This document shows positions 1 to 64,000 of a DNA stretch of 64,000 bases, piece after piece. Source of the DNA: Flavobacteriales bacterium (GTDB lineage Bacteria; Bacteroidota; Bacteroidia; CAIKAF01). Each line of letters opens with the position of its first letter. Within the stretch, counting starts at the first letter, position 1. Both the position numbers and the translations under genes were made by a program. Location: positions 248,001-312,000 of the forward strand of contig JANWKT010000017.1 in NCBI GenBank assembly GCA_025451235.1, read 5' to 3'. The notes beneath the pieces are model-generated. The model was not told the DNA's origin and ran no database searches. It saw only the letters and a program-made list of their open reading frames with translations.

Positions 1-861
1 GAAATCGGTTTTTTTTGTTTGGCAATATTGGTGGAATTTCCGGGCATTCGAAATCACCTCATCAAATGAAGCGCCTATTCTTATTTTTTCATAGGTTTCT
101 TTATGTGGTGAATCAAGAGATATGGTAATATGAAAATTGTTTTTTTCCAGGATCTTTTGTACCCGATCATTATAAATGGTTCCATTGGTAATTACTTTAA
201 GGGTACATGTATTGTTGAGCCGTGCAAAAACTTCCCAGATATCATAGTAGATCTTGATCAGAAAAGGTTCGCCCCCGCTAAAGGTGGTATATTTTAAATA
301 GGGAATGAATTCCTCCAGCTGCTGCACAAATTTTTCATCAAACTTATTGGGGATCGAGGGAAGTTTATCCCTGTTGGCTCGTATGGCTGAGGAGAGCAAC
401 CCACTGCACATCACACATTCCAGGTTACAAGTGTTGGTAAGCTGAAATTCCATCATCGTTGGATAGGATTCGGCCTCAAACCAATCAAACCTCAAAGCAT
501 TTACCGAGGCGAAGCGCTCCTTTAGGATATCGTTTTTGCATACATCACAACCTTTCGAGAGGTCATAGTTTTTGAGATGCTTTCTTAAGTCATTTGCTTT
601 CTCCCCTTTCCAGATCTCCGCAATACTTTGTTCCGGATATTGGCCTAAGATGTATTCCTGGTTATAGCAGCAGGCAATCGCTTTTCCCTCCCAGGAAAAG
701 TACATATTGTTCAAAGGAGCCTGACAAAAGGTGTATAGGTTTTTCTTATTGCGATTCTTATTATGGGCTTTCTTGGCCTGGTCCGAAATAGGATCAAACC
801 CCATGGATGAAAGGGTAGTTGCTGAATTATTTTTTCCGAATAGGTTCTTCAATAGCCCCAT
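1..861 (-). CDS. Twitch-domain radical SAM protein, C-terminus cut off by window edge
   Basis: A reading frame starts at an ATG at 861 and runs leftwards off the window without a stop, giving 287 codons. The N-terminal half holds a twitch-like iron-sulfur region (Cys46, a CC pair at 64-65, and CDVC at 105-108). It is followed by a canonical CxxxCxxC radical SAM cluster (Cys145, Cys149, Cys152) and a downstream SGGEP motif for SAM binding. This arrangement matches the family of radical SAM proteins with an N-terminal twitch domain, often found in surface polysaccharide and other biosynthetic loci of Bacteroidota. Substrate unknown. It is last in a run of minus-strand polysaccharide genes and may modify the sugar or a peptide linked to it; that role is inferred from position only. 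Confidence 0.85.
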   Translation of the reverse strand, partial: MGLLKNLFGKNNSATTLSSMGFDPISDQAKKAHNKNRNKKNLYTFCQAPLNNMYFSWEGKAIACCYNQEYILGQYPEQSIAEIWKGEKANDLRKHLKNYDLSKGCDVCKNDILKERFASVNALRFDWFEAESYPTMMEFQLTNTCNLECVMCSGLLSSAIRANRDKLPSIPNKFDEKFVQQLEEFIPYLKYTTFSGGEPFLIKIYYDIWEVFARLNNTCTLKVITNGTIYNDRVQKILEKNNFHITISLDSPHKETYEKIRIGASFDEVISNARKFHQYCQTKKTDF

Positions 862-907
862 GAGTGGAGTAATGAGGGATATATGCCTAAAGTAATAGAA
901 AAGACGT

Positions 908-2686
908 TTACATCCAAATTTGCCACCAGTTTTCGAGAACAAATAGTTTCCATAAACGCCAGTGATCCTTTTTTTTCAAGAGTTCTGATACGTATTCTTT
1001 CCGGATCACTTCTTCATTTACCAGCCGCCCGTTGATCAAAGTTTTTTCGTACAAAGTATAATCCATATAATATTGATCAGGTCCTACAAATCCCTGTTTG
1101 GCCCGGTTCAGTATTTTTTCTGGAACATGGCCCTGCAACAACTTCCGCAATAAAGGTTTTTGCTCTCCATCAACGAGGTAAGAGGATGGGTCGAGACTGA
1201 ATAAGAATTCAACCAGTTCATGTTGTAAAAAAGGAACCCTCACCTCCAGCGAATGAGCCATAGAGGCACGGTCCACTTTGGAAAGGATCAATTCGGACAT
1301 AAAAGTATGGATATCTAAATATTGTAACTGTTTAACGGGAGATTCATCCTGGATGGCAAACTGATCGAAATGTGAAAAGGGGTCTTGAGGGATAAAGGTG
1401 TGATACTGGGGGCCCAGGGCATTTTTGAGTTCGGCCGTGTCAAACAAACCCATACTCATGGCATTTATATAATGGAGCTTGATATCATGAAAGGATTTTC
1501 CCGTAAAGGAGGAACTCCATTTTTTAAATAGATTTTGATGATGAAACTTTTCGGATTTATGCCACCAATAACCTCCCATCATTTCATCAGCTCCTTCGCC
1601 CGATAGAACCGCTTTTACTTTTGTGGAGGCTAACCTGCTCACGTCATAAGTAGGAATAATTGAAATATCAGCAATGGGGTCATCATAATGCCACATTAGT
1701 TTTTTTACAATATCCAATTGAATATTGTTAGGCATGGAAGTATATAGATCGGCTCCTACAGCATCTGAAACCAATTTTGCATATTGATCTTCGCTTTGGT
1801 CCCAATCCTTAAAGCCAATTGAAAATGCGGATGTAGGATAGTGGAGATCCTTTTTCATCAGCATCACCAATGCCGAGGAATCATAACCACCGCTCAGGAA
1901 AGAACCTACGGGAACATCACTCCTTAAATGTTTTCCAACCGACTTGAGCAGGAGGTTTCTGAAGTTTTCATAGGTCTCTTCCAGGCTAATTTTTATTTTA
2001 CCTGAAGCAAGATGCCAGTATTTGTTTTCGGTGGCCGAAAAACTATTCAGATCAATGCTGAGTGAATGTCCTGGCCGAAGTTTTTTTATTTCTTCCCAGA
2101 TAGTATGGGGGGCGGGCACATACCTATTTGCAAGAAAAAGAGAAATGGATCCTGGCCTTATTTTTTTTAAATTCCCATTGAGGGCTAATATTGATTTTAT
2201 TTCAGATCCGAAAATAAACTCATTCGATCCAAGTGAATAATACAAGGGTTTGATCCCAAATCGGTCTCTGCAAATAAAAATGGTTTGGTGTTGATCATCG
2301 TAAATGGCGAATGCGAACATCCCATCCAGTTTTTGAGGAAGAGCGTTTCCCCAGGCATGGTATCCGTGAAGGATCACCTCGGTATCTGTTTTTGTTTTGA
2401 ATTCGTATCCTAGTTTTTCTAAGGTATCCCGTAGTTCTAAATAGTTATATATTTCTCCGTTGTAGGTAATAACCAGTGATTGGTCGTTGTTCGAAAGAGG
2501 TTGTTTCCCCAATGCTGAAAGATCGAGAAAAGACAACCGCTGATGTGCAAAACCAGTTTTGCCGCTGCTTGAAATAAAGTATCCGGAATCATCTGGCCCC
2601 CGATGTTTTAATAATGAACCCGCTTTTATCAACTGTTCAGCGGTCACCTTTCCGTTTTTATAACTTATTCCAGTGATTCCACACAT
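908..2686 (-). CDS. asnB: Glutamine-dependent asparagine synthetase / amidotransferase (AsnB type)
   Basis: The 592-residue protein begins MCGITG, so after methionine removal Cys2 is the N-terminal nucleophile of a class II glutaminase domain (about 1-200). The C-terminal synthetase domain carries an SGGYDSSA PP-loop at about 255 for ATP pyrophosphatase chemistry. Length fits the AsnB family. The classical reaction is amidation of aspartate with glutamine nitrogen. AsnB paralogues in O-antigen and capsule loci instead amidate uronic acid residues, and the location here, among an exporter, glycosyltransferase and prenyltransferase, makes that role plausible. The start is fixed because the catalytic Cys must be residue 2. 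Function as a glutamine amidotransferase is secure; the acceptor is not. Confidence 0.9.
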   Translation of the reverse strand: MCGITGISYKNGKVTAEQLIKAGSLLKHRGPDDSGYFISSSGKTGFAHQRLSFLDLSALGKQPLSNNDQSLVITYNGEIYNYLELRDTLEKLGYEFKTKTDTEVILHGYHAWGNALPQKLDGMFAFAIYDDQHQTIFICRDRFGIKPLYYSLGSNEFIFGSEIKSILALNGNLKKIRPGSISLFLANRYVPAPHTIWEEIKKLRPGHSLSIDLNSFSATENKYWHLASGKIKISLEETYENFRNLLLKSVGKHLRSDVPVGSFLSGGYDSSALVMLMKKDLHYPTSAFSIGFKDWDQSEDQYAKLVSDAVGADLYTSMPNNIQLDIVKKLMWHYDDPIADISIIPTYDVSRLASTKVKAVLSGEGADEMMGGYWWHKSEKFHHQNLFKKWSSSFTGKSFHDIKLHYINAMSMGLFDTAELKNALGPQYHTFIPQDPFSHFDQFAIQDESPVKQLQYLDIHTFMSELILSKVDRASMAHSLEVRVPFLQHELVEFLFSLDPSSYLVDGEQKPLLRKLLQGHVPEKILNRAKQGFVGPDQYYMDYTLYEKTLINGRLVNEEVIRKEYVSELLKKKDHWRLWKLFVLENWWQIWM

Positions 2687-2712
2687 ATAGTTACAATATA
2701 TTGATCATTGGC

Positions 2713-3711
2713 CTAAAATCCTAAATTTTTAAAGATCTTTCGAAGGTCTTTCCAGGTTTTCTTTAAGCCACTAAAGAAAATAATTGCATGTAAAAGACTC
2801 AGTACTATTTTTTGACGAAGGGTCAATCCGGAGGCCCATATGCATAAGTAAGGCAGCCAATACTCGTAAAAATCATTGAAGACAAAGGCAAATTTGAACT
2901 TTAATTGGTGAGAAGGAATAAAGGGAATCAGCCAACCCGAAAAATTGAGAAAATAAAATAATATGAAACTGGCAAACCCGTAAGTAAATAGGGGTGAATA
3001 ATTCCAGGAATAAATGAGCAACAGAATGATAAGCATGAATTCCAAAGGGACCAATAGTCGATTTACCAATTGAATGGTAAAAAGCGGTTTAAATTTTATG
3101 GGAAAAGTATGGAGTCCGGATTTTGCATCCCCTTTGCGGTCTTCCAGTTGGTGCAATAAAATATTTCTAGCCCCTTTTATAAAACATACACCATACAGAA
3201 TACAGAGAAATGGAATATTGGAAAGAATGGGAGCCTCAAACAAAAGCAAGGGTACAAATACTACCAATACATGGGCATAATGGATATCACATAAGGGCCC
3301 AAGGATAGGATTGTTTTTGAATCTAAAAGGAGGAATGCTATAAAGAGAAAGCAATATGTAAAATGAAAGGAAGAGCATGCTCACCATCAAAGGTGCTTCC
3401 AACAGGAACCAACAACCCATGCCAATTAGAACAAATAATACCAACCCACCCCATTTGATCACCGAGGATCTTCTCTCCAGAAAATTATTTTTACCAGCCT
3501 TTTGATCAAGTTCGATGTCGAAGAGGTCATTTAGCCAATAGCCGTAACCTGCCGTAAAAAAAATGGAGATAAAAAATAAACCCGGAACCCATACCCAGGA
3601 ATGGAAGCTAAAAACAACCGGAATTCCTACCAAATAGAAAACGGAGAGCATGGGGCTCAACAAATGTTTTCTCCAAAGTGTAATTCTATTAAGAATAGGT
3701 TGTAAGCTCAA
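2713..3711 (-). CDS. UbiA-family membrane prenyltransferase
   Basis: The 332-residue polytopic protein has about eight hydrophobic segments. The first Asp-rich motif of the UbiA family, NDLFDIELD, lies near residue 62 and the second, EDRKGDAKSG, near 193; both bind the Mg-prenyl diphosphate. Family members transfer polyprenyl chains to aromatic rings or to phosphoribosyl diphosphate, as in the decaprenyl-phosphoribose pathway. The longest frame begins with TTG at 3711. The first internal ATG (3651) would cut into the first membrane segment, so TTG is the likely start. In this locus it may make a lipid-linked sugar donor, which is inference from context. Gaps of 27 bases on either side suggest cotranscription with asnB and the methyltransferase. 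Confidence 0.8.
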   Translation of the reverse strand: MSLQPILNRITLWRKHLLSPMLSVFYLVGIPVVFSFHSWVWVPGLFFISIFFTAGYGYWLNDLFDIELDQKAGKNNFLERRSSVIKWGGLVLFVLIGMGCWFLLEAPLMVSMLFLSFYILLSLYSIPPFRFKNNPILGPLCDIHYAHVLVVFVPLLLFEAPILSNIPFLCILYGVCFIKGARNILLHQLEDRKGDAKSGLHTFPIKFKPLFTIQLVNRLLVPLEFMLIILLLIYSWNYSPLFTYGFASFILFYFLNFSGWLIPFIPSHQLKFKFAFVFNDFYEYWLPYLCIWASGLTLRQKIVLSLLHAIIFFSGLKKTWKDLRKIFKNLGF

Positions 3712-3738
3712 AATCTTTTTTCTTGTTTATAGTCCCAT

Positions 3739-4512
3739 TTACCTGGTACAGATCACTTCATACCATTCTGTAGCTGGAAAATCGGCTATGTATTTATAGG
3801 TATCAAAACCAATCGCTTTTTCAAATTTAATCATTTGGTCAAAATCTGATGGATAAGGCGGTTTTTCAGCTGAAAGAATGGAGAACCCAGCCTCCTTCAG
3901 ATAATGGGATACCTCCTCCAGTGTTCGAGGAAAGTAACTATAATTTTTTTGGATTTGACCAACCACAAAATCAGCTTTCTTTTGATCTTTTTTTGATGAA
4001 TAGGGGACCTTGAAAATTTCCCTGCAATAGAGTCGTCCATTTGGTTTGAGGACTTGATAGGCCTCCTTGAACAGATGAGGAAGATCATTGGAATGGAGCA
4101 TTGACTCAACAAACAAGATGGTATCAAATGTATTTTCCTCAAAGTACCTCGATAGTTGATGAAAATCACCTAGCTTTATTTCGATCCGGGCTTCCAGTTT
4201 TTCATTGACCACGGCTTCCGAGGCTAATTTTTGCTGGACCTCTGAAATAGTAACCCCGGTGAATTTTACATGATCTGTTTTTTTAGCTAATGCAATGGAT
4301 ACCGCTCCAAGCCCGCATCCGGCATCCAGCACTTGCTCGCTATTGATGAGCACATGCTCCTTTATATGATCAATGAAAAAATCAGGATCGAAAGCTGCAT
4401 ATCCATGTATAAAATCGCCGGTAGTTTTTCTATATATATCGGTGGAGTAGTTGTAATATTCCTTTACTTTTTTTACACTTTTTTCCCTATTACTTCCAAA
4501 AATATGTTTCAT
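3739..4512 (-). CDS. Class I SAM-dependent methyltransferase
   Basis: The 257-residue protein has motif I (VLDAGCGLGAVSIAL) near residue 60, the SAM-binding glycine loop of a Rossmann-fold methyltransferase, and later acidic and hydrophobic motifs (LGDFHQL, DTILFVESM). The organisation resembles the UbiE/Coq5 and cyclopropane-synthase-like small-molecule methyltransferases. No membrane segment is seen. It lies 4 bases downstream of the ABC ATPase gene and upstream of the prenyltransferase gene, so it is probably part of the polysaccharide operon, and it may methylate a sugar or prenyl intermediate. The acceptor cannot be read from sequence. Confidence 0.85.
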   Translation of the reverse strand: MKHIFGSNREKSVKKVKEYYNYSTDIYRKTTGDFIHGYAAFDPDFFIDHIKEHVLINSEQVLDAGCGLGAVSIALAKKTDHVKFTGVTISEVQQKLASEAVVNEKLEARIEIKLGDFHQLSRYFEENTFDTILFVESMLHSNDLPHLFKEAYQVLKPNGRLYCREIFKVPYSSKKDQKKADFVVGQIQKNYSYFPRTLEEVSHYLKEAGFSILSAEKPPYPSDFDQMIKFEKAIGFDTYKYIADFPATEWYEVICTR

Positions 4513-4516
4513 ATCT

Positions 4517-5632
4517 TCAGATATTGGTTAGTTCCCAATCAGCAGTGAGCCAGGAGGCCCTTAAAAAGGGATTGTTATAGAGGGTATCGGCGAGGTCGTC
4601 ATAGTTGACGGCAAACTGCAAGCAACCGGTTATTTTTTTGGCAACGATATTCTTTTGATGGATGATCAATAGATCCACCGAATATTCTCCGGGGCTTAGA
4701 ATAGCTTTCGAAACGGAGGCTTTAAACATGTACGCATGTGAGCCCTGGGTTAATTTTTTTTCGAAGCTGGAGGCATTAATGGTACTAACAGCAAATCTTT
4801 TGTAAATATTCGAAACATCACGAATCATAAAAACAATGTCAACAGGATCTAAAGTGCCAGGAAACAAGAGGTCTGCTTTAAATAAATGTTTTGTTTCGCT
4901 GGACTCATATTGGATATTGCGGATATCTATTGAATCGACATAGTCAGGGACCTTGGTAGATTCATTGAATGTATTTACTTTTTTTAGGGAGGGAAGTTCG
5001 ACCACTTCTTTCACCATATGGGCCAACGTTTCATGGTCATGACTTACGATAATAACGGCTTTTGATTGTGAAATTTTTCGGTTGATTTCTTCATTACATT
5101 TTATCCTGAACTCTGCATCTCCTACCGACAATACTTCATCGAACAAATAAATATCAGCATCCAGGCAGGCCACAATGCTAAAAGCAAGGCGAAGGTACAT
5201 CCCGTTGGAGTAGTTTTTTACAGGCTCATCGATAAACTTTTCGATTCCACTAAAATCAACAATCTGATCAAATTTTGCTTTGATCTCTTTTCTTGAGAAT
5301 CCAATCAATTGTCCATTGAGCAAAACGTTTTCCCGCCCTGTTAGCTCAGGATGAAATCCGGCACCAATATCCAGGATACTGGCTACTTTTCCATCCATCT
5401 CAACGGTTCCTGAGGTAGGTTTGGTGACGCCTGCCAGGATTTTTAATAAAGTACTTTTTCCGCTTCCATTGGGTCCTATGATTCCTAGTGAATCTCCTTT
5501 TTTTATTTCCAGGTTAATATCCTTCAATGCCCAGAGTTCATGCGTTTGCTTCCCATCTTCAGATGTAACAGCATGTTGAAGCCTATACTTTTTTGACAGG
5601 TTTTGGATTTTTATGGCTACATCGTTACTCAT
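4517..5632 (-). CDS. ABC exporter ATP-binding protein, Wzt-like (polysaccharide export)
   Basis: The 371-residue ATPase shows Walker A (GPNGSGKSTLLK) near residue 55, the signature YSNGM near 143, Walker B (IYLFDEV) near 163 and the switch His (VSHDHE). After about residue 220 a beta-rich extension of about 150 residues follows. This matches the Wzt class, where a C-terminal domain recognises the modified end of an O-antigen or capsule chain. It energises export of an undecaprenyl-linked polysaccharide through the permease encoded immediately upstream, whose stop overlaps this start by four bases (ATGA). The extension suggests a terminally modified glycan, consistent with the methyltransferase next door. 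Confidence 0.9.
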   Translation of the reverse strand: MSNDVAIKIQNLSKKYRLQHAVTSEDGKQTHELWALKDINLEIKKGDSLGIIGPNGSGKSTLLKILAGVTKPTSGTVEMDGKVASILDIGAGFHPELTGRENVLLNGQLIGFSRKEIKAKFDQIVDFSGIEKFIDEPVKNYSNGMYLRLAFSIVACLDADIYLFDEVLSVGDAEFRIKCNEEINRKISQSKAVIIVSHDHETLAHMVKEVVELPSLKKVNTFNESTKVPDYVDSIDIRNIQYESSETKHLFKADLLFPGTLDPVDIVFMIRDVSNIYKRFAVSTINASSFEKKLTQGSHAYMFKASVSKAILSPGEYSVDLLIIHQKNIVAKKITGCLQFAVNYDDLADTLYNNPFLRASWLTADWELTNI

Positions 5633-6447
5633 GCAAAGTCGCTAAAGGATGATTCATTCCTGCTGTACAGCCAGATACCCCCTATACATAAAGGTAATAA
5701 AAATAGGACAGCCGGCAAATGATCTGTGTTGTATTTCCAGTCCGGAAACAAGCACCATCTCCACGCTTCAATGATCCCTGTCATCGGATTAACTGACCAG
5801 GCAGATTGCCATTCTTTGGGCAAAATATCCATGGTAAAAAATACCGGGGTTATCCATATGCCTGCATACATTAAGAAAGGAACTACATGAAATAAATCTC
5901 TGATCCTGTATGAAAGTGCACCAATCCAACTTACCATGATGATGGCTGGTATAAGAGTAATGAGAATGACGATAGGTAAAAAAATGATCTTCCAGGAGGG
6001 AACATAACCATACCATATCATCAAACCGATCAGCAAAAGCAGGCTGATACAAAGTTCCACAAGTCCCACCAAAACTTTGCTGAGCGGAAGAATGAGTTTA
6101 GGGAAATATACTTTTTTGATAATATGGGCTGATTCAGTTAAGCTATTATTTCCTTGAATAACAATATAACTAAATAAGTTCCATCCAAGCAATCCGCTAT
6201 ATACATAGAGGGCAAAAGGAGTATTCCCGGTTTTCCAATGTAGTAAGTAGCCAAAAAAGAAGGTGAACAGGAAGAGGATTACAGCAGGATGTAAAATGCT
6301 CCACCCGATCCCCAAAATGGTTTGCGCATATTTTGCTTTTAGATCCCTTTTGGCGAAAGTAACGATCAAAGCCTTATGCGCCCATATCTTTTTTAGGTAG
6401 GTGCCAAATGAGTCTGGTTGGGCCTGTATGATCTTTTTTTCCGACAT
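5629..6447 (-). CDS. ABC-2 type polysaccharide export permease (Wzm/TagG-like)
   Basis: The 272-residue protein has a cytoplasmic N-terminus with the family sequence FAKRDLKAKYAQTILGIGWSILHP followed by about six membrane segments, typical of Wzm/TagG/KpsM permeases. It pairs with the adjacent ATPase, with which it overlaps by four bases, implying translational coupling. Together they would flip a lipid-linked polysaccharide across the inner membrane. The cargo is not identifiable, but the AsnB, methyltransferase, glycosyltransferase and aminotransferase neighbours point to an amidated, methylated or amino-sugar-containing surface glycan. Confidence 0.9.
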   Translation of the reverse strand: MSEKKIIQAQPDSFGTYLKKIWAHKALIVTFAKRDLKAKYAQTILGIGWSILHPAVILFLFTFFFGYLLHWKTGNTPFALYVYSGLLGWNLFSYIVIQGNNSLTESAHIIKKVYFPKLILPLSKVLVGLVELCISLLLLIGLMIWYGYVPSWKIIFLPIVILITLIPAIIMVSWIGALSYRIRDLFHVVPFLMYAGIWITPVFFTMDILPKEWQSAWSVNPMTGIIEAWRWCLFPDWKYNTDHLPAVLFLLPLCIGGIWLYSRNESSFSDFA

Positions 6448-6449
6448 GT

Positions 6450-7355
6450 TTATTCAAACAACCTGGCTATTCTATAGCGAATATACTGAAAGTATTCCCT
6501 GATATTTCGTGACAAGGAATTGATTTCTGTTTTATAATTGTATTGAGGATTTATACTGGCAAGCATTGAATGATATTGGTCCCAATGTTTTTTTAACAAA
6601 GGGTCTTTATCATTCACCATGCATTGGATGGTATAGTAGTTAAAATGGATAAATACCAAAGGCCAGGTACCATCCAATTGGATCTCACCATTCGAATCAA
6701 TGGAACGAGGGGAGGTTAAAATATTCCATCCGGCCACGTTGCATCCTTTATGCCTAACAACCTCCACGTGGTTGTATAGAACAGGGATCAGATCTAGGTA
6801 TTTCTGATCATCAAATAAACCCCTCCAATATGATTTTTTTATATTGTACAAGCAACATTCTGCCCACCATGTTAATGCTGGAATGGCTTTTTTATTCACT
6901 CCTATAAAACCTCCATTGTAAAGTCCGACCCTATAATTGGCCTCCATCCAGTTCTGATCTTTTTTAGGATCGGCGGGATAATAATGGGGAGTAAGAAGAA
7001 TATGTTGTTTTTGTAATTGTTCGAATAAAAAATCGGGGGAAGTATAAAAGCAGATATCATTATCAACATAGATCACAGCATCATACCCGTTCGATAAAAG
7101 ATGGCGAAGAAATATGGATTTGCAAGCCCACCTTAACTTATTCCCTGTATATTTTTTTAGGAGTTCTATCGAAAGATCGTCTTTCAATTCGGCCAAAGTA
7201 TGCGTCTTAAATTCGGTATCATTGCTGGACGGTGCCGAATGATCTGTAATAAGGCAATGTAGATCAGCATCCGTTATTTTCTCCAAAGATCTAAAAAGGG
7301 CTTTCACCTTGAAGAGGTGACTTGAACTGCTGATGGTACAAATGGCGGTAGCCAA
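6450..7355 (-). CDS. Glycosyltransferase, GT8/nucleotide-diphospho-sugar type
   Basis: The 301-residue soluble protein begins with an alternating hydrophobic strand (MATAICTISSSSHLFKVKAL). A DxD-type metal and nucleotide-sugar motif, YVDNDICFY, lies near residue 97, and the later segment YNGGFIGVNK resembles the acceptor loop of GT8-like GT-A enzymes. The only plausible initiation codon is TTG at 7355: an in-frame stop lies just upstream and no internal ATG precedes the conserved core. The stop is 2 bases before the permease start, so it is in the same operon. Donor and acceptor sugars are unknown. Confidence 0.75.
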   Translation of the reverse strand: MATAICTISSSSHLFKVKALFRSLEKITDADLHCLITDHSAPSSNDTEFKTHTLAELKDDLSIELLKKYTGNKLRWACKSIFLRHLLSNGYDAVIYVDNDICFYTSPDFLFEQLQKQHILLTPHYYPADPKKDQNWMEANYRVGLYNGGFIGVNKKAIPALTWWAECCLYNIKKSYWRGLFDDQKYLDLIPVLYNHVEVVRHKGCNVAGWNILTSPRSIDSNGEIQLDGTWPLVFIHFNYYTIQCMVNDKDPLLKKHWDQYHSMLASINPQYNYKTEINSLSRNIREYFQYIRYRIARLFE

Positions 7356-7447
7356 TGATTGTCTTTTTTAGGTTTAAGTAAACCAACCGGTAGAGCAGAA
7401 AGGGTTACTTGTTCAGGTAAAAATACTAAAAATTGATTTAATCGGAC

Positions 7448-9454
7448 CTATTGTATAATGAATCCTCTTTGCCGGGCTTCGGCCTTATACCTGTCGCCTT
7501 TTTCCTTTTCTCCTTTTTGATAGCACCGGCTGATGATCTTGCTATATACCTCCTGTGGCGGTTTGCCCAGATCGATTAGTTTAAAACTATATTCAATGGA
7601 TTTATCCAACTCACCTTTATCAAAATAAATATTTGCCATGGCATCGCAAAACATCAACTCTTGGTTGGGGAATTCTTTCATCCCTTTACTAACCGTTTCT
7701 AAAGCTTTGTCAAATTGGTTCATTTTTGAATAGGACACGGCGAGAAAATAATAATTATGGGCATTCCTGTAAGCCAGTTGAAGGCTCTTTTCGAGATGTG
7801 GAACCGCTTCTTTGAATTTTCCGATCAGCACATAGGACTGTCCTAAAAAATACGACATTTCTGAAGCCTTTGGAAACAGCTTGGTACCTTTTTCGAGGAT
7901 GGGAATGCCCTCATCATATCGGCCCTGGCTGCAATAATACGTTCCCAGGTCAAGATAAGATAAATAAGCAGAGTCACTGATAGCAATACTTCTATGATAT
8001 TCCTTGAGCATAATGGGTTCCAGCTTGGCTTTTTTAGAAGGCTTTTCGGTCATTTCTTTTTTGAGCAAGGATGCATAGTAAAAATGCGCTCTTGAACAAT
8101 TCTCCATATAGGGAAGATCATGGGTTACCAGGGTTAGATCATCCTTCCAAACATTGTTCCTTGTAATGGAAAGCAGACCAAAAACAACAGCAAAGAGAAT
8201 GACAATGGAACTATAAGGGAGATTCATCTTTATATATTCAAATATGGTAAGAGGTGTTGAACTTTTAGATTTTTCTTTCTTTTCGAACCATGTAAAATTG
8301 ATCTTAAAAATAAGTCCTAAAATTCCCACCAGGCTGATGCACAATCCCAACGACGCTGTAAAAAGAAATCGATCGGCCATCGTATCTGCCAAGGGCCTTA
8401 CAATATGTGTATATACTGAAATGGATATAAGATAGAACAAGAAGCCAAAAAGAATTTCGGGCCTTTTTTTCCAGTAACGGATTCCAAGTACTAAAATCCC
8501 TATATGCAGAAGAGCGGATAACCATACTACCGGATTCGACCAGTTGGTTACCGGTACAACATTGTAACCGTAAAAGTAAATAAGAGGATATGGGATGATA
8601 AAATTCTTTAGATATAGTAACAATATGTGAAATGCATTGGCAATTTTTTGCCAAAAATTCCCCACATATAGAAAGCTATTTCCCAAAATGGGATTTTCCT
8701 TATAGATTCCAAGCCCTTCTGAGGTTTGAGCTCCAGCTGTGCTGCTTTCGGCATATTTAAAAATGAGATACGAAATAACAAACAACACCGCCGCCGAGCC
8801 TGCATATAACAAAGTGGATTTTTTTGAGAAATAACTTTTCTCCACCAAAAATACCAGGGGAAATATGGCCAATAAGGTGATGGAGTTTTCCTTCGACAAA
8901 TAAGCCAGTAGATAAAATGCAACTGTCCCGATCAGATACAACGGGTTATTCTTTTTTAGGAAATTCAAAAAGTAAATAAGCGATGCGATCGAAAAAAGAA
9001 GTCCAAATATTTCATCTCGACTTTTAATATTGGCTACCACCTCCACGTGTAATGGATGAACGATAAATAATAATGTTGCCAGAAAGGCGAAGATGGGGTG
9101 GTATTTTGAAAAAAGAGAGGATAGAAAAATAAAGATCAGGACCGACAAGATGGAATAATAAAACACATTCATAAAATGGCTGAAGTGAGGGCTCCCATGT
9201 GATAAATCATAGTCGATGGCAAAACTGATCAAAGTAATTGGACGGTAGCTATATTGGTCGTATTGAAATTGGGAGCTATATTTTGTGAATAAGGCAGGGA
9301 TCCCCGATATTCCTTTTTTTACCCTTGGATTTTCTTGTATTACGATCTTATCGTCCCAGGCATAATCATGCGATATGGTATTGGCAAATACGATAAAAGA
9401 AATGAAGAACAAAAGCAGGTATGTTTTGATTGACTTATTGTTCTTAAAGTTCAT
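7448..9454 (-). CDS. TMTC-like membrane protein with C-terminal TPRs (putative protein O-mannosyltransferase fold)
   Basis: The 668-residue protein has about 10 to 12 membrane segments in residues 10-430 and TPR repeats from about 490 to the end (for example YLGTYYCSQGRYDEG and YFLAVSYSKMNQFDKAL). Near the N-terminus, YAWDDKIVIQENPRV and YSYRPITLISFAIDY match the first lumenal loop of TMTC/PMT-type GT-C glycosyltransferases, including the acidic pair expected in the active site. HVEVVANIKSRDEIFG resembles the second conserved loop. Eukaryotic TMTC proteins O-mannosylate cadherins; bacterial homologues are mostly uncharacterised. Standing first in the polysaccharide operon, it may transfer a lipid-linked sugar to exported proteins or glycans. 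The function is inferred from the family. Confidence 0.75.
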   Translation of the reverse strand: MNFKNNKSIKTYLLLFFISFIVFANTISHDYAWDDKIVIQENPRVKKGISGIPALFTKYSSQFQYDQYSYRPITLISFAIDYDLSHGSPHFSHFMNVFYYSILSVLIFIFLSSLFSKYHPIFAFLATLLFIVHPLHVEVVANIKSRDEIFGLLFSIASLIYFLNFLKKNNPLYLIGTVAFYLLAYLSKENSITLLAIFPLVFLVEKSYFSKKSTLLYAGSAAVLFVISYLIFKYAESSTAGAQTSEGLGIYKENPILGNSFLYVGNFWQKIANAFHILLLYLKNFIIPYPLIYFYGYNVVPVTNWSNPVVWLSALLHIGILVLGIRYWKKRPEILFGFLFYLISISVYTHIVRPLADTMADRFLFTASLGLCISLVGILGLIFKINFTWFEKKEKSKSSTPLTIFEYIKMNLPYSSIVILFAVVFGLLSITRNNVWKDDLTLVTHDLPYMENCSRAHFYYASLLKKEMTEKPSKKAKLEPIMLKEYHRSIAISDSAYLSYLDLGTYYCSQGRYDEGIPILEKGTKLFPKASEMSYFLGQSYVLIGKFKEAVPHLEKSLQLAYRNAHNYYFLAVSYSKMNQFDKALETVSKGMKEFPNQELMFCDAMANIYFDKGELDKSIEYSFKLIDLGKPPQEVYSKIISRCYQKGEKEKGDRYKAEARQRGFIIQ

Positions 9455-9537
9455 GCGCCTTTTTATTGAATCGTTGTAAATTTAATTGATAAATATGTAA
9501 AACATGAAAATGATGCAAAATGATTGATGTTTTTGTA

Positions 9538-9545
9538 TAGATTTG
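9538..9545 (+). promoter_or_regulatory. Candidate -7 box of the aminotransferase gene
   Basis: TAGATTTG matches the Bacteroidota -7 consensus TAnnTTTG and ends four bases before the ATG at 9550. Transcription would then start at or beside the start codon, giving a leaderless mRNA. No good -33 TTG is seen at the expected spacing, so this is a weak call. Confidence 0.35.
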
Positions 9546-9549
9546 TTAT

Positions 9550-10683
9550 ATGATAGTGCCCTTTAATGAACCTTTCTTGCCCGCTGGCTCCTTGAAAATA
9601 GCGTTGAACAGCGCTGACTTGCTGAGAACCCAGGGGAAATATTACGAGGGATGTAAAAAATTAATCACACAAAAGCTAGGGTTCAAAAACATTATCTTAA
9701 CTTCATCTTGCACCTCGGCATTGGAGTTGATAGCACTGTCTATTAACATTCAGCCCGGGGATGAAGTAATCCTTCCGTCGTATACCTATGTTTCAACGGC
9801 CAACGCATTTGTATTAAGAGGCGCTAAACTGGTGTTTATTGATACGTATGCAAGCCACCCGAGCATGGACATTGGAAAGATTGAAAAGGCCATTACCAAA
9901 AGAACAAAGGCTATTGTAGTGGTGCATTATGGAGGGATAGCTTTGGATTATAAAGGCCTCCAGCGCCTCAAAAAGAAATACAATATCCCGCTTGTTGAAG
10001 ATGCAGCCCATTGCTTGGGCAGTAAGTCGGGGAAGAATTTTATTGGGTCCGTTGGAGATTTTGCGGCTTTCTCTTTTCATGAAACAAAAAATATTTCATG
10101 TGGTCAAGGGGGGGCGGCCATCATTAACAATCCTGCTTTTTGGGACAGGGCCAATGTAATTGCCCAGTGTGGTACAGACAAGATTGATTTTATTTCGAAG
10201 AAAGTAAAGTTTTATTCCTGGAAGAATTTGGGGTCTAACTTTTTATTGGCAGAACCACTTTGTGCCATCTTATCCGAAAGCCTGAAATTAATGAAGGACA
10301 TTAACCAAAAAAGAATGTCCATCTGGAAGAAGTATCATCAGGCTTTGGTTCCCCTCAGCGAGGACGGGTTGATACAATTACCACCCTATGACCTGGAAGG
10401 CAATGGCCATATATTTTATATGCTTACCAAGGATAAAAAAACAAGGACAGATCTGATCAAATATCTAAAGGCCCAGGGAATTGAAACCACTTTCCACTAC
10501 TTTCCTCTGCATTTGTCAAGTTATTATTTAAAAAATGGGGCTAAAGCTTATTTAAAAAATACCGAATATATCAGTGATAGACTCATTCGGCTTCCGTTAT
10601 TTTATAGACTTACCAATCAACAACAGGATCTGGTCATAAAAAACATCCGAAAATTCTTTAGCAAATTATCGGATGGCTCCTAA
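9550..10683 (+). CDS. DegT/DnrJ/EryC1/StrS sugar aminotransferase (WecE/RffA-like)
   Basis: The 377-residue PLP enzyme shows the family order: TSSCTSALELIAL (phosphate-binding region, about 58), PGDEVILPSYTYVSTANA (about 75), VEDAAHCLGS (cofactor Asp, about 152) and SFHETKNISCGQGG (about 178), where the Lys forms the Schiff base. The sequence GGAAIIN and overall length fit dTDP-4-keto-6-deoxyhexose transaminases such as WecE. It makes an amino sugar nucleotide, probably a precursor for the glycan built by the minus-strand cluster across the 95-base divergent gap. Its 3' end overlaps the convergent desaturase gene by 18 bases. Confidence 0.85.
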   Translation: MIVPFNEPFLPAGSLKIALNSADLLRTQGKYYEGCKKLITQKLGFKNIILTSSCTSALELIALSINIQPGDEVILPSYTYVSTANAFVLRGAKLVFIDTYASHPSMDIGKIEKAITKRTKAIVVVHYGGIALDYKGLQRLKKKYNIPLVEDAAHCLGSKSGKNFIGSVGDFAAFSFHETKNISCGQGGAAIINNPAFWDRANVIAQCGTDKIDFISKKVKFYSWKNLGSNFLLAEPLCAILSESLKLMKDINQKRMSIWKKYHQALVPLSEDGLIQLPPYDLEGNGHIFYMLTKDKKTRTDLIKYLKAQGIETTFHYFPLHLSSYYLKNGAKAYLKNTEYISDRLIRLPLFYRLTNQQQDLVIKNIRKFFSKLSDGS

Positions 10684-11604
10684 AGAAGTAGCATGTTCAC
10701 TTACCGGAACATCAGCCACCCAATCCTGGTCTTTTTGTTTAGGTGGTAAAACCATGGGATTTCCGAGATAATCAACCCTTTTTCCTGGCCATACATAGGC
10801 TTCCCAGCAGTATACGAAGAGACTTTTTCTATTCAGATTTGGATGAATATAAGGGGTAATATATTTCGCATGATATTTAGGTAATAAACTCCAATGCAAG
10901 CCCGGCCTTAAATGGTGCATCCCATGATATCCATTATTAAATGCGAAAAAATTTAAAAATTTACCGGTAAAATTTCTGCTGTGGTTATAAGCATGATTCT
11001 CATCGCAACCTTCGTGTTGCCAGTAATTGGTACCAACAATGCCCCATGCTGCATATTGATGTGGAATAAAGACTACCAGCAGAAAAGCCAATGGGTTAAT
11101 GATAAACAACGCAACTTTTGCTAAGTTCAATAAAATATTTTCCAGCATGTACTGTCGGTACCACCTGGGTTTTTCTTTTCTCATTTTTTTGGTGAATCTC
11201 ATTTCTGCCTTGAGAATATCAAGGCTCATGATATAAAAGAAAAACAACTGGTTGAGAAAATTCCACTTGAAACGGGCCTTGGATGTTCGAATATTGTCTT
11301 TTTGGCTCTGTGTATACTTATGGTGACTAAAGTTATGACCTGGCACATAGGCACTTACGGGATGTCCATAGGTAAAAGATAAGATCACCTGAAAGACCTT
11401 GTTGAGCTTTCTATTCTTGAAGATAGGGCAATGGATGGTATTATGTACAATGGTTGCACAAAAGAATGATAATAAACAATTTAGAAAAATCAATGGGACC
11501 GCATAATACCACTTCATTGGCAAAGCAAGCCAGGTAAGGGTTGCAACAGTAAAGTAGATCCCAACAAAAATAATAGTCCTTATATCCTCTTTATACTTTA
11601 ACAT
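10666..11604 (-). CDS. Membrane fatty-acid desaturase, paralogue of the gene at 13437
   Basis: The 312-residue integral membrane protein has the three histidine clusters of di-iron membrane desaturases: HNTIH (54-58), HNFSHH (90-95) and HGMHH (227-231), plus a fourth His site (WQHEG, about 196). Hydrophobic stretches at about 12-50 and 155-195 fit two membrane hairpins. It is clearly paralogous to the gene at 13437, sharing for example RFKWNFLNQL, NYWQH/NFWQH, YNHSRNF, AYVWPGKR and DYxGNP. The two flank a RetSat-like oxidoreductase gene from which this one is divergent. The substrate is not predictable; an acyl chain or polyene lipid is likely. Its 3' end overlaps the aminotransferase gene by 18 bases. 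Confidence 0.85.
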   Translation of the reverse strand: MLKYKEDIRTIIFVGIYFTVATLTWLALPMKWYYAVPLIFLNCLLSFFCATIVHNTIHCPIFKNRKLNKVFQVILSFTYGHPVSAYVPGHNFSHHKYTQSQKDNIRTSKARFKWNFLNQLFFFYIMSLDILKAEMRFTKKMRKEKPRWYRQYMLENILLNLAKVALFIINPLAFLLVVFIPHQYAAWGIVGTNYWQHEGCDENHAYNHSRNFTGKFLNFFAFNNGYHGMHHLRPGLHWSLLPKYHAKYITPYIHPNLNRKSLFVYCWEAYVWPGKRVDYLGNPMVLPPKQKDQDWVADVPVSEHATSLGAIR

Positions 11605-11623
11605 GCCTTGATACTAAGAGGTG

Positions 11624-11631
11624 CAAAGCTA
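11624..11631 (-). promoter_or_regulatory. Candidate -7 box for the 10666-11604 desaturase
   Basis: On the minus strand this reads TAGCTTTG, a perfect match to TAnnTTTG, 19 bases upstream of the ATG at 11604. No clear TTG is present 20 bases further upstream, so only the -7 element is supported. It would fire away from the divergent RetSat-like gene. Confidence 0.45.
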
Positions 11632-11771
11632 CGAATTTTATAAGGACTTTAAAACTGATTTTTTGTAACTATGCCCTATTATAGAGGGATTATGAAGGGA
11701 TTTCCCTTTATTATTAGTTATTATTTAAATTAAGTTCTATACTTGCACCACTTTTTTGAGTTTCACTCTCC

Positions 11772-13397
11772 ATGAGCAAAAGCAGCGATTACGACATTAT
11801 TATCATTGGTTCGGGTTTGGGAGGACTTACAGTTGGATCTTTAATGTCGCAGCTTAAGGGTAAAAAAGTGCTCATACTTGAACAGCATTATATTGTTGGT
11901 GGTTTTACCCATACCTTTAAAAGAGAGAAGGGTTATCACTGGGATGTTGGAGTTCATTATGTGGGTGACTTGCAGGATGGACATGTATTTAAAACCCTGT
12001 TCGACTATACTACTCAGGGAAAAGTAAGGTGGAAAAAAATGCCTTATATATTCGACAAGTTTGTTTTTCCGGATTTTACTTTTGAAGCTCCCAGCAGTAG
12101 CGAAGAATTTGAACAAAAATTGATCACTCAATTCCCTCATGAGAAAGAGGCTATCAAACAATACATGCTGGATGTAGTGAGGGCTGACAACTGGTATAGG
12201 GTAAATATTCTTTATAAGCATCTTCCACCCTTATTAAGGGCCTTTAAAAAACCCAAGGCCAGTGATACGCTGCTTGCTACCATGAGCACGAAGGACTACC
12301 TCGATAAGATTTTTAAGGATGAAAAATTGAAAGGCCTGCTGGTATCACAATGGGGAAATTATGGAGCAGTACCCGGCAGAGGTTCTTTTTGCAACCATGC
12401 GATGGTGGTAAAGCATTTTTATAATGGAGGCTACTATCCTATTGGATCTGCAAAAACAATTGCTGAAGCAATTGAGCCGATCATTGAAAAAACGGGTGGA
12501 AAAATTTTGATCAATCATGAGGTAACCGATATTATTGTTGAGAACGGAAAAGCGATTGGAGTAAATGTTGAAATTAAAAAGGGGAAAAACAGAACGAAAG
12601 AAACCTTTTATGCTCCGGCTATTGTCTCCTGCGCAGGAGCTTATAATACCTACTGTAATTTATTGCATAAAGATTTTGGTGCCGATTTTCCTGATCAGAT
12701 GAGAGATCATCCTGATGGATTGTCGCATTTATGTTTATATATCGGTTTTAAAGAATCACCCAGGAAATTGGGATTTCAAGGGGAAAACCACTGGATATTT
12801 GATCAATATGATCATGATGTGATGTTCTCTGATATTGATGCCATTGTGCATGATAGAATGAAGATGGCCTTTCTTTCTTTTCCCTCCTTAAAGGATCCTG
12901 AGGCTGTGGCTAATACTGGTGAGATCATCACTTTTGTAAGCTACGAGCTATTCGAAAAATGGAGAGAGGAGAAATGGAAAAAAAGAGGTAACGAGTATGA
13001 AGATTTTAAAGAAATGCTGGCCCAGCGAATGATCAATTTTATTGAAAATAAATATCCTGGATTTAAGGACCTGATTGATTTCTATGAGCTTTCAACGCCC
13101 TTAAGTACTCAGCACTTTACCATGCACAACAAGGGCTGTATTTATGGAATGCATACCTCTCCCGACAGGATGCTGAAGAAATGGAACCAGGTGGATACAC
13201 CTGTTAAAAACCTATACCTTACTGGAGCGGATGCTGCCGTACTAGGTGTAGCCGGGGCCTTTACCGGTGGGGTGTTTGCCACCATGAGGCTGATGGGCGG
13301 TTCTTTGGGCTTTTTAAGCTATGTAGGCCTTGAATCCAAAGCCAAAAAATTCCAGAAAGAATTAAAAGAAAAGGGAATCAAGACGGTAATCGAATAG
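11772..13397 (+). CDS. FAD-dependent all-trans-retinol saturase / phytoene desaturase-like oxidoreductase
   Basis: The 541-residue protein opens with a dinucleotide-binding fold, DIIIIGSGLGGLTVGSLMS (about 7-25), ending at an acidic Glu in LILEQH (about 38), then GGFTHTF. A C-terminal FAD motif, NLYLTGADAAVLGVAGAFTGGVFA (about 477-500), completes the CrtI/RetSat architecture. Family members reduce or oxidise isolated C=C bonds in polyenes (retinol 13,14-reductase, carotenoid desaturases). Because it is bracketed by two paralogous desaturases with little intervening space, I infer that all three act on one unsaturated lipid or polyene. The 39-base gap to the next gene contains a promoter-like box, so partial independence is possible. 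Confidence 0.8.
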   Translation: MSKSSDYDIIIIGSGLGGLTVGSLMSQLKGKKVLILEQHYIVGGFTHTFKREKGYHWDVGVHYVGDLQDGHVFKTLFDYTTQGKVRWKKMPYIFDKFVFPDFTFEAPSSSEEFEQKLITQFPHEKEAIKQYMLDVVRADNWYRVNILYKHLPPLLRAFKKPKASDTLLATMSTKDYLDKIFKDEKLKGLLVSQWGNYGAVPGRGSFCNHAMVVKHFYNGGYYPIGSAKTIAEAIEPIIEKTGGKILINHEVTDIIVENGKAIGVNVEIKKGKNRTKETFYAPAIVSCAGAYNTYCNLLHKDFGADFPDQMRDHPDGLSHLCLYIGFKESPRKLGFQGENHWIFDQYDHDVMFSDIDAIVHDRMKMAFLSFPSLKDPEAVANTGEIITFVSYELFEKWREEKWKKRGNEYEDFKEMLAQRMINFIENKYPGFKDLIDFYELSTPLSTQHFTMHNKGCIYGMHTSPDRMLKKWNQVDTPVKNLYLTGADAAVLGVAGAFTGGVFATMRLMGGSLGFLSYVGLESKAKKFQKELKEKGIKTVIE

Positions 13398-13423
13398 GTA
13401 TTTTAGCTTTCGCAAGAATTCCG

Positions 13424-13431
13424 TATTTTTG
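13424..13431 (+). promoter_or_regulatory. Candidate -7 box immediately before desaturase ATG
   Basis: TATTTTTG matches TAnnTTTG and ends five bases before the ATG at 13437. A transcript from here would have almost no 5' leader. The -33 position lacks a clean TTG. The gene may also be read from the upstream RetSat-like gene. Confidence 0.4.
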
Positions 13432-13436
13432 CAAGA

Positions 13437-14396
13437 ATGTCTAAACTACTGAAATATAAAGCCGATTATCGTACCCTATTTTTTTTGGCTTCCTATTTCA
13501 CTATTTTCATAACTACCTGGTTTTTTCTACCCCTTAAATGGTACTATATTTTACCTGCAGAGATTCTCTTGTGCATGATCAATTTTATGGTGGCCATTAC
13601 CATTCATAATACGGTTCATTGCCCCATTTTTCATAACAAAACGCTCAATAAAATTGATTTTATTTTATTAACGATGGCTTTCGGAAGCCCTGCCACTGGC
13701 TATGTTCCGGGGCATAACCTGAGCCATCACAAACATCTTCAAACACCCAAGGACAATGCCAGGACCACTAAAATGCGATTTAAGTGGAATTTCCTGAATC
13801 AACTACTTTTCTTTTTTGTGATGATCCCAGGGATTATTCGCACCGAAAGTAAATTTGTAAAGGAAGTTGGACCTGATCGACCTAAATGGAGAAATCAATA
13901 CCGACTTGAAATAGCTATTTTATGGATATGGAGAGCAGCCTGGTTCATTCTGGATTGGAAACGATTCCTTTTGTTCCTGATATTGCCCAATATCTATGCC
14001 GTATGGGGAATTTTTGGTACGAATTTCTGGCAGCATGATGGATGTGATGAAAACCATGAATACAATCATTCGAGGAATTTTAAAGGAAAATTGTTTAACT
14101 TTTTAGTATGTAACAATGGGTATCATGGGGCGCATCATATGAAACCCTCCCTTCATTGGAGCCTGTATCCTGAATACCATAAAAAGTATATCACTCCCTA
14201 TCTACATCCTAACCTGGATCTGAACACATTAACCGCCTATTGCATCAAAGCATATGTATGGCCTGGTAAACGTCTAGATTATCATGGAAATCCACTAGTG
14301 CTAGCCCCTAAAGAAAAGGACGATGACTGGGTAATGGAGACTAAATTGCAGAAATTAGAAATGGAAGCCAGTGATATGGGGGTAGAGGCCCATTAA
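13437..14396 (+). CDS. Membrane fatty-acid desaturase, paralogue of the gene at 10666
   Basis: The 319-residue protein has di-iron histidine clusters HNTVH (56-60), HNLSHH (92-97) and HGAHH (about 229-233), with WQHDG and hydrophobic segments placed as in its paralogue. The sequences diverge most in the membrane segments and at the C-terminus, so substrate or position specificity may differ. It follows the RetSat-like gene by 39 bases on the same strand. Its stop codon abuts the stop of the convergent SPOR-like gene with no spacer. Membership of the membrane desaturase superfamily is secure from the His pattern; electron donor and substrate are not. Confidence 0.85.
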   Translation: MSKLLKYKADYRTLFFLASYFTIFITTWFFLPLKWYYILPAEILLCMINFMVAITIHNTVHCPIFHNKTLNKIDFILLTMAFGSPATGYVPGHNLSHHKHLQTPKDNARTTKMRFKWNFLNQLLFFFVMIPGIIRTESKFVKEVGPDRPKWRNQYRLEIAILWIWRAAWFILDWKRFLLFLILPNIYAVWGIFGTNFWQHDGCDENHEYNHSRNFKGKLFNFLVCNNGYHGAHHMKPSLHWSLYPEYHKKYITPYLHPNLDLNTLTAYCIKAYVWPGKRLDYHGNPLVLAPKEKDDDWVMETKLQKLEMEASDMGVEAH

Positions 14397-14801
14397 TTAA
14401 TCGTTGGCCTTATAGAGTTTTATTTCATCCATCACCACATAAGAGGCGGGGAAGTCTTCAATGAGCTGTTTCCAATATAAAGTAGCTTCCAGGCGATTTT
14501 TGAAATCACCTACTCTTACTTTAAAATTTGGGGTATCCCATTCGAGGTATGCTTTTTTACCCTCGTATTTGGTATAATACCTAGCTTTTTCTCCATTGGC
14601 CATGTCTCGGGCATTGTTGCCACTTTCAGTACAGATCTGGACCCTGAATCCCTGCGGTTCTTCTTCAAGCGCATTGGCAATATATCCTCCCAGAACCCCT
14701 TCAATACCGGCATCAAATGCCACCTCTACTTTTCCATTTGTTTGAGCAAACAGAAGAGAGCCAGGGATGAGCATAAAAAGAAAAAATAGTTGTTTGGTCA
14801 T
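14397..14801 (-). CDS. Secreted protein with SPOR-like domain
   Basis: Starting at the ATG at 14801 the protein has 134 residues with a clean signal peptide (MTKQLFFLFMLIPGSLLFAQ) cleaved after residue 19 or 20; the longer frame to 14837 would bury this signal. The mature part is small and mixed alpha/beta. It contains VGDFKNRLEATLYWKQLIEDFPASYVV, the R-x-G-[DN]-[FY] and alanine-helix pattern of SPOR domains, which bind denuded peptidoglycan glycans or act as a generic fold in Bacteroidota. It may be periplasmic and tied to cell-wall turnover. The SPOR assignment rests on pattern only. Confidence 0.6.
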   Translation of the reverse strand: MTKQLFFLFMLIPGSLLFAQTNGKVEVAFDAGIEGVLGGYIANALEEEPQGFRVQICTESGNNARDMANGEKARYYTKYEGKKAYLEWDTPNFKVRVGDFKNRLEATLYWKQLIEDFPASYVVMDEIKLYKAND

Positions 14802-14880
14802 GTATGGCAAAGATACATCAAATTTTATGCCCTTCATACAGCCACCCTTAAGAGTTCTTAATTTCTAATATATTTACTCT

Positions 14881-16011
14881 GTGGACAAGGTGAAACAAAA
14901 AGGGATTCTGCAGAAAACGGCAGAAAGGATCATCCTGGAGGTTGAGAATGAGAACTATACAAATGATCCGAATGCCTTCATCCTGGATGATGATGAAACC
15001 CGGAAGCTCCAACGGATCTATCGGGACACCTTGTTCTGGTCAGGATTCCTGGGGGGAATTGGGGTGATCTTGCTTTTCTGCACCAAATATGCTTTTCCCC
15101 ATTTATTCCCTAAAACCCTGATCCATCTTCCCATTGTTGACTATTCATTTAAATATAATATCATTTTTACCTTATACGGTTTTGTATTAGCTTATATAGA
15201 ACTCTATTTACTGTACTATGTTAATTTAAAAGCGATTAAAAAGCTGGTCGTTGTGTGTAATTATCCGCATCCTTCTAATCCTGATTTTAAGGAAGAAGTG
15301 GTCAAGCTGGCGCAGGTAGGATTGGAAAAGGCAGGTAAGCATGGTAAAGAAATTGGCATGAACCCCTACCAGGGGGTGCCCAAAATAGCCCTAACGCTCT
15401 ATCTATTAGTAAATTTCTATAAAGCAGCCTTAAGCAATATCCTCATTAGGGTCGTTATCAGTAGGTTAGGAGGCCGGACGCTGGGAAGGGTCTTCATGGA
15501 TATGCTAGGAGTACCCGTATTTGCCTTTTGGAATATCCTGGCATCCCGAAAAATTCTTCATGAGGCAAGGATCAGGATATTCAGTAAACCACTTACAGAG
15601 AAATTCGTCAAAGAGATGTTCCATTTACATCAACATGATAAAGAATTCCAAAGCTTTATATATGATACACTCCAATACATCAGCATTATCAAACGGAACT
15701 ATAACTATAGTCATTTTATGTTTGGTAATCTGCTTTTAAAAACCTTTTCTATACCAGCGGTTGCCAAGCATGAACTCCCGGAAAATTATTTTGAACGACT
15801 CGAGCATTCATCCGAAAAAACGAAAAGAGGGATAGAGAAAGTGATCATTTTCGGGATGGTGATCGATGGAAAGATCTCGGCCTCAGAAATAGTTATGATC
15901 AAAAAAGCCATTGATCATAAGATCATCCTGTCCACCAAAGAAGAGATCCAACTACTGTGTAAAAACTATTATAAAGGCAAAGGATTACCTGGTTTGGTAT
16001 CTATACTTTAG
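14881..16011 (+). CDS. Conserved membrane protein of unknown function
   Basis: The 376-residue protein starts at GTG (14881); no ATG lies near the N-terminus. Two strong membrane segments lie at about 52-70 and 92-112, and further hydrophobic stretches at about 165-215. The C-terminal part (about 310-376) is soluble and contains VIDGKISASEIVMIKKAI, which resembles the acidic helix-turn of TerB-like domains. I recall a similarly built family (LBF_2804-like) in Leptospira and Bacteroidota but cannot confirm it. The last 11 bases overlap the convergent lipase gene. No function can be assigned. Confidence 0.6.
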   Translation: MDKVKQKGILQKTAERIILEVENENYTNDPNAFILDDDETRKLQRIYRDTLFWSGFLGGIGVILLFCTKYAFPHLFPKTLIHLPIVDYSFKYNIIFTLYGFVLAYIELYLLYYVNLKAIKKLVVVCNYPHPSNPDFKEEVVKLAQVGLEKAGKHGKEIGMNPYQGVPKIALTLYLLVNFYKAALSNILIRVVISRLGGRTLGRVFMDMLGVPVFAFWNILASRKILHEARIRIFSKPLTEKFVKEMFHLHQHDKEFQSFIYDTLQYISIIKRNYNYSHFMFGNLLLKTFSIPAVAKHELPENYFERLEHSSEKTKRGIEKVIIFGMVIDGKISASEIVMIKKAIDHKIILSTKEEIQLLCKNYYKGKGLPGLVSIL

Positions 16012-16825
16012 CGAGCCATCCGGCAATGTAATTAAATACTTCTTGCTTCTCCTTTTCATTGTGGATCTCATGGTAAAGACCTTCCCAAAGCTTCAGTTCG
16101 ACCATTTGCGGATTATTATTAGCAAATTCTTTAGTGCCTTCAACGGAAGTAAGCCTGTCCTCCGCACCATGCATAGCCAAAGTCTTTACGTGCAGATCCT
16201 TTGCATGTTCGATTGCATAAGGTCCTGCGGTGTGTACAGCAACAAAAAAAGCAGAGGTGATCTTATCGTGAACAAGGGGGTCGTTTTTATAGGCGCTTAC
16301 TACTGCCTCATCCCTGGAAATAGCTTCTACCTCTAAGCCCGTAGGTTGGGTAAGGCCTGGAATGATCCCGGCACTTATTTTACCCAATTTTACTTTCCAG
16401 GCTGGCGGATTAAAGGCCAGTTTAAAATAGGGGCCAGTTACGATCAATCCCTTCATGGCAGGTTTTCTTCGGAGGGTAAAATTAGCCGCCAAGTTACCTC
16501 CCATGCTATGGCCATATAAAAACACCGGCTGGCCTGGGAACAATTCATTCGTTTTTTTCATCAACAGGTCAATATCATCCATCAACTGTTCATAGGAGGG
16601 AGTATGTCCTTTTTTACCTTGTGATTTTCCGTGACCCCGGTGGTCTACCCCAACGGTTGCATAGCCTATGCTACTGAAAAACTCCGCTACATGATGGTAT
16701 CGGCCAAAATGCTCTCCCATTCCATGTAATAAAACAACTACACCTTTTGTATCACTGCTGGGGGTATAATATTGCCCAGCTAACTGAAGGCCATCTGAGG
16801 TGGTTAAATCAAAGGTTTTCGACAT
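16001..16825 (-). CDS. Monoacylglycerol lipase-like alpha/beta hydrolase
   Basis: The 274-residue protein has the oxyanion-hole motif LHGMGEH (about 34), the family sequence GVDHRGHGKSQGKKG (about 59) and the nucleophile elbow GHSMGG (about 105), with a late Asp in LAMHGAEDRLT (about 224) and a final His in GLYHEIHNE (about 252). This is the monoacylglycerol-lipase/lysophospholipase (Hydrolase_4) group. There is no signal peptide, so it probably hydrolyses glycerides or lysophospholipids in the cytoplasm. It shares an upstream region of about 80 bases with the divergent gene at 16908. Confidence 0.85.
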   Translation of the reverse strand: MSKTFDLTTSDGLQLAGQYYTPSSDTKGVVVLLHGMGEHFGRYHHVAEFFSSIGYATVGVDHRGHGKSQGKKGHTPSYEQLMDDIDLLMKKTNELFPGQPVFLYGHSMGGNLAANFTLRRKPAMKGLIVTGPYFKLAFNPPAWKVKLGKISAGIIPGLTQPTGLEVEAISRDEAVVSAYKNDPLVHDKITSAFFVAVHTAGPYAIEHAKDLHVKTLAMHGAEDRLTSVEGTKEFANNNPQMVELKLWEGLYHEIHNEKEKQEVFNYIAGWLAKV

Positions 16826-16907
16826 GATTTGAGTATTGTTCCGCCAAAGTAATCAAATTTCAAAACAGCCCCGGGGGAGACTAAATAATTTTATATTTGT
16901 TATACCA

Positions 16908-18038
16908 ATGAAGACCGTTAAAAAAATACTGAAAGGACTAGGCATCATTCTGCTTACGATCGTGCTTGTTTTCGCAGGATTTTTAGGCTATATGACCATG
17001 AAGGATTATCGCCCGGCACCGCTAGAAAATGTGGAATTAATATGTGCTGGAACGGATTCGATCAAAACCGGAGCATATGCCATTAGCTTAGAGGATACTT
17101 TATCATTTTATACCTGGAACATTGGCTACGGAGGTTTAGGTGCGGAGCAGGACTTCTTTTTTGATGGAGGGAAAATGGTACGGCCATCCAAAGAGCTCAA
17201 CCAGAAATACATGAACGAGATCATGGCTAATATACAATCGATGGACTCGGTTGATTTTATGCTTTTTCAAGAGGTGGATAAGAGCTCGAAAAGAAGTTAT
17301 TTTCAGGACCAGGTAAAGGCGATTATAGAGGCATGTCCAAGATATTGTAGCGGTTATGCCACCAATTATAAATCACAGTTTGTTCCACAGCCGGTTTCAA
17401 ATCCTTATGGCCGATGTTTTGGAGGGATATTGACCCTTTCCAGGATCAATTACCCCGCGAAAGCAAGTAGGTTCGCCTTGGCACCTGATGCTTCCTGGCC
17501 AACAGGATTGTTTATGTTGAAGCGATGCTATATGGAGTTTAGGTATCCCCTTTCCAATGGAAAGGAATTAGTGGTCATTAATCAGCATTTAAGTGCCTAT
17601 GACGATGGAACGGTCAAGCAACGCCAGCTGGATACATTAAAAATGAAATTATTATCTGAATACGAAAAAGGAAACTATGTAATTGTGGGGGGTGACTGGA
17701 ATACATACCCTCCGGGATATACATCGAATCTCAGGGAAAAGGGCAAGGATGGGATCGTCGAGAAATCCATGGATGCCAATTATCCTGCGGCAGGCTGGAA
17801 ATATGTGTACGATGGCTCAATTGGCTCTAATCGCAAATTATACGAACCCTATATCAAGGGAAAAACAGACGAGGTGGTGATCGATTATTTCCTGCTTTCA
17901 CCGAACGTATATTCCATTTCAGTTCAAACGGTGGACCTGGGTTTTGAAAACTCCGATCATCAGCCGGTTTACATGAAGGTTACTTTTAATCCTCCTCTTA
18001 TTAGGCCACTAAAGGAGAAGGCACAGGAGCTTCGATAG
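16908..18038 (+). CDS. Membrane-anchored endonuclease/exonuclease/phosphatase-family protein
   Basis: The best start is the ATG at 16908 (376 residues), because it places a charged MKTVKK before a hydrophobic anchor at about 8-28. A -7-like TATATTTG box lies at 16892-16899. The rest is an EEP fold: SFYTWNIGYGG (about 82) supplies the metal-binding Asn, FMLFQEVDKSS (about 128) the Glu, GGDWNTYPP (about 261) the Asp/Asn pair and NSDHQPVYM (about 352) the catalytic His. EEP enzymes hydrolyse phosphodiester bonds in nucleic acids or phospholipids. An extracytoplasmic location favours lipid or signalling substrates, but this is inference. It is followed after 6 bases by the YkgJ-like gene. Confidence 0.75.
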   Translation: MKTVKKILKGLGIILLTIVLVFAGFLGYMTMKDYRPAPLENVELICAGTDSIKTGAYAISLEDTLSFYTWNIGYGGLGAEQDFFFDGGKMVRPSKELNQKYMNEIMANIQSMDSVDFMLFQEVDKSSKRSYFQDQVKAIIEACPRYCSGYATNYKSQFVPQPVSNPYGRCFGGILTLSRINYPAKASRFALAPDASWPTGLFMLKRCYMEFRYPLSNGKELVVINQHLSAYDDGTVKQRQLDTLKMKLLSEYEKGNYVIVGGDWNTYPPGYTSNLREKGKDGIVEKSMDANYPAAGWKYVYDGSIGSNRKLYEPYIKGKTDEVVIDYFLLSPNVYSISVQTVDLGFENSDHQPVYMKVTFNPPLIRPLKEKAQELR

Positions 18039-18044
18039 CAACCT

Positions 18045-18530
18045 ATGGAATACGGTAAAATCTTAGAAAGAGCACGTAGTCGCAAAAAGCAGATCAAACA
18101 ATTGTTGGAGAAGTTGAGTAAGCTCAACTCAAAACAGGTGGATGAATATTTTCATCTAGAGCATGAAAGAGCTTTTCAGGAAATAGATTGCTTGAAATGT
18201 GCCAATTGCTGTAAAACTACTGGCCCCCTTTTTACCCAAAAGGACATCGAAAGAATTGCCCGCCACCTGAAGGTGAAGCCTGGAGAGTTCATCGACCAAT
18301 ATTTACGGATAGATGAGGAAAATGATTATATTTTAAAGTCGACACCTTGTATTTTTTTAGGAGAGGCTAACTATTGTTCTATTTATTCAATAAGACCAAA
18401 GGCTTGTTATGATTTTCCCCATACAAATAGGAAAAACATGAAGGAGATCTCCTCCCTTACTTACAACAATGCAATGGTATGCCCGGCGGTATCCAAAATA
18501 CTGGAGAATATCGACAACCAGCTTAAATAA
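18045..18530 (+). CDS. YkgJ-family cysteine cluster protein
   Basis: The 161-residue protein carries CLKCANCC at about 48-55, a single Cys in STPCIFLGEANYCSIYSIRPKACYDFP (about 104-127), and a final Cys near VCPAV. This spaced CxxCxxCC plus downstream Cys pattern defines the YkgJ/Fe-S oxidoreductase-like family, thought to bind zinc or an iron-sulfur cluster; the biochemical function is not established. It is probably cotranscribed with the EEP gene 6 bases upstream and ends in a strong hairpin terminator. Confidence 0.8.
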   Translation: MEYGKILERARSRKKQIKQLLEKLSKLNSKQVDEYFHLEHERAFQEIDCLKCANCCKTTGPLFTQKDIERIARHLKVKPGEFIDQYLRIDEENDYILKSTPCIFLGEANYCSIYSIRPKACYDFPHTNRKNMKEISSLTYNNAMVCPAVSKILENIDNQLK

Positions 18531-18555
18531 AAAAGGGGCCAAAAGGCCCCTTTTT
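18530..18555. terminator. Bidirectional intrinsic terminator
   Basis: A perfect stem pairs GGGGCC with GGCCCC around an AAAA loop, with A-tract and T-tract on either side. It serves both the YkgJ gene (plus) and the T9SS gene (minus). Confidence 0.9.
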
Positions 18556-18572
18556 AGTGATTCACAAAAGCT

Positions 18573-20753
18573 TTATTTGATGATCAATTCTTTGCTTGAC
18601 CTATTCTCGCCGGCAGTTAATCGTAAAATATACATGCCTGGTTTTACATGGACTTGAATAGAGGTATTGATCTCGTTATGTACATTGATGACTTGATTAT
18701 AGATGGTTTCTCCTAACACATTCATGACTTCCATCCTCATTTCACCTACATAATCAAAACTACCCGTAACGGTAAACATACCGTTCGAAGGATTTGGATA
18801 AACCTGGGTGGCGTATAAACCAATTTCATCTTGTATGTTGTTGAAGGAAGCAATCGTAACGGTAGAAGTGGAGGTGCAATTTGCGGCATCCGTTACTGTT
18901 ACAGTATATACTCCGGGAGCCAGGTTGGTCGCTGTGGCGGCTGTTCCACCCGAAGGTGCCCAGGAATAGGTATATCCTCCTGTTCCACCAGAAGCGGTAA
19001 CTGTAGCACTTCCATCGTTACAAGCCGCACAACTTTCATTGGATGAAGCGGTAATACTGGAAGAGGGTGGGCTTGGATTGACAATGGTTACGCTATCTGT
19101 TTCGGTGCAAAAACTCATCTGGTCAGTTACCGTTACATAATAAGTTCCAGCCGCTAATCCATTTTCCGTAACGCCTGTGCCTCCGCTACTCCAGCTATAA
19201 GTAAAAGGTCCACTTCCGGTAGTGGTCACACTCGCTGTTCCATCCAACAATCCGCATCCTGCAGGTGTTGATCCGGTTGAGGTAATAATATCAGGTGGAC
19301 ATAAGTCCATCATATGAGGCCGGATCATATAAGATTTTGCAAAGGCTCCGCCATAGTCTTCATTATTACCCCATGGGCTTTGTGGATTGGTGGGCCAATC
19401 CACCCATGTTCTGTTAGTCGTAAAAATGGAATTGGTTAATCCAACGGCAATTGTTGAGTCAAATTCTACAACTGTAATTGCATAATTTCCTGGGTTGATG
19501 ATATACTCCCCTCCATCCATAGGAATGGTATAGAAATCAGCAGAATCATCCGGATATAGCAAGGTATCTGTATAAGCAACAATGGTACTTGGAAATCCAC
19601 CAGACATGGCCCATACAACGGCCCCAAAACGTTCACCGGTATGTCCTTGTGTATAATATACATCAATACTGGTTAACCTGGCTTGGTTATAGATGGCAAA
19701 CTCTTGTCCAAGAAAACCGCCATTTCCAGCCCCAATTCCTAATTGGCTCACAGCTGTGCCATCATCCCGGGCATACGTGGAGTCGGTGATAACCACCGTT
19801 TTGGTGATGGTATCATTCAGACCGTTTTCATCACTTGGTGTTGATACTGGGAAAAACTTCAAGGTATAAGTTCCTGCGACTGCCGGAGGGGTCCATGTGC
19901 CGGCATTAAAATTAGCATTAGCGCCAATAGCCAGGTTCTGCAGAGGACTTGTATTGGTATAGATCTGGGTCATTGCACCATCGTATACATTTACTTTCAT
20001 CCCAACATTGGTAAGTGCATTAACGCCTACATTAGCAATTGTACCCATCAATGGAAGAGGAGAAACCTGGATTTTGGGTATCATTGTATATTCTGATACT
20101 GTATCGGCATTGGTTACCTGTGCATCATGATAAAAAAAGGACTCTACTTTAATATCATCAATCACCAGTAAGAATTGATCGTTTGAAGGATTTCGGAATC
20201 CTACATATACACTTTGACCGGCATATGCGCTTAAGTTATATTGACGGTTGATCCAGGTGGTTTGTTCTGCAGGAATAGAAAACACAACCGTTGAATTGGT
20301 GATTTGATTTCCAATCACCCCCCCACCTCCGGTAGGGGGACCTGAAGCCGATGTCATAATTCTTACCTCATAACCATCCGGATAAGAGGGGTCGTATGCC
20401 CTGGCATTCCATGACAATATGGTAGTAGCCGATATGGGTCCGATCAACGGGGTCCACATCCAATCGTTGGACTGGGCAACCGGGTTATACCATGAAGTGG
20501 AGAAAGCGACCGCATCCACCACACTCAGCCCAAAATCCTCCCTCACCTCCCAGGCTTCATTTACCCAGCTCACGGTTGCGTTAGGAACAAGGGTATCCAC
20601 ATTTCTCTTCACAAAGCCAGCTCCGAATTGCCATGATCCAGGAGGATCACCAAGTGGAGAGGGCCCAAAATCTTCGTAGAATAATACTTGCGAAAATCCC
20701 TGGGCTGAAAATGCCAAACCAATGGCAAAAATGATCAGTTTAATTTTACACAT
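18573..20753 (-). CDS. T9SS-secreted protein with anchor-J-like domain and SprB-type repeats (copy 1 of tandem pair)
   Basis: The start is at 20753, which gives a 726-residue protein with signal peptide MCKIKLIIFAIGLAFSAQGFSQ. The longer frame to 20849 would begin inside the terminator of the neighbouring gene. Residues about 23-205 form a jelly-roll, choice-of-anchor-J-like domain (FSTSWYNPVAQSNDWMWTPL, YVGFRNPSNDQFLLVIDDI). A spacer domain follows, then two SprB-type repeats at about 505-640 (PAGCGLLDGTASVTTTGSGP; ESCAACNDGSATVTASGG). The end is a type A sorting domain, VYPNPSNGMFTV ... KELIIK, which directs export through T9SS and surface anchoring. It is a close paralogue of the next gene upstream. 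Adhesive or cell-surface function is inferred. Confidence 0.85.
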   Translation of the reverse strand: MCKIKLIIFAIGLAFSAQGFSQVLFYEDFGPSPLGDPPGSWQFGAGFVKRNVDTLVPNATVSWVNEAWEVREDFGLSVVDAVAFSTSWYNPVAQSNDWMWTPLIGPISATTILSWNARAYDPSYPDGYEVRIMTSASGPPTGGGGVIGNQITNSTVVFSIPAEQTTWINRQYNLSAYAGQSVYVGFRNPSNDQFLLVIDDIKVESFFYHDAQVTNADTVSEYTMIPKIQVSPLPLMGTIANVGVNALTNVGMKVNVYDGAMTQIYTNTSPLQNLAIGANANFNAGTWTPPAVAGTYTLKFFPVSTPSDENGLNDTITKTVVITDSTYARDDGTAVSQLGIGAGNGGFLGQEFAIYNQARLTSIDVYYTQGHTGERFGAVVWAMSGGFPSTIVAYTDTLLYPDDSADFYTIPMDGGEYIINPGNYAITVVEFDSTIAVGLTNSIFTTNRTWVDWPTNPQSPWGNNEDYGGAFAKSYMIRPHMMDLCPPDIITSTGSTPAGCGLLDGTASVTTTGSGPFTYSWSSGGTGVTENGLAAGTYYVTVTDQMSFCTETDSVTIVNPSPPSSSITASSNESCAACNDGSATVTASGGTGGYTYSWAPSGGTAATATNLAPGVYTVTVTDAANCTSTSTVTIASFNNIQDEIGLYATQVYPNPSNGMFTVTGSFDYVGEMRMEVMNVLGETIYNQVINVHNEINTSIQVHVKPGMYILRLTAGENRSSKELIIK

Positions 20754-20825
20754 ATATATAGGTTTTGATAAGGCAAAAAATGGTATCCATGATGAAGATA
20801 ATATTTTAATAAATGAAGGTGCTGT

Positions 20826-20873
20826 TTTCAAGCAAAAAAAAAGGCCCAAAACGGGCCTTTTTTTTGCTTGAAA
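20826..20873 (-). terminator. Strong intrinsic terminator between tandem T9SS genes
   Basis: The core stem pairs GGCCC with GGGCC across an AAAAC loop, extended by A/T tracts and outer arms TTTCAAGC/GCTTGAAA. It sits 7 bases after the stop of the upstream copy, so the two paralogues are probably separate transcripts. Confidence 0.9.
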
Positions 20874-20879
20874 TTATTC

Positions 20880-23063
20880 TTATTTGATGATCAATTCTTT
20901 AGTTGTTCTGTTTTCACCAGCAGTCAATCTCAAAATATATACGCCTGGTTGTACATTTATCTGAATGGAAGTATTGATCTCGTTGTTTACACTCATTGAT
21001 TGCGTGTAAACGATTGCTCCCAATACGTTGATCACTTCAATTTTGATTTCTCCTACATAGTCAAAAGTACCATTCACAGTAAACATACCGTTAGATGGAT
21101 TTGGATAAACCTGAGCGGTATATAAACCAATTTCATCTTGTATACTGTTGAAGGAAGCAATGGTAACAGTAGCAGTAGAGCTACAGTTAGATGCGTCTGT
21201 TACAGTTACGGTATATACTCCTGGAGCCAGGTTGGTAGCTGTTGCCGCGGTTCCACCGGAAGGAGCCCATGAATATGTATATCCACCTGAGCCACCTGAA
21301 GCGGTAACAGTAGCACTTCCATCATTACAACCAGCACAACTTTCATCAGATGAAGCGGTGATATTGGATGAAGGGGCATTAGGGTTCACCACCGTTACGG
21401 TATCAGTTTCAGAACAGCCGCTATAGGTATCTGTTACGGTTATATAATAATCTCCAGCTGACAATCCGGTTTCTGTTGTAGTAGTTCCGCCACTGCTCCA
21501 GCTATAGGTAAATGGTCCAGATCCTGTGGTAGAAACTGTTGCAGTTCCATCAGAAAGGCCGCAACCTGCTGGAGTAGGATTGGTTGTTAAAATAATATCA
21601 GGAGGGCATGGAGGTAAAATAGTTGGCCGGATTACATATGATCTTGCGAAACCAGCTCCATAATCTTCATTATTTCCCCATGGAGTGAAAGGATTTGCTG
21701 CCCAATCAACCCAGGTTCTGTTATTGGTAAATATAGACAACGTAAGTCCAACTTGAACAGTGGAGTCAAATTCTACCACAGTAACTGCATAATTTCCGGG
21801 GTTCATTAAATATTCACCTCCATCAATAGGTATTATATAATAATCAGCAGAATCGTCAGGATACAGGAGTGTATCCGTATAGGCTACAATTGCATTTGGA
21901 AATCCACCAGCCATATCCCATACAACAGCTCCATAACGAGCCCCAGTGTAACCTGCAGTGTAATATACACCAACGCTGGTTAACCTGGCAGGGTTATAAA
22001 TAGCAAATTCTTGTCCAAGAAATCCACCGGTTCCTGCGCCGATTCCTAATGCACCAACAACAGTTCCGTCATCACGGGCATAAACATCATCAGTGATTAC
22101 AACGGTTCTTGTGATCGTATCATTGATGGATACCTGGTCAGTTTCTGTCAATGTTGGATAGAATTTCAAAGTATAGATATCAGGTATTGCTGGCGGAGTC
22201 CAAGTACCGGCATTGTAAGACATGGTAGTGGAGGTTGGCTGACTGCCTGTCAATGGGCTGGTAGTTGTAAATATCTGGGTCATTGAACCATCATAAACGG
22301 TTACTTCCAAACCAACATTTGTAATTGACAATAATCCGCTGTTGGTAATTTCCCCGGTTAAAGGTAATGGTGAAACCTGCGACTTAGGGATCAGGGTATA
22401 TTCTGTTACGGTATCAACAGAGGTTAAGTTAGCATCGTAATTAAGAGGCACCTCAACCTTAATATCATCAATTAAGAGTAAAAATTCATCTACAGAATTG
22501 TTTCTATAAGCAATATAGATAGATTGTCCTGCATACGCATTCAGGTTTACATTTCTAGCCGTCCAGGTAGTATTTTCTGCTGCTATTGAAAAGACGGTGG
22601 TTGAATTGGTGATCTGATTACCAATCACTCCAGTACCTCCCGTGGGTGGCCCCATAGCGGAAGTCATCACTCTTACCTCATACCCATCCGGATAAAGAGG
22701 ATCGTAAGTAACGGCATTCCATGAAAGTACAGCATTTGCCGGCAATGGACCAATCAATGGGGTCCACATCCAGTCATTGGCGGTACCCGCTGGGCTGTAC
22801 CATGAGGTAGAAAAGGCACAGGAATCAGTTACATTATTTGCAAAATCTTCTCTTCTTTCCCATGCTTCGTTCACGTAGCTTACCGAGCCTGCCGGTGCTC
22901 CGTTGTCTACATTACGTAAAAGCCATCCCGGAGGCATAACCCATGACCCAGGACCAGTCCCTCCAGGTATGTTCTCAAAATCTTCAAGGAACAATACCTG
23001 CGTAAATCCTTGACCCGAAACAGTCAACAGAACAGCAAGAATAATAAGTCTAAGTTTTTTCAT
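20880..23063 (-). CDS. T9SS-secreted protein with anchor-J-like domain and SprB-type repeats (copy 2 of tandem pair)
   Basis: The 727-residue protein has signal peptide MKKLRLIILAVLLTVSGQGFTQ and the same order as the downstream copy: anchor-J-like jelly roll (FSTSWYSPAGTANDWMWTPL), a Cys-poor middle domain with AIYNPARLTSVGVYYTAGYTG, two SprB-type repeats (PAGCGLSDGTATVSTTGSGP; ESCAGCNDGSATVTASGG) and a type A T9SS sorting domain (VYPNPSNGMFTV ... KELIIK). The copies match in domain order and length within one residue, indicating tandem duplication. SprB-type repeats occur in gliding adhesins and other large surface proteins of Bacteroidota; a role in attachment is inferred, not shown. Confidence 0.85.
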   Translation of the reverse strand: MKKLRLIILAVLLTVSGQGFTQVLFLEDFENIPGGTGPGSWVMPPGWLLRNVDNGAPAGSVSYVNEAWERREDFANNVTDSCAFSTSWYSPAGTANDWMWTPLIGPLPANAVLSWNAVTYDPLYPDGYEVRVMTSAMGPPTGGTGVIGNQITNSTTVFSIAAENTTWTARNVNLNAYAGQSIYIAYRNNSVDEFLLLIDDIKVEVPLNYDANLTSVDTVTEYTLIPKSQVSPLPLTGEITNSGLLSITNVGLEVTVYDGSMTQIFTTTSPLTGSQPTSTTMSYNAGTWTPPAIPDIYTLKFYPTLTETDQVSINDTITRTVVITDDVYARDDGTVVGALGIGAGTGGFLGQEFAIYNPARLTSVGVYYTAGYTGARYGAVVWDMAGGFPNAIVAYTDTLLYPDDSADYYIIPIDGGEYLMNPGNYAVTVVEFDSTVQVGLTLSIFTNNRTWVDWAANPFTPWGNNEDYGAGFARSYVIRPTILPPCPPDIILTTNPTPAGCGLSDGTATVSTTGSGPFTYSWSSGGTTTTETGLSAGDYYITVTDTYSGCSETDTVTVVNPNAPSSNITASSDESCAGCNDGSATVTASGGSGGYTYSWAPSGGTAATATNLAPGVYTVTVTDASNCSSTATVTIASFNSIQDEIGLYTAQVYPNPSNGMFTVNGTFDYVGEIKIEVINVLGAIVYTQSMSVNNEINTSIQINVQPGVYILRLTAGENRTTKELIIK

Positions 23064-23222
23064 ATGTACGGCGTTTTTTTTGAGGATGTAAAAATAATAG
23101 ATTTATCCGGATTTATACTGATCCGATCATAGTTTCTGAGTGAAAACCTAGGTAAAATAGGTAAATAGACCTATAAATAGGCTAATGGTAGGTGATGCGA
23201 ATGCGTTTTTATTTGGAGGAAT

Positions 23223-24149
23223 TTACTCCTGCACTTTATATTTTTTGCCGGCTCCTTTTTTAAAGGAAAAGGTGCGTTGGATGTTGAAGCCAAAATGAAT
23301 ATCTCCATCCAGCCAATCATGCGTTGTTTCGCCAATAAAGGTTTGATCGAAAGTGGCCTGGGTATTGCTTAGCATGAATTGAAATACATGGCCTCCCGTT
23401 TCCCAGTCAACACCAATGGAAAGAGGGCCCTTAATAGGTAAACTATTTACATCCGCAAAATTCTGACCTGACACCGGCCAGAAATACTCAGCGGTAATCG
23501 CAACCCTGTTAGACACCCTGAACTTACCTGCAAATCCCAGATGGAAAGTAGTGTTTTGGTCTTCATTCAAAGGGACCAGGTTGCGGTGCAAAACGGTAGG
23601 AGAGAGCTGGAAAGAGAACCACCTGCAGAATTTCCGTGCCCATAAAATTTGATAGCAATAGGTAAGTCTGGAGGAAAAATAATTATTTCTATCAGGGTCT
23701 GAAAAGTTCACGGTAGAAATTCCCATGCTGGCATAGAGATCAATCGTAAACGGAAATGACTTGGGACCTTTGCTTTGTCTTAAAATCTGATATTTGATCG
23801 ACCCATCCCAAATCTTCAGATAATTACTTCGTCCAACCCCAATGCATAACCTACCATCGTGAAAAGGCAAGGTATATTCCAATCCAATCCTAATACCCGC
23901 AAGGTCTAAACCAAAAAGATCAACTACCCCACCTCTAAAACTTCCAAATCTATGTTGGATCATGAACAACAATTCTCCTTTTCCTGGCATTTCAACCGAT
24001 TGGCCGTTGATGATCCTAACACCTTTAAAAGTTCCAGAGGTATACTCTTTTTGTTTAGGAGTGCTAGCTTCGAGTTCATCTAAAAGCCCCTGGGAATAAG
24101 AGACAGAAGATAGAAAGGAGAGAGCAATAAATAAGTAAACTTTTCTCAT
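23223..24149 (-). CDS. DUF5777-family outer-membrane beta-barrel protein
   Basis: The 308-residue protein has a signal peptide (MRKVYLFIALSFLSSVSYSQ). Next comes a plug-like N-terminal segment GTFKGVRIINGQSVEMPGKGELLFMIQHRFG, then alternating strands rich in aromatic girdles (GGHVFQFMLSNTQATFDQTF near the end). The sequence RFGSFRGGVVDLFGLD matches my memory of the DUF5777 family. It is last in a four-gene minus operon with a cytochrome-type lipoprotein, a YceI protein and an OB-fold protein. A porin or a receptor for the products of that operon is possible; no substrate is evident. Confidence 0.7.
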   Translation of the reverse strand: MRKVYLFIALSFLSSVSYSQGLLDELEASTPKQKEYTSGTFKGVRIINGQSVEMPGKGELLFMIQHRFGSFRGGVVDLFGLDLAGIRIGLEYTLPFHDGRLCIGVGRSNYLKIWDGSIKYQILRQSKGPKSFPFTIDLYASMGISTVNFSDPDRNNYFSSRLTYCYQILWARKFCRWFSFQLSPTVLHRNLVPLNEDQNTTFHLGFAGKFRVSNRVAITAEYFWPVSGQNFADVNSLPIKGPLSIGVDWETGGHVFQFMLSNTQATFDQTFIGETTHDWLDGDIHFGFNIQRTFSFKKGAGKKYKVQE

Positions 24150-24158
24150 AGGCCAACT

Positions 24159-24542
24159 TTAATTATTAGGATAGCCATTTTGGATCCATATTTCCAAGGT
24201 TCTAATTTCACAATCGGTCAGTTTAGGCCTGTCTTTAGGCATAGGAGTATATCCCGCTACATGGTTGATCGAACTAATGAAGGTGGTAGAACCTGTACTT
24301 AAATAAGCTGAGATATTTGCGTATCCTTCCCAGCTTTGATTACTACCGCTAATGGGGGCTGTTGAGTTACTATGACAATCAAAACATTTATTGCTGATAA
24401 TATAAGTAACTTGGTCGCTGTATTTAACATCTGCCGTATCGCAGATACCCTGTGGATAAAGGTGTTCCTCGCTGTCATAATAACATCCGCTGTTCACCAG
24501 CAGCAGAGAACAAAAAATCCCAATACCCAACAGTTTTTTCAT
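24159..24542 (-). CDS. Small c-type cytochrome lipoprotein
   Basis: The 127-residue protein has a lipoprotein signal ending in a lipobox (LLLVNSGC), so Cys20 would be acylated. A single CxxCH haem site, CFDCH, lies near residue 54, and a late Met in GYTPMPKDRPKLTD is a typical axial ligand. The closing Trp-Ile-Gln-Asn-Gly pattern is common in Bacteroidota cytochrome domains. It probably carries electrons in the periplasm or at the outer membrane. It is 9 bases from the DUF5777 gene and 5 bases from the YceI gene, so the set is surely cotranscribed. Confidence 0.8.
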   Translation of the reverse strand: MKKLLGIGIFCSLLLVNSGCYYDSEEHLYPQGICDTADVKYSDQVTYIISNKCFDCHSNSTAPISGSNQSWEGYANISAYLSTGSTTFISSINHVAGYTPMPKDRPKLTDCEIRTLEIWIQNGYPNN

Positions 24543-24547
24543 ACACC

Positions 24548-25087
24548 CTATTGTTTAGCAAGAATAACATTTACGGTTATTTCAATCTCACTTGAAATAT
24601 TTTTCACTTTATCATTTTTAATACCATAGTCTTCCAATTTTATTTTGAAAGTAGACTTAAGGGTAACATTGGTGCCACTTACAGTGGCAGTGCCGGCCGC
24701 TTTTACGTCTTTAGTAACCCCGTGAATGGTTAATTTACCTGATACGGTAACACTCGCAGTTCCCCCTTGGGCATAATGCACATCACCATTGTTATCTATC
24801 TTACCCTCAAAGGTCGATTTAGGATAAGTGTCTGACTGCATATAATTATCGTTGAAGTGAGTTTGCATTAAAGATTTGTCGAATTCAAATGATTTAATGG
24901 CGACGATAAATGCAAGATTGCCATTGGATGCATCCAATAAAGCTGTTGCCTGATTGTTTTTAGCATCGATATCTTCTAATGTTGCATGAGAATGAAAACT
25001 AATGTTTCCGGTGCTTGTCTTGTACTTTTGGCCAAATGCTGCTCCGCTAAGAGCAATAAAGGCGATAACGGTGATAATTCTTTTCAT
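24548..25087 (-). CDS. YceI-family periplasmic lipocalin-like protein
   Basis: The 179-residue protein has a signal peptide (MKRIITVIAFIALSGAAFGQ). A YceI beta-barrel follows: GNISFHSHATLEDIDAKNN near the N-terminus, FEFDKSLMQTHFNDNYMQSDTYPKSTFEGKI in the middle and GVTKDVKAAGTATVSG near 120. YceI proteins bind isoprenoid or fatty-acyl chains in a hydrophobic pocket in the periplasm. With the cytochrome and barrel genes downstream, a lipid- or quinone-linked envelope redox role can be proposed but is inference. Confidence 0.85.
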   Translation of the reverse strand: MKRIITVIAFIALSGAAFGQKYKTSTGNISFHSHATLEDIDAKNNQATALLDASNGNLAFIVAIKSFEFDKSLMQTHFNDNYMQSDTYPKSTFEGKIDNNGDVHYAQGGTASVTVSGKLTIHGVTKDVKAAGTATVSGTNVTLKSTFKIKLEDYGIKNDKVKNISSEIEITVNVILAKQ

Positions 25088-25101
25088 GTTTTTTTAATTA
25101 T

Positions 25102-25569
25102 TTATTTGACTGGTGATCCCTTCTTAAGTTTAATATCCCCCCTTGCCGTGCTATCCCCCATTGAAATGAGAATGGGATCTGCCGGTAGATAGGTGATATA
25201 GAGTGCTTTTATGGTCACTTCTTCTCCTACCTTCAAATTCTTTGCCATTTCATTGTACCGGGCATACATTTCTATGGTAATGGTTGAATTTTTGCCTTCA
25301 TCCATGATAACCGAGGTGATGCTATCACCAGGGATCGTACTACTGACCTTACCCTTGATCTCAAGCACTTTATCATTATATTTTTTATTCACAGCTGTAT
25401 CCAGCTTTTCACACTCGCTGATCAGGTCCACAGCGGTTACCTGAAAATCAGCCTTTTTATTTTCAATGTCGGGATTCTTTTTATTGTATACAAAGAAATA
25501 TACATACACAGCTCCTGCAATTAAGAGCGTAAGGATGAATATGAGTATGAACGCTGTACGTCTTTTCAT
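25102..25569 (-). CDS. Membrane-anchored OB-fold (tRNA_anti-like) protein
   Basis: The 155-residue protein has one N-terminal membrane anchor (residues about 5-28) and an extracytoplasmic OB-fold with the pattern YNDKVLEIKGKVSSTIPGDSITSVIMDEGKNSTITIEM. This matches the tRNA_anti-like domain family that in Bacteroidota is usually attached to the envelope and has no known nucleic-acid role. It is the first gene of the four-gene operon, 14 bases before yceI. Confidence 0.7.
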   Translation of the reverse strand: MKRRTAFILIFILTLLIAGAVYVYFFVYNKKNPDIENKKADFQVTAVDLISECEKLDTAVNKKYNDKVLEIKGKVSSTIPGDSITSVIMDEGKNSTITIEMYARYNEMAKNLKVGEEVTIKALYITYLPADPILISMGDSTARGDIKLKKGSPVK

Positions 25570-25734
25570 GGTAAGATGAATTAGTTACGACCAAAATAAG
25601 TAATATTATTTAAATCCAAGAATTATCCATTAAGAACACATGTATTAAAATTCCAAAAGATTTGATTTTTGAAGTATTTAGAGGAAAGCGGTTTGAACCA
25701 GATTATTAATTTTGATCAAAATTTTATGTAAACC

Positions 25735-26253
25735 ATGATACTAAGCGGAATTGAAATCCAAAAACAGTTGGGCAGCAACATTAAGATCACTCCTTACCAT
25801 GAGTCACAATTGAATCCCAATAGTTATAATCTTACCTTACATGATGAGCTTCTGGTGTACGACAATGAGGTGCTGGATATGAAAAAACAAAACACTGCTT
25901 CCACCATTATTTTACCCAAGGAAGGAATGACCCTGAAGCCTGGCAAGTTGTATTTGGGCCGTACGGTTGAATATACAGAAACTGATAAGTATGTACCCAT
26001 GTTGGAAGGCAGAAGCTCAATAGGGCGTTTGGGATTGTTTGTGCATATTACCGCTGGGTTTGGAGATGTAGGATTTTCAGGATATTGGACCCTTGAAATG
26101 TTCTGTGTTCAGCCCATTAAGATATATCCAGGCATTCAGATCTGTCAGATATTTTACCATAGCATTGAAGGGAATTATGAGTTATATGCAAGTGGAAAAT
26201 ATCAAAAAAACAGTGGTATTCAGCCAAGCTTGTTATTTAAAGATTTCGAATAG
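25735..26253 (+). CDS. dcd: dCTP deaminase
   Basis: The 172-residue protein shows the dUTPase/Dcd trimer motifs: NPNSYNLTLHDELLVY (about 30), the substrate-binding EGRSSIGRLGLFVHITAGFGDVGF (about 90-113) and GYWTLEM (about 116), where the Glu is the catalytic base. It deaminates dCTP to dUTP for dTTP synthesis. Length is a little short of the E. coli enzyme but typical of Bacteroidota. A -7-like TAATTTTG lies at 25707-25714, followed by a perfect palindrome TTTTGATCAAAA. A hairpin terminator follows the gene. Confidence 0.9.
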   Translation: MILSGIEIQKQLGSNIKITPYHESQLNPNSYNLTLHDELLVYDNEVLDMKKQNTASTIILPKEGMTLKPGKLYLGRTVEYTETDKYVPMLEGRSSIGRLGLFVHITAGFGDVGFSGYWTLEMFCVQPIKIYPGIQICQIFYHSIEGNYELYASGKYQKNSGIQPSLLFKDFE

Positions 26254-26270
26254 TACGATTCCATCCAAAC

Positions 26271-26308
26271 AAAAAGCGCATCCAACATAAGTCAGATGCG
26301 CTTTTTTT
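26271..26308 (+). terminator. Intrinsic terminator after dcd
   Basis: The 12-base arms AAAAAGCGCATC and GATGCGCTTTTT enclose a 12-base loop, followed by a T-run. It ends dcd. Confidence 0.9.
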
Positions 26309-26516
26309 GTAAACATAACACCGCAGATTTTTATATTTTAAGAAGGAATAATCAACAGGTTTCCAATTTAAAATTATGAATATTTTTTGATTTTACAAAT
26401 CCTTCCCGCTTTGTGGCAGCAAATAAGTTTGTCCAATGCCTGCCTAGGGAAGGTTTAACGATCCTACTGAATAATTTTTTAGCCCAGGAAAGGGGCACTC
26501 TCCTACTGAAGGATCA

Positions 26517-27587
26517 CTATGCTTTGAACTTTTTAAGCGTAAACGAAAATGTTGAACCCCTGCCCACGGTACTTCGGACATTAATGGATTGTTGATGTGA
26601 TTCAAGAATGTGCTTTACAATGGATAATCCTAGACCAGTTCCCCCCTGGTGCCTTGATCTGCTTTTATCTATCCTGTAAAATCTTTCAAACAAACGTGGT
26701 AAATGTTTTTCATCAATTCCGGGTCCATCATCCGCTACTTCAATCAATATATTTTGGTCCATATCGTAAAAGGCCAGTTTGGTATTGCCTTTTTCATTGC
26801 CATAAACAATAGAATTTACGATTAAATTGGTAAATACCTGCTTGATGCTATGTTTATCAGCATAGACCCAAAAGGGTTTTGAATATTCTTCTTTAAACGA
26901 GAGCAAAACACCTCTTTGCTGGGCCTTTATCTCCTGCATGTCCATTACTTCTTTTGCCAGCTTAACTACATCAAACTTCTCCATTTCCAGATGCATTCTG
27001 CTTGACTCGAGTTTATGGATAGTGTCAAGATCTTCAACAAGCGATATCATTCTCTCTACATTTCTTTCGGTGTTCTGAAGGTACTTTTCCATCATTTCTT
27101 TATCCTCTGCACCGCCATCAATAAGGGTTGTAATATATCCCTGGATATTAAAAATAGGGGTTTTAAGCTCATGCGAAAGATTACCAATAAACTCTTTTCT
27201 ATACTCTTCCAATTTCTTGAGCTCATCGATTTCTTCTTTTTTATCTCTGGCCCATTCCAATACGTCATTATTTACATCCGAAATAATGTCCTCACTATCT
27301 TTGATCCGATTCTTCAAATCATCCTTTTGATTCTTGATCTTTAATTGGTGGATTGATTTGTATATAAGCTTGATCCTTCGGTATATAAACGACTCTAAGG
27401 CAATATTAAACGCAAAATACGTGATCAGAAAAAAGGCGAAGGCGGCCCCAACAAGCAACCATAGATTAAAAGCCTTTAGTACAAGATAGTAACCAATACA
27501 AACAAGAGCAACTAAAACAATGGTTACAATAACAGATACATACAATGATATCTGCTTGGGGGTGGCATTTCTTTTGGTAATGGTCAT
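26517..27587 (-). CDS. Sensor histidine kinase, PhoR-like
   Basis: The 356-residue kinase has two membrane segments (about 14-36 and 41-63) with a very short loop between them, so it lacks a large periplasmic sensor. A coiled coil (about 85-130) follows, then HisKA with phospho-acceptor His139 in GNLSHELKTP. The HATPase domain has the N box (NLIVNSIVYG), G1 (DDGPGIDE), F box (LFERFYR) and G2 (GGTGLGLSIVKHIL). The paired regulator gene lies 20 bases upstream. The pair resembles PhoR/PhoB of phosphate signalling. The absence of a PAS domain and of pho genes nearby leaves the signal open. Confidence 0.9.
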   Translation of the reverse strand: MTITKRNATPKQISLYVSVIVTIVLVALVCIGYYLVLKAFNLWLLVGAAFAFFLITYFAFNIALESFIYRRIKLIYKSIHQLKIKNQKDDLKNRIKDSEDIISDVNNDVLEWARDKKEEIDELKKLEEYRKEFIGNLSHELKTPIFNIQGYITTLIDGGAEDKEMMEKYLQNTERNVERMISLVEDLDTIHKLESSRMHLEMEKFDVVKLAKEVMDMQEIKAQQRGVLLSFKEEYSKPFWVYADKHSIKQVFTNLIVNSIVYGNEKGNTKLAFYDMDQNILIEVADDGPGIDEKHLPRLFERFYRIDKSRSRHQGGTGLGLSIVKHILESHQQSINVRSTVGRGSTFSFTLKKFKA

Positions 27588-27607
27588 TTGTAGAAACTAG
27601 TACAAAG

Positions 27608-28306
27608 TTAGAAATCGAATTTATATCCAACACCTTTTACGGTTTTGATATAATCTTCTCCTAGCTTTTCCCTTAGTTTTCTAACATGCACATCTATGGT
27701 TCGATCACCTACAACCACATCATCTCCCCAAACACTCTTAAGGATTTCATCCCTGGTAAATACCTTGCCTGGTTTAGAGGCCAGCAAGGCCAGCAGTTCA
27801 AATTCTTTTTTGGGAAGAAGGATCTCTACCCCATCCAATTTGATCAGATAAGCTTCACGGTCGATAATAATGTTGCCAAGATGAATGGCAGTACCATTGT
27901 TATTTTTTGCAGATTTATTTCCGGGATTATATCGCCTTAACAAGGCCTGGACCCGGCTGATGAGAACTCTGGGTTTAATAGGCTTGGTAATATAATCATC
28001 GGCTCCTGCATCAAATCCGGCGATCTGGGAATAATCTTCGCCCCTTGCAGTTAAAAATGAGATCACTACATCTTTTAGATCGTCGATTGCACGCAACTCC
28101 CTGCAGGTTTCAATTCCGTCCAGATCGGGCATCATTACATCCAATATAATGAGGTGGGGCTTTACTTCCCTGGCGATTTCCACGGCCTTTTTCCCATTAG
28201 TGCTGGTATGTACCTCATATCCCTCCTTCCTTAAATTATAACTTAAAAACTCCAGAATGTCTTGCTCATCATCAACCAATAATATCTTGTGGGGGGAATT
28301 CGTCAT
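27608..28306 (-). CDS. OmpR/PhoB-family response regulator
   Basis: With the ATG at 28306 the protein has 232 residues. The receiver domain has the acidic pair VDDEQD at 11-16, phospho-acceptor Asp56 in ILDVMMPDLDG, Thr in FLTARG and Lys in YITKPIKP. The C-terminal winged helix contains LLPKKEFELLALLASKPGKVFTRDEIL and the recognition region VGDRTIDVHVRKLREKLG. Alternative starts (ATG at 28324, TTG at 28327) add only seven residues without homology value. It is cotranscribed with the kinase gene. Confidence 0.9.
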   Translation of the reverse strand: MTNSPHKILLVDDEQDILEFLSYNLRKEGYEVHTSTNGKKAVEIAREVKPHLIILDVMMPDLDGIETCRELRAIDDLKDVVISFLTARGEDYSQIAGFDAGADDYITKPIKPRVLISRVQALLRRYNPGNKSAKNNNGTAIHLGNIIIDREAYLIKLDGVEILLPKKEFELLALLASKPGKVFTRDEILKSVWGDDVVVGDRTIDVHVRKLREKLGEDYIKTVKGVGYKFDF

Positions 28307-28440
28307 ACTCGTTCTATTCAGCATCAAAGCAATACAATTAATTTTACCTTAAAGTTAATGAATTATTATGTGATTGGTTTTTTGAAGACCTCCAAAATTA
28401 ACATTTGGGCCCCCCAAAATTTGTAGACACCCTATGGTAT

Positions 28441-28472
28441 TTGATTTTTATTAAAAAAATCACCTACCTTTG
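28441..28472 (+). promoter_or_regulatory. Bacteroidota promoter of the acidic-protein gene
   Basis: TTG at 28441-28443 and TACCTTTG at 28465-28472 are separated by 21 bases, fitting the TTG/TAnnTTTG consensus. The leader to the ATG at 28529 would be about 50 bases. Confidence 0.65.
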
Positions 28473-28528
28473 AAATTACTTCAAATTAAATTATCATTGC
28501 ATCATAATTTAAACAAACAATAAAACCT

Positions 28529-28837
28529 ATGAATTCTAAATCTACATCTTATAAAGGTTTTAAAGATGGAAATGAAGAAGATGAAAATGACATCTCAATA
28601 GTTTTGGCTGGAAAGAAAAAAGGCCCTGCCCTGGAAGATGACGACGATGATCTGGAGGATGATTTAGGGGATGATGAGGAAGACGATGACGATGATGATA
28701 TCGATGATATCGACGAGAAAGCCATCATAGATGAAGATGGGGATTTTGATGATGAGGATGACAAGGATTTTTATGAAGAAACCGAATTCGAGGATTTCGA
28801 CACCTTTGAAGAAGACGATGATGAGGATTTATATTGA
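28529..28837 (+). CDS. Small, extremely acidic Asp/Glu-rich protein of unknown function
   Basis: The 102-residue protein has an ordinary N-terminal 35 residues (MNSKSTSYKGFKDGNEEDEN, then SIVLAGKKKGP), after which roughly two thirds of residues are Asp or Glu in long runs. No signal peptide or hydrophobic core is present, so it should be cytoplasmic and disordered. Low complexity prevents a family call; RNA polymerase delta-like tails, DNA mimics and histone chaperones have similar composition. A promoter with good spacing supports expression. A strongly basic histone-like gene lies 5 kb away, but any link is speculative. Confidence 0.75.
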   Translation: MNSKSTSYKGFKDGNEEDENDISIVLAGKKKGPALEDDDDDLEDDLGDDEEDDDDDDIDDIDEKAIIDEDGDFDDEDDKDFYEETEFEDFDTFEEDDDEDLY

Positions 28838-28913
28838 TCCCCATTCATTGATAAAATAATCGATACAAAAGAAAAACATTACTCTTAGAGTAGTGTTTTT
28901 TTATTTTTACCTA

Positions 28914-29912
28914 ATGAAGTCTATTTATTTGCCATATTCCCTTCCTCAACTGTTTTCAATTGATGATCCCGAAATATTTTTAGACCTTTCGCTGGCGGCT
29001 TTCAGGCATCAATACCAATTCAATCGTGTTTATAAGGCTTTTTGTAACGGACTGGGAATTGAAGAAACATCTGTAAAGACTTTGTATGATATTCCCTTTT
29101 TACCCATTGAATTGTTTAAAGAGCATGAGGTGGTTACCGGTGAAGGGACGATCCAAAAAAAATTCAAAAGCAGTGGTACCACTGATGGTCACCAAAGTGT
29201 GCATTTTTTATTAGATGAAGAATGGTACCGTAAGACCCTATTAGAAGGGTTTACAAGAGTTTTCGGGGATCCTTCCCTCTATTCTTTTATTGCCTTATTA
29301 CCCGGTTATGTGGAGCGACCGGATTCTTCATTGATATATATGGTGAATGAGTTGATGAAGAAAAGTAACCAAAGGAAACATGATTTCTTTTCCGAACCAG
29401 GGAATGATTTCATCAAAGCGATCGAGTTGAACCAACAAAACAATATTGCCACCATTCTTTTCGGGGTGAGTTTTTCATTGTTAGAGTTTGCCAATAAGCA
29501 CCCCATCAGCTTGCAAGGGATCAAGCTGATTGAAACAGGGGGTATGAAAGGCAGGATGGAAGAAATAACAAGAGACCAGCTTCATACGATCCTAAAAACT
29601 CAACTTCAGCTCAACGAAATTTATAGTGAATATGGAATGACTGAACTTCTTTCTCAGGCGTATAGCACTCAACAGGGAGAATTTACATCACCACCGTGGA
29701 TGCACGTATTGATCAGGGAAACCAATGATCCAAGATCTTACCAGGATCTTAACAAAACAGGAGGAATGAACATCATCGACCTGGCGAATATCCACTCATG
29801 TTGTTTTATCGCCACCGGCGATTTGGGAAAAAAAACAAACCCCAACACTTTCGAAGTATTGGGGCGGTTTGATAATGCTGATATAAGGGGATGTAATCTT
29901 CTTTTCCCTTAA
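28914..29912 (+). CDS. LuxE-like acyl-protein synthetase
   Basis: The start is at the ATG at 28914 (332 residues) because the preceding seven codons are a poly-T-rich leader. The protein has KKFKSSGTTDGHQSVHFL near residue 84, the P-loop-like AMP-binding site of the LuxE/PaaK adenylate-forming group, and later IETGGMKGRMEEITRDQLH and EYGMTELLSQAYS (about 240), which corresponds to the ATP-binding YGMTE motif. LuxE activates fatty acids as acyl-AMP and transfers them to a protein thiol. No luxC or reductase lies nearby, so here it may load an acyl carrier in lipid metabolism. It overlaps the convergent lipoprotein gene by four bases. Confidence 0.8.
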   Translation: MKSIYLPYSLPQLFSIDDPEIFLDLSLAAFRHQYQFNRVYKAFCNGLGIEETSVKTLYDIPFLPIELFKEHEVVTGEGTIQKKFKSSGTTDGHQSVHFLLDEEWYRKTLLEGFTRVFGDPSLYSFIALLPGYVERPDSSLIYMVNELMKKSNQRKHDFFSEPGNDFIKAIELNQQNNIATILFGVSFSLLEFANKHPISLQGIKLIETGGMKGRMEEITRDQLHTILKTQLQLNEIYSEYGMTELLSQAYSTQQGEFTSPPWMHVLIRETNDPRSYQDLNKTGGMNIIDLANIHSCCFIATGDLGKKTNPNTFEVLGRFDNADIRGCNLLFP

Positions 29913-30607
29913 GGGATATAGATCGAATTACACTTAAATTCATCACTGAATAAGGTGGCCCCGGATGTTCCCGAGACATTGAATGCGTTGATCTTAATGG
30001 CCGTGGTCCCGACGACGAGGCTATCGTTAAAGCTTCCTAGCCGGAATGCAAATCTGATTGGATTCATGGGCATCGCGATGTTCATGGTTACTGTATCTCC
30101 TCCGGCAATTACCTGAGAGAGGAGTGACGAGCCTATTTTTTGGATCCTGAATACACCACTGGTGGTAGTCGCCAACCTGATCTTTTGGTCTTTCTGTAAA
30201 CCGATATAGGAATAAATATGGGTAGAAGAAATACCGGCTCTTACGATCGTAGTATCTTGAATGGTATCTGGAGTTTCGCTATTATACATCACCATTTCAG
30301 CATATGGCCTTCCGCAGGTTCCACATGGACTCGATGGGCATACGAAATTGCTGAATGGAGCTTGTACGTTAAAATCACCTGAAAAATATGCCTGGTAAGC
30401 CTCTCCCTGAACTCCGCCTGGATTCATATTGGCCACCTGTAAACTCAAAGTTTTATTTACGGAGTCGACCTCAATGATCATACTTGGATTGGCCATTTCT
30501 ATACCCCAAATGCTATCGCAGGGCTCGCCTTGATTGCATCCATCGCAAGAAAATAAACCTAGTATTAGCCCGGATAACAGAACAACTTGTGCAAACTTTA
30601 ATTTCAT
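29909..30607 (-). CDS. Putative lipoprotein of unknown function
   Basis: The 232-residue protein has a lipoprotein signal with lipobox LGLFSC, placing the acylated Cys near residue 21. The mature part has several Cys pairs (CDGC, CPSSPCGTCG) that could form disulfides or bind metal. It is otherwise beta-rich (DTTIVRAGISSTHIYSYIGL, TVTMNIAMPMNPIRFAFRLG). I recognise no family. It ends in a four-base overlap with the LuxE-like gene, and there is no other gene close upstream. Confidence 0.6.
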   Translation of the reverse strand: MKLKFAQVVLLSGLILGLFSCDGCNQGEPCDSIWGIEMANPSMIIEVDSVNKTLSLQVANMNPGGVQGEAYQAYFSGDFNVQAPFSNFVCPSSPCGTCGRPYAEMVMYNSETPDTIQDTTIVRAGISSTHIYSYIGLQKDQKIRLATTTSGVFRIQKIGSSLLSQVIAGGDTVTMNIAMPMNPIRFAFRLGSFNDSLVVGTTAIKINAFNVSGTSGATLFSDEFKCNSIYIP

Positions 30608-30738
30608 AACTCTGGTAATTTTAAGCCAAGATACAATATGTTTCTTTAAAAATCAAGATTTGGGCCTGTACCCTCCTTTCCAGCGGCCGATCCCTTTGTC
30701 CAGCCGGGGGCCTAACAGTTGCAATGCTTGCCGGACTG

Positions 30739-30757
30739 CCCCGATAATCGTTCGGGG
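30739..30757. repeat. REP-like hairpin inside a GC-rich island
   Basis: The arms CCCCGA and TCGGGG enclose a seven-base loop. The surrounding 30662-30800 is much more GC-rich than its neighbours and has no credible gene. The hairpin resembles the CCCGAT/ATCGGG hairpin at 49722. Together they look like dispersed intergenic repeats. Confidence 0.5.
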
Positions 30758-30900
30758 GCCTACTATTTATTCAGCGGTATACCAACTCTTGGCGATCAGA
30801 ATCATTGTTTGGAAGTTGGTTGTCCATTAAAATTTTATTTAATCCCATAAAATAGACAAATTTGAATATCCTTGTAAACCATATATAAAACCCTTCATTC

Positions 30901-31431
30901 ATGACTCATCCAATTATTTCCCTTCCTGATCCCACTACTTTAACAGAATACCAAAAGAATTATATCCGGACAATTCCTCTTGAAATGCATTTATTGGAAG
31001 CGCTCGAATTCTCCAATAAAAAACTGCTTGAAGTATTTACATTGATAACTGAAGAAAAATCAATGTTCAAGTATATGCCAAATAAGTGGAGTATTAAAAC
31101 CTTGGTTTTACATATTGTTGATACAGAACGGGTCTTTCAATACCGCGCTATGTCAATTGCAAGGGGAGCTACAGAACATTTACCTTCTTTTGACGAAAAT
31201 ATTTTTGCCGCCAATTCAAATGCCGATCAACGAACATTTAAAAGTATCATGGAAGAGTATATAAATGTTTCCGAGGGCTTCCGGATTTTGGTGGAAAATT
31301 TAGACCTAGAATCTATCCATCGTACAGGAATTGCCAATAGTCAACCCATTACACCATGCCTGATTGGTTTTTTAGCCTGCGGACATAGGCTGCACCATCT
31401 TCATCTTATACATGAGAGGTATTTACTCTGA
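30901..31431 (+). CDS. DinB-family putative metalloenzyme
   Basis: The 176-residue four-helix-bundle protein has a His triad expected for DinB/YfiT metal binding: SIKTLVLHIVDTERVF (His about 79) and GHRLHHLHLIHERY near the C-terminus (His about 164 and 168). The loop AFQYRAMSIARGA and the length fit the DinB_2 group. Such proteins include thiol-dependent transferases (bacillithiol or mycothiol S-transferases), but no partner is seen here. It overlaps the convergent small secreted protein gene by nine bases. Confidence 0.8.
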   Translation: MTHPIISLPDPTTLTEYQKNYIRTIPLEMHLLEALEFSNKKLLEVFTLITEEKSMFKYMPNKWSIKTLVLHIVDTERVFQYRAMSIARGATEHLPSFDENIFAANSNADQRTFKSIMEEYINVSEGFRILVENLDLESIHRTGIANSQPITPCLIGFLACGHRLHHLHLIHERYLL

Positions 31432-31809
31432 TTGGGTCCAGATAATTTTTACCCGTTTTTTTATGTTAAGCTGTATATGGGGGATCCCATGCTTGGTCTT
31501 TGCCGTCTCTATATCGCCTAGGCACTTAAAGCGGATAATTTTATCCTCAGGAACCAGTTTCATTACCGAAATGGGAAATAATTCAAAAAACCCTTCATCC
31601 ACCCCAGCTGGAAGCTCATCTTTTAGATAAATATAGAGGGTCACTTGCTCACCCACTTTAGGAAGAACCAATTCATCAAAATAGGCGGGTTTTAAGGTAA
31701 CATATGCACCCATCCTTGCAGTAATAATACATTCAATTTCACTTGTTTGAGCAGGTATTGAAGATGAGAAAAAAAACAGTAACGGTAGAATGAAGAGTAT
31801 TTTTTTCAT
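31423..31809 (-). CDS. Small secreted beta-rich protein, unknown
   Basis: From the ATG at 31809 the protein has 128 residues with signal peptide MKKILFILPLLFFFSSSIPAQ. The mature region has repeated strands (YVTLKPAYFDELVLPKVGEQVTLYIYLKDE, KIIRFKCLGDIET) and ends in a basic strand. It looks like a small periplasmic or surface OB- or beta-sandwich protein; no family is recognised. The longer frame to 31836 would put nine extra residues before the signal. Confidence 0.55.
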   Translation of the reverse strand: MKKILFILPLLFFFSSSIPAQTSEIECIITARMGAYVTLKPAYFDELVLPKVGEQVTLYIYLKDELPAGVDEGFFELFPISVMKLVPEDKIIRFKCLGDIETAKTKHGIPHIQLNIKKRVKIIWTQSE

Positions 31810-31938
31810 CAAATAAATAATTAAATGGGAGATCAAATTTAACTAAGAAACCTATTGCAGTAACAAATTTTATGCGGTTTTTGGTTTTATAGGATAATAC
31901 TTTAACTTTGTTGTTAAGAATAAATCAAATAATTAATA

Positions 31939-32985
31939 ATGATGAAAAAAATCTACTCACTAACATTAACGGGGCTAATGTTTGCAGGTTTATCTGCACA
32001 AAGTTTACAAAAGTCAGAAGTGACAGCTTCTGATCTTCCACAGGTAGCAAATACTCAATTCGAAATGGGAGTTGGGGCTGAAGAAAGAGCAGCTGTTGGA
32101 GATACATTAATGTACGTGCCTTTGGCAGAAATTTTTGTAACCGATCCAGGTGATGCAACTGCTTATAGCTTGCAAACCTTTGATCAGGATGGTGCAGCTG
32201 CAGCTGCAGCATTGGCTGGAACTTGGACCAGCGGAACAGACTTCCTTTTATTTTATGATCCAACTCCAGGTGGACCAAGTTTAGTTCCTATTGATGCTAT
32301 GTTACATCCTGATACTGCCTATTATTTTGGTGGTACTTCATGGCATAATCCAGTTGGACAAGCTGATAACTGGATCACTATGGGACCTATTACCATTCCA
32401 GCAACCGGTGGAACTTTCGGATGGAGAGTTCGTACGCCTGACCAAGCTTACAGAGATGGTTATAAAGTACTTATTGGAAACGTTGGTTTTAACCCAACTG
32501 ACTTTTCTCCTTCAGATGAGGTATTCAATAAAAATGACAACACCGGTGTAATTGGAGAGGATACTGTTTGGACCTACAGATCAGTAAACGTTCCTGCTGC
32601 TTTTGCAGGCCAGCAAGTTTATTTTGCTATTCAGCATGAAGCCAACGACATGTTCATCATTTATTTTGATGAGTTCTTGGCATTAGAGGCTAACAACCTT
32701 GGTACCGACATTAACCAATTCGATGGATTTGCCTTTAACCAGGTAATGCCTAATCCAGCAACAGATGTTGCTTATATTAATTATTCTATCGGCAATGCCA
32801 GTGAAGTTAGCTTTATAGTAACTGATATCAATGGTAGAGTGGTTGCCAATATCAATCAGGGAACCAAAGAAAGTGGTATTTACAATTATGGATTATCCGT
32901 AACTGAATTTGCTTCAGGGATCTATCAGGTTACCTTAAAAGCAGGTCAATTCAGCTCAACTAAAAAGTTGGTAATCGCTAAATAA
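31939..32985 (+). CDS. T9SS-secreted protein with anchor-J-like domain
   Basis: The 348-residue protein has a signal peptide (MMKKIYSLTLTGLMFAGLSAQ). A single jelly-roll domain at about 55-250 resembles the anchor-J domain of the genes at 18573 and 20880 (SWHNPVGQADNWITMGPITI, YFAIQHEANDMFIIYFDEF). A T9SS type A sorting domain ends it (VMPNPATDVAYINYS ... LVIAK). It lacks SprB-type repeats. A -7-like TAACTTTG lies at 31913-31920. A strong terminator follows. It is probably a surface or secreted binding module. Confidence 0.8.
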   Translation: MMKKIYSLTLTGLMFAGLSAQSLQKSEVTASDLPQVANTQFEMGVGAEERAAVGDTLMYVPLAEIFVTDPGDATAYSLQTFDQDGAAAAAALAGTWTSGTDFLLFYDPTPGGPSLVPIDAMLHPDTAYYFGGTSWHNPVGQADNWITMGPITIPATGGTFGWRVRTPDQAYRDGYKVLIGNVGFNPTDFSPSDEVFNKNDNTGVIGEDTVWTYRSVNVPAAFAGQQVYFAIQHEANDMFIIYFDEFLALEANNLGTDINQFDGFAFNQVMPNPATDVAYINYSIGNASEVSFIVTDINGRVVANINQGTKESGIYNYGLSVTEFASGIYQVTLKAGQFSSTKKLVIAK

Positions 32986-33006
32986 ACCATTCAAGCATTA
33001 TTGATA

Positions 33007-33034
33007 AAAGGGGGCCATAGGCCCCCTTTTTTTT
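33007..33034 (+). terminator. Intrinsic terminator after T9SS gene
   Basis: AAAGGGGGCC and GGCCCCCTTT pair around a three-base loop with a following T-run. Confidence 0.9.
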
Positions 33035-33156
33035 GTCATAGATGATCAAACTAGCCGATAACAAACATTGATATACCCTCACTCGTTTGGACTCGTGTAA
33101 CTGAATAAAATTTGCAGGATCATTAAATCAGGCTATATTTGCAGTGTAGATATGAT

Positions 33157-33229
33157 CGCGGGGTGGAGAAGCTGGTATCTCGTCGGGCTCATAACCCGAA
33201 GGCCGCTGGTTCGAGTCCAGCCCCCGCAA
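33157..33229 (+). tRNA. Initiator tRNA-fMet (CAT)
   Basis: The gene folds as a full cloverleaf with anticodon CAT in GGGCTCATAACCC, including the three consecutive G-C pairs of the anticodon stem that mark initiators. The first base C (33157) faces A (33228), the unpaired 1-72 position characteristic of formyl-methionine tRNA. The discriminator is A at 33229. CCA is not encoded (the next bases are CTA). Confidence 0.95.
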
Positions 33230-33271
33230 CTAAAAGGCCGGAAGAATTTCTCTCCGGCTTTTATTTTAAGG

Positions 33272-33343
33272 GGTCTTGTAGTATAATGGATATTATGTGG
33301 GTTTCCGGAACCCAAGATTCAGGTTCGATTCCTGACAGGACCA
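33272..33343 (+). tRNA. tRNA-Arg (CCG)
   Basis: The acceptor stem GGTCTTG pairs with CAGGACC (one G-U), and the T arm is TCAGG-TTCGATT-CCTGA. The anticodon loop TTCCGGA gives anticodon CCG, reading CGG arginine codons. The discriminator is A at 33343 and CCA is not encoded. It lies 42 bases after the initiator tRNA and may share its transcript. Confidence 0.93.
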
Positions 33344-33570
33344 CATAACACTACTATCTTCCTGTTTATGTGTATGTGCTTTGGTGAGAAGTATGCTACC
33401 GAAACATCTTCATTCAATCCCTTACGTGGGTCTTTGTATGGCATCCTTCTTAAAACCTATTGCTCTAATAGGTGTATTTGCGGCATTTGAAGAACAAGTT
33501 GCGATGAAGCCTTGTTGAATAATCACTTGGTTTTGGGCGTTCAGAGTTCAGTAACCATAGGGTCTTGGGC

Positions 33571-33599
33571 AAAAAAAAACCTTCAACATGGTTGAAGGT
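33571..33599 (-). terminator. Intrinsic terminator of the histone-like gene
   Basis: ACCTTCAAC and GTTGAAGGT pair perfectly around ATG, with an A-run at 33571-33578 that is a T-run on the minus strand. Confidence 0.85.
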
Positions 33600-33629
33600 C
33601 TCTTTTTGAATTCAGTATTACTACTAAAA

Positions 33630-33923
33630 TTACATAGCTGCTGGAGCTGAAGGAGCGGCTTTCTTTTTAGGAGCGGCTTTTTTCTTAGCAGCTTTCTTTT
33701 TAGGAGCGGCTTTTTTCTTAGCGGCTTTCTTTTTAGGAGCAGCTTTTTTCTTAGCAGCTTTCTTTTTAGGAGCAGCTTTTCTTTTAGCAGCTGGTTTTCT
33801 TTTAGCTGCAGCTTTCTTTTTAGGAGCAGCTTTTTTCTTTGCAGCTGGTTTTCTCTTTGCAGCAGCTTTCTTTTTAGCTGCTGGTTTTTTGCTTTTTGAA
33901 GCAGTGCCGGATTTTTTTGCCAT
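33630..33923 (-). CDS. Histone H1-like Lys/Ala/Pro-rich DNA-binding protein
   Basis: The start is the ATG at 33923 (97 residues; MAKKSGTASKSKKPAAKKKA), since the longer frame adds an unrelated AT-rich leader. Nearly the whole protein is a tandem array of AAKKK/APKKK/AAKRKPAAKR units, like the C-terminal tails of eukaryotic H1 and the bacterial Hc1/Hc2 and AlgP-type proteins. It should bind nucleic acid electrostatically without a folded core. The DNA shows matching imperfect repeats, so copy number may vary between strains and assemblies. It ends AAPSAPAAM. Confidence 0.85.
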   Translation of the reverse strand: MAKKSGTASKSKKPAAKKKAAAKRKPAAKKKAAPKKKAAAKRKPAAKRKAAPKKKAAKKKAAPKKKAAKKKAAPKKKAAKKKAAPKKKAAPSAPAAM

Positions 33924-34639
33924 GATTTTAAAATTTATATTTAAATCGAAAGTAGAAAATATTTTTTTAAACAAAAAAAAAAATGACAAATATTTTTACG
34001 TCAACAATCCTTGGATGTAAAACAAAAATTCTATTTATCTAGTAAAATCAATACACACAAGAAGATTTGATCGATTTTCACTAATGCAATTAACATTTTT
34101 CGGTTGATAAGTTTATCTATTCAACTTTTTTGACTACTCCTTTTTCGACGTGAAAAATTGAGCATATCATCCGTCCTGTCGACCAGTTTTCAAAATCAGA
34201 TCACATTCTGAACATATAGTAAAATAGGCATGTATAGAGAGTATGGCTTTTTAATTTTCTTATTTGACCAGTCTCATTTTGGTGCCTGAAATGGTTTTAT
34301 TTTTCAAAAAAAATCGAAATAGCCCCAAATCGAAAAATTTGGACCAAAACGATCAAATTTCCTTTTTTGGGGTGTTTTTATTCGGGGAAATGGAGATGTT
34401 GAATGTTGGATGATCCTAATTTTAAGTTGATGCTGGGATCATTTTTCAAATTGGATCAACTTCGCGGTCTCAGGTTTTTCTTTCATCCATCTTCAAATTT
34501 AACGACGATGATCTATGGTGACAATCATGCTGAATGGCTGTAAATAAGCCTGTTTTTAAGGCTTTTTATTGCTTGTATTCCAAAATAAACCTTACATTTG
34601 TCCAAGTTTTTTGAGGATGATTCTTTAAAAAAATCAACT
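33924..34639. other. Long AT-rich region without a gene
   Basis: About 716 bases between the histone-like gene and tRNA-Leu have no credible open frame. There are several oligo-A/T stretches and a small hairpin near 34545-34570 (AAGCC/GGCTT followed by T's). The promoters of the histone-like gene (minus) and of the tRNA (plus) presumably lie here, but I cannot place them. No repeat array or small-RNA structure stands out. Confidence 0.5.
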
Positions 34640-34724
34640 GCGGATGTGGCGTAATTGGTAGCCGCGCCAGACTTAGGATCTGGTGTCTCACGACGTGGGG
34701 GTTCGAGTCCCTTCATCCGCACCA
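34640..34724 (+). tRNA. tRNA-Leu (TAG), CCA-terminated
   Basis: The acceptor stem GCGGATG pairs with CATCCGC. The anticodon stem CCAGA/TCTGG holds loop CTTAGGA with anticodon TAG. A class II variable arm (TGTCTCACGACGT region) is present, as expected for leucine. The discriminator is A at 34721 and the following CCA (34722-34724) matches an encoded tail. Confidence 0.95.
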
Positions 34725-34730
34725 GTGCAT

Positions 34731-34766
34731 AAAAAAACCGTCTGGAGAAGTCAAGGCGGTTTTTGA
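34731..34766 (+). terminator. Terminator after tRNA-Leu
   Basis: AAAAACCG and CGGTTTTT arms flank an imperfect inner stem (TCT/AGG side), followed by a T-rich run. It separates the tRNA from tig. Confidence 0.7.
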
Positions 34767-34799
34767 TTTTTTTTAAAAGGTTGAATTTATAATTGAAAT

Positions 34800-36167
34800 A
34801 TGGAAATTGGATTTGTAAGTAAGGAGAATTTGAACGCCGAAATAAGCATATCGCTTGTTCCAGCGGATTATTCTGAAGTAGTCGATAAAGCGCTGAAAGC
34901 ATTGAAGCATAAGGTAAATGTGCCAGGCTTCCGTCCAGGAATGGTACCTGTAGGGATGATTAAAAAGCTATATGGTAAAGCTGTGCTTTCGGATGAAATC
35001 GGAAAAATTACGATCGATGCACTCTTCAAATATTTAGATGAACAAAAAATTAACTACCTAGGGCAGCCACTGCCTAGTCTTTCAAAAAACGAAGCGATCG
35101 ATTGGGACAACCAGAAAGACTTTGTTTTTTATTATGATCTTGGCTTATCCCCTCTGTTTGAATTGGTCATACCTTCCGATGCCTTTACTTCTTATCAAAT
35201 TGATGTAAAGGATGATGTTCTTGAAAAGGAAATCAATAAGCTAAGAGAAAGAAACGGAAGAAATATCAATCCGGATACTGTGGAGGAAAAGGACTTTGTA
35301 ATGGGCACTGCCACCGAACTAACAGCTGATGGTGAGGTAAAAGAAAACGGTATTAGTAAGACCATTTATGTGTTTACCGAAAAATTGGATGATGCGGATG
35401 CAAAATCAAAAATAATGGGGGCTAAGGTGGGCGATGAACTTCAGCTGAATATTAAAAAATTATATAAAGACTCAACCACAGCTGGGATCTATTTAGGTGT
35501 TAAAGCCGAGGAGGTAGATGGACTAAGCGATCTATTCAATTTCCAGGTGACTACGATTAATCGAATGGTCCCGGCAGAAATAGACCAGGAGTTTTTCGAT
35601 AAGGTTTTTGGAGAAGGTCAGGTTTCAACCGAAGAAGAATTCAAAGAAAAATTACGGGGATTCCTTAAGAATGACCTCCAATCAGAAAGCAATGCCATGC
35701 TTTTGAGCTCAATTAGGAAGGGGATTTTGGATGCAAACCAGTTTGAATTGCCGGATGAGTTCCTGAAAAGATGGCTCAAAGTAAAAAATGAAGACAATAA
35801 GAAAGTAAACGTGGATGATATCATCCAGGATTATGAAAACAATAAACAGTATATCCGATGGGAAATACTCAGAAACAAAGTGGTTGCCAAGTATGAAGTA
35901 GACCTCGAAGAAGGAGAACTCATGGATGCAGCAAGGGTGGACGTAATGAATCGGGTTACCCGGATGGGTTATCAGTTGCCACCGGAAAGGATTGACGAAT
36001 TTGCCAAAACCTTACTGTCAAACCAGGAAGAGGCAGATAAGCTCATTAATGGAATTCTGGAAACCAAGGCTTTAAGAAAGATAAAAGAGGAAGCAAATAT
36101 TGTTGAAAGCACCATTGGATATGAAGAATACTTGTCAATGCTCGAAAAAAACGCCGAACCGGTTTAA
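34800..36167 (+). CDS. tig: Trigger factor (ribosome-associated chaperone)
   Basis: The 455-residue protein has the N-terminal ribosome-binding domain with the signature VPGFRPGMVPVGMIKKLYG (about 41-60), where the FRPG loop contacts ribosomal protein uL23. The middle region (about 165-250) is a degenerate FKBP-type domain, and the C-terminal helices (about 265-450) form the chaperone cradle. It binds nascent chains at the exit tunnel. tig followed by clpP and clpX is the classic order. The PPIase core looks divergent, common in Bacteroidota, so isomerase activity is uncertain. Confidence 0.92.
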   Translation: MEIGFVSKENLNAEISISLVPADYSEVVDKALKALKHKVNVPGFRPGMVPVGMIKKLYGKAVLSDEIGKITIDALFKYLDEQKINYLGQPLPSLSKNEAIDWDNQKDFVFYYDLGLSPLFELVIPSDAFTSYQIDVKDDVLEKEINKLRERNGRNINPDTVEEKDFVMGTATELTADGEVKENGISKTIYVFTEKLDDADAKSKIMGAKVGDELQLNIKKLYKDSTTAGIYLGVKAEEVDGLSDLFNFQVTTINRMVPAEIDQEFFDKVFGEGQVSTEEEFKEKLRGFLKNDLQSESNAMLLSSIRKGILDANQFELPDEFLKRWLKVKNEDNKKVNVDDIIQDYENNKQYIRWEILRNKVVAKYEVDLEEGELMDAARVDVMNRVTRMGYQLPPERIDEFAKTLLSNQEEADKLINGILETKALRKIKEEANIVESTIGYEEYLSMLEKNAEPV

Positions 36168-36191
36168 ATTATTCAATCAATACTGATCCTG

Positions 36192-36223
36192 AAAACCCGA
36201 CAAATTATCCTGTCGGGTTTTTT
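36192..36223 (+). terminator. Intrinsic terminator after tig
   Basis: AAAACCCGACA and TGTCGGGTTTT pair around an eight-base loop with following T's. It separates tig from clpP. Confidence 0.9.
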
Positions 36224-36323
36224 AATTGTCACCCCAGCTAGGCGAGATATGTCAATTTTTCCGAATTTATCCTATTGGATAAATTATTGCTATACTTGTT
36301 AAACGAATTCAATTATTAATCAT

Positions 36324-36995
36324 ATGATACCACACGATGAGTTTAAAAAATATGCTGTGAAGCATCGCGGCATGAGCAGTATGCACCTTGAAAAATATAT
36401 GAGTACCATAGAGGACATGACAAGAACGGTGATCGAAGAAAGACCTGTAAATTTTAGAGAGGTGGATGTCTTTTCGAGGTTGATGATGGATAGGATCATT
36501 TTTCTTGGAACCCCTATCGACGATTATATAGCCAATATTATCCAGGCCCAATTGCTTTTCCTTGAAAGTGCAGATGCAAAAAGAGATATTCAGATCTATG
36601 TAAATAGCCCGGGAGGGTCGGTATATGCTGGCCTTGGAATTTATGATACCATGCAATGGATCAGTTCTGATGTAGCAACCATTTGTGTTGGAATGGCTGC
36701 TTCCATGGGTGCTGTTTTATTATGCGCTGGAGCAGATGGAAAAAGAACCGGATTAAAACATTCAAGAGTGATGATCCACCAACCTTTGGGTGGAGCTCAG
36801 GGACAGGCCAGCGATATTGAAATCACAGCAAAGGAAATCCAAAAACTTAAAAAAGAGCTGTACGAAATAATAGCATACCATAGCAAACAAACCTATGAGA
36901 AGGTTTGGGCGGATAGTGACCGTGATTACTGGATGATAGCCGAAGAGGCCAAGGCCTATGGAATGATTGATGAAGTATTGGTTAAAGCGAAGTAA
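36324..36995 (+). CDS. clpP: ATP-dependent Clp protease proteolytic subunit
   Basis: The 223-residue serine peptidase has catalytic Ser127 in [11 protein letters not shown], His152 in [10 protein letters not shown] and Asp201 in SDRDYWM, plus the family motif [19 protein letters not shown] (about 92-110). It forms the tetradecameric chamber that degrades proteins unfolded by ClpX, whose gene follows. A hairpin between clpP and clpX suggests reduced read-through or a processing site. The N-terminal extension of about 35 residues may be a propeptide. Confidence 0.95.
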
Positions 36996-37015
36996 ACCAG
37001 TGGTTTATAAAATAT

Positions 37016-37045
37016 AGGGGCAGAGGGTATCTTTGCCCCTTTTTT
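37016..37045 (+). terminator. Hairpin with T-run between clpP and clpX
   Basis: AGGGGCA and TTGCCCCT pair around a short loop and are followed by a T-run. It may act as a terminator or attenuator for clpX. Confidence 0.75.
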
Positions 37046-37152
37046 ATTTTTGTTTTTTTCAGGACTTCTATGGTCCTAAAGCTTGGAGCGTAAGGCTCTT
37101 TTTAGTTATTTTTGTAATATATCTAATACCATATATTGTTAGAATAAATCTT

Positions 37153-38391
37153 ATGGCAAAACAACAGATAGAGGAACAATGTTCTTTTTGTTTAAGAAGT
37201 AGAAGCGAGGTACAGCTTTTAATTACAGGGAGCAAAGCAAATATATGTAACCAATGTGCTACCGACGCATTTAATATTGCTCTTGAGGAACTCAACACCA
37301 AAAACAAAAGACAATTAGATAAGCAACTTACTTTATTAAAGCCATCACAGATAAAATCTCATTTGGATGAATATATCATTGGCCAGGATGAAGCCAAAAA
37401 GGTAATGTCCGTTGCAGTATATAATCATTATAAAAGGATCCTGAATAGTAAGAAGATGAATGATGATGATGTGGAGATCGACAAATCCAACATTATCCTC
37501 GTAGGGGAAACTGGAACCGGCAAAACACTAATGGCCAGGACAATTGCAAAAATACTCAATGTCCCTTTTTGTATAGCGGACGCAACAGTACTTACCGAAG
37601 CGGGCTACGTTGGGGAAGATGTGGAAAGCGTATTAAGCAGGCTTTTGCAATCAGCAGATTTTAATGTAGAAGCAGCTGAAAGGGGAATTGTTTTTATTGA
37701 TGAAATCGACAAAATTGCTCGTAAAAGTGATAATCCAAGTATCACCAGGGATGTAAGCGGTGAAGGAGTACAGCAGGGATTATTAAAATTATTGGAAGGA
37801 AGTGTGGTGAGTGTACCACCCTATGGCGGCAGGAAGCATCCAGAGCAAAAAATGATCAACGTAAATACTCAGAATATACTGTTCATCTGCGGTGGAGCTT
37901 TTGACGGTATAGAAAGAAAAATAGCTGATAGACTCAATAAACAAAGTATTGGTTTTGGAAACGGGAAGAAGAAACACAAACAAGAAGAGACCAATTATTT
38001 ACAATTTATAACCCCTCAGGACCTCAAATCTTTTGGTCTCATACCTGAATTGGTAGGACGATTGCCGGTGCTAACACATATGAATCCATTAGATGCGGAA
38101 GCATTGAAACAAATCTTAACGGAACCCAGAAATGCGATCATTAAGCAATATCAAAAATTGCTCAAAATGGACGAAATTGAATTGGAATTTACGGAGGATG
38201 CATTGGATTTTATTGTACAAAAAGCGATTGAATTCAAACTTGGAGCAAGGGGTTTAAGAGGGATATGTGAGGCTATCATCAATGATGTCATGTTTGAAGC
38301 CCCGGAAACCAAAGACAAACATTTTGTGGTAACCCGTGAATTAGCGGCTCATAAATTGGAGCACGGCAAGTTTAGCGGGAAAGCCGCCTAA
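37153..38391 (+). CDS. clpX: ATP-dependent Clp protease ATP-binding subunit ClpX
   Basis: The ATG at 37153 gives a 412-residue protein beginning [13 protein letters not shown]. The 40 residues upstream in the long frame are a hydrophobic translation of leader and are rejected. The zinc-binding N-domain has CSFC (10-13) and CNQC (about 35-38). The AAA+ module has Walker A GETGTGKT (about 119), the pore loop AGYVGED (about 150), Walker B FIDEID (about 183) and sensor 2 GARGLR (about 376). It recognises, unfolds and feeds tagged proteins to ClpP. Confidence 0.95.
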
Positions 38392-38446
38392 TATCCTTTC
38401 ATGTTTTTATTCGATCGTTTACCTTTTGAAATGGGGGTGGTAAGGT

Positions 38447-39364
38447 CTATTTAACCAGGAAATGTTTATCCTTCTTTAAATATTGGTCATACATATAGTG
38501 TATAATACCATCACTCAGCCCCATTTTGGGCACTATGATATTCTTGATCTCCGTATGCTTGGTGATATATAAGAAGATTTCCGCTGCAGGCACAATCACG
38601 TCGGCACGATCTGGATTGAGCCCATGCTTCCGCATTCGTTCTTCGAAAGTAAGTTCCTTCAGATCCTGGTAAATCCTTTTCAAATCAGATCTGCTAAAAG
38701 TAGACTTATCATAGATACCCGCCAGCTTTTGAAGTTTGATAACATTGCCCCCGGATCCAATACCGATCAGATTTTTATATCTGTTGGCGAGTTCAACACA
38801 TTTCATTTTGAGTGTTTCCCATGTACCTTTTGCAATCTTATCATGCAACATCCTTACTGTACCAATTTGGAATGATTCTGAAAACCTTTTTTCTCCTTCA
38901 TAAAATAAAGTGATTTCGGTGCTCCCCCCTCCTACATCAATATATAAGTAAGCCCTATTTGGGTTCATTGATTCGGCAATATGGTTCTGAAAGATAAGAT
39001 CAGCCTCCACTTCACCTGTAATCGTTTTGATCTCTATGCCAGTCTCCTTTTTTATGTATTTTTTCACCTCTTCAGCATTTTCCGCTTCACGCATAGCTGA
39101 GGTAGCGCAGGCCATATATTCCATTACCTCGTGTACCTCGATCAGATTCCGGAAAGCGATCATGGTCTTCCTTAATAGCTCGATCTTCTTGTCTGAAATT
39201 TTGTTATTGGCAAATACGTCTTCACCTAACCGAATAGGAACCCTGGTTAAAGCAACTTTCTTGAAATTAGGTTCACCGCTCAGGTCGAGGTAAATATTAT
39301 AAAACAAAAGCCTGATGGCATTTGTACCTATATCGATGGCTGCAAATTTATGGTTGACATTCAT
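38447..39364 (-). CDS. Ppx/GppA-family phosphatase (exopolyphosphatase-like)
   Basis: The 305-residue protein starts AAIDIGTNAIRLLFYNI, the phosphate-binding loop of the ASKHA fold, and has YIDVGGGSTEITLF near residue 133 for the second phosphate loop and GSGGNVIKLQKLAG near 205. It is only the two-domain core; the extra C-terminal domains of enterobacterial Ppx are absent. Members hydrolyse polyphosphate or pppGpp. It overlaps the upstream BadF/NagK-type gene by four bases, so the two are cotranscribed. Confidence 0.85.
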   Translation of the reverse strand: MNVNHKFAAIDIGTNAIRLLFYNIYLDLSGEPNFKKVALTRVPIRLGEDVFANNKISDKKIELLRKTMIAFRNLIEVHEVMEYMACATSAMREAENAEEVKKYIKKETGIEIKTITGEVEADLIFQNHIAESMNPNRAYLYIDVGGGSTEITLFYEGEKRFSESFQIGTVRMLHDKIAKGTWETLKMKCVELANRYKNLIGIGSGGNVIKLQKLAGIYDKSTFSRSDLKRIYQDLKELTFEERMRKHGLNPDRADVIVPAAEIFLYITKHTEIKNIIVPKMGLSDGIIHYMYDQYLKKDKHFLVK

Positions 39365-40209
39365 AGATGATACTTCCCGGCTAAAAATATAGATAAATCC
39401 TTAACTGGATGTTGAATAATCTTTATCAATTCAATATTTCTTTTTTCACAAGACTCCACCAGCAGGTCTTTAAGGTAAAAAGCAGTGGATCCCACCAGGT
39501 ACAATTGGTTGCTGAGGCCTATATACCCTTTTTCTATTAGCTGTACATATTGATCAACAGCCCCACGGCAAATCCCCCGGCAATAATCGTTGTTTAATCT
39601 GGAGGATGCAAAAGGGGCAATACCACTACAAAAATTTGCAGCATCCCTGATACTTCCACCATATATGTTTTGTATCACGAGATTTGGGGAGATCTTCCAT
39701 TCAGTTTCCAATTCCTTTCTTATATCCAGAGGGATATCATCCCTTAAATAATCCTTTAAGACCATTTTCCCTATATCCGTAGCCCCACCCTCATCTCCTA
39801 GAATAAATCCCCCCGGAGATATATTTTTTGTGATAGAGGATCCGTCATAGTAACATGAATTGGAACCAGTGCCCAAGATACCTACGATACCTGCTTGATT
39901 CCCGGCTGCTGCATAACAGGCAGCCAGCATATCAGAATGAATATGCACATGAACTACCCCTAAAACTCTCGACAGTATTTCCTTGAAAGCTTCTTCTTTT
40001 TTTTGATCAATTTTCCCAGCGGCAAACAGAAAAACCGATTGCATACTTCCAGGTTGAAATTCATGCCAGCGATGTATTTTCTTTTCAAAATCTTCCAGCG
40101 TTTCACGACTTAATTGCAAGGCCGGTTCGGTAAATTCAGACAATATCCTTCCTTGATCTAAAAAAACCAGATTTGATTTGGAGCCCCCTGCTTCGATGAT
40201 CAAGTTCAT
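39361..40209 (-). CDS. BadF/BadG-type ATPase, N-acetylglucosamine kinase-like
   Basis: The 282-residue protein opens LIIEAGGSKSNLVFLDQG, an ASKHA phosphate-1 loop. It continues with GILGTGSNSCYYDG (about 110), the adenosine loop region, and GGFILGDEGGATDIGKMVLKDYL (about 130-150), diagnostic of the BcrAD_BadFG/NagK group. The likely reaction is phosphorylation of an amino sugar such as GlcNAc recovered from cell-wall turnover. Pairing with a Ppx/GppA gene is a recurring order in Bacteroidota, as far as I recall. Confidence 0.8.
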   Translation of the reverse strand: MNLIIEAGGSKSNLVFLDQGRILSEFTEPALQLSRETLEDFEKKIHRWHEFQPGSMQSVFLFAAGKIDQKKEEAFKEILSRVLGVVHVHIHSDMLAACYAAAGNQAGIVGILGTGSNSCYYDGSSITKNISPGGFILGDEGGATDIGKMVLKDYLRDDIPLDIRKELETEWKISPNLVIQNIYGGSIRDAANFCSGIAPFASSRLNNDYCRGICRGAVDQYVQLIEKGYIGLSNQLYLVGSTAFYLKDLLVESCEKRNIELIKIIQHPVKDLSIFLAGKYHL

Positions 40210-40271
40210 GCCATAAAACTATATTTATTATAGTTTTAAAACTTTTAATCACCCAAAAAGAATTGAACAGA

Positions 40272-41333
40272 TTATGAAACTACTTGGCTAAGCTCTATTT
40301 TTTTTATTCTGGGGTTCATGATTGAAAACCACAAAGGAGGAATGAGAGACACCACCATAGATGCGGGATAACCCAACGGCAATTGAGGACTTTCCTCAAA
40401 ATAACGCAATACCTGGTATTTTCGGTTGGCCTTAAAATGGTGATCCGAATGGCGGGTAAGTTCATATAGCATTAATCGGCCCAGGATATGTTCCGAATTC
40501 CAGGAATGGGTGGGTTTTACTTTTTCATAAAGCCCTGGCTCCACCTCTTTTCGCCTTAATCCATAATGTTCGATATAATTAACCGTTTCCAGGAGGAGCA
40601 TACCAACCACTGCAGCACATATAAAACAGATCATGGTAAATGGTCCAAAAATGAACCCAATCGCCGCTACGAATAAAACCTGGATAATCGCAAACCGGAT
40701 CATTTCATTTTTAAAAGACCAGGCTTTCAAGCCAAGTCTTTCCAGTCGTAATTTTTCCAGGTGCCAGGCGGAAAAATAACTACCAAAAATACTTCGGGCC
40801 CAAAAAAAGTAGATAGGCTCATTCAGCCTGGAGGAGGCAGGATCTATAGGCGTGCTTACATTCTTATGATGTCCCCTATTATGTTCTATATAGAAGTGCA
40901 TGTATAAGGATGTCAAAAGCAATACCTTCGCCATGGCCTGCTCCGCTTTTTGGGTTCGGTGTCCCAGTTCATGCGCTACATTAATACCCAAAATGCCACA
41001 GGCCAATCCCATGCTCAAAGTTTTTCCAATAAGTTCAACCATATCAAGATCAACATAAGTGACCAGGTATAGGTAATAAATCAATAAGCCAAACTGAATG
41101 GGGAGATTCAAATACAGGAGGATATTAAAAAAAGCATGGGTTGACTTGGCTGGCTCTGCTTCCTCATCATGATTGGTTTTTATTCTTGGGAGTAATTGCT
41201 CCAGGGTTGGAATGGCAACAAAAGCGATAAGGGGTCCAAAAAAGCTCCAATATCCAGGAGAAAATAAAGAGACCAGAACAATGGCTGGTACCCCAAAGAA
41301 TCCCCAAAGATATTTAAGATCCCCGGCTTTCAT
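40272..41333 (-). CDS. AlkB-type membrane di-iron hydroxylase (alkane 1-monooxygenase family)
   Basis: The 353-residue polytopic protein has about six membrane segments and the AlkB histidine boxes: HELGHR (about 121), EHNRGHHKNV (about 150), NYIEHYGL (about 252) and LTRHSDHHFKANRKYQVL (about 292). The last box, with the adjacent NRKYQ, is diagnostic of AlkB rather than acyl-CoA desaturases. Reaction: terminal hydroxylation of alkanes or fatty acyl chains, needing rubredoxin or ferredoxin, which is not encoded here. It overlaps the upstream gene by four bases. Confidence 0.88.
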   Translation of the reverse strand: MKAGDLKYLWGFFGVPAIVLVSLFSPGYWSFFGPLIAFVAIPTLEQLLPRIKTNHDEEAEPAKSTHAFFNILLYLNLPIQFGLLIYYLYLVTYVDLDMVELIGKTLSMGLACGILGINVAHELGHRTQKAEQAMAKVLLLTSLYMHFYIEHNRGHHKNVSTPIDPASSRLNEPIYFFWARSIFGSYFSAWHLEKLRLERLGLKAWSFKNEMIRFAIIQVLFVAAIGFIFGPFTMICFICAAVVGMLLLETVNYIEHYGLRRKEVEPGLYEKVKPTHSWNSEHILGRLMLYELTRHSDHHFKANRKYQVLRYFEESPQLPLGYPASMVVSLIPPLWFSIMNPRIKKIELSQVVS

Positions 41334-43372
41334 TTTTTATGGCTAGCTCTTTTGACCTTAAAACCTTTCACCGCTTTGGATTTCTTCCTACGATCAGGAA
41401 TGATGTTGTAGTTGATCTGCAAAGGCTCAAATATTGTTTTGTATAATATCTTTTCCGTTTTAAAATAATCGATACCCACTACTTCAATTCTGAGCTCATC
41501 ATTGATATGAAATAATTCCTGAGATAGGTCCACACGAAATTTATATCTTTTTCCTTTTGATTCTTTCTCCAGGCTTAATTTTTTCAATAACGTTTTTCCT
41601 CTATATATCCTGGCATATCCTTTTTCGATCTTCTTATCATTTATCCTGAACTTAAGATCAAAAGGCACGATAGGTGTCAGGTTTGGATTCCCAATATGAA
41701 GGTGGAAGGTATCTTTGTTGATAAGGGTTTTATTGCCTAAATACTGCGAAGTACTATAAATGGTCACCTGATGGTCGTTGTTTGATAAACCTAGCAGAGA
41801 GTAAGGAATATGGAGTATTTTATCATTCCTGAGTTTTCTCATCTGAAAGCTTCCCAGCGAAGTATCACCAAAAAATGAAACGATTTGCATGTCCTGAGTG
41901 ATTTCCATGGTATCATCAATAAATATTCGGATGGAATGATTCATATCCGAATATTTCAGATCATCATAATAGGTTTCAGGGATATCAATGATCAAAGGGA
42001 ATTTTAATCCCCAATAACCGTTGTAGCTGTTTTCTTCGGGGGTGGCCACCTGGATGTTGATATCGTCTTTGATAATTCCGAAGGAAGCAAGTTTATTCCG
42101 TGCGAATTGGGATTGGATCACTTCTCCATAATTGTCCATAATAAACTCAACTCCAGGATACATATCAGGTTGGCAGGCATAATGAGGAATAAAGAAAACC
42201 TGCTTATCGGGGCCATTCTTTTTGGTAACAAGATTGCCGGTTGACGGATTTACCTCCAGGCTTGTATTCGCCAGCTTGATAAAATTAGGTACAAAAGTTT
42301 TCCCATTCTTATCCCTGAAAACGGGCCTTAACATCACGGCATCATTCTGTTGTAATCCGGCCATTACATAAAGTATTTCAAGTTCCATGCCGGTTACTCC
42401 CTGGTGTTTTTTTATATGATAATCCAGCACCATACTAGAGATAGCCGGTACAATGGTTTTTTCGAAGATGATGTTGGAAGTCTCTATTTTTTCAAAGGCA
42501 TAATTGGTGCGTTCATCTTTACCCACTTCATTGGTCGAATAATAATTAATAGCTCCTACTTCCTGGTCTGATTTAAAATAATCCTCATCAAAAATGATCA
42601 GCTTAACCGGGTCACCTTTTGAAATCTTAAAAGTGGCACTTCCCGGAATAACATCTAAAGAATTTTTATTGATCGGGGACTCGTATACTATGTCATTCCC
42701 TATCTTTACTCTCCATGAAGCGTCGGGTAATCCCTGGCCTGCTTTTGTTTTTTTACCCCCTACAAATAATCCAAAGAATGGGATCTTGCTGGCAGGCATG
42801 TCGTACTTTTGCTCCACCAGTTTGGCATTTTTTATCGTTAGCTTTGCCATATAGATGGGTGGCTGCTCTATGGTGATATCGGTTTGATATAAATTTCTCC
42901 AGAAGTATTTTGATTTTTCATCACATACACTCAGGCTAACATTCACTTTGTGGAAACCAGGAATTAGTTGGAAGTGGTGATATGGAATAAAGATCCGTAC
43001 ATAGTATTTCCCGGAACTGGTAACCCGTACTTTAAAATACTCATCAAAGGTAGTTTCCTTGTTTTCCTGATCTGGATTGTGAAGCGGATAAAAGATCCTA
43101 TCAGAGTTTTCTCCCTTTTTTATCTCTAAGAAGAAATAATACTGTCTTAAATAGTCACTCTCTTCTGCCCCTTTAACCTGATACTCCCCATATTTAAAGA
43201 TAGCATAGCATGTAAACTGAACTCCTTGAACCCCTGCTCTTATTTCATTCTTCCTTACATCAGCATTGGTAATGGTAATCGACTGGTCCTTGTATTCAAC
43301 CATTTCCTGACCAAAGGCTACGGAAAAAAATCCGGCACAAAAAAAGCCAAGAAGCAGTTTAAACTTTAACAT
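41330..43372 (-). CDS. Secreted multi-domain protein with a C2-like segment, unknown function
   Basis: The 680-residue protein has a signal peptide (MLKFKLLLGFFCAGFFSVAFGQ) and no membrane segment after it. Residues about 174-276 have the strand pattern of a C2 domain: MAKLTIKNAKLVEQKYD, then DASWRVKIGNDIVYESP and VKLIIFDEDYFKSDQEVGAI, where FDEDYFKSDQ resembles a calcium loop. Beta-rich modules flank it on both sides and the last 30 residues are very basic (RRKKSKAVKGFKVKRASHKK). No family is recognised outside the C2-like part. It abuts a TPR lipoprotein gene and overlaps the AlkB-type gene by four bases, so all three are one operon. Confidence 0.7.
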   Translation of the reverse strand: MLKFKLLLGFFCAGFFSVAFGQEMVEYKDQSITITNADVRKNEIRAGVQGVQFTCYAIFKYGEYQVKGAEESDYLRQYYFFLEIKKGENSDRIFYPLHNPDQENKETTFDEYFKVRVTSSGKYYVRIFIPYHHFQLIPGFHKVNVSLSVCDEKSKYFWRNLYQTDITIEQPPIYMAKLTIKNAKLVEQKYDMPASKIPFFGLFVGGKKTKAGQGLPDASWRVKIGNDIVYESPINKNSLDVIPGSATFKISKGDPVKLIIFDEDYFKSDQEVGAINYYSTNEVGKDERTNYAFEKIETSNIIFEKTIVPAISSMVLDYHIKKHQGVTGMELEILYVMAGLQQNDAVMLRPVFRDKNGKTFVPNFIKLANTSLEVNPSTGNLVTKKNGPDKQVFFIPHYACQPDMYPGVEFIMDNYGEVIQSQFARNKLASFGIIKDDINIQVATPEENSYNGYWGLKFPLIIDIPETYYDDLKYSDMNHSIRIFIDDTMEITQDMQIVSFFGDTSLGSFQMRKLRNDKILHIPYSLLGLSNNDHQVTIYSTSQYLGNKTLINKDTFHLHIGNPNLTPIVPFDLKFRINDKKIEKGYARIYRGKTLLKKLSLEKESKGKRYKFRVDLSQELFHINDELRIEVVGIDYFKTEKILYKTIFEPLQINYNIIPDRRKKSKAVKGFKVKRASHKK

Positions 43373-44551
43373 CTACTGAAATACGGATTTATATTGATTC
43401 ACCTTATCGTAAATTGCATTACCAAAATTTGTACTGGCGCCCATGATCATATCATTATTAAACGGAAAATTTACTGGTTTCTTATTCACCAGGTCCTGCG
43501 ATGTTTTGCTAAGAGCCCTGCTATCACCGGTAGCCGTTGCATAGGAATAGTTAAATGAAAAGGTCCCATATATGGCGTCATTCGCATATTTTTTATCCGA
43601 ATCTATTCCATAAATAACAGTTATTCCGTTCACAGTTGCATCCTTAGTCATGGTAAATTTTCTAACATTGGCGGTAATATCCCTATAAACAGGTTGCTTC
43701 AATTTATTCCCAGCTGAATCCGTTTTTACTGAACCATCCGGATTTTTAATATATTCCCATCCATCTTCAATCTTCTTGGTTTCTACATAACTGGTTTCCG
43801 CCACTCTTTCAGGAGAAACAGTTACGGCATTGATCATTACATCCACATAGTAATGATAAGCAAAATTCCCTTGGAAAATATTATGTAATCTTAGCCAGTT
43901 AGATTCAAGGTTTGTCCATTTTTTATCCAACGTTTGTTTTACAAAATTTTCGGGTAAACTCACCTGCCCGCTTGGGGCCAATTGCACCAGTACATGGGTT
44001 AATCCCATCATAAATGCATTATCAGCTTTTGTTTTCAGATAGGAGTTGCTGTTGTCATATCCATAAGCTTTCATATAATAATCATAAGCAGCACGGGCAT
44101 TAAAACGCCCCCCTTTGTTCAAGGCCTCATCTCCCTTATTGGATAGATTTTGAATAGCATTCTGTTTAGCATTGTTCAAAGCAGATCCATAATCTTCAAA
44201 CTTAAAATCCACATCCGTTTGCGGGTTGCTTGGTTTTAGCTTTGGAAGCTGCATCACGATGCGTTGCCGGTTATCAAGACGAGTATAAATGATAAACACC
44301 TTTTCCCAATCAGGATTTGAACTGGATAATTGCCTGTTAAGGTCTTCTTTATCCACTCTATTGGCGATTTCCCAGGAATTGACCAATATGTCGATGGTTT
44401 TTTGATCGTCAGGTTTTTTACGAAGCTTTTTGGCCGCCAATGTAATGGCCGTGTCATAGTCACCTCGTTCATACGATTTTTGAGCAGAATAACAGCCGCT
44501 AAGCAGGAGGGTTAAAAACGCTGTAACGAAAATGGGTAGTAGTTTTTTCAT
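43373..44551 (-). CDS. TPR-containing lipoprotein, unknown function
   Basis: The ATG at 44551 gives 392 residues; the TTG three codons upstream is unlikely. The signal ends in lipobox LLLSGC. The mature protein starts with TPR-like repeats (SAQKSYERGDYDTAITLAAKKLRKKPDDQKT) and has further helical repeats to about residue 170. A mixed C-terminal domain rich in Tyr follows (FTMTKDATVNGITVIYGIDSDKKYANDAIYG). It is an outer-membrane or periplasmic lipoprotein. Its stop abuts the start of the C2-like gene. A minus-strand -7-like TAAATTTG lies at 44558-44565. Confidence 0.7.
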   Translation of the reverse strand: MKKLLPIFVTAFLTLLLSGCYSAQKSYERGDYDTAITLAAKKLRKKPDDQKTIDILVNSWEIANRVDKEDLNRQLSSSNPDWEKVFIIYTRLDNRQRIVMQLPKLKPSNPQTDVDFKFEDYGSALNNAKQNAIQNLSNKGDEALNKGGRFNARAAYDYYMKAYGYDNSNSYLKTKADNAFMMGLTHVLVQLAPSGQVSLPENFVKQTLDKKWTNLESNWLRLHNIFQGNFAYHYYVDVMINAVTVSPERVAETSYVETKKIEDGWEYIKNPDGSVKTDSAGNKLKQPVYRDITANVRKFTMTKDATVNGITVIYGIDSDKKYANDAIYGTFSFNYSYATATGDSRALSKTSQDLVNKKPVNFPFNNDMIMGASTNFGNAIYDKVNQYKSVFQ

Positions 44552-44640
44552 GATCTGCAAATTTAAGTTTTTTTCTGTTTATACATATTCAAACCCAGTG
44601 CCAAACTAGCGGGCATTAGCATTTCATTCACAAATCCTAC

Positions 44641-44671
44641 TTGTGTATCCCATAAAAATAGGCTATTTTTG
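44641..44671 (+). promoter_or_regulatory. Promoter of the 44688 desaturase
   Basis: TTG at 44641-44643 and TATTTTTG at 44664-44671 are separated by exactly 20 bases, a good fit to the Bacteroidota consensus. The leader to the ATG would be about 10 bases. Confidence 0.7.
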
Positions 44672-44687
44672 CACTCATAATTAGTAC

Positions 44688-45773
44688 ATGCTTACAAACG
44701 GTCATATTACCCTTACCGATCCAATATTCGTTAAAAAAGAAAAATACAATGCCTTTGAACGATTCTGGCTCAAGTACATCAACGATGAAAGGGACCTTCC
44801 ATTTGTAAGGTTATCCATTAAACTGCTTTGTATTTTTCCTCCCCTGGCGGTGCTTATCTATTTTCTAAGTATGAATGCCAACACCCCCTGGTATTTATGG
44901 TGGGGTGTGGTCGCCATTTATTTATTCCTTGACTGGGCTATTTTTCTAGGGCCCTTTATCCTCATGTTGCACAATACATCCCATAGATCCTTCTTTAAGC
45001 ATAAGTACAAAAAGTGGAATAATTTTATCCCATGGGTCATCGGACCTTTCTTTGGTGAAACGCCAGAGACCTATTTTGCCCATCATGTAGCCATGCATCA
45101 CCCTGAAAATAACATGGAAGAAGACCTTTCAACCACCATGCCTTTTAGGCGAGATTCGGTAAGGGGATTTTTGTTATACTTCTGCACTTTCTTTTTCATA
45201 GGTATGGGCCAGTTGATCAACTATCACTTAAAGAAGAACCGGAAGCCTATCATGTGGTGGATGGTAATTGGTGAGGCCAGCTTTATTCTTTTATGTGTGG
45301 CATTGTCGCTTACACTTAGTTTTAAAGCAACGTTGGTAGTATTTATTATTCCTTTATTCTTTACAAGGCTAATGATGATGGCAGGAAACTGGGCTCAACA
45401 TGCCTTTGTGGATGCGCCAACCCCAGGTAATTGTCATAGAAATAGCATTACCTGCATCAATACCACCTATAACAAAAAAAGCTGGAATGATGGCTATCAT
45501 ATCAGCCATCACCTCCGTCCAAACCGCCACTGGACGGATCATCCCAAGGAATTTATGGACAATATTGATGCATATATCAAAGAGGACGCCATTGTATTCC
45601 ATACCATTGACTTTACTACTGTTTGGCTTTTCCTCATGCTGAAGAAATACAAAACCTTAGCGAAGTACTATGTGATCCTTGATCCAAACGTAAAGATGAC
45701 CCAGGAAGAGATCATCGCCAAGCTAAAGCACCGTACCCGTCGTATTGAGGATCGTCAATACGTTACCGCTTAA
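44688..45773 (+). CDS. Membrane fatty-acid desaturase family protein
   Basis: The 361-residue polytopic protein has His clusters HNTSHRSFF (about 95), HHVAMHH (about 128) and GYHISHHLRPNRHW (about 266), and the extra sequence NWAQHAFVD (about 233). This is the di-iron membrane desaturase/hydroxylase superfamily, but distinct from the pair at 10666 and 13437. Substrate unknown, probably a membrane acyl chain. It has its own promoter and is divergent from the lipoprotein operon. Confidence 0.85.
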   Translation: MLTNGHITLTDPIFVKKEKYNAFERFWLKYINDERDLPFVRLSIKLLCIFPPLAVLIYFLSMNANTPWYLWWGVVAIYLFLDWAIFLGPFILMLHNTSHRSFFKHKYKKWNNFIPWVIGPFFGETPETYFAHHVAMHHPENNMEEDLSTTMPFRRDSVRGFLLYFCTFFFIGMGQLINYHLKKNRKPIMWWMVIGEASFILLCVALSLTLSFKATLVVFIIPLFFTRLMMMAGNWAQHAFVDAPTPGNCHRNSITCINTTYNKKSWNDGYHISHHLRPNRHWTDHPKEFMDNIDAYIKEDAIVFHTIDFTTVWLFLMLKKYKTLAKYYVILDPNVKMTQEEIIAKLKHRTRRIEDRQYVTA

Positions 45774-45780
45774 TTATTTT

Positions 45781-45900
45781 TGGGCGCCCAGGCGCTATGT
45801 TGCGGGCTCCGCTACGCTTCGGTCCCCCTCCCCACCATCCAGCACCTATTCCTACGGGCACCAAGCCCTTCACATCGCTGGCGCAATTACAGGTTCCTAA
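45781..45900. repeat. GC-rich intergenic element, probable dispersed repeat
   Basis: The stretch is markedly more GC-rich than the adjacent genes. It contains a GGGCGCCC palindrome at 45782-45789 and the phrase GGGCTCCGCTACGCTTCGGTCCC, which resembles intergenic repeats seen in many Bacteroidota genomes. It lies between convergent genes with no terminator of the usual kind. Confidence 0.5.
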
Positions 45901-45967
45901 AATACATTTTTGGCTAAGTCTGGACGCAATATATTGAGTCCTTACCATTCGGTGGATATAGATTTAC

Positions 45968-46621
45968 TTACCTCACAATCTTAAAACCAATATACCCGTT
46001 ACCAGTAGCCATATAGATCCTTAACCAAATCGGCAACATCATTTCAGTGCCTCTGGCCGTAGTTATATCCCCCAGGTCAATAATATCCTTCCACCCAAAC
46101 TGCTTCAGCAACTCATTTACTTCAGCTTTGGCATCGGCATTATTGCCACTCATAAACATGGTGGGGTCACCACCGCTTTTGGTGGCACTTACCATTACTT
46201 CACAGTTCACAATATTCAGGGACTTTACAATATTGGCTTCAGGTACTAGTTTTTGAATTTCCTCCCCAAGCGAATTTGTATTAGTATATTGAGGGGTTAG
46301 AAACGGAGGCATTCCGTTTGAAAAATCAAGAGGATTGCTGATGTCAATCACCGTTTTACCTTTAAGATGGTTTGATCCAACCATTTTAAAAACTTCCAGC
46401 GTAATTTCGCCTTTCGTACAATTAAAAATAATATCTCCGAATTGAGCAGCGTCCTCAAAAGTTCCTGCCGAAGCTTTTGGCCCATTTGCTTTTACCCAGT
46501 CAGCCGCTTTTTCATTGTTGGAGGTGCGGCTACCCATTTTTACCTCATATCCCAATTGGATCAGCTTGGCCCCAATGGTTTTACCTACCGATCCTGTTCC
46601 AAAAATTCCTATTTTCTTCAT
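45968..46621 (-). CDS. NADPH-dependent F420 reductase-like NAD(P)-binding protein
   Basis: The 217-residue protein has a Rossmann fold starting KIGIFGTGSVGKTIGAKL (about 3-20), then GSRTSNNEKA where the SR pair favours NADPH, and IVKSLNIVNCEVM near 135. This is the NADP_oxidored/Npd group related to F420:NADP reductases and NADPH-binding regulators. F420 is unlikely in this lineage, so another substrate is expected. Its start is three bases after the stop of the SDR gene in an operon with HxlR control. Confidence 0.75.
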   Translation of the reverse strand: MKKIGIFGTGSVGKTIGAKLIQLGYEVKMGSRTSNNEKAADWVKANGPKASAGTFEDAAQFGDIIFNCTKGEITLEVFKMVGSNHLKGKTVIDISNPLDFSNGMPPFLTPQYTNTNSLGEEIQKLVPEANIVKSLNIVNCEVMVSATKSGGDPTMFMSGNNADAKAEVNELLKQFGWKDIIDLGDITTARGTEMMLPIWLRIYMATGNGYIGFKIVR

Positions 46622-46624
46622 GCC

Positions 46625-47449
46625 TTATTTATTTGCTAATTCAGTACTGAGATTCCACAATTTCTCCTGCATGGCTGCATCATGCGAATAAGCCGATGAT
46701 TTTTTCTCCTTTTGTTTAAAGTCGAAGAACTTTCCGCTAATACCATTGTATTTTTCCGAGGTAGCCAGCTCAGTCAGCGCATGGGCGGCTTTATCTGGCT
46801 TGGTACTCATCATATTTACAATGAGCTTCAACGGCCCTTTCATTTCTTTTACCAGATCTGATTTTACCAGACCCGGATGAAACGTATTCGTGGTTACTTT
46901 GGTGCCTTCGAGTTTTTTGGCCAGCATATAATTGGTCATCAGGTTCATCATTTTGGAGCCCCCGAATGAATACATAGAAGAATACTTTTTCTCTCCTTGC
47001 AAATCATCAAAGTTCAGTTTTGTGGTGGATGGAGCTGCTACCGTTACAATTCTTGACGGCTCGCTTTTTTTAAGCAGGTCGAGCAATTCATTGGTTAATA
47101 CAAATGGCCCCATATGATTAGTGGCAAACATCATTTCCAGTCCATCTTTCGACAGTTCGCGGTTTGCACGAAAAATAGCTGAAATATTCACCAAGGCATC
47201 CAGATGATTATATTTTTGTTTGAATTCGTTGGCCACCTTTTTAATACTGGCAATATGCGAAAGGTCAGCCACCATGATGTCAATATCCTTATTGCCGCTT
47301 GCTTTAATGAGTTCAGCTTGCAATGCTTCCAATTTTTGCTGGTTCCTTGCCAGCAATACTAAATGGTGTTTGCCTTTGGCAAGTTCCTGGGCTGTGGCTC
47401 CACCAATAGCTCCTGTAACTCCAGTTATAAGAATTGTTTTTTTGCTCAT
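46625..47449 (-). CDS. SDR-family protein, retinol-dehydrogenase-like, with altered active site
   Basis: The 274-residue protein has a nucleotide-binding start ILITGVTGAIGGATAQELA and family landmarks (MVADLSHIASI, TNHMGPFVLTNELLDLL, TNTFHPGLVKSDL). The usual NNAG motif reads NISA (88-91). The catalytic Ser region reads VTVAAP (about 135-140). The YxxxK motif reads F162-G-G-S-K166, so Tyr is replaced by Phe while Lys is kept; Tyr160 is two positions off register. It may be catalytically inactive or use another residue. It sits between a membrane protein gene (7 bases) and the Npd-like gene. Confidence 0.8.
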   Translation of the reverse strand: MSKKTILITGVTGAIGGATAQELAKGKHHLVLLARNQQKLEALQAELIKASGNKDIDIMVADLSHIASIKKVANEFKQKYNHLDALVNISAIFRANRELSKDGLEMMFATNHMGPFVLTNELLDLLKKSEPSRIVTVAAPSTTKLNFDDLQGEKKYSSMYSFGGSKMMNLMTNYMLAKKLEGTKVTTNTFHPGLVKSDLVKEMKGPLKLIVNMMSTKPDKAAHALTELATSEKYNGISGKFFDFKQKEKKSSAYSHDAAMQEKLWNLSTELANK

Positions 47450-47456
47450 AATTTGT

Positions 47457-47843
47457 CTATTTTTTATATGATTGAATGATTTGGGAAATCTCGGGGAACA
47501 ATAAATAAGCTCTTATACTTACAATAATAACCATTAAACTTAAACCCATGGTAAAATATGATTTCAAAAATGGGAAGATCATTCCGCAATAAACCAACAT
47601 TGCTATGGCTATAATGCTGGATATCAATGGCCCATATTGAATCTTCTGAAGCATCATCCAATAGCACACAAAGAGAATGATCCCTGAAAAGATAAGTACA
47701 TGACCATCCATTAATAAGCGCAGAAGATCACGGCTATAAGGACCTTTATGGGCTTTGATCACAAAAAAATCATGCAAGATCCCGCTTACCAGATACCAAA
47801 TGCCAACACCCAGTATCCAATGTGTGGAGAATAATATATTCAT
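47457..47843 (-). CDS. Small four-helix membrane protein, unknown
   Basis: The 128-residue protein has four membrane segments (about 5-25, 45-65, 72-90 and 95-115) and a short cytoplasmic tail. The loop HDFFVIKAHKGPYSRDLLRLLMDGHVLIFSG is charged and may carry the function; no family is recognised. It is the first gene of the operon with the SDR and Npd-like genes. It starts 31 bases downstream of the mirror-image promoter shared with the HxlR gene, so it is likely induced with them. Confidence 0.6.
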   Translation of the reverse strand: MNILFSTHWILGVGIWYLVSGILHDFFVIKAHKGPYSRDLLRLLMDGHVLIFSGIILFVCYWMMLQKIQYGPLISSIIAIAMLVYCGMIFPFLKSYFTMGLSLMVIIVSIRAYLLFPEISQIIQSYKK

Positions 47844-47874
47844 ATCTTTTTTATATTTACTATCAAAAATATAG

Positions 47875-47908
47875 TTGCAAACCTAAGTATAGTTTGCTAC
47901 CTTTGCAA
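47875..47908. promoter_or_regulatory. Overlapping divergent promoters with mirror symmetry
   Basis: Plus direction: TTG at 47875-47877, 20 bases, TACCTTTG at 47898-47905 (toward hxlR). Minus direction: TTG (47908-47906), 20 bases, TAGGTTTG (47885-47878) toward the membrane protein gene. Each -7 box lies beside the other promoter's -33 box, so the two cannot be occupied at the same time. A GCAAAC/GTTTGC inverted repeat (47877-47882, 47892-47897) lies inside. Confidence 0.7.
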
Positions 47909-47911
47909 TAC

Positions 47912-47927
47912 CTGTCAAACTTGACAG
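47912..47927. promoter_or_regulatory. Candidate HxlR operator
   Basis: CTGTCAA-AC-TTGACAG is a perfect seven-base inverted repeat with a two-base spacer, placed at about the transcription start of the plus promoter. Binding here would block hxlR transcription, and perhaps also the divergent operon through the shared promoter. Confidence 0.6.
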
Positions 47928-47961
47928 TATGGCTTTTTTTCAATTTATTAAGAAATGAAGG

Positions 47962-48336
47962 ATGATCATTAAAGGAAAAGAATATGCATTTAAAATGGAT
48001 GGTAAGCTATACCATTGCGCTATGGATGTAACCATGGACTATATTGGAGGTAAATGGAAAACGGTGGTATTATGGTATTTGCGAAACAAGACCATGCGTT
48101 TTGGGGAATTGAAAAAACAAATCCCGGAGATCACAGAGAAAATGCTGAGCATCCAATTAAAAGCCCTGGAAGACGATGGAGTGATCCAAAGGAAAGTATT
48201 TGCCGAAGTGCCCTTAAGGGTAGAATATTCATTAACCGAATTTGGAAGGAGCTTAATTCCAGTATTAGAAGCAATTGCCAAATGGGGCAGAACATTGGGC
48301 GAAACGGAAGGGAAATTGGTGGAGGTAAAGAAGTAG
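47962..48336 (+). CDS. HxlR-family winged-helix transcriptional regulator
   Basis: The 124-residue protein shows the HxlR signature: Cys19 in YHCAMDVTMDYIGGKWKTVVLWYL, then MRFGELKKQIPEITEKMLSIQLKALEDDGVIQRKVF and VEYSLTEFGRSL. The N-terminal Cys corresponds to the redox- or quinone-sensing cysteine of YodB/HypR/QorR-type members. It probably controls the divergent operon at 45968-47843 and itself through the operator at 47912. Regulation by electrophiles or oxidants is inferred from the family. Confidence 0.85.
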   Translation: MIIKGKEYAFKMDGKLYHCAMDVTMDYIGGKWKTVVLWYLRNKTMRFGELKKQIPEITEKMLSIQLKALEDDGVIQRKVFAEVPLRVEYSLTEFGRSLIPVLEAIAKWGRTLGETEGKLVEVKK

Positions 48337-48379
48337 AAAATGTACCCATTAAAAACGTTCTATATTTTTTGCGATTTGG

Positions 48380-48994
48380 TTATTTCGGCTTTTTATAAAA
48401 GTGCCAGGTTCTGGGCTTTTTAATACCGCGACTGGTTCTGAAAACAGTTTTTACGGTATGCTCTTTACCATACCGATCGAAATAATATACCTCAAAATGT
48501 AAATGAGGACCGCTTGAAAAGCCCGTGCTACCTACTTTACCAATGGGCTGACCTGCTTTTATGGTATCTCCTTCCTTCACCATTACACTATTGTATTCCA
48601 TATGCCAGTAGGCGGCTGAGGTGCTGTCATCATGCTTGATGATCACATAATTTCCATCACTGATAAATTTATAGGAGGCTCCCCCTTTTTGAGAATCCGA
48701 CCGGGTACTTTGTACAATTCCGTCCCTTGCAGCGCAGATAACCTCACCTCTACGCATTAAAAAATCAAGTGCATTCGATTTTTGATGACTCCACCAGCCG
48801 TTATAGCCTTGCACGATGGATACATTCTTACCGGAAATATAGGGAAGTTCATAGACCACCATTTTTACCTTCTCGTTTTTTGTACTGTCAAGTACCTCTG
48901 TGCCTGCCTTTCCTAGCTGGCTATAGGCCGAAACAGCCGTTGAACATAAAGCAACGGCTATGCTGAGCGTGGAATAGTGAAAAATCCTTTTCAT
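48380..48994 (-). CDS. M23-family (LytM-like) secreted metallopeptidase
   Basis: The 204-residue protein has a signal peptide (about 1-25) and a LytM fold. It has a first metal site in WWSHQKSNALDFLM (His and Asp, about 68-76), the glycine-rich GKVGSTGFSSGPHLHFEVYYFD near 165 with the HLH metal and catalytic site, and YWHMEYN near 133. Members cleave peptide bonds in peptidoglycan or act as regulators. It has no SPOR or LysM domain and ends with a short basic tail (KKPRTWHFYKKPK). Confidence 0.85.
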   Translation of the reverse strand: MKRIFHYSTLSIAVALCSTAVSAYSQLGKAGTEVLDSTKNEKVKMVVYELPYISGKNVSIVQGYNGWWSHQKSNALDFLMRRGEVICAARDGIVQSTRSDSQKGGASYKFISDGNYVIIKHDDSTSAAYWHMEYNSVMVKEGDTIKAGQPIGKVGSTGFSSGPHLHFEVYYFDRYGKEHTVKTVFRTSRGIKKPRTWHFYKKPK

Positions 48995-49128
48995 GATTTA
49001 ATCTGTAACGAAAGATACGAAATTTTGTTATGGGATCAAAGCGCTAATGAAGACACCCTGTTGTTTTTCCATGGTGAAATGATTAATCTTTTTATAATTT
49101 TGGGACTTAACTTAAAAACTAACTATAT

Positions 49129-49710
49129 ATGATACGAAAAATTTCACTGATGATCATGGGCTTAAGCCTGGCCCTGTTTTTGAATTCTTGTGGTGGAGAC
49201 CCTACAAAATCGAAAGAATATGTGGCCTTAAAAGCTGAATTGGATAAAATCAAATCACAGGACAGTTTGGAAGCTGCTAACATTGCCTCGTACAAAAAAT
49301 TGAATGATGATTTTTGTGCCGGAAAGAGAGAAGATTTTCTCGCGGGTATTGCTGATAATTACGTGGACCATAATCCTGATACAATGTTAACCAAAAAACA
49401 GGGAAAAGAGGCTTGTGCAGAAGGGTTTGATGGGGTGAATGGATCGAATTCCGAAATGAAAGTGAATTATCCACATATGTATGCCGAAGGTGATTACGTA
49501 TTTGCGCATACAAGTATGAGTGGAAAAATGAGTGGTTCAATGGGACCTGGTTTGCCTACCATTAATGGCTCATATACTGACGTGGACTTTTTTGAAGTGA
49601 TTAGATATGAGAACGGAAAATGTGCTGAGCGTTGGGGGCTAATGGATGTAAACAAAATGATGGCTCAAATTGCTGCCGGCAATACAGCCACAACAGAACA
49701 ACCTAAATAA
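49129..49710 (+). CDS. Lipoprotein with SnoaL/NTF2-like domain
   Basis: The 193-residue protein has a lipobox LNSCGG (Cys21). A coiled-coil-like stretch (TKSKEYVALKAELDKIKSQ) follows, then an NTF2-like cone with FLAGIADNYVDHNPDTM, EGDYVFAHTSM and DFFEVIRYENGKCAERWGLMDV. SnoaL-type domains either bind ligands or catalyse isomerisation; as a lipoprotein this one probably binds a small molecule in the envelope. No signal of operon partners. A -7-like TAATTTTG lies at 49095-49102. Confidence 0.75.
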   Translation: MIRKISLMIMGLSLALFLNSCGGDPTKSKEYVALKAELDKIKSQDSLEAANIASYKKLNDDFCAGKREDFLAGIADNYVDHNPDTMLTKKQGKEACAEGFDGVNGSNSEMKVNYPHMYAEGDYVFAHTSMSGKMSGSMGPGLPTINGSYTDVDFFEVIRYENGKCAERWGLMDVNKMMAQIAAGNTATTEQPK

Positions 49711-49721
49711 AAAAGAACCCA

Positions 49722-49790
49722 TCCCGATTTCTATCGGGACACTACTCTGCAAGAAACAAGAGCCAAGACTAACAGCAATCTTGGCTCTTG
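49722..49790. repeat. Two hairpins between convergent genes
   Basis: The first (49722-49739) is TCCCGAT-TTCT-ATCGGGA, matching the family of hairpin repeats seen at 30739. The second (49757-49790) has perfect 12-base arms, CAAGAGCCAAGA and TCTTGGCTCTTG. It is followed by a partial echo of its right arm at about 49800-49808. They probably end both neighbouring transcripts. Confidence 0.65.
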
Positions 49791-49811
49791 CTTCTTAAAT
49801 CTTGGCTCTAA

Positions 49812-51236
49812 TTATTTGGAATTTTCAATAAGCATTTTCTTCTTTTCCATTTCGCACGGACCTGTTTCAAAGCTTAAATGATCAAGCTTTTGAATGGCTG
49901 ACCAGCCTTTATGCACATTTACAAAATGAGTAAATCCATGCTTTTTAAGCATGCTTGCAGCTATCATGCTTCTATAGCCTCCGGCACAATGTATAATATA
50001 AGAGGTGTTTTTATCCAATTCATCCAGGTTTTCCTCCAGGATTTGAAGGTGCAAGGTCTTAGCCCCTTTAATATGACCTGTTTCAAACTCTCCAGGCTTA
50101 CGTACATCCAATACTTTCCATCCTTTGTCCATATAGGTCCGGATCTCTTCGGGCTCAATAGAGGTAATGGCTGCGATTTCCTGGTTGGCCTGGATCCAGG
50201 TCGAGAAACCGCCTTGTAAATAACCAGTTATATTTTCGATACCCACGCGGGCTAAACGGGTGATCACTTCATTTTCTTTTCCAGGATCCGTAATTAAAAC
50301 CAGTGGCTTTTTATAGTCTAGCACGGTAGCTGCCCAAATGGCGAACTGACCATTGGTCCCAATATTGATCGAATTAGGAATATGGGCTTTTTCAAATTCA
50401 TCTGCGATCCTGGTATCCAATATAACCGCACCTGATTGGATCTGCGTTTTAAAATCTTCTAACGACAACGACCTATTTGTCTTCACAAATACATCTTCCA
50501 GGTTATCATAACCATTTTTGTTGATGCTTGCAGCAATAGCAAAATAAGATGGGGCAGGTACAATCCCTTCTGTGATGGTTTTCACAAAAACCTCCTTGGT
50601 CATGGGTTGTAGCGCATAATTCCCCTTCTTTTGCTCCCCAAGCTGGGTAAAGGTCTCTTTGCCGATATTTTTACCACAGGCGGAGCCGGGTCCATGGCCT
50701 GGATAAACCATTACATCGTCCTCTAGGGGCATGATCTTTTGCTGAATGGAATCATAGAGCATAGCGGCCAGATCCTGAGAAGTAATATTTTGAGCAATAG
50801 CCAGATCGGGCCTTCCTACATCCCCTATAAACAGTGTATCTCCGGTAAAGATGGCATGATTTTTGCCTTTCTCGTCGACTAGTAAAAACGTGGTGGATTC
50901 TGGGGTATGCCCAGGAGTATGTAAGACCACAAAATGAATATTACCGATCTTTATATGTTCACCATCTGCAGCTGAGTGAATAGGAAAAGAAGTTCTGGCA
51001 TCAGGCCCAAATAAAATGATTGCTCCTGTTTTTTTAGCCAACTCTAAATGTCCTGAAATAAAATCAGCGTGGAAGTGAGTTTCAAATATATATTTGATGG
51101 TTGAACCTCGTTCTTTGGCTAATTCAATGTATTGATCAGGTTCTCTTATTGGGTCAATGATGACCGCTTCGGCATGATCATCGATATAGTAAGAGGCCTC
51201 TGAGAGGCATTGAGTATATATCTGCTTAATATACAT
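49812..51236 (-). CDS. Metallo-beta-lactamase-fold / double rhodanese protein (persulfide dioxygenase-like)
   Basis: The 474-residue protein has an N-terminal metallo-hydrolase domain with THFHADFISGHLE (about 53-65), HTPGHTPE and TGDTLFIGDVGRPDL (about 130-146), and YPGHGPGSACG (about 178), as in ETHE1/CstB-type persulfide dioxygenases. Two rhodanese domains follow, about 260-350 and 365-465. Only the second has an active-site Cys (IIHCAGGYRSM); the first has Asp in place of the nucleophile (LITDPGK). It probably oxidises low-molecular-weight persulfides in sulfide detoxification. A -7 box TACCTTTG (minus) lies at 51267-51274. Confidence 0.88.
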   Translation of the reverse strand: MYIKQIYTQCLSEASYYIDDHAEAVIIDPIREPDQYIELAKERGSTIKYIFETHFHADFISGHLELAKKTGAIILFGPDARTSFPIHSAADGEHIKIGNIHFVVLHTPGHTPESTTFLLVDEKGKNHAIFTGDTLFIGDVGRPDLAIAQNITSQDLAAMLYDSIQQKIMPLEDDVMVYPGHGPGSACGKNIGKETFTQLGEQKKGNYALQPMTKEVFVKTITEGIVPAPSYFAIAASINKNGYDNLEDVFVKTNRSLSLEDFKTQIQSGAVILDTRIADEFEKAHIPNSINIGTNGQFAIWAATVLDYKKPLVLITDPGKENEVITRLARVGIENITGYLQGGFSTWIQANQEIAAITSIEPEEIRTYMDKGWKVLDVRKPGEFETGHIKGAKTLHLQILEENLDELDKNTSYIIHCAGGYRSMIAASMLKKHGFTHFVNVHKGWSAIQKLDHLSFETGPCEMEKKKMLIENSK

Positions 51237-51410
51237 AGTGATTTTTTGTTTGATTGAATAACTTTACAAAGGTATACTCTAATCTTCTAATCTACTACGT
51301 ATATTAGGAAATATTTAACGTAATAAGATATACAGCAGATATCATATTGATTTTGAAGGGCTCAGGGGAGTTTAACATGCTAAAAGTTAAACCATTAGGC
51401 CTTCGAGGAC

Positions 51411-51441
51411 TTGAAATTCATGGATTTTTAATATATTTTTG
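51411..51441 (+). promoter_or_regulatory. Promoter of the polyketide synthase gene
   Basis: TTG at 51411-51413 and TATTTTTG at 51434-51441 are 20 bases apart, matching the consensus. The leader is about 50 bases. It is a dedicated promoter, separate from the divergent MBL gene. Confidence 0.7.
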
Positions 51442-51499
51442 CAAAATTCGTTGAGTTAGCATCAGTTGAATAACATTAAAGCACTTACGCAGAAAGAGA

Positions 51500-54400
51500 A
51501 TGGAAAGTATGGAAAACCTAACAAAACTTAACTATGAGCCTATAGCCGTTGTGGGTATGGGGTTAAGATTTCCCGGTGGGGCTACAAACCCGGAAGAGTT
51601 TTGGAGACTGTTGGCAGAGGGTACAGATTGTATTATTGACGTACCTAAGGATAGATGGGATTGGAGAAGATTCTATGATCCCGAGACAGACAGACCAGGC
51701 AAGACGCACCAGCCACAAATGGGATTTTTACAAAAACTACGTGTTGAAGAATTCGATCCTTTATTTTTTGGAATGTCACCCCGCGAGGCGGCCATATTGG
51801 ACCCTCAGCAACGACTTTTATTGGAGTCAACGTGGGAGGCATTTGAAGATGCTGGATTTCAGGAAGCCAAATTAAGAGGCTCCAGAACCGGGGTATTTAT
51901 TGGAGGATTCTGCTTAGATAATAAATTACAACAATTAGGAGCTCTTAACCGCGACCTTATTGGACAAAATACTGCAACATCATCTACCATGGTGATGTTA
52001 TCCAACCGGATATCCTATTCATTTGATCTTCGTGGCCCTTCATTAACCATTGATACGGCCTGTTCTTCGGCTTTAGTAGCAGCCCATTATGCATGTTTGA
52101 GCATCTGGACAGGAGAATCGGATATGGCGATTGCTGGTGGTGTAAACGTGATGCTTCGTCCAGAATATCCTATTGCGATGAGCAAAGGTCAATTCCTTTC
52201 AAAACATGCCCGTTGTAAAGCATTTGATGAAGATGCCGGAGGTTATGTTCGTGGGGAAGGTGCTGGAGTGGTAATTTTCAAGCCGCTTTCAAAAGCAATG
52301 GCTGATGGAGATTATATTTATGCGGTGGTGAGAGGTACTGGATCCAACCAGGATGGTGCCACCAACGGTATCACGGTTCCTAATCCTGAAGCTCAGGAAG
52401 ATTTGATCCGTGAAGTTTATGCAAAAGCTGGCGTTGAAATAAAAGATATCAAATACATCGAAGCTCACGGTACTGGAACGAAGGTGGGTGATCCATTGGA
52501 ATTAACCGCATTGGACAATGTATTAAAAACAGCACATGATAAGAACAACAAGGTTTTTGTTGGTTCTGTAAAAACAAATATTGGTCACCTGGAAGCAGCA
52601 GCCGGTATTGCAGGGATCATCAAAACTTCCTTGGTATTAAACAAGCGACATGTGCCACCGCATGTACACTTCAAAAAAGCGAATCCAAAAATCGATTTCG
52701 AAAATATATCTTTAAAAATTCCTTTAAAACTGGAGAAATTTGGTGACGAGGAAAAATTAATGGCCTCCATCAACTCCTTCGGATATGGGGGAACCAATGG
52801 CCACATGGTCATGGAACAACCTCCTCTTGAATATTTGAGCAGGTTTTCAAAAAATGGTCAGTATAATAACAGAGAGCAATTCCTTTTCCCCGTTTCGGCT
52901 AAAAGTGATGTTGCACTAGCCGGTATTTGCAAAAAATATGCAGACTTTTTACGAAACGATGATATTTCTATTGTTGACTTTGCATATACGCTAGCCTACC
53001 GAAGGTCACATCACCTGAATAGAATTACGATCGTTGCCGCCACTAAGGAAGAATTGATCGAGAAATTGGAGGCCTATGCAAATGGAGAGTTGTTAACTGC
53101 AGTTACCTTTAACCAGGTACAGGAAAATAATAAATTGGTTTTTGTTTATACAGGAATGGGACCACAATGGTGGGCTATGGGAAGAGAAATGTATGCAAAA
53201 GAACCGATCTTTAAGAAAGTGATCGACCAGTGTGAGGAGATCTTCAAAAAGATTTCCGGGTGGTCGTTATTAGAAGAATTGATGAAGCCAGAAGCTGAAT
53301 CAAGAATGAATGAAACAGCTATTGCACAACCGGGAAACTTCTTTATTCAAGCAGCCCTCACAGAGGTTTGGAAAGAATGGGGAATTCAACCAGATGCCGT
53401 AGTAGGTCACTCGGTAGGTGAAGTTCCTGCTGCTTATGTATCAGGCGCCTTAACCTTGGAAGAAGGGGTTTTGGTAAGCTACCATAGAAGTCGTTGCCAG
53501 CAAACAACCGCCGGGCAAGGAACGATGTTGGCAATTGGAATCGGAGAAGAAGCTGCTGAGAAAATAATCCAGGAAAATGGGTTACAAGCAGAAATTTCGG
53601 TTGCTGCCATTAACTCATTCAACGGAGTTACCATCGCTGGAACAAAATCAGCCTTAACAAAAATTGGTGAAATACTTACACCTCAAAATATTTTCAATAA
53701 AATGCTTACCGTTGAAGTGGCTTACCATAGCTACCAAATGGAGCCATTGAAAGATGAATTATTGAAATCATTGTCTTCAGTAAAACCAAAAACCGCCACC
53801 ATTCCATTATACTCAACCGTTACCGGAACCATTATGAATGGTAACGAGTTCAACAATGAATATTGGTGGCAAAATGTTCGCCAGCCTGTACGTTTTGCAA
53901 AAGCGGCGCAGACAGTGGTGAACGATGGTTATACAGTATTCCTTGAAGTGGGACCACATCCTGTGTTGAGAACAAATATCAACGAATGCTTAACTGCTGC
54001 CGATGTAAAAGGCTCCATTGTGCCTTCACTCAGAAGAGGAGACCCTGAAGTGGTTACCTTGATGAACTCGTTAGGAACGATGCATACCTTAGGCTTTGAG
54101 ATCAATTGGAAACCATTTACCGATAAAGGTAAATTCCAGAAGATCCCAACCTATGCCTGGGATAAAGATGTTTACTGGCAAGAGTCAGAAAGATCCGTGG
54201 AGGAAAAGCATGGCGTTCCAGGTCATATTTTCATGAATGAAAATGCACGCCAACCATTTCCTGCATGGGAAGTGGAGATCAACCAGTTCTTATTACCATG
54301 GTTGCATGATCATCAGATCGAGAATATGATCGTTGTTCCGGGTGCGGCTTATGTGGAAGCAGGGTTAGCTATTCACGAAAAAGAATTTGGAAACACGGCT

Positions 54401-57400
54401 TGTACTTTACAAAACTTAGAATTTAATCAGGTATTGGTGGTGGATGAGAAACGTATTCAAATGTTTCATACCACTTACAATCCAGATTCGAAAAAATATA
54501 CAGTATTCAGCAGATACAGGGAGGATAATTCTCCATGGACCCTGCATGCTTCAGGAAGATTACTGAAAGACACTATTTCAAGGGATATTCCTTCGATCAA
54601 TGTAAAAGACATTAAGAAACGTTGCACTGTTGAAGCGGATGCTCAAGAATTCTATACTTCGTTGGATGCACGTGGTCTCATGTATGGTCCTTGGTTCCAG
54701 GGAGTAAAACAAATCTTTAAGGGAGACAATGAGGTATTGGTGAAGTTGGAAGGGAACGATGCCTTGATCCGCAATGAGGATAACTATTTATTGCATCCTA
54801 CATTATTGGATTCAGGGTTTCAATCCATGGTGGCCATCGTAAGTGATGGAAGCACCAATCCTAATCCTTTTGTTCCCGTAAACATTAAACAGATCATGTT
54901 CTATACCAGTCCTGGTAATGAATGCTGGAGCTATTGCAAAATTACAGAGAGGACAGATAGTTCCATTACCGGCGATTTGATCCTGTTCGATGAAAGCGGA
55001 GAAGTGTTAGTTGCTTTAGAAGGGATTACCTGCCAAGCTATTAACAGTAGCAAAGGAGATGCGGCCGGAGCGATGGATAACTGGTTCTACGAATATCAAT
55101 GGAATGAAGGAGAAGCGTTGAAGGAAACAGATTCTCCAAATTCGGCAGGAAAATATTTGGTTTTTGGTGAATATGATAATTTGGATTTATTGCAAGGACT
55201 CATTGAAAGAGGAATTGATTTTACCATCGTTAGCAAAGGAGAAGGATATTCAGATGATGAAGGATTGCTTACGGTGAATCCAAAGAACGAAGAAGATTAT
55301 CACCGACTATTTGCCGAAGAGTCATATAGCCATATCATGTATACCTGGAGTACCGAGAAGAAGGGCCGTGGTACAGATATTTCTTATGACGATATACTGG
55401 ATCAAACAATGCCGGTGGTTTATATCGCCAAGGCGTTGGCAAAAAACAGACCGAATGATAAAGTAAGGTTGATCGTTATTACTTGTGGATCGCAGGTGGT
55501 ATTGGGCGAAGACAAAGGTGCCTCCTTAGATACCTCAGCCTTTTGGGGATTGAACCATTTGATTGGAAATGAAAACCCCAATGTTACTTGTAAAACCATC
55601 GATTTATTCCAGGATAAGGATGACGGTGAATTTGAACTATTAGCGAGGGAGATCGTGTCGGGGAATAAAGATGAAGATATCGCTATACGCCATAATAAGC
55701 GTTTCATAAGGATTTTAAATACCGTTTCTTTAGGCAGTGCCAGCGGTGAGAAGAAAAAAGTTTCAACAGAAACACCTGTATCTCTTGAGATAGGACAGGT
55801 TGGTCGTTTGGATAGTTTATTTTACGATGAATTTGAGCGCAAAAAAGAACTGGCACCTGATGAGGTCGAGATCCGTAACTATGCGGCTTGTTTGAATTTG
55901 AAGGATGGTCTGAAAGTAATTGGCCAGCTTTCTACCAAAGCCACCAAAGGAAGCTATTATGAAAGCAATATAGGTCACGAAGCCGCCGGTGTTATCACAC
56001 GGGTTGGTTCGAAGGTAAAAGACTTCAAGGTAGGTGAGGAGATCATATTGGCTGCACCAGAGGGTTGTTTAAGATCTTATGTGGTTTCGGTTCCTACTTA
56101 TTATTTACGCAAACCAAAGAACATCAGCTTCGAAGATTCGTTGATGGTGGTTCCTTATATGACCGTATTGTATAGTTTACGGAACAGAGCTCAACTACAG
56201 AAAGGTGAAAAGATCCTTATTCACAATGGTACAGGTGGAGTAGGTTTGGCAGCCATTCAATATGCCCAGTATGTAGGAGCCGAGATTTATACAACTGCTG
56301 GAAGTGAGGAGAAACGTAATTACCTGAAAAAATTAGGAATTAAGAATGTATATGATTCCCGTTCATTGGATTTCGTAAAACAGATCAAGGAAGATACCAA
56401 TGGTTATGGTGTGGATGTGGTGATCAACGCGATTGCCGGAGAAGCCTTATACCAGTCATTTGAATTGTTAGCTTCTTATGGACGATTTGTTGAAATCGGT
56501 AAACGTGATATCACAGAAAATACCGGATTGCCTATGCAGCAATTCAACAATAATATTTCCTTCTTAGGGATCGATGTGGATAGATTGATGATGGAGAGAA
56601 CTGAAGTAGTTCAACAGATCCATAGGGATATTGAGAAATTCTACGAACAAGGAGTGTTTAAGGCGGTCAATACGCATTTATTCGATGCCAAGGATGCAGT
56701 AGAAGCGTTCAATTTTATGCTGCAGTCGAAACATATGGGTAAAGTGGTGATCAATTTTAAAGACCAGCAAGTAGAAGTTCCTGTAAAAACCGAAAAGAAA
56801 GAAATTGATACCAATGCCACCTATTTAATTACAGGAGGTACCGGTGGTTTCGGTTTACAAATTGCGCAATGGTTATCATCAAAAGGGGTGAAGCAATTGG
56901 TTTTGGCAAGTCGTAGTGGAGCTAAAACAGATGAAGCCAAAGACGCTATTAAATTGATCGAAGCAAATGGGACCAAAGTATATGCTGAGCCGGTAGATAT
57001 CACCAATGATAAAGCCGTGGCTGAAGTGGTAGCAAAGATCAAAAAAGATATGCCACCTTTAAAGGGTATTATTCATGGTGCGGTTGTATTAGATGACGGA
57101 TTTATTGTGGATATGAGCCGCGACCGTTTTGTTACCTCTTATAACGCCAAAGTGGGTGGAGTATTGAATGTTCATAAACATACCAAAGATATTCCTCTTG
57201 ACTTCTTTGTTTCTTTCTCTTCTATTTCAGCTTTGATTGGAAATGCGGGACAGGCGAATTATGTTTCCGCCAACACATTCTTAGATCAGTTTGCACATTA
57301 TAGAAAGGCCAATGGAATGCAGGCGACTACGATTAATCTGGGAGTTTTGGGTGAGGTTGGAGTAGCAGCACGTGATGCCAATGTTACAGCGATATTGGAA

Positions 57401-57955
57401 AGTGGTGGTATTTTTGGATTCACAACTGCAGAGGCGCTGGAAGGACTTGGAGTGGTCATTGCGAATACCCCGGTTCAGGTGGGAATGTTTAATGTTGATT
57501 GGGGACGTTGGTCGTCTATCAACTCAAAATCTGCTCAAAGCAGCCGATTTAAAGCTTTAGCTGATGCCAAAGGCAGTGGTAATGGAGTTGGAGGCAAACT
57601 AGCTGAAATATGCGCTGAATTGTCTGTGTTGGCCGAAACGGACCGACTTGCTTATATGGAATCTGCAACCGCTGAGGAAGTAGCCAGGGTACTGAAATTG
57701 TCGGTAGAAAAGATCGATAAGACCCGAGGCATTAATTTTATGGGTGTTGACTCGTTGATAGCTGTAGAATTAGGCAGGGCTTTTCAAACCAGATTCGGAT
57801 TAGAAGTAAGTACTATGGAATTATTAAGCGGTCCTAATGTGACCCAATTGGCCAATGGCTTGCTTGATAAAGCGATTGCAAGCGGAATGTTAAGCGATCT
57901 TGACTCCATGAGTGAAGAAGAGCTGGATGCGCTGCTGGCTGAAGTGAAAGCATAA
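51500..57955 (+). CDS. Stand-alone highly reducing type I polyketide synthase (KS-AT-DH-ER-KR-ACP)
   Basis: The 2151-residue protein is a single full module. KS (about 12-440): Cys188 in DTACSSAL, His323 and His363. AT (about 545-850): Ser638 in GHSVGE; the specificity motif is VAYH (740-743), neither HAFH (malonyl) nor YASH (methylmalonyl). DH (about 920-1190): His938 with Pro947, where the usual Gly of HxxxGxxxxP is Asn942; Asp1104 and Gln1108. About 1200-1420 is probably a structural pseudo-KR; no methyltransferase is seen. ER (about 1430-1745): GTGGVG at 1577. KR (about 1770-1950): GGTGGFG at 1779-1785, Ser1908, Tyr1921, and an LDD motif typical of B-type KRs. ACP: Ser2085 in GVDSL. There is no loading domain and no thioesterase, so release must be in trans. 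It ends SEEELDALLAEVKA. Product unknown, likely a fully or mostly reduced acyl chain made iteratively. Confidence 0.93.
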   Translation: MESMENLTKLNYEPIAVVGMGLRFPGGATNPEEFWRLLAEGTDCIIDVPKDRWDWRRFYDPETDRPGKTHQPQMGFLQKLRVEEFDPLFFGMSPREAAILDPQQRLLLESTWEAFEDAGFQEAKLRGSRTGVFIGGFCLDNKLQQLGALNRDLIGQNTATSSTMVMLSNRISYSFDLRGPSLTIDTACSSALVAAHYACLSIWTGESDMAIAGGVNVMLRPEYPIAMSKGQFLSKHARCKAFDEDAGGYVRGEGAGVVIFKPLSKAMADGDYIYAVVRGTGSNQDGATNGITVPNPEAQEDLIREVYAKAGVEIKDIKYIEAHGTGTKVGDPLELTALDNVLKTAHDKNNKVFVGSVKTNIGHLEAAAGIAGIIKTSLVLNKRHVPPHVHFKKANPKIDFENISLKIPLKLEKFGDEEKLMASINSFGYGGTNGHMVMEQPPLEYLSRFSKNGQYNNREQFLFPVSAKSDVALAGICKKYADFLRNDDISIVDFAYTLAYRRSHHLNRITIVAATKEELIEKLEAYANGELLTAVTFNQVQENNKLVFVYTGMGPQWWAMGREMYAKEPIFKKVIDQCEEIFKKISGWSLLEELMKPEAESRMNETAIAQPGNFFIQAALTEVWKEWGIQPDAVVGHSVGEVPAAYVSGALTLEEGVLVSYHRSRCQQTTAGQGTMLAIGIGEEAAEKIIQENGLQAEISVAAINSFNGVTIAGTKSALTKIGEILTPQNIFNKMLTVEVAYHSYQMEPLKDELLKSLSSVKPKTATIPLYSTVTGTIMNGNEFNNEYWWQNVRQPVRFAKAAQTVVNDGYTVFLEVGPHPVLRTNINECLTAADVKGSIVPSLRRGDPEVVTLMNSLGTMHTLGFEINWKPFTDKGKFQKIPTYAWDKDVYWQESERSVEEKHGVPGHIFMNENARQPFPAWEVEINQFLLPWLHDHQIENMIVVPGAAYVEAGLAIHEKEFGNTACTLQNLEFNQVLVVDEKRIQMFHTTYNPDSKKYTVFSRYREDNSPWTLHASGRLLKDTISRDIPSINVKDIKKRCTVEADAQEFYTSLDARGLMYGPWFQGVKQIFKGDNEVLVKLEGNDALIRNEDNYLLHPTLLDSGFQSMVAIVSDGSTNPNPFVPVNIKQIMFYTSPGNECWSYCKITERTDSSITGDLILFDESGEVLVALEGITCQAINSSKGDAAGAMDNWFYEYQWNEGEALKETDSPNSAGKYLVFGEYDNLDLLQGLIERGIDFTIVSKGEGYSDDEGLLTVNPKNEEDYHRLFAEESYSHIMYTWSTEKKGRGTDISYDDILDQTMPVVYIAKALAKNRPNDKVRLIVITCGSQVVLGEDKGASLDTSAFWGLNHLIGNENPNVTCKTIDLFQDKDDGEFELLAREIVSGNKDEDIAIRHNKRFIRILNTVSLGSASGEKKKVSTETPVSLEIGQVGRLDSLFYDEFERKKELAPDEVEIRNYAACLNLKDGLKVIGQLSTKATKGSYYESNIGHEAAGVITRVGSKVKDFKVGEEIILAAPEGCLRSYVVSVPTYYLRKPKNISFEDSLMVVPYMTVLYSLRNRAQLQKGEKILIHNGTGGVGLAAIQYAQYVGAEIYTTAGSEEKRNYLKKLGIKNVYDSRSLDFVKQIKEDTNGYGVDVVINAIAGEALYQSFELLASYGRFVEIGKRDITENTGLPMQQFNNNISFLGIDVDRLMMERTEVVQQIHRDIEKFYEQGVFKAVNTHLFDAKDAVEAFNFMLQSKHMGKVVINFKDQQVEVPVKTEKKEIDTNATYLITGGTGGFGLQIAQWLSSKGVKQLVLASRSGAKTDEAKDAIKLIEANGTKVYAEPVDITNDKAVAEVVAKIKKDMPPLKGIIHGAVVLDDGFIVDMSRDRFVTSYNAKVGGVLNVHKHTKDIPLDFFVSFSSISALIGNAGQANYVSANTFLDQFAHYRKANGMQATTINLGVLGEVGVAARDANVTAILESGGIFGFTTAEALEGLGVVIANTPVQVGMFNVDWGRWSSINSKSAQSSRFKALADAKGSGNGVGGKLAEICAELSVLAETDRLAYMESATAEEVARVLKLSVEKIDKTRGINFMGVDSLIAVELGRAFQTRFGLEVSTMELLSGPNVTQLANGLLDKAIASGMLSDLDSMSEEELDALLAEVKA

Positions 57956-57977
57956 TATTCGTCTATATTTACATATT

Positions 57978-58010
57978 AAAAAGCCGTTACAAAAAGTAGC
58001 GGCTTTTTTC
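57978..58010 (+). terminator. Intrinsic terminator after the PKS gene
   Basis: AAAAAGCCGTTAC and GTAGCGGCTTTTT arms pair with one G-U around AAAAA, followed by T's. Confidence 0.85.
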
Positions 58011-58099
58011 TTGTCTACCTGTTTTTTATGGCGCCTGATCCAGAGTCCGCTATTTCTTTTTATGAGGCTAAAGCCCCCATTCTTCAAGCAATTTAATAC

Positions 58100-58193
58100 C
58101 CGTTGACTGAAGCCAACGGCAATAGATCAAGAGCATATTGCCATCAAGGCAGAACTGTAGATCAAGTTTATTGCCGTCGACTTAAGTCGACGG
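58100..58193. repeat. REP-like double hairpin element
   Basis: This lies in the 325-base gap between the PKS and a T9SS gene, which has no coding frame. CCGTTGACT-GA-AGCCAACGG (58100-58119) is an imperfect palindrome, and 58174-58193 is a perfect 20-base palindrome built on CCGTCGACTT. Inverted GGCAATA and TATTGCC arms follow the first and precede the second. The paired layout is like a BIME built from REP hairpins. Confidence 0.6.
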
Positions 58194-58230
58194 ACCAAAG
58201 TTTTTAAATAAAAACAAGGGCTTATACAAC

Positions 58231-58263
58231 AAAAAAGGCTGATGAAATTTCATCAGCCTTTTT
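58231..58263 (-). terminator. Intrinsic terminator (palindromic), serves the minus-strand T9SS gene
   Basis: A perfect 22-base palindrome built from GGCTGATGAAA and its complement is flanked by A- and T-runs, so it can work in both directions. Confidence 0.9.
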
Positions 58264-58280
58264 ATAAATAGTTTGATTGA

Positions 58281-60083
58281 TTAATGTTTTACAAACCTCC
58301 GGGTCTGGATACCTTTATCAGTGGTAATGCTTACCAGATAGGTTCCGTTCCTCAATGTTTCAACTCCTATGGAGGCATTGGATCCGTTTACATTGGTCAC
58401 AATTACTTTTCTCCCCGTTAGGTCAACAATTTCTATTTTTTGAATGATGATATCATTCGAAATGGAAATGTTTAATTTATCATGAACAGGATTGGGATAT
58501 ATATTGATCACAGCAGTTACATTCTCTTCAATTCCAGAACAATCTAACACAGTTAAGGAATACGATCCGATCGTATCTGCACAATTACCATAAGTAACAA
58601 TACATTCAAAAGTACCGGTAGTACCTGCATTAATGGTATTAGTGGTTGCACCTCCTACCACGGTATCGTTCCTGATCCATTGATAACTGTCTGCACCACC
58701 CGTAACGGACAAGGCCACGGTAGCTGGACTACAAACGACGGAACTTCCCGTAGGTGTCATTAATGAAGTGGGTACATTCAGAATGGTTGCCGGGACTGCA
58801 GCAGTATCGCTACAACCATTGGCATCCGTGGTCATCATATTATAAGACCCAGCTGCATTCACCCATATCGTATCATTAGTAGCAGACGGGATCATTGACC
58901 CGTTCATCCACCATTGGTTGGTTACTGCACCACCTACTCCTGCCAATTCGATACTGTCTCCAGGATCACATAGATAAGTAGTTCCATTGGGGTTAAGAGT
59001 GACCACTGGTAACGGATTTACGTGTAAACGTCTTCCGAACCATGCAGTATCTGTTGTTGGAGTAATAGCACTATCGATAGGGCTGGAGTATAAGGTATCC
59101 AATGCAATGCGACAGTTATACCACCCGTCCTGATTCGCATAATAAGTCGGAGAATTAGCACCGGGTATATCTACTCCATTCAGCACCCATTGGTATGCAT
59201 GACGGTTAGAAACTCCACTGGTAGCAAAAGCTTCAAACAATGAGCTATCATTGGCACAAATCACCGAGTCACCTGTCCTGTCTACCCATCTGCCTACCAG
59301 GGCTAAACCTCTTAAATCATCAGGGTTTGATCCAAACGCAGCGCCCCATGTGCCGTTGGTAAAAATATGGTTAAAGTTAGAGCTGATATTGGAAATCCTG
59401 ATCCTGTTACCACCCAAATAAACCGCTCCAAAAGTTTCACCATTCGTAGCTCCTATAATGGGGATATTGGTGGCAGTATAAGGGGGAACCGACAATACAC
59501 TTTCAAATACCACGGTTCCGTTACCGCTCCAATGGAAAAATAAATCACTATCGTAATCATAAGCAATGACCTCACCATCTGCACCAGCCCCAAGTGCGGC
59601 AGCCACTACTTTGGTTGCATCATTGTGGTCGATGAGATACATGGTTTCTGGGACAGCAGATCCGTCACCTGTAACTCCAAATAATTGGCCATCTTCACGG
59701 AAGCTAATCGTAGAAAAATTATCACCCAGGTTACCGATTTGAGTACATTGTCCGGTAAGAACATTATACTTTCCCAATACCCTTCCGGAAACTCCGGAAA
59801 CTTTCATAATAATAAAATGCTCTCCAGTATGAGGATGCATGGTTAAGCCTGTCATACCTGTAATGGTAAAACCGGCAAGTGTTGGCCCAATTTTGTATTT
59901 AATACTGTGATCCGAGCTATCCACTCCCCAAAGTGAATCCTGAAATGGTGAAGATCCGAAAATGGGTGGTCTTGACATCCCATATGGATTGGTAACAAAC
60001 TGTGCACAAACAAAAGTTGCGAAACTAAATATGAGTACAAGCGTGGGTAGAGATGTTTTTAATAAGTGTAGAATTTTTTTCAT
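58281..60083 (-). CDS. T9SS-secreted protein with N-terminal propeller-like and Ig-like regions
   Basis: The start is at the ATG at 60083 (600 residues) since MKKILHLLKTSLPTLVLIFSFATFVCAQ is a proper signal peptide; the long frame adds 18 unrelated residues. Residues about 30-270 look like a propeller or YVTN-like repeat region (LTMHPHTGEHFIIM, ISFREDGQLFGVTGDG). About 280-520 are Ig-like modules with paired Cys (ICANDSSLFEA, CDPGDSIELAGVGGAVTNQWWMNG, VVCSPATVALSVTGG). The end is a T9SS type A sorting domain (NIYPNPVHDKLNI). It is a secreted or surface protein; the ligand is unknown. Confidence 0.8.
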   Translation of the reverse strand: MKKILHLLKTSLPTLVLIFSFATFVCAQFVTNPYGMSRPPIFGSSPFQDSLWGVDSSDHSIKYKIGPTLAGFTITGMTGLTMHPHTGEHFIIMKVSGVSGRVLGKYNVLTGQCTQIGNLGDNFSTISFREDGQLFGVTGDGSAVPETMYLIDHNDATKVVAAALGAGADGEVIAYDYDSDLFFHWSGNGTVVFESVLSVPPYTATNIPIIGATNGETFGAVYLGGNRIRISNISSNFNHIFTNGTWGAAFGSNPDDLRGLALVGRWVDRTGDSVICANDSSLFEAFATSGVSNRHAYQWVLNGVDIPGANSPTYYANQDGWYNCRIALDTLYSSPIDSAITPTTDTAWFGRRLHVNPLPVVTLNPNGTTYLCDPGDSIELAGVGGAVTNQWWMNGSMIPSATNDTIWVNAAGSYNMMTTDANGCSDTAAVPATILNVPTSLMTPTGSSVVCSPATVALSVTGGADSYQWIRNDTVVGGATTNTINAGTTGTFECIVTYGNCADTIGSYSLTVLDCSGIEENVTAVINIYPNPVHDKLNISISNDIIIQKIEIVDLTGRKVIVTNVNGSNASIGVETLRNGTYLVSITTDKGIQTRRFVKH

Positions 60084-60285
60084 AAAGATTTTTTTGAGTA
60101 TGATAAAACTGTATTGGTTCATTTTAGTGAATGCCAAAAATAAAGAAAATCACTCCAGAATTCAAGGGCAATTTGCATAGATATCATGGAGTTAGGCATA
60201 ATATGTTAGTAGCCAGTATATTATATTTATAAATCAGACGATTTTTTAACAATCCAATGAAAAGCTATGTTAATGGAAGTCAGTA

Positions 60286-61587
60286 TTATGCAACGATCAC
60301 CAAATGGTACTCTTTTTTCCCTTTTTGGACAAGGATATATTTATTGCTAAGTAGATCTGCCGAAGAGATCTCCGTTTGTTCAGATACTTTATTTTTATTT
60401 ACGCTTACCGCATTGCTCTGTAACTTTCGCTTGGCCTCTCCCTTGGAGGTAAAGATCTGAGTGCTGACAGAAAGAAAATCTATGATATTGATCTTACCTT
60501 CTATGGAAGATTTTGACACCTGGTGTTGGGGAACCCCACTAAAAATATCCAATATTTCTTCCTCAGAAAGTTTCTGTAAACCTTCTGTAGTCCCTTTTCC
60601 AAATAAAATTTCTGATGCTTCCACGGCGGCTAGGAGATCATTTTCAGAATGTACCCTTATCGTGATGTCTTTTGCCAATGCTTTTTGTAAATGCCTGAGA
60701 TGAGGCTCTGCATCATGTTTTGCTTCGAGGGCTTTGATCTCTTCTTCCTTTAATAAAGTAAAGATCCGGATATAATTTTTCACATCCTCATCCGATGCAT
60801 TTAACCAGAATTGATAGAACTGATATGGACTTGTTCTTTTGGGATCCAGCCATAAATTACCACTTTCGGTTTTACCAAATTTAGTTCCGTCGGCTTTCTT
60901 GATCAATGGTGTGGTATAGGCAAAAGCTTCGCCCTGGTCCTTTCTTCGGATCAATTCAGTTCCGGTAACTATATTTCCCCATTGATCGCTTCCGCCCATT
61001 TGCATTTTTATCCCATGATGTTTCCATAAATAATAGAAATCATATCCTTGTACCAGTTGGTAGGTAAATTCAGTAAACGACATTCCTTCCCGGTCTTCCC
61101 CGCTGATCCTGTTCTTTACCGAGTCTTTGGCCATCATATAATTCACCGTTATATGTTTGCCAATATCCCGGATGAAATCCAGGAACGACATATCCTTGAA
61201 CCAATCATAATTATTCACGATCTCGGCAGAGTTCTCACCACAATTAAAATCCAGGAATTTTTCGAGTTGCTTTTGTTGGCAGGCCAGGTTATGATTTAAT
61301 ATTTCTTCGTTGAGTAAATTTCTTTCGGCCGATTTTCCAGAAGGATCTCCTACCATACCGGTTGCCCCTCCCACCAAGGCATATGGCTTATGACCTGCCT
61401 GCTGAAAATGCAGCAAGGTCATTACTTGTACCAGGTTCCCCACCCCCAAAGAGTCGGCGGTTGGATCAAATCCAACATAACCCTTTACCATTTCTTTTTT
61501 CAAAAGACCTTCGGCTCCGGGCATGATGTCTTGTAACATCCGCCTCCATTTCAATTCATCGATGAGGTTATATTTTGGATTCGCCAT
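60286..61587 (-). CDS. tyrS: Tyrosyl-tRNA synthetase
   Basis: From the ATG at 61587 the protein has 433 residues. Motifs: [16 protein letters not shown] at 36-51, where the class I HIGH signature reads GVGN (48-51), so both usual histidines are missing; [34 protein letters not shown] (tyrosine and ATP pocket); KFGKT in [13 protein letters not shown] for KMSKS; and a C-terminal S4 RNA-binding domain (about 365-433). It charges tRNA-Tyr and is probably essential. No second tyrS is visible in the window. The HIGH change is unusual and reported separately. Confidence 0.93.
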
Positions 61588-61688
61588 AATCAGGTTCAAA
61601 AATAGAAAATAGTATGGCTAAATAAAATAATTGTCCTGATTGGCGTGATTATTGGATTGTGTTTTTCATCATCAGAACTCAATCATAC

Positions 61689-62675
61689 ATGAAAAAGGGA
61701 CTTTTGATATTGATTTTGCTCGTCATTTGTGGCACTACCTTTGCGCAATATCAGATTCAAACTACTGATGGCAGATTCGTACAATGTGATACTGTTGTTT
61801 TTAAAAAGTACGGAGTTGAGTATTTACTATCAAGTGCAACGGATGATTTTAGAGAATACCTACCGCATACCAAAATAGCCCAGATTAACTTTCCAAATGG
61901 GGATATTGAATATATTTCCCGATCACCAAATAAAAGTAACAAGAAGAAAGACCCCAGGGATTTTACCTATTTGAGTCCTCATCATATTTCACTTACCGTT
62001 GGGGCTTCTTTTCCATATTTAAATTATTACTCGGAATACCATGTTCCTAATCCTGAAAATGATCAAGAAGAAGCGGGTTTTGGTATGAACACCAACCTGG
62101 AAATTGGATTCTACCCCGATCAAATGAGGGGATTCGGGCTTGGTTTGATTGGAGGCTATAATTACAATCCAATTAAGAGTAAAGGATTTCTTGATTACAT
62201 TTCTGCTTATGTACCTACAAATGCAGCCAATCTGAGTTGTACAGTGGGTGACTGGCATAATGGCTATTTGATGGGCTGGTTAGGTTATAATTTCGAATTG
62301 GGTGAATGGGACTATGAGAGAACCTCCAGATGGATGCTGGAGGCCCAAATCATGGGAGGTGCATATTTTGTCAATCATCCTACCGCTACGGCTAACTATG
62401 ATACGAATTCTGTACATACCACTTCTGTATTTACCAGTCAGCAGGAATTATTATGTTTGGGAGCACAAGGTGATCTCAGATATTTTCTCAACAGAAAATT
62501 CTCGCTAAAAGCTTCTGCCAGTATAATATGTGCCTGGGGTTCTTTTGATGGGCTTACCAAGAGTGATTATCGAGATGGAAAGCTCATTTACCAATCGGTT
62601 GCCGCAGGAGCTGGTGATACATTCATTACCTGGATCGGAGTTAATCTTGGCATTGCCTATACATTAGGACGATAG
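61689..62675 (+). CDS. Secreted probable outer-membrane beta-barrel protein, unknown
   Basis: The ATG at 61689 gives 328 residues with signal peptide MKKGLLILILLVICGTTFAQ. A short N-terminal domain (about 20-75) contains the strand pair YQIQTTDGRFVQCDTVVFKKYG and IAQINFPNGDIEYI. From about 95 on there are alternating amphipathic strands with many Tyr, Gly and Trp (FGLGLIGGYNYNPI, GYLMGWLGYNFELG), typical of a small porin-like barrel, ending VNLGIAYTLGR. No family is recognised. It is 27 bases before the epimerase gene, so possibly cotranscribed. Confidence 0.6.
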   Translation: MKKGLLILILLVICGTTFAQYQIQTTDGRFVQCDTVVFKKYGVEYLLSSATDDFREYLPHTKIAQINFPNGDIEYISRSPNKSNKKKDPRDFTYLSPHHISLTVGASFPYLNYYSEYHVPNPENDQEEAGFGMNTNLEIGFYPDQMRGFGLGLIGGYNYNPIKSKGFLDYISAYVPTNAANLSCTVGDWHNGYLMGWLGYNFELGEWDYERTSRWMLEAQIMGGAYFVNHPTATANYDTNSVHTTSVFTSQQELLCLGAQGDLRYFLNRKFSLKASASIICAWGSFDGLTKSDYRDGKLIYQSVAAGAGDTFITWIGVNLGIAYTLGR

Positions 62676-62702
62676 TGCTAAATCTTTTTTTACATTTACT
62701 AC

Positions 62703-63704
62703 ATGATTCTTGTTACCGGAGGTAGTGGTTTTTTGGGTGCACATTTGCTTGTACAACTTTCGGCGTTCGATAAAAAAATTATTGCATCCAAAAGAGTTAC
62801 CACAAATCTAGCATATGTAAAAAAAGTATTTGAATTGGAAGGTGCAGCAGATCGTTACTCTTTGGTGGAATGGAAGAACATCGATTTTTTTGACACGTAT
62901 GATATTGAAGATGCTTTAACAGGTATTGACCAGATCTATCATTGTGCTTCGGAGGTTTCATTTAATCCGAAACACCATCGACGAATGATTGAAAACAATG
63001 TAACCATAACTGGGAATCTTGCCAATGCTGCCTTGTTTTGTGGAGTAAAAAAATTCATGCATGTAAGCAGTATAGCTGCGCTGGGAAGGTCGGCCCAGGA
63101 AGAGATCATTGATGAGACCCGGATTTGGAAGACAGATCCTGTGAACAGCCAGTATGGACTTAGCAAATACAAAAGCGAAATGGAAGTATGGCGTGCCCAC
63201 GAAGAGGGCTTACCTGTGATCATTGTAAACCCCGCGGTTATTATGGGTTATTGCCCATGGAATGAAGGGACAGGAAAAATGTTTGAACGGGTGGATAGTG
63301 GAATGAAATATTTTACCGATGGGTATACAGGATGGGTGGATGTAAAGGATGTAGCGGCTTGTATGATCCAACTCATGCAAAAAGAAATCAATGGAGAACG
63401 TTACATCATAAGTAGTGAAACCATGGGATTTAAGAACGTATTTGAAATGATTGCGGAGGAGTTAAACAAACCCAAAGCCCAAAAGCAAGCCAATCTTTCC
63501 TTAGCGAAATGGCTGGTGGTGGCTGAAAAATGGAGATGTAAAATAACCGGCAAAACACCTTTGATCACAAAGGAAACTTTGCGCAATGCAACCCTTCAAT
63601 GCAACTATGTAAACGATAAAATAAAAAAGGAAATAGGTTTTGTTTTTAAACCTATTGTCACTACCGTTCAGGAAACGGCTCGTTTATACAAGGCCGAGCA
63701 TTAA
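62703..63704 (+). CDS. NAD-dependent epimerase/dehydratase-family (extended SDR) protein
   Basis: The 333-residue protein has the extended SDR fold: VTGGSGFLGAHLL (about 4-16), QIYHCASEVSFNPK (about 79), VSSIAALG (about 121) and YGLSKYKSE (about 152), where Tyr and Lys form the catalytic pair. The sequence resembles 3-beta-HSD and dihydroflavonol-reductase-like members rather than sugar epimerases, so the substrate may be a ketone or aldehyde of a lipid or terpenoid. It overlaps the convergent partial gene at the edge by four bases. Confidence 0.82.
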   Translation: MILVTGGSGFLGAHLLVQLSAFDKKIIASKRVTTNLAYVKKVFELEGAADRYSLVEWKNIDFFDTYDIEDALTGIDQIYHCASEVSFNPKHHRRMIENNVTITGNLANAALFCGVKKFMHVSSIAALGRSAQEEIIDETRIWKTDPVNSQYGLSKYKSEMEVWRAHEEGLPVIIVNPAVIMGYCPWNEGTGKMFERVDSGMKYFTDGYTGWVDVKDVAACMIQLMQKEINGERYIISSETMGFKNVFEMIAEELNKPKAQKQANLSLAKWLVVAEKWRCKITGKTPLITKETLRNATLQCNYVNDKIKKEIGFVFKPIVTTVQETARLYKAEH

Positions 63705-64000
63705 TCAGGTTTTTCGGGAGTGACCTGGTATTTGTTTACAAACTCTTTATAGGCTAAGTCGACCAGTTGGGCCAGACCGAATTCTTTTTCATTGAGCTTC
63801 GAAAGCATTTTTGTAAAATCGGTGATCTCGTTTTCTGTTAATACCGAAAGCCGGAGGGAATAATCAATAAATTTACTGTATTCCTTGTCCACGCAATCCC
63901 TGTAAAACTGAAATTGCATGGTAAGTGCCCGATGCCAATCATCGTCGTTTTTATAAGCAGTCATCGTATTTAAATGCGCAATGGAACTATCCAATTGCTT
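63701..64000 (-). CDS. Partial gene of unknown function, N-terminus beyond the window
   Basis: An open frame of 100 codons runs in from the right edge and stops at 63701, so the true start lies outside. The visible part is helical and charged (LRLSVLTENEITDFTKMLSKLNEKEFGLAQLVDLAYKEFVNKYQ), without signal or membrane segment. No family is recognised. It overlaps the epimerase gene tail to tail by four bases. Confidence 0.55.
   Translation of the reverse strand, partial: KQLDSSIAHLNTMTAYKNDDDWHRALTMQFQFYRDCVDKEYSKFIDYSLRLSVLTENEITDFTKMLSKLNEKEFGLAQLVDLAYKEFVNKYQVTPEKPD

Follow-up and report, generated by a model that had tools for sequence, protein, structure and literature searches.

The single-module PKS encoded in the window (the whole 64,000-nucleotide stretch of Flavobacteriales DNA analyzed here), an alpha-oxoamine synthase (AOS; serine-palmitoyltransferase superfamily) and an extended SDR, dispersed in the genome, probably make up a PKS-based sphingoid (sphingolipid-type) pathway like that of Pseudomonas SgaA-SgaB-SgaC. 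The observations behind this reading are the intact domains of the PKS, the exclusive distribution of the three genes, the clade to which the AOS belongs, the adjacency of AOS and SDR, and the conserved termini of the PKS and AOS proteins.

A stand-alone reducing PKS gene

Translation of the PKS reading frame on the forward strand gave no internal stop, and Pfam placed its domains in the order KS-AT-DH-psiKR-ER-KR-ACP, with the KS match spanning aa 13-391. The gene and its flanking elements, of which the promoter and the terminator are predicted from sequence, are as follows:

51411..51441, +: Bacteroidota-type promoter, TTG (51411-51413), N20 spacer and TATTTTTG (51434-51441)
51500..57955, +: single-module reducing type I PKS gene, 2151 aa, ATG start
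51536..52816, +: KS domain, aa 13-439, C-H-H kept; TACSS, EAHGTGT and NIGHLEAAAG (Pfam, motifs)
53138..54097, +: AT domain, aa 547-866, GHSVGE kept (Pfam, motifs)
54260..55048, +: DH domain, aa 921-1183, His and Asp kept (Pfam, motifs)
55157..55615, +: structural pseudo-KR (psiKR), aa 1220-1372, PF21394
55856..56752, +: ER domain, aa 1453-1751, NADPH site GGVGLA kept (Pfam, motifs)
56816..57349, +: KR domain, aa 1773-1950; TGGTGGFG, LDD (B-type) and S-Y-N kept
57674..57856, +: ACP domain, aa 2059-2119, GVDSL, serine of DSL kept
57908..57952, +: C-terminal acidic tail MSEEELDALLAEVKA, candidate AOS docking element
57978..58009, +: intrinsic terminator hairpin, AAAAGCCG...CGGCTTTTTT

The catalytic motifs are intact in all domains of the PKS. 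The first-pass annotation had described a complete stand-alone module with intact KS, AT, KR, ER and ACP, and the Pfam domains and catalytic motifs agree with this; its domain list was correct as far as it went but left out the DH, which is intact as well. The DH motifs are LHDHQIENMIVVPG and LLDSGFQ, and the sole unusual residue, an N replacing the Gly of HxxxGxxxxP, is likewise N in the solved MAS; the domain thus looks active. The specificity site of the AT reads VAYHS, with Tyr at the position where the solved MAS reads VASHS, and we infer the AT to be malonyl-like. No other assembly-line KS occurs in the assembly. As the PKS is conserved at 65–91% in 12 of the 16 genomes of the family, the gene is not a chance ORF.

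The promoter was identified by eye and from an upstream alignment, in which a TATATTTTTGCA block preceding the PKS is conserved in other genera. The gene had been said to have its own promoter, as is now found, and by sequence it appears to be monocistronic. The genes surrounding it (46–64 kb scanned) encode an MBL-rhodanese protein, a SnoaL-like protein, an M23 peptidase, SDRs, a T9SS-sorted protein and TyrRS. Consistent with the earlier claim that none adjoins the PKS, no thioesterase, PPTase or PKS partner was found among the window genes in these 46–64 kb; two PPTases are encoded elsewhere in the assembly. The MBL-rhodanese neighbor (49812-51236), which in three genera is oriented divergently to the PKS, was considered as an MBL-fold thioesterase but rejected because the gene is common, being present in 31 of 40 relatives, including those without the PKS. 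Two window genes were also rejected as the co-inherited SDR described below, an HpnA-like epimerase (62703-63704) at ~24% identity and an SDR (46625-47449) that is weakly similar (25%) to the SDR of the Pseudomonas cluster.

Probable partner genes at distant loci

In 20 of 78 homologous PKS loci, which span several phyla, the PKS gene is followed directly by an AOS gene in the same orientation. Within the class, a full-length PKS orthologue was found in 13 of 395 genomes, and an AOS orthologue (E<=1e-85) in 12 of these carriers and in none of the other genomes. The 13th carrier is the window's own genome, where the AOS is present at 81% identity but cut by a contig end, leaving the C-terminal 131 aa visible. 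The co-occurrence has a hypergeometric P of ~5e-22 over the 395 genomes, uncorrected for kinship, although the 13 carriers fall in only two families and it therefore reflects few independent events. The PKS and AOS genes do not lie together; in the relative G013, a single contig carries both at a distance of 766 kb. Orthologues of the extended SDR were found in exactly the 13 PKS-carrying genomes and in no others of the 395; the gene lies immediately 3' of the AOS in the genera g1 and g4, and in the window's genome the two are separated by 57 bp on contig C39. The PKS had been described as an orphan without partner genes, which would require that no dedicated partner exists anywhere in the genome; this description does not hold, as the AOS and the extended SDR show the exact distribution of the PKS. 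The accompanying proposal, that the chain is handed to another enzyme in trans, is on the other hand supported.

The AOS tree places the AOSs split from their PKS in one clade (98/92) within the PKS-linked AOS clade (100/99), separate from glycine C-acetyltransferase and SPT-like paralogues. The window's genome (G000) thus carries a dedicated AOS of the PKS-linked clade, its gene being partial at the contig end, and the same clade includes the AOS adjoining a Pseudomonas plasmid PKS, near which an SDR and an LTA synthase are also encoded. The AOS of locus L050 falls outside the main clade with weak support (64/18), and the locus was for that reason not taken as a defining case. In the KS-AT tree, the PKSs of the family form a clade (99) with PKSs from other phyla that adjoin an AOS. 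A grouping of the KS with modular assembly lines whose partners lie elsewhere had been named as the result that would speak against a stand-alone PKS; the partners do lie elsewhere, but the clade is one of mono-modular PKSs with AOS. In the same PKS clade, a fatty-acyl reductase adjoins the PKS at the Acidobacteriota loci L017 and L027, whose genomes have no AOS orthologue, and membership of this PKS clade therefore does not by itself imply an AOS partner.

The solved structures nearest to the AOS are the serine palmitoyltransferases 8guh and 3a2b, and comparison with solved structures shows that it keeps the PLP-lysine motif and the stacking His. Against the Bacteroidota SPT profile NF047600, the AOS scored 303 bits, below the cut-off of 640, and no canonical Bacteroidota SPT passed that cut-off in the 11 family genomes searched. 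The best solved match of the extended SDR is 3wj7, annotated as a "putative oxidoreductase", which does not establish an identity with CerR; the co-inherited enzyme is an extended SDR and differs in class from SgaC, a classical KDSR-like SDR. We consider it a candidate 3-keto reductase.

Conserved ends are found on both proteins. The C-terminal tail of the PKS carries the motif LSEEELDALL in 10 of 10 family PKSs, and the N-terminal helix of the AOS the motif EEKRELLKKLM in 11 of 11 family AOSs versus 0 of 25 paralogues. Both motifs are less frequent outside the family, with the N-helix motif in 8 of the 20 AOSs adjoining a PKS and the C-tail motif in 6 of the 21 PKSs adjoining an AOS. We infer that the two may serve as docking ends.

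A probable sphingoid-type product and its alternatives

In the proposed pathway, the PKS would iterate and assemble on its ACP an acyl chain that is long and largely saturated. The dedicated PLP-dependent AOS, encoded at a distant locus, would dock to the PKS and offload the chain by condensing it decarboxylatively with an amino acid, for which L-serine is the likeliest candidate. This would give a 3-keto long-chain amino base, whose 3-keto group would then be reduced by the co-inherited extended SDR. The conserved candidate docking ends may bring the PKS and AOS together despite their genes being hundreds of kilobases apart. The likely product is a sphingoid-type amino-lipid rather than just the special fatty acid proposed by the first-pass annotation.

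The PKS could nevertheless be a true orphan, an iterative FAS-like enzyme making a special fatty acid that is released by hydrolysis or a general acyltransferase, with the AOS and SDR co-occurring through shared ancestry only. The PKS gene indeed has no adjoining partner and there are stand-alone relatives without an AOS orthologue (e.g. several Verrucomicrobiota loci, L015), but we regard this as unlikely in view of the exact three-gene distribution over 395 genomes, the position of the family AOS within the PKS-linked AOS clade and the AOS-PKS linkage seen in distant phyla. A synthase of mycocerosic or phthioceranic type, making methyl-branched acids from methylmalonyl-CoA, is suggested by the best solved match of the PKS, mycocerosic acid synthase (E 6e-292, identical domain order), and by its top NCBIfam match, Pks2. 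However, the Pks2 score (NF041183) of 1257 is below the cut-off of 2400, the AT site is VAYHS rather than the VASHS of MAS, and an acyltransferase or acyl-AMP ligase is absent beside the PKS, making such a synthase very improbable. The PUFA synthase PfaA was rejected (TIGR02813, 386 bits vs. a cut-off of 1010; single ACP).

If the PKS, AOS and SDR do form the sphingoid pathway, the AOS could use alanine, glycine or cysteate in place of serine and give a deoxysphingoid or a capnine/sulfonolipid-type base. Bacteroidota sulfonolipids come from a related cysteate acyltransferase (PMC9304779) and the solved 28eh also matches the AOS; yet 28eh ranks below serine palmitoyltransferase, and SgaB, an enzyme of the same kind, almost exclusively prefers serine (PMC12134224). 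We therefore see another amino acid as the less probable variant, though one with a real chance.

More tentatively, the dispersed PKS-AOS-SDR set may in these Flavobacteriales replace the canonical Bacteroidota SPT as the membrane sphingolipid route. If so, the PKS would supply a structural lipid with a housekeeping role rather than a clustered secondary metabolite. In 2025, a clustered Pseudomonas system was described that yields PKS-derived sphingolipids, to its authors' knowledge the first example, and their distribution was mapped with the cluster-based tool cblaster (PMC12134224). As its PKS and AOS genes are unlinked, the pathway proposed here would escape such a search, and PKS-made sphingoid lipids may thus exceed current counts, including in Bacteroidota without a canonical SPT. 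The apparent orphan PKS becomes a testable three-gene pathway, with candidate docking ends named for direct PKS-to-AOS chain transfer.

Comparison with known systems

The closest known system is SgaAB(C), of which the set in the window's genome is probably a dispersed Flavobacteriales variant without the canonical Bacteroidota SPT. In Pseudomonas fluorescens MYb115, the iterative PKS and AOS of SgaAB, with SgaC, produce sphinganines, and SgaB condenses acyl-CoA with L-serine in vitro (PMC12134224). Both systems have a mono-modular PKS with reducing domains, an AOS and an SDR-type reductase, MYb115 being likened by description, and the family AOS is 47% identical to, and in one clade with, the AOS of the sga-like Pseudomonas plasmid cluster. 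They differ in that the SgaAB genes form an adjacent two-gene cluster whereas those of the family are unlinked, and in the reductase, KDSR-like classical SDR in SgaC and extended SDR in the family. Compared with the Pseudomonas plasmid PKS (2497 aa), to which it has an identity of about 33–35%, the window's PKS is shorter (2151 aa), and, unlike in the plasmid cluster, no headgroup gene of the LTA-synthase type was observed next to it.

The canonical Spt, bCerS and CerR pathway (PMC11087976), with SPT of the NF047600 type, likewise proceeds by AOS-superfamily condensation followed by NAD(P)-dependent reduction of the long-chain base, but takes its acyl chain from the general FAS pool, whereas here it would come from the PKS. 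MAS/Pks2 share the single-module domain order, and MAS is the nearest solved structure; the window's PKS differs from them by an AT that is not methylmalonyl-type, a score below the Pks2 cut-off and a probable AOS partner. The fungal fumonisin and sphingofungin systems (PMC7376913, PMC10936153), likened by description (PMC12134224), combine a reducing PKS, AOS release and KDSR-like reduction, but are clustered toxin pathways, unlike the dispersed genes found here. Finally, the swf PKS of sponge symbionts (PMC3908369), also compared by description, is another stand-alone mono-modular PKS/FAS, but it is accompanied by a reductase-sulphotransferase protein and a radical SAM protein rather than by an AOS.

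The PKS gene and its distribution

The window covers positions 248001-312000 of contig C17 in an assembly of 46 contigs (G000), and its PKS gene lies between predicted transcription signals:

51411-51441: candidate Bacteroidota-type promoter, TTG-N20-TATTTTTG, conserved in part across genera
51500-57955, + strand: PKS ORF, 2151 aa, zero internal stops
57978-58009: terminator hairpin, 3' of the PKS gene

The first-pass annotation had described an orphan single-module reducing PKS, catalytically intact in KS, AT, KR, ER and ACP, with its own promoter and no adjoining partner. Pfam identifies KS, AT, DH, a structural psiKR (PF21394), ER, KR and a single ACP, and the full set of catalytic motifs is present; the claimed intactness and the listed domains stand, although the list had omitted DH, whose motifs are also present. 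The DH motif has Asn at a Gly position, as in solved mycocerosic acid synthase, family relatives having Gly, Ser or Ala there, and the AT site VAYHS suggests malonyl-CoA. Given the predicted promoter, which agrees with the annotation, and the downstream hairpin, the PKS is most likely transcribed as a single gene. Its neighbors scanned across 46-64 kb of the window are unrelated to it, in line with the annotation, and the remaining KS-like matches in G000 lie in short open frames of 393-425 aa, the size of FabF-type proteins. A gene for an MBL-fold protein with two rhodanese domains (49812-51236, - strand) is divergent from the PKS and shares its upstream region; this pair recurs in genera g1, g4, and g5 (L021) of the window's family f1, and homologues of the protein are common among relatives without PKS.

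Full-length PKS orthologues, called by an identity of at least 49% plus extent, were found in 13 of 395 genomes of the class, twelve from f1 and one (G147) from family f10; 11 other genomes above threshold contain different PKSs, at 33-46%. Within f1, every sampled genome of g1, g4, and g5 has a close orthologue (65-91% identity) and those of g2, g3, and g6 have none. Less similar homologues, at 33-49%, are spread over Planctomycetota, Pseudomonadota, Nitrospirota, Verrucomicrobiota, Acidobacteriota, Actinomycetota and other groups. One PKS, 76% identical, is in a record named Candidatus Competibacteraceae (L010, JACSSC010000058.1), a name that looks wrong.

Co-occurrence with an AOS and an SDR

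We compared the neighborhoods of 78 homologous PKS loci all-against-all, setting aside small overlapping ORFs. The sole recurrent neighbor was a protein of ~445 aa, encoded on the same strand by the next gene after the PKS in 20 loci (nearby but on the opposite strand in L073). By Pfam (PF00155) and NCBIfam it is a member of the alpha-oxoamine synthase (AOS) group, the BioF, serine palmitoyltransferase (SPT), and glycine C-acetyltransferase models each falling below cut-off. A search with a Planctomycetota AOS retrieved orthologues at 53-58% from G001, G004, G005, G008, G009, and G010, and only paralogues at 36-38% from the PKS-less G002, G003, G006, and G007. The AOSs of carriers G011-G015 are 65-72% identical to that of G001, and the closest solved relatives of the family AOS are SPTs. 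At C25:4570-8224, G000 also has genes for a BioF-like AOS and a FabF-like KS, ~2 kb apart and in the same orientation.

In the same 395 genomes, the AOS (E<=1e-85) was present in 12, every one a PKS carrier; the 13th carrier is G000, where 131 aa are visible in a frame open up to the end of contig C39. The hypergeometric P value is about 5e-22 with kinship ignored, and because of kinship among carriers the truly independent co-occurrence events are few (two families, with uneven spread within f1). The extended SDR adjoining the AOS in g1 and g4 was present in exactly the 13 carriers, the best match in PKS-less family members reaching at most 31%.

Gene positions in two carriers
G013, PKS: 1,049,002
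G013, AOS: 282,408-283,787
G013, SDR: 274,926
G000, SDR: C39:9815-10810
G000, AOS fragment: C39:10868-11263

In G013, the PKS and AOS share one contig with about 766 kb between them, and the SDR is about 7 kb from the AOS; in G000, the SDR and AOS are on the same strand, 57 bp apart. In L020, a marine MAG, the PKS, AOS and a related SDR are consecutive. Two g5 genomes have, after the extended SDR, a classical SDR (L187:10376-11155, L193:10472-11251) that distantly resembles, at 30%, the one in the Pseudomonas PKS-AOS cluster.

Phylogeny and other PKS loci

In an IQ-TREE phylogeny of 59 AOS sequences, the AOSs unlinked to the PKS form a single clade (98/92) within a clade (100/99) that holds the PKS-adjacent AOSs except that of L050, and are separate from glycine C-acetyltransferase and SPT-like paralogues. 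The PKS-linked clade includes the AOS of Pseudomonas plasmid NZ_CP016850, whose PKS-AOS pair lies close to genes for an SDR and an LTA synthase. In the KS-AT tree, the family PKSs group with AOS-adjacent PKSs L050, L016, L043, L023, and L026 (SH-aLRT 99), together with PKSs that have other partners, e.g., L017 and L027. In these two Acidobacteriota loci a fatty-acyl reductase gene (NAD_binding_4) directly follows the PKS (L017:16265-17533, L027:16415-17719), and we found no AOS orthologue in either genome; chain release is probably reductive there, and the release partner thus appears exchangeable within the clade.

Other loci differ in content. An acetoacetate-decarboxylase-family gene immediately follows the PKS in Chloroflexota relatives (L031:16633-17430, L038:16634-17431). 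The Nitrosomonas/Methylobacter/Nitrospira loci (L029, L036, L047, L051, L052, L061, L062) contain PKS, AOS, an MMPL transporter, a LolA-like protein and an unknown protein, several also a PPTase; their PKSs have lost the ER motif, and their chains are therefore likely less reduced. The Chitinophagales locus L050 (4736-19334) clusters PKS, AOS, P450, amine oxidases and SDR, with a hybrid two-component regulator upstream, and its AOS diverges from the main PKS-linked clade.

Proposed chemistry and comparison with Sga systems

According to the established chemistry of AOS and PKS enzymes, this PKS would lengthen an acyl chain iteratively on its own ACP, which either of two PPTase-family proteins in G000 (C1, C24) could activate. 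The AOS would bind an amino acid as the external aldimine and then attack the thioester of the acyl-ACP, with loss of CO2, and the SDR would reduce the 3-ketone. The 11 f1 genomes searched contain no match to canonical Bacteroidota SPT above the cut-off, so this may be their only long-chain-base route. The PKSs end in LS[ED]E[EQ]LDA[LM]LAEVK (10 of 10 family members sampled; MSEEELDALLAEVKA in the window), and an N-terminal helix, EEK[RK]E.LK, is present in 11 of 11 family AOSs and in none of 25 glycine C-acetyltransferase or SPT-like paralogues. In megasynthases, short C-terminal motifs can dock onto N-terminal domains of downstream enzymes (PMC9113145), and the tail and helix may bind each other.

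In Pseudomonas fluorescens, the AOS step of SgaB was shown with L-serine and acyl-CoA, and sphinganines in vivo require SgaA-SgaB (PMC12134224). We found no description of a dispersed PKS-AOS version in the literature, most subscription journals being outside the search. The published survey of Sga-type systems relied on cblaster and hence on co-located genes (PMC12134224), so unlinked PKS-AOS sets would be missed. The proposed chemistry of the window's system would match the Sga kind, whereas its genes are dispersed, its reductase is an extended SDR and its host group is different.
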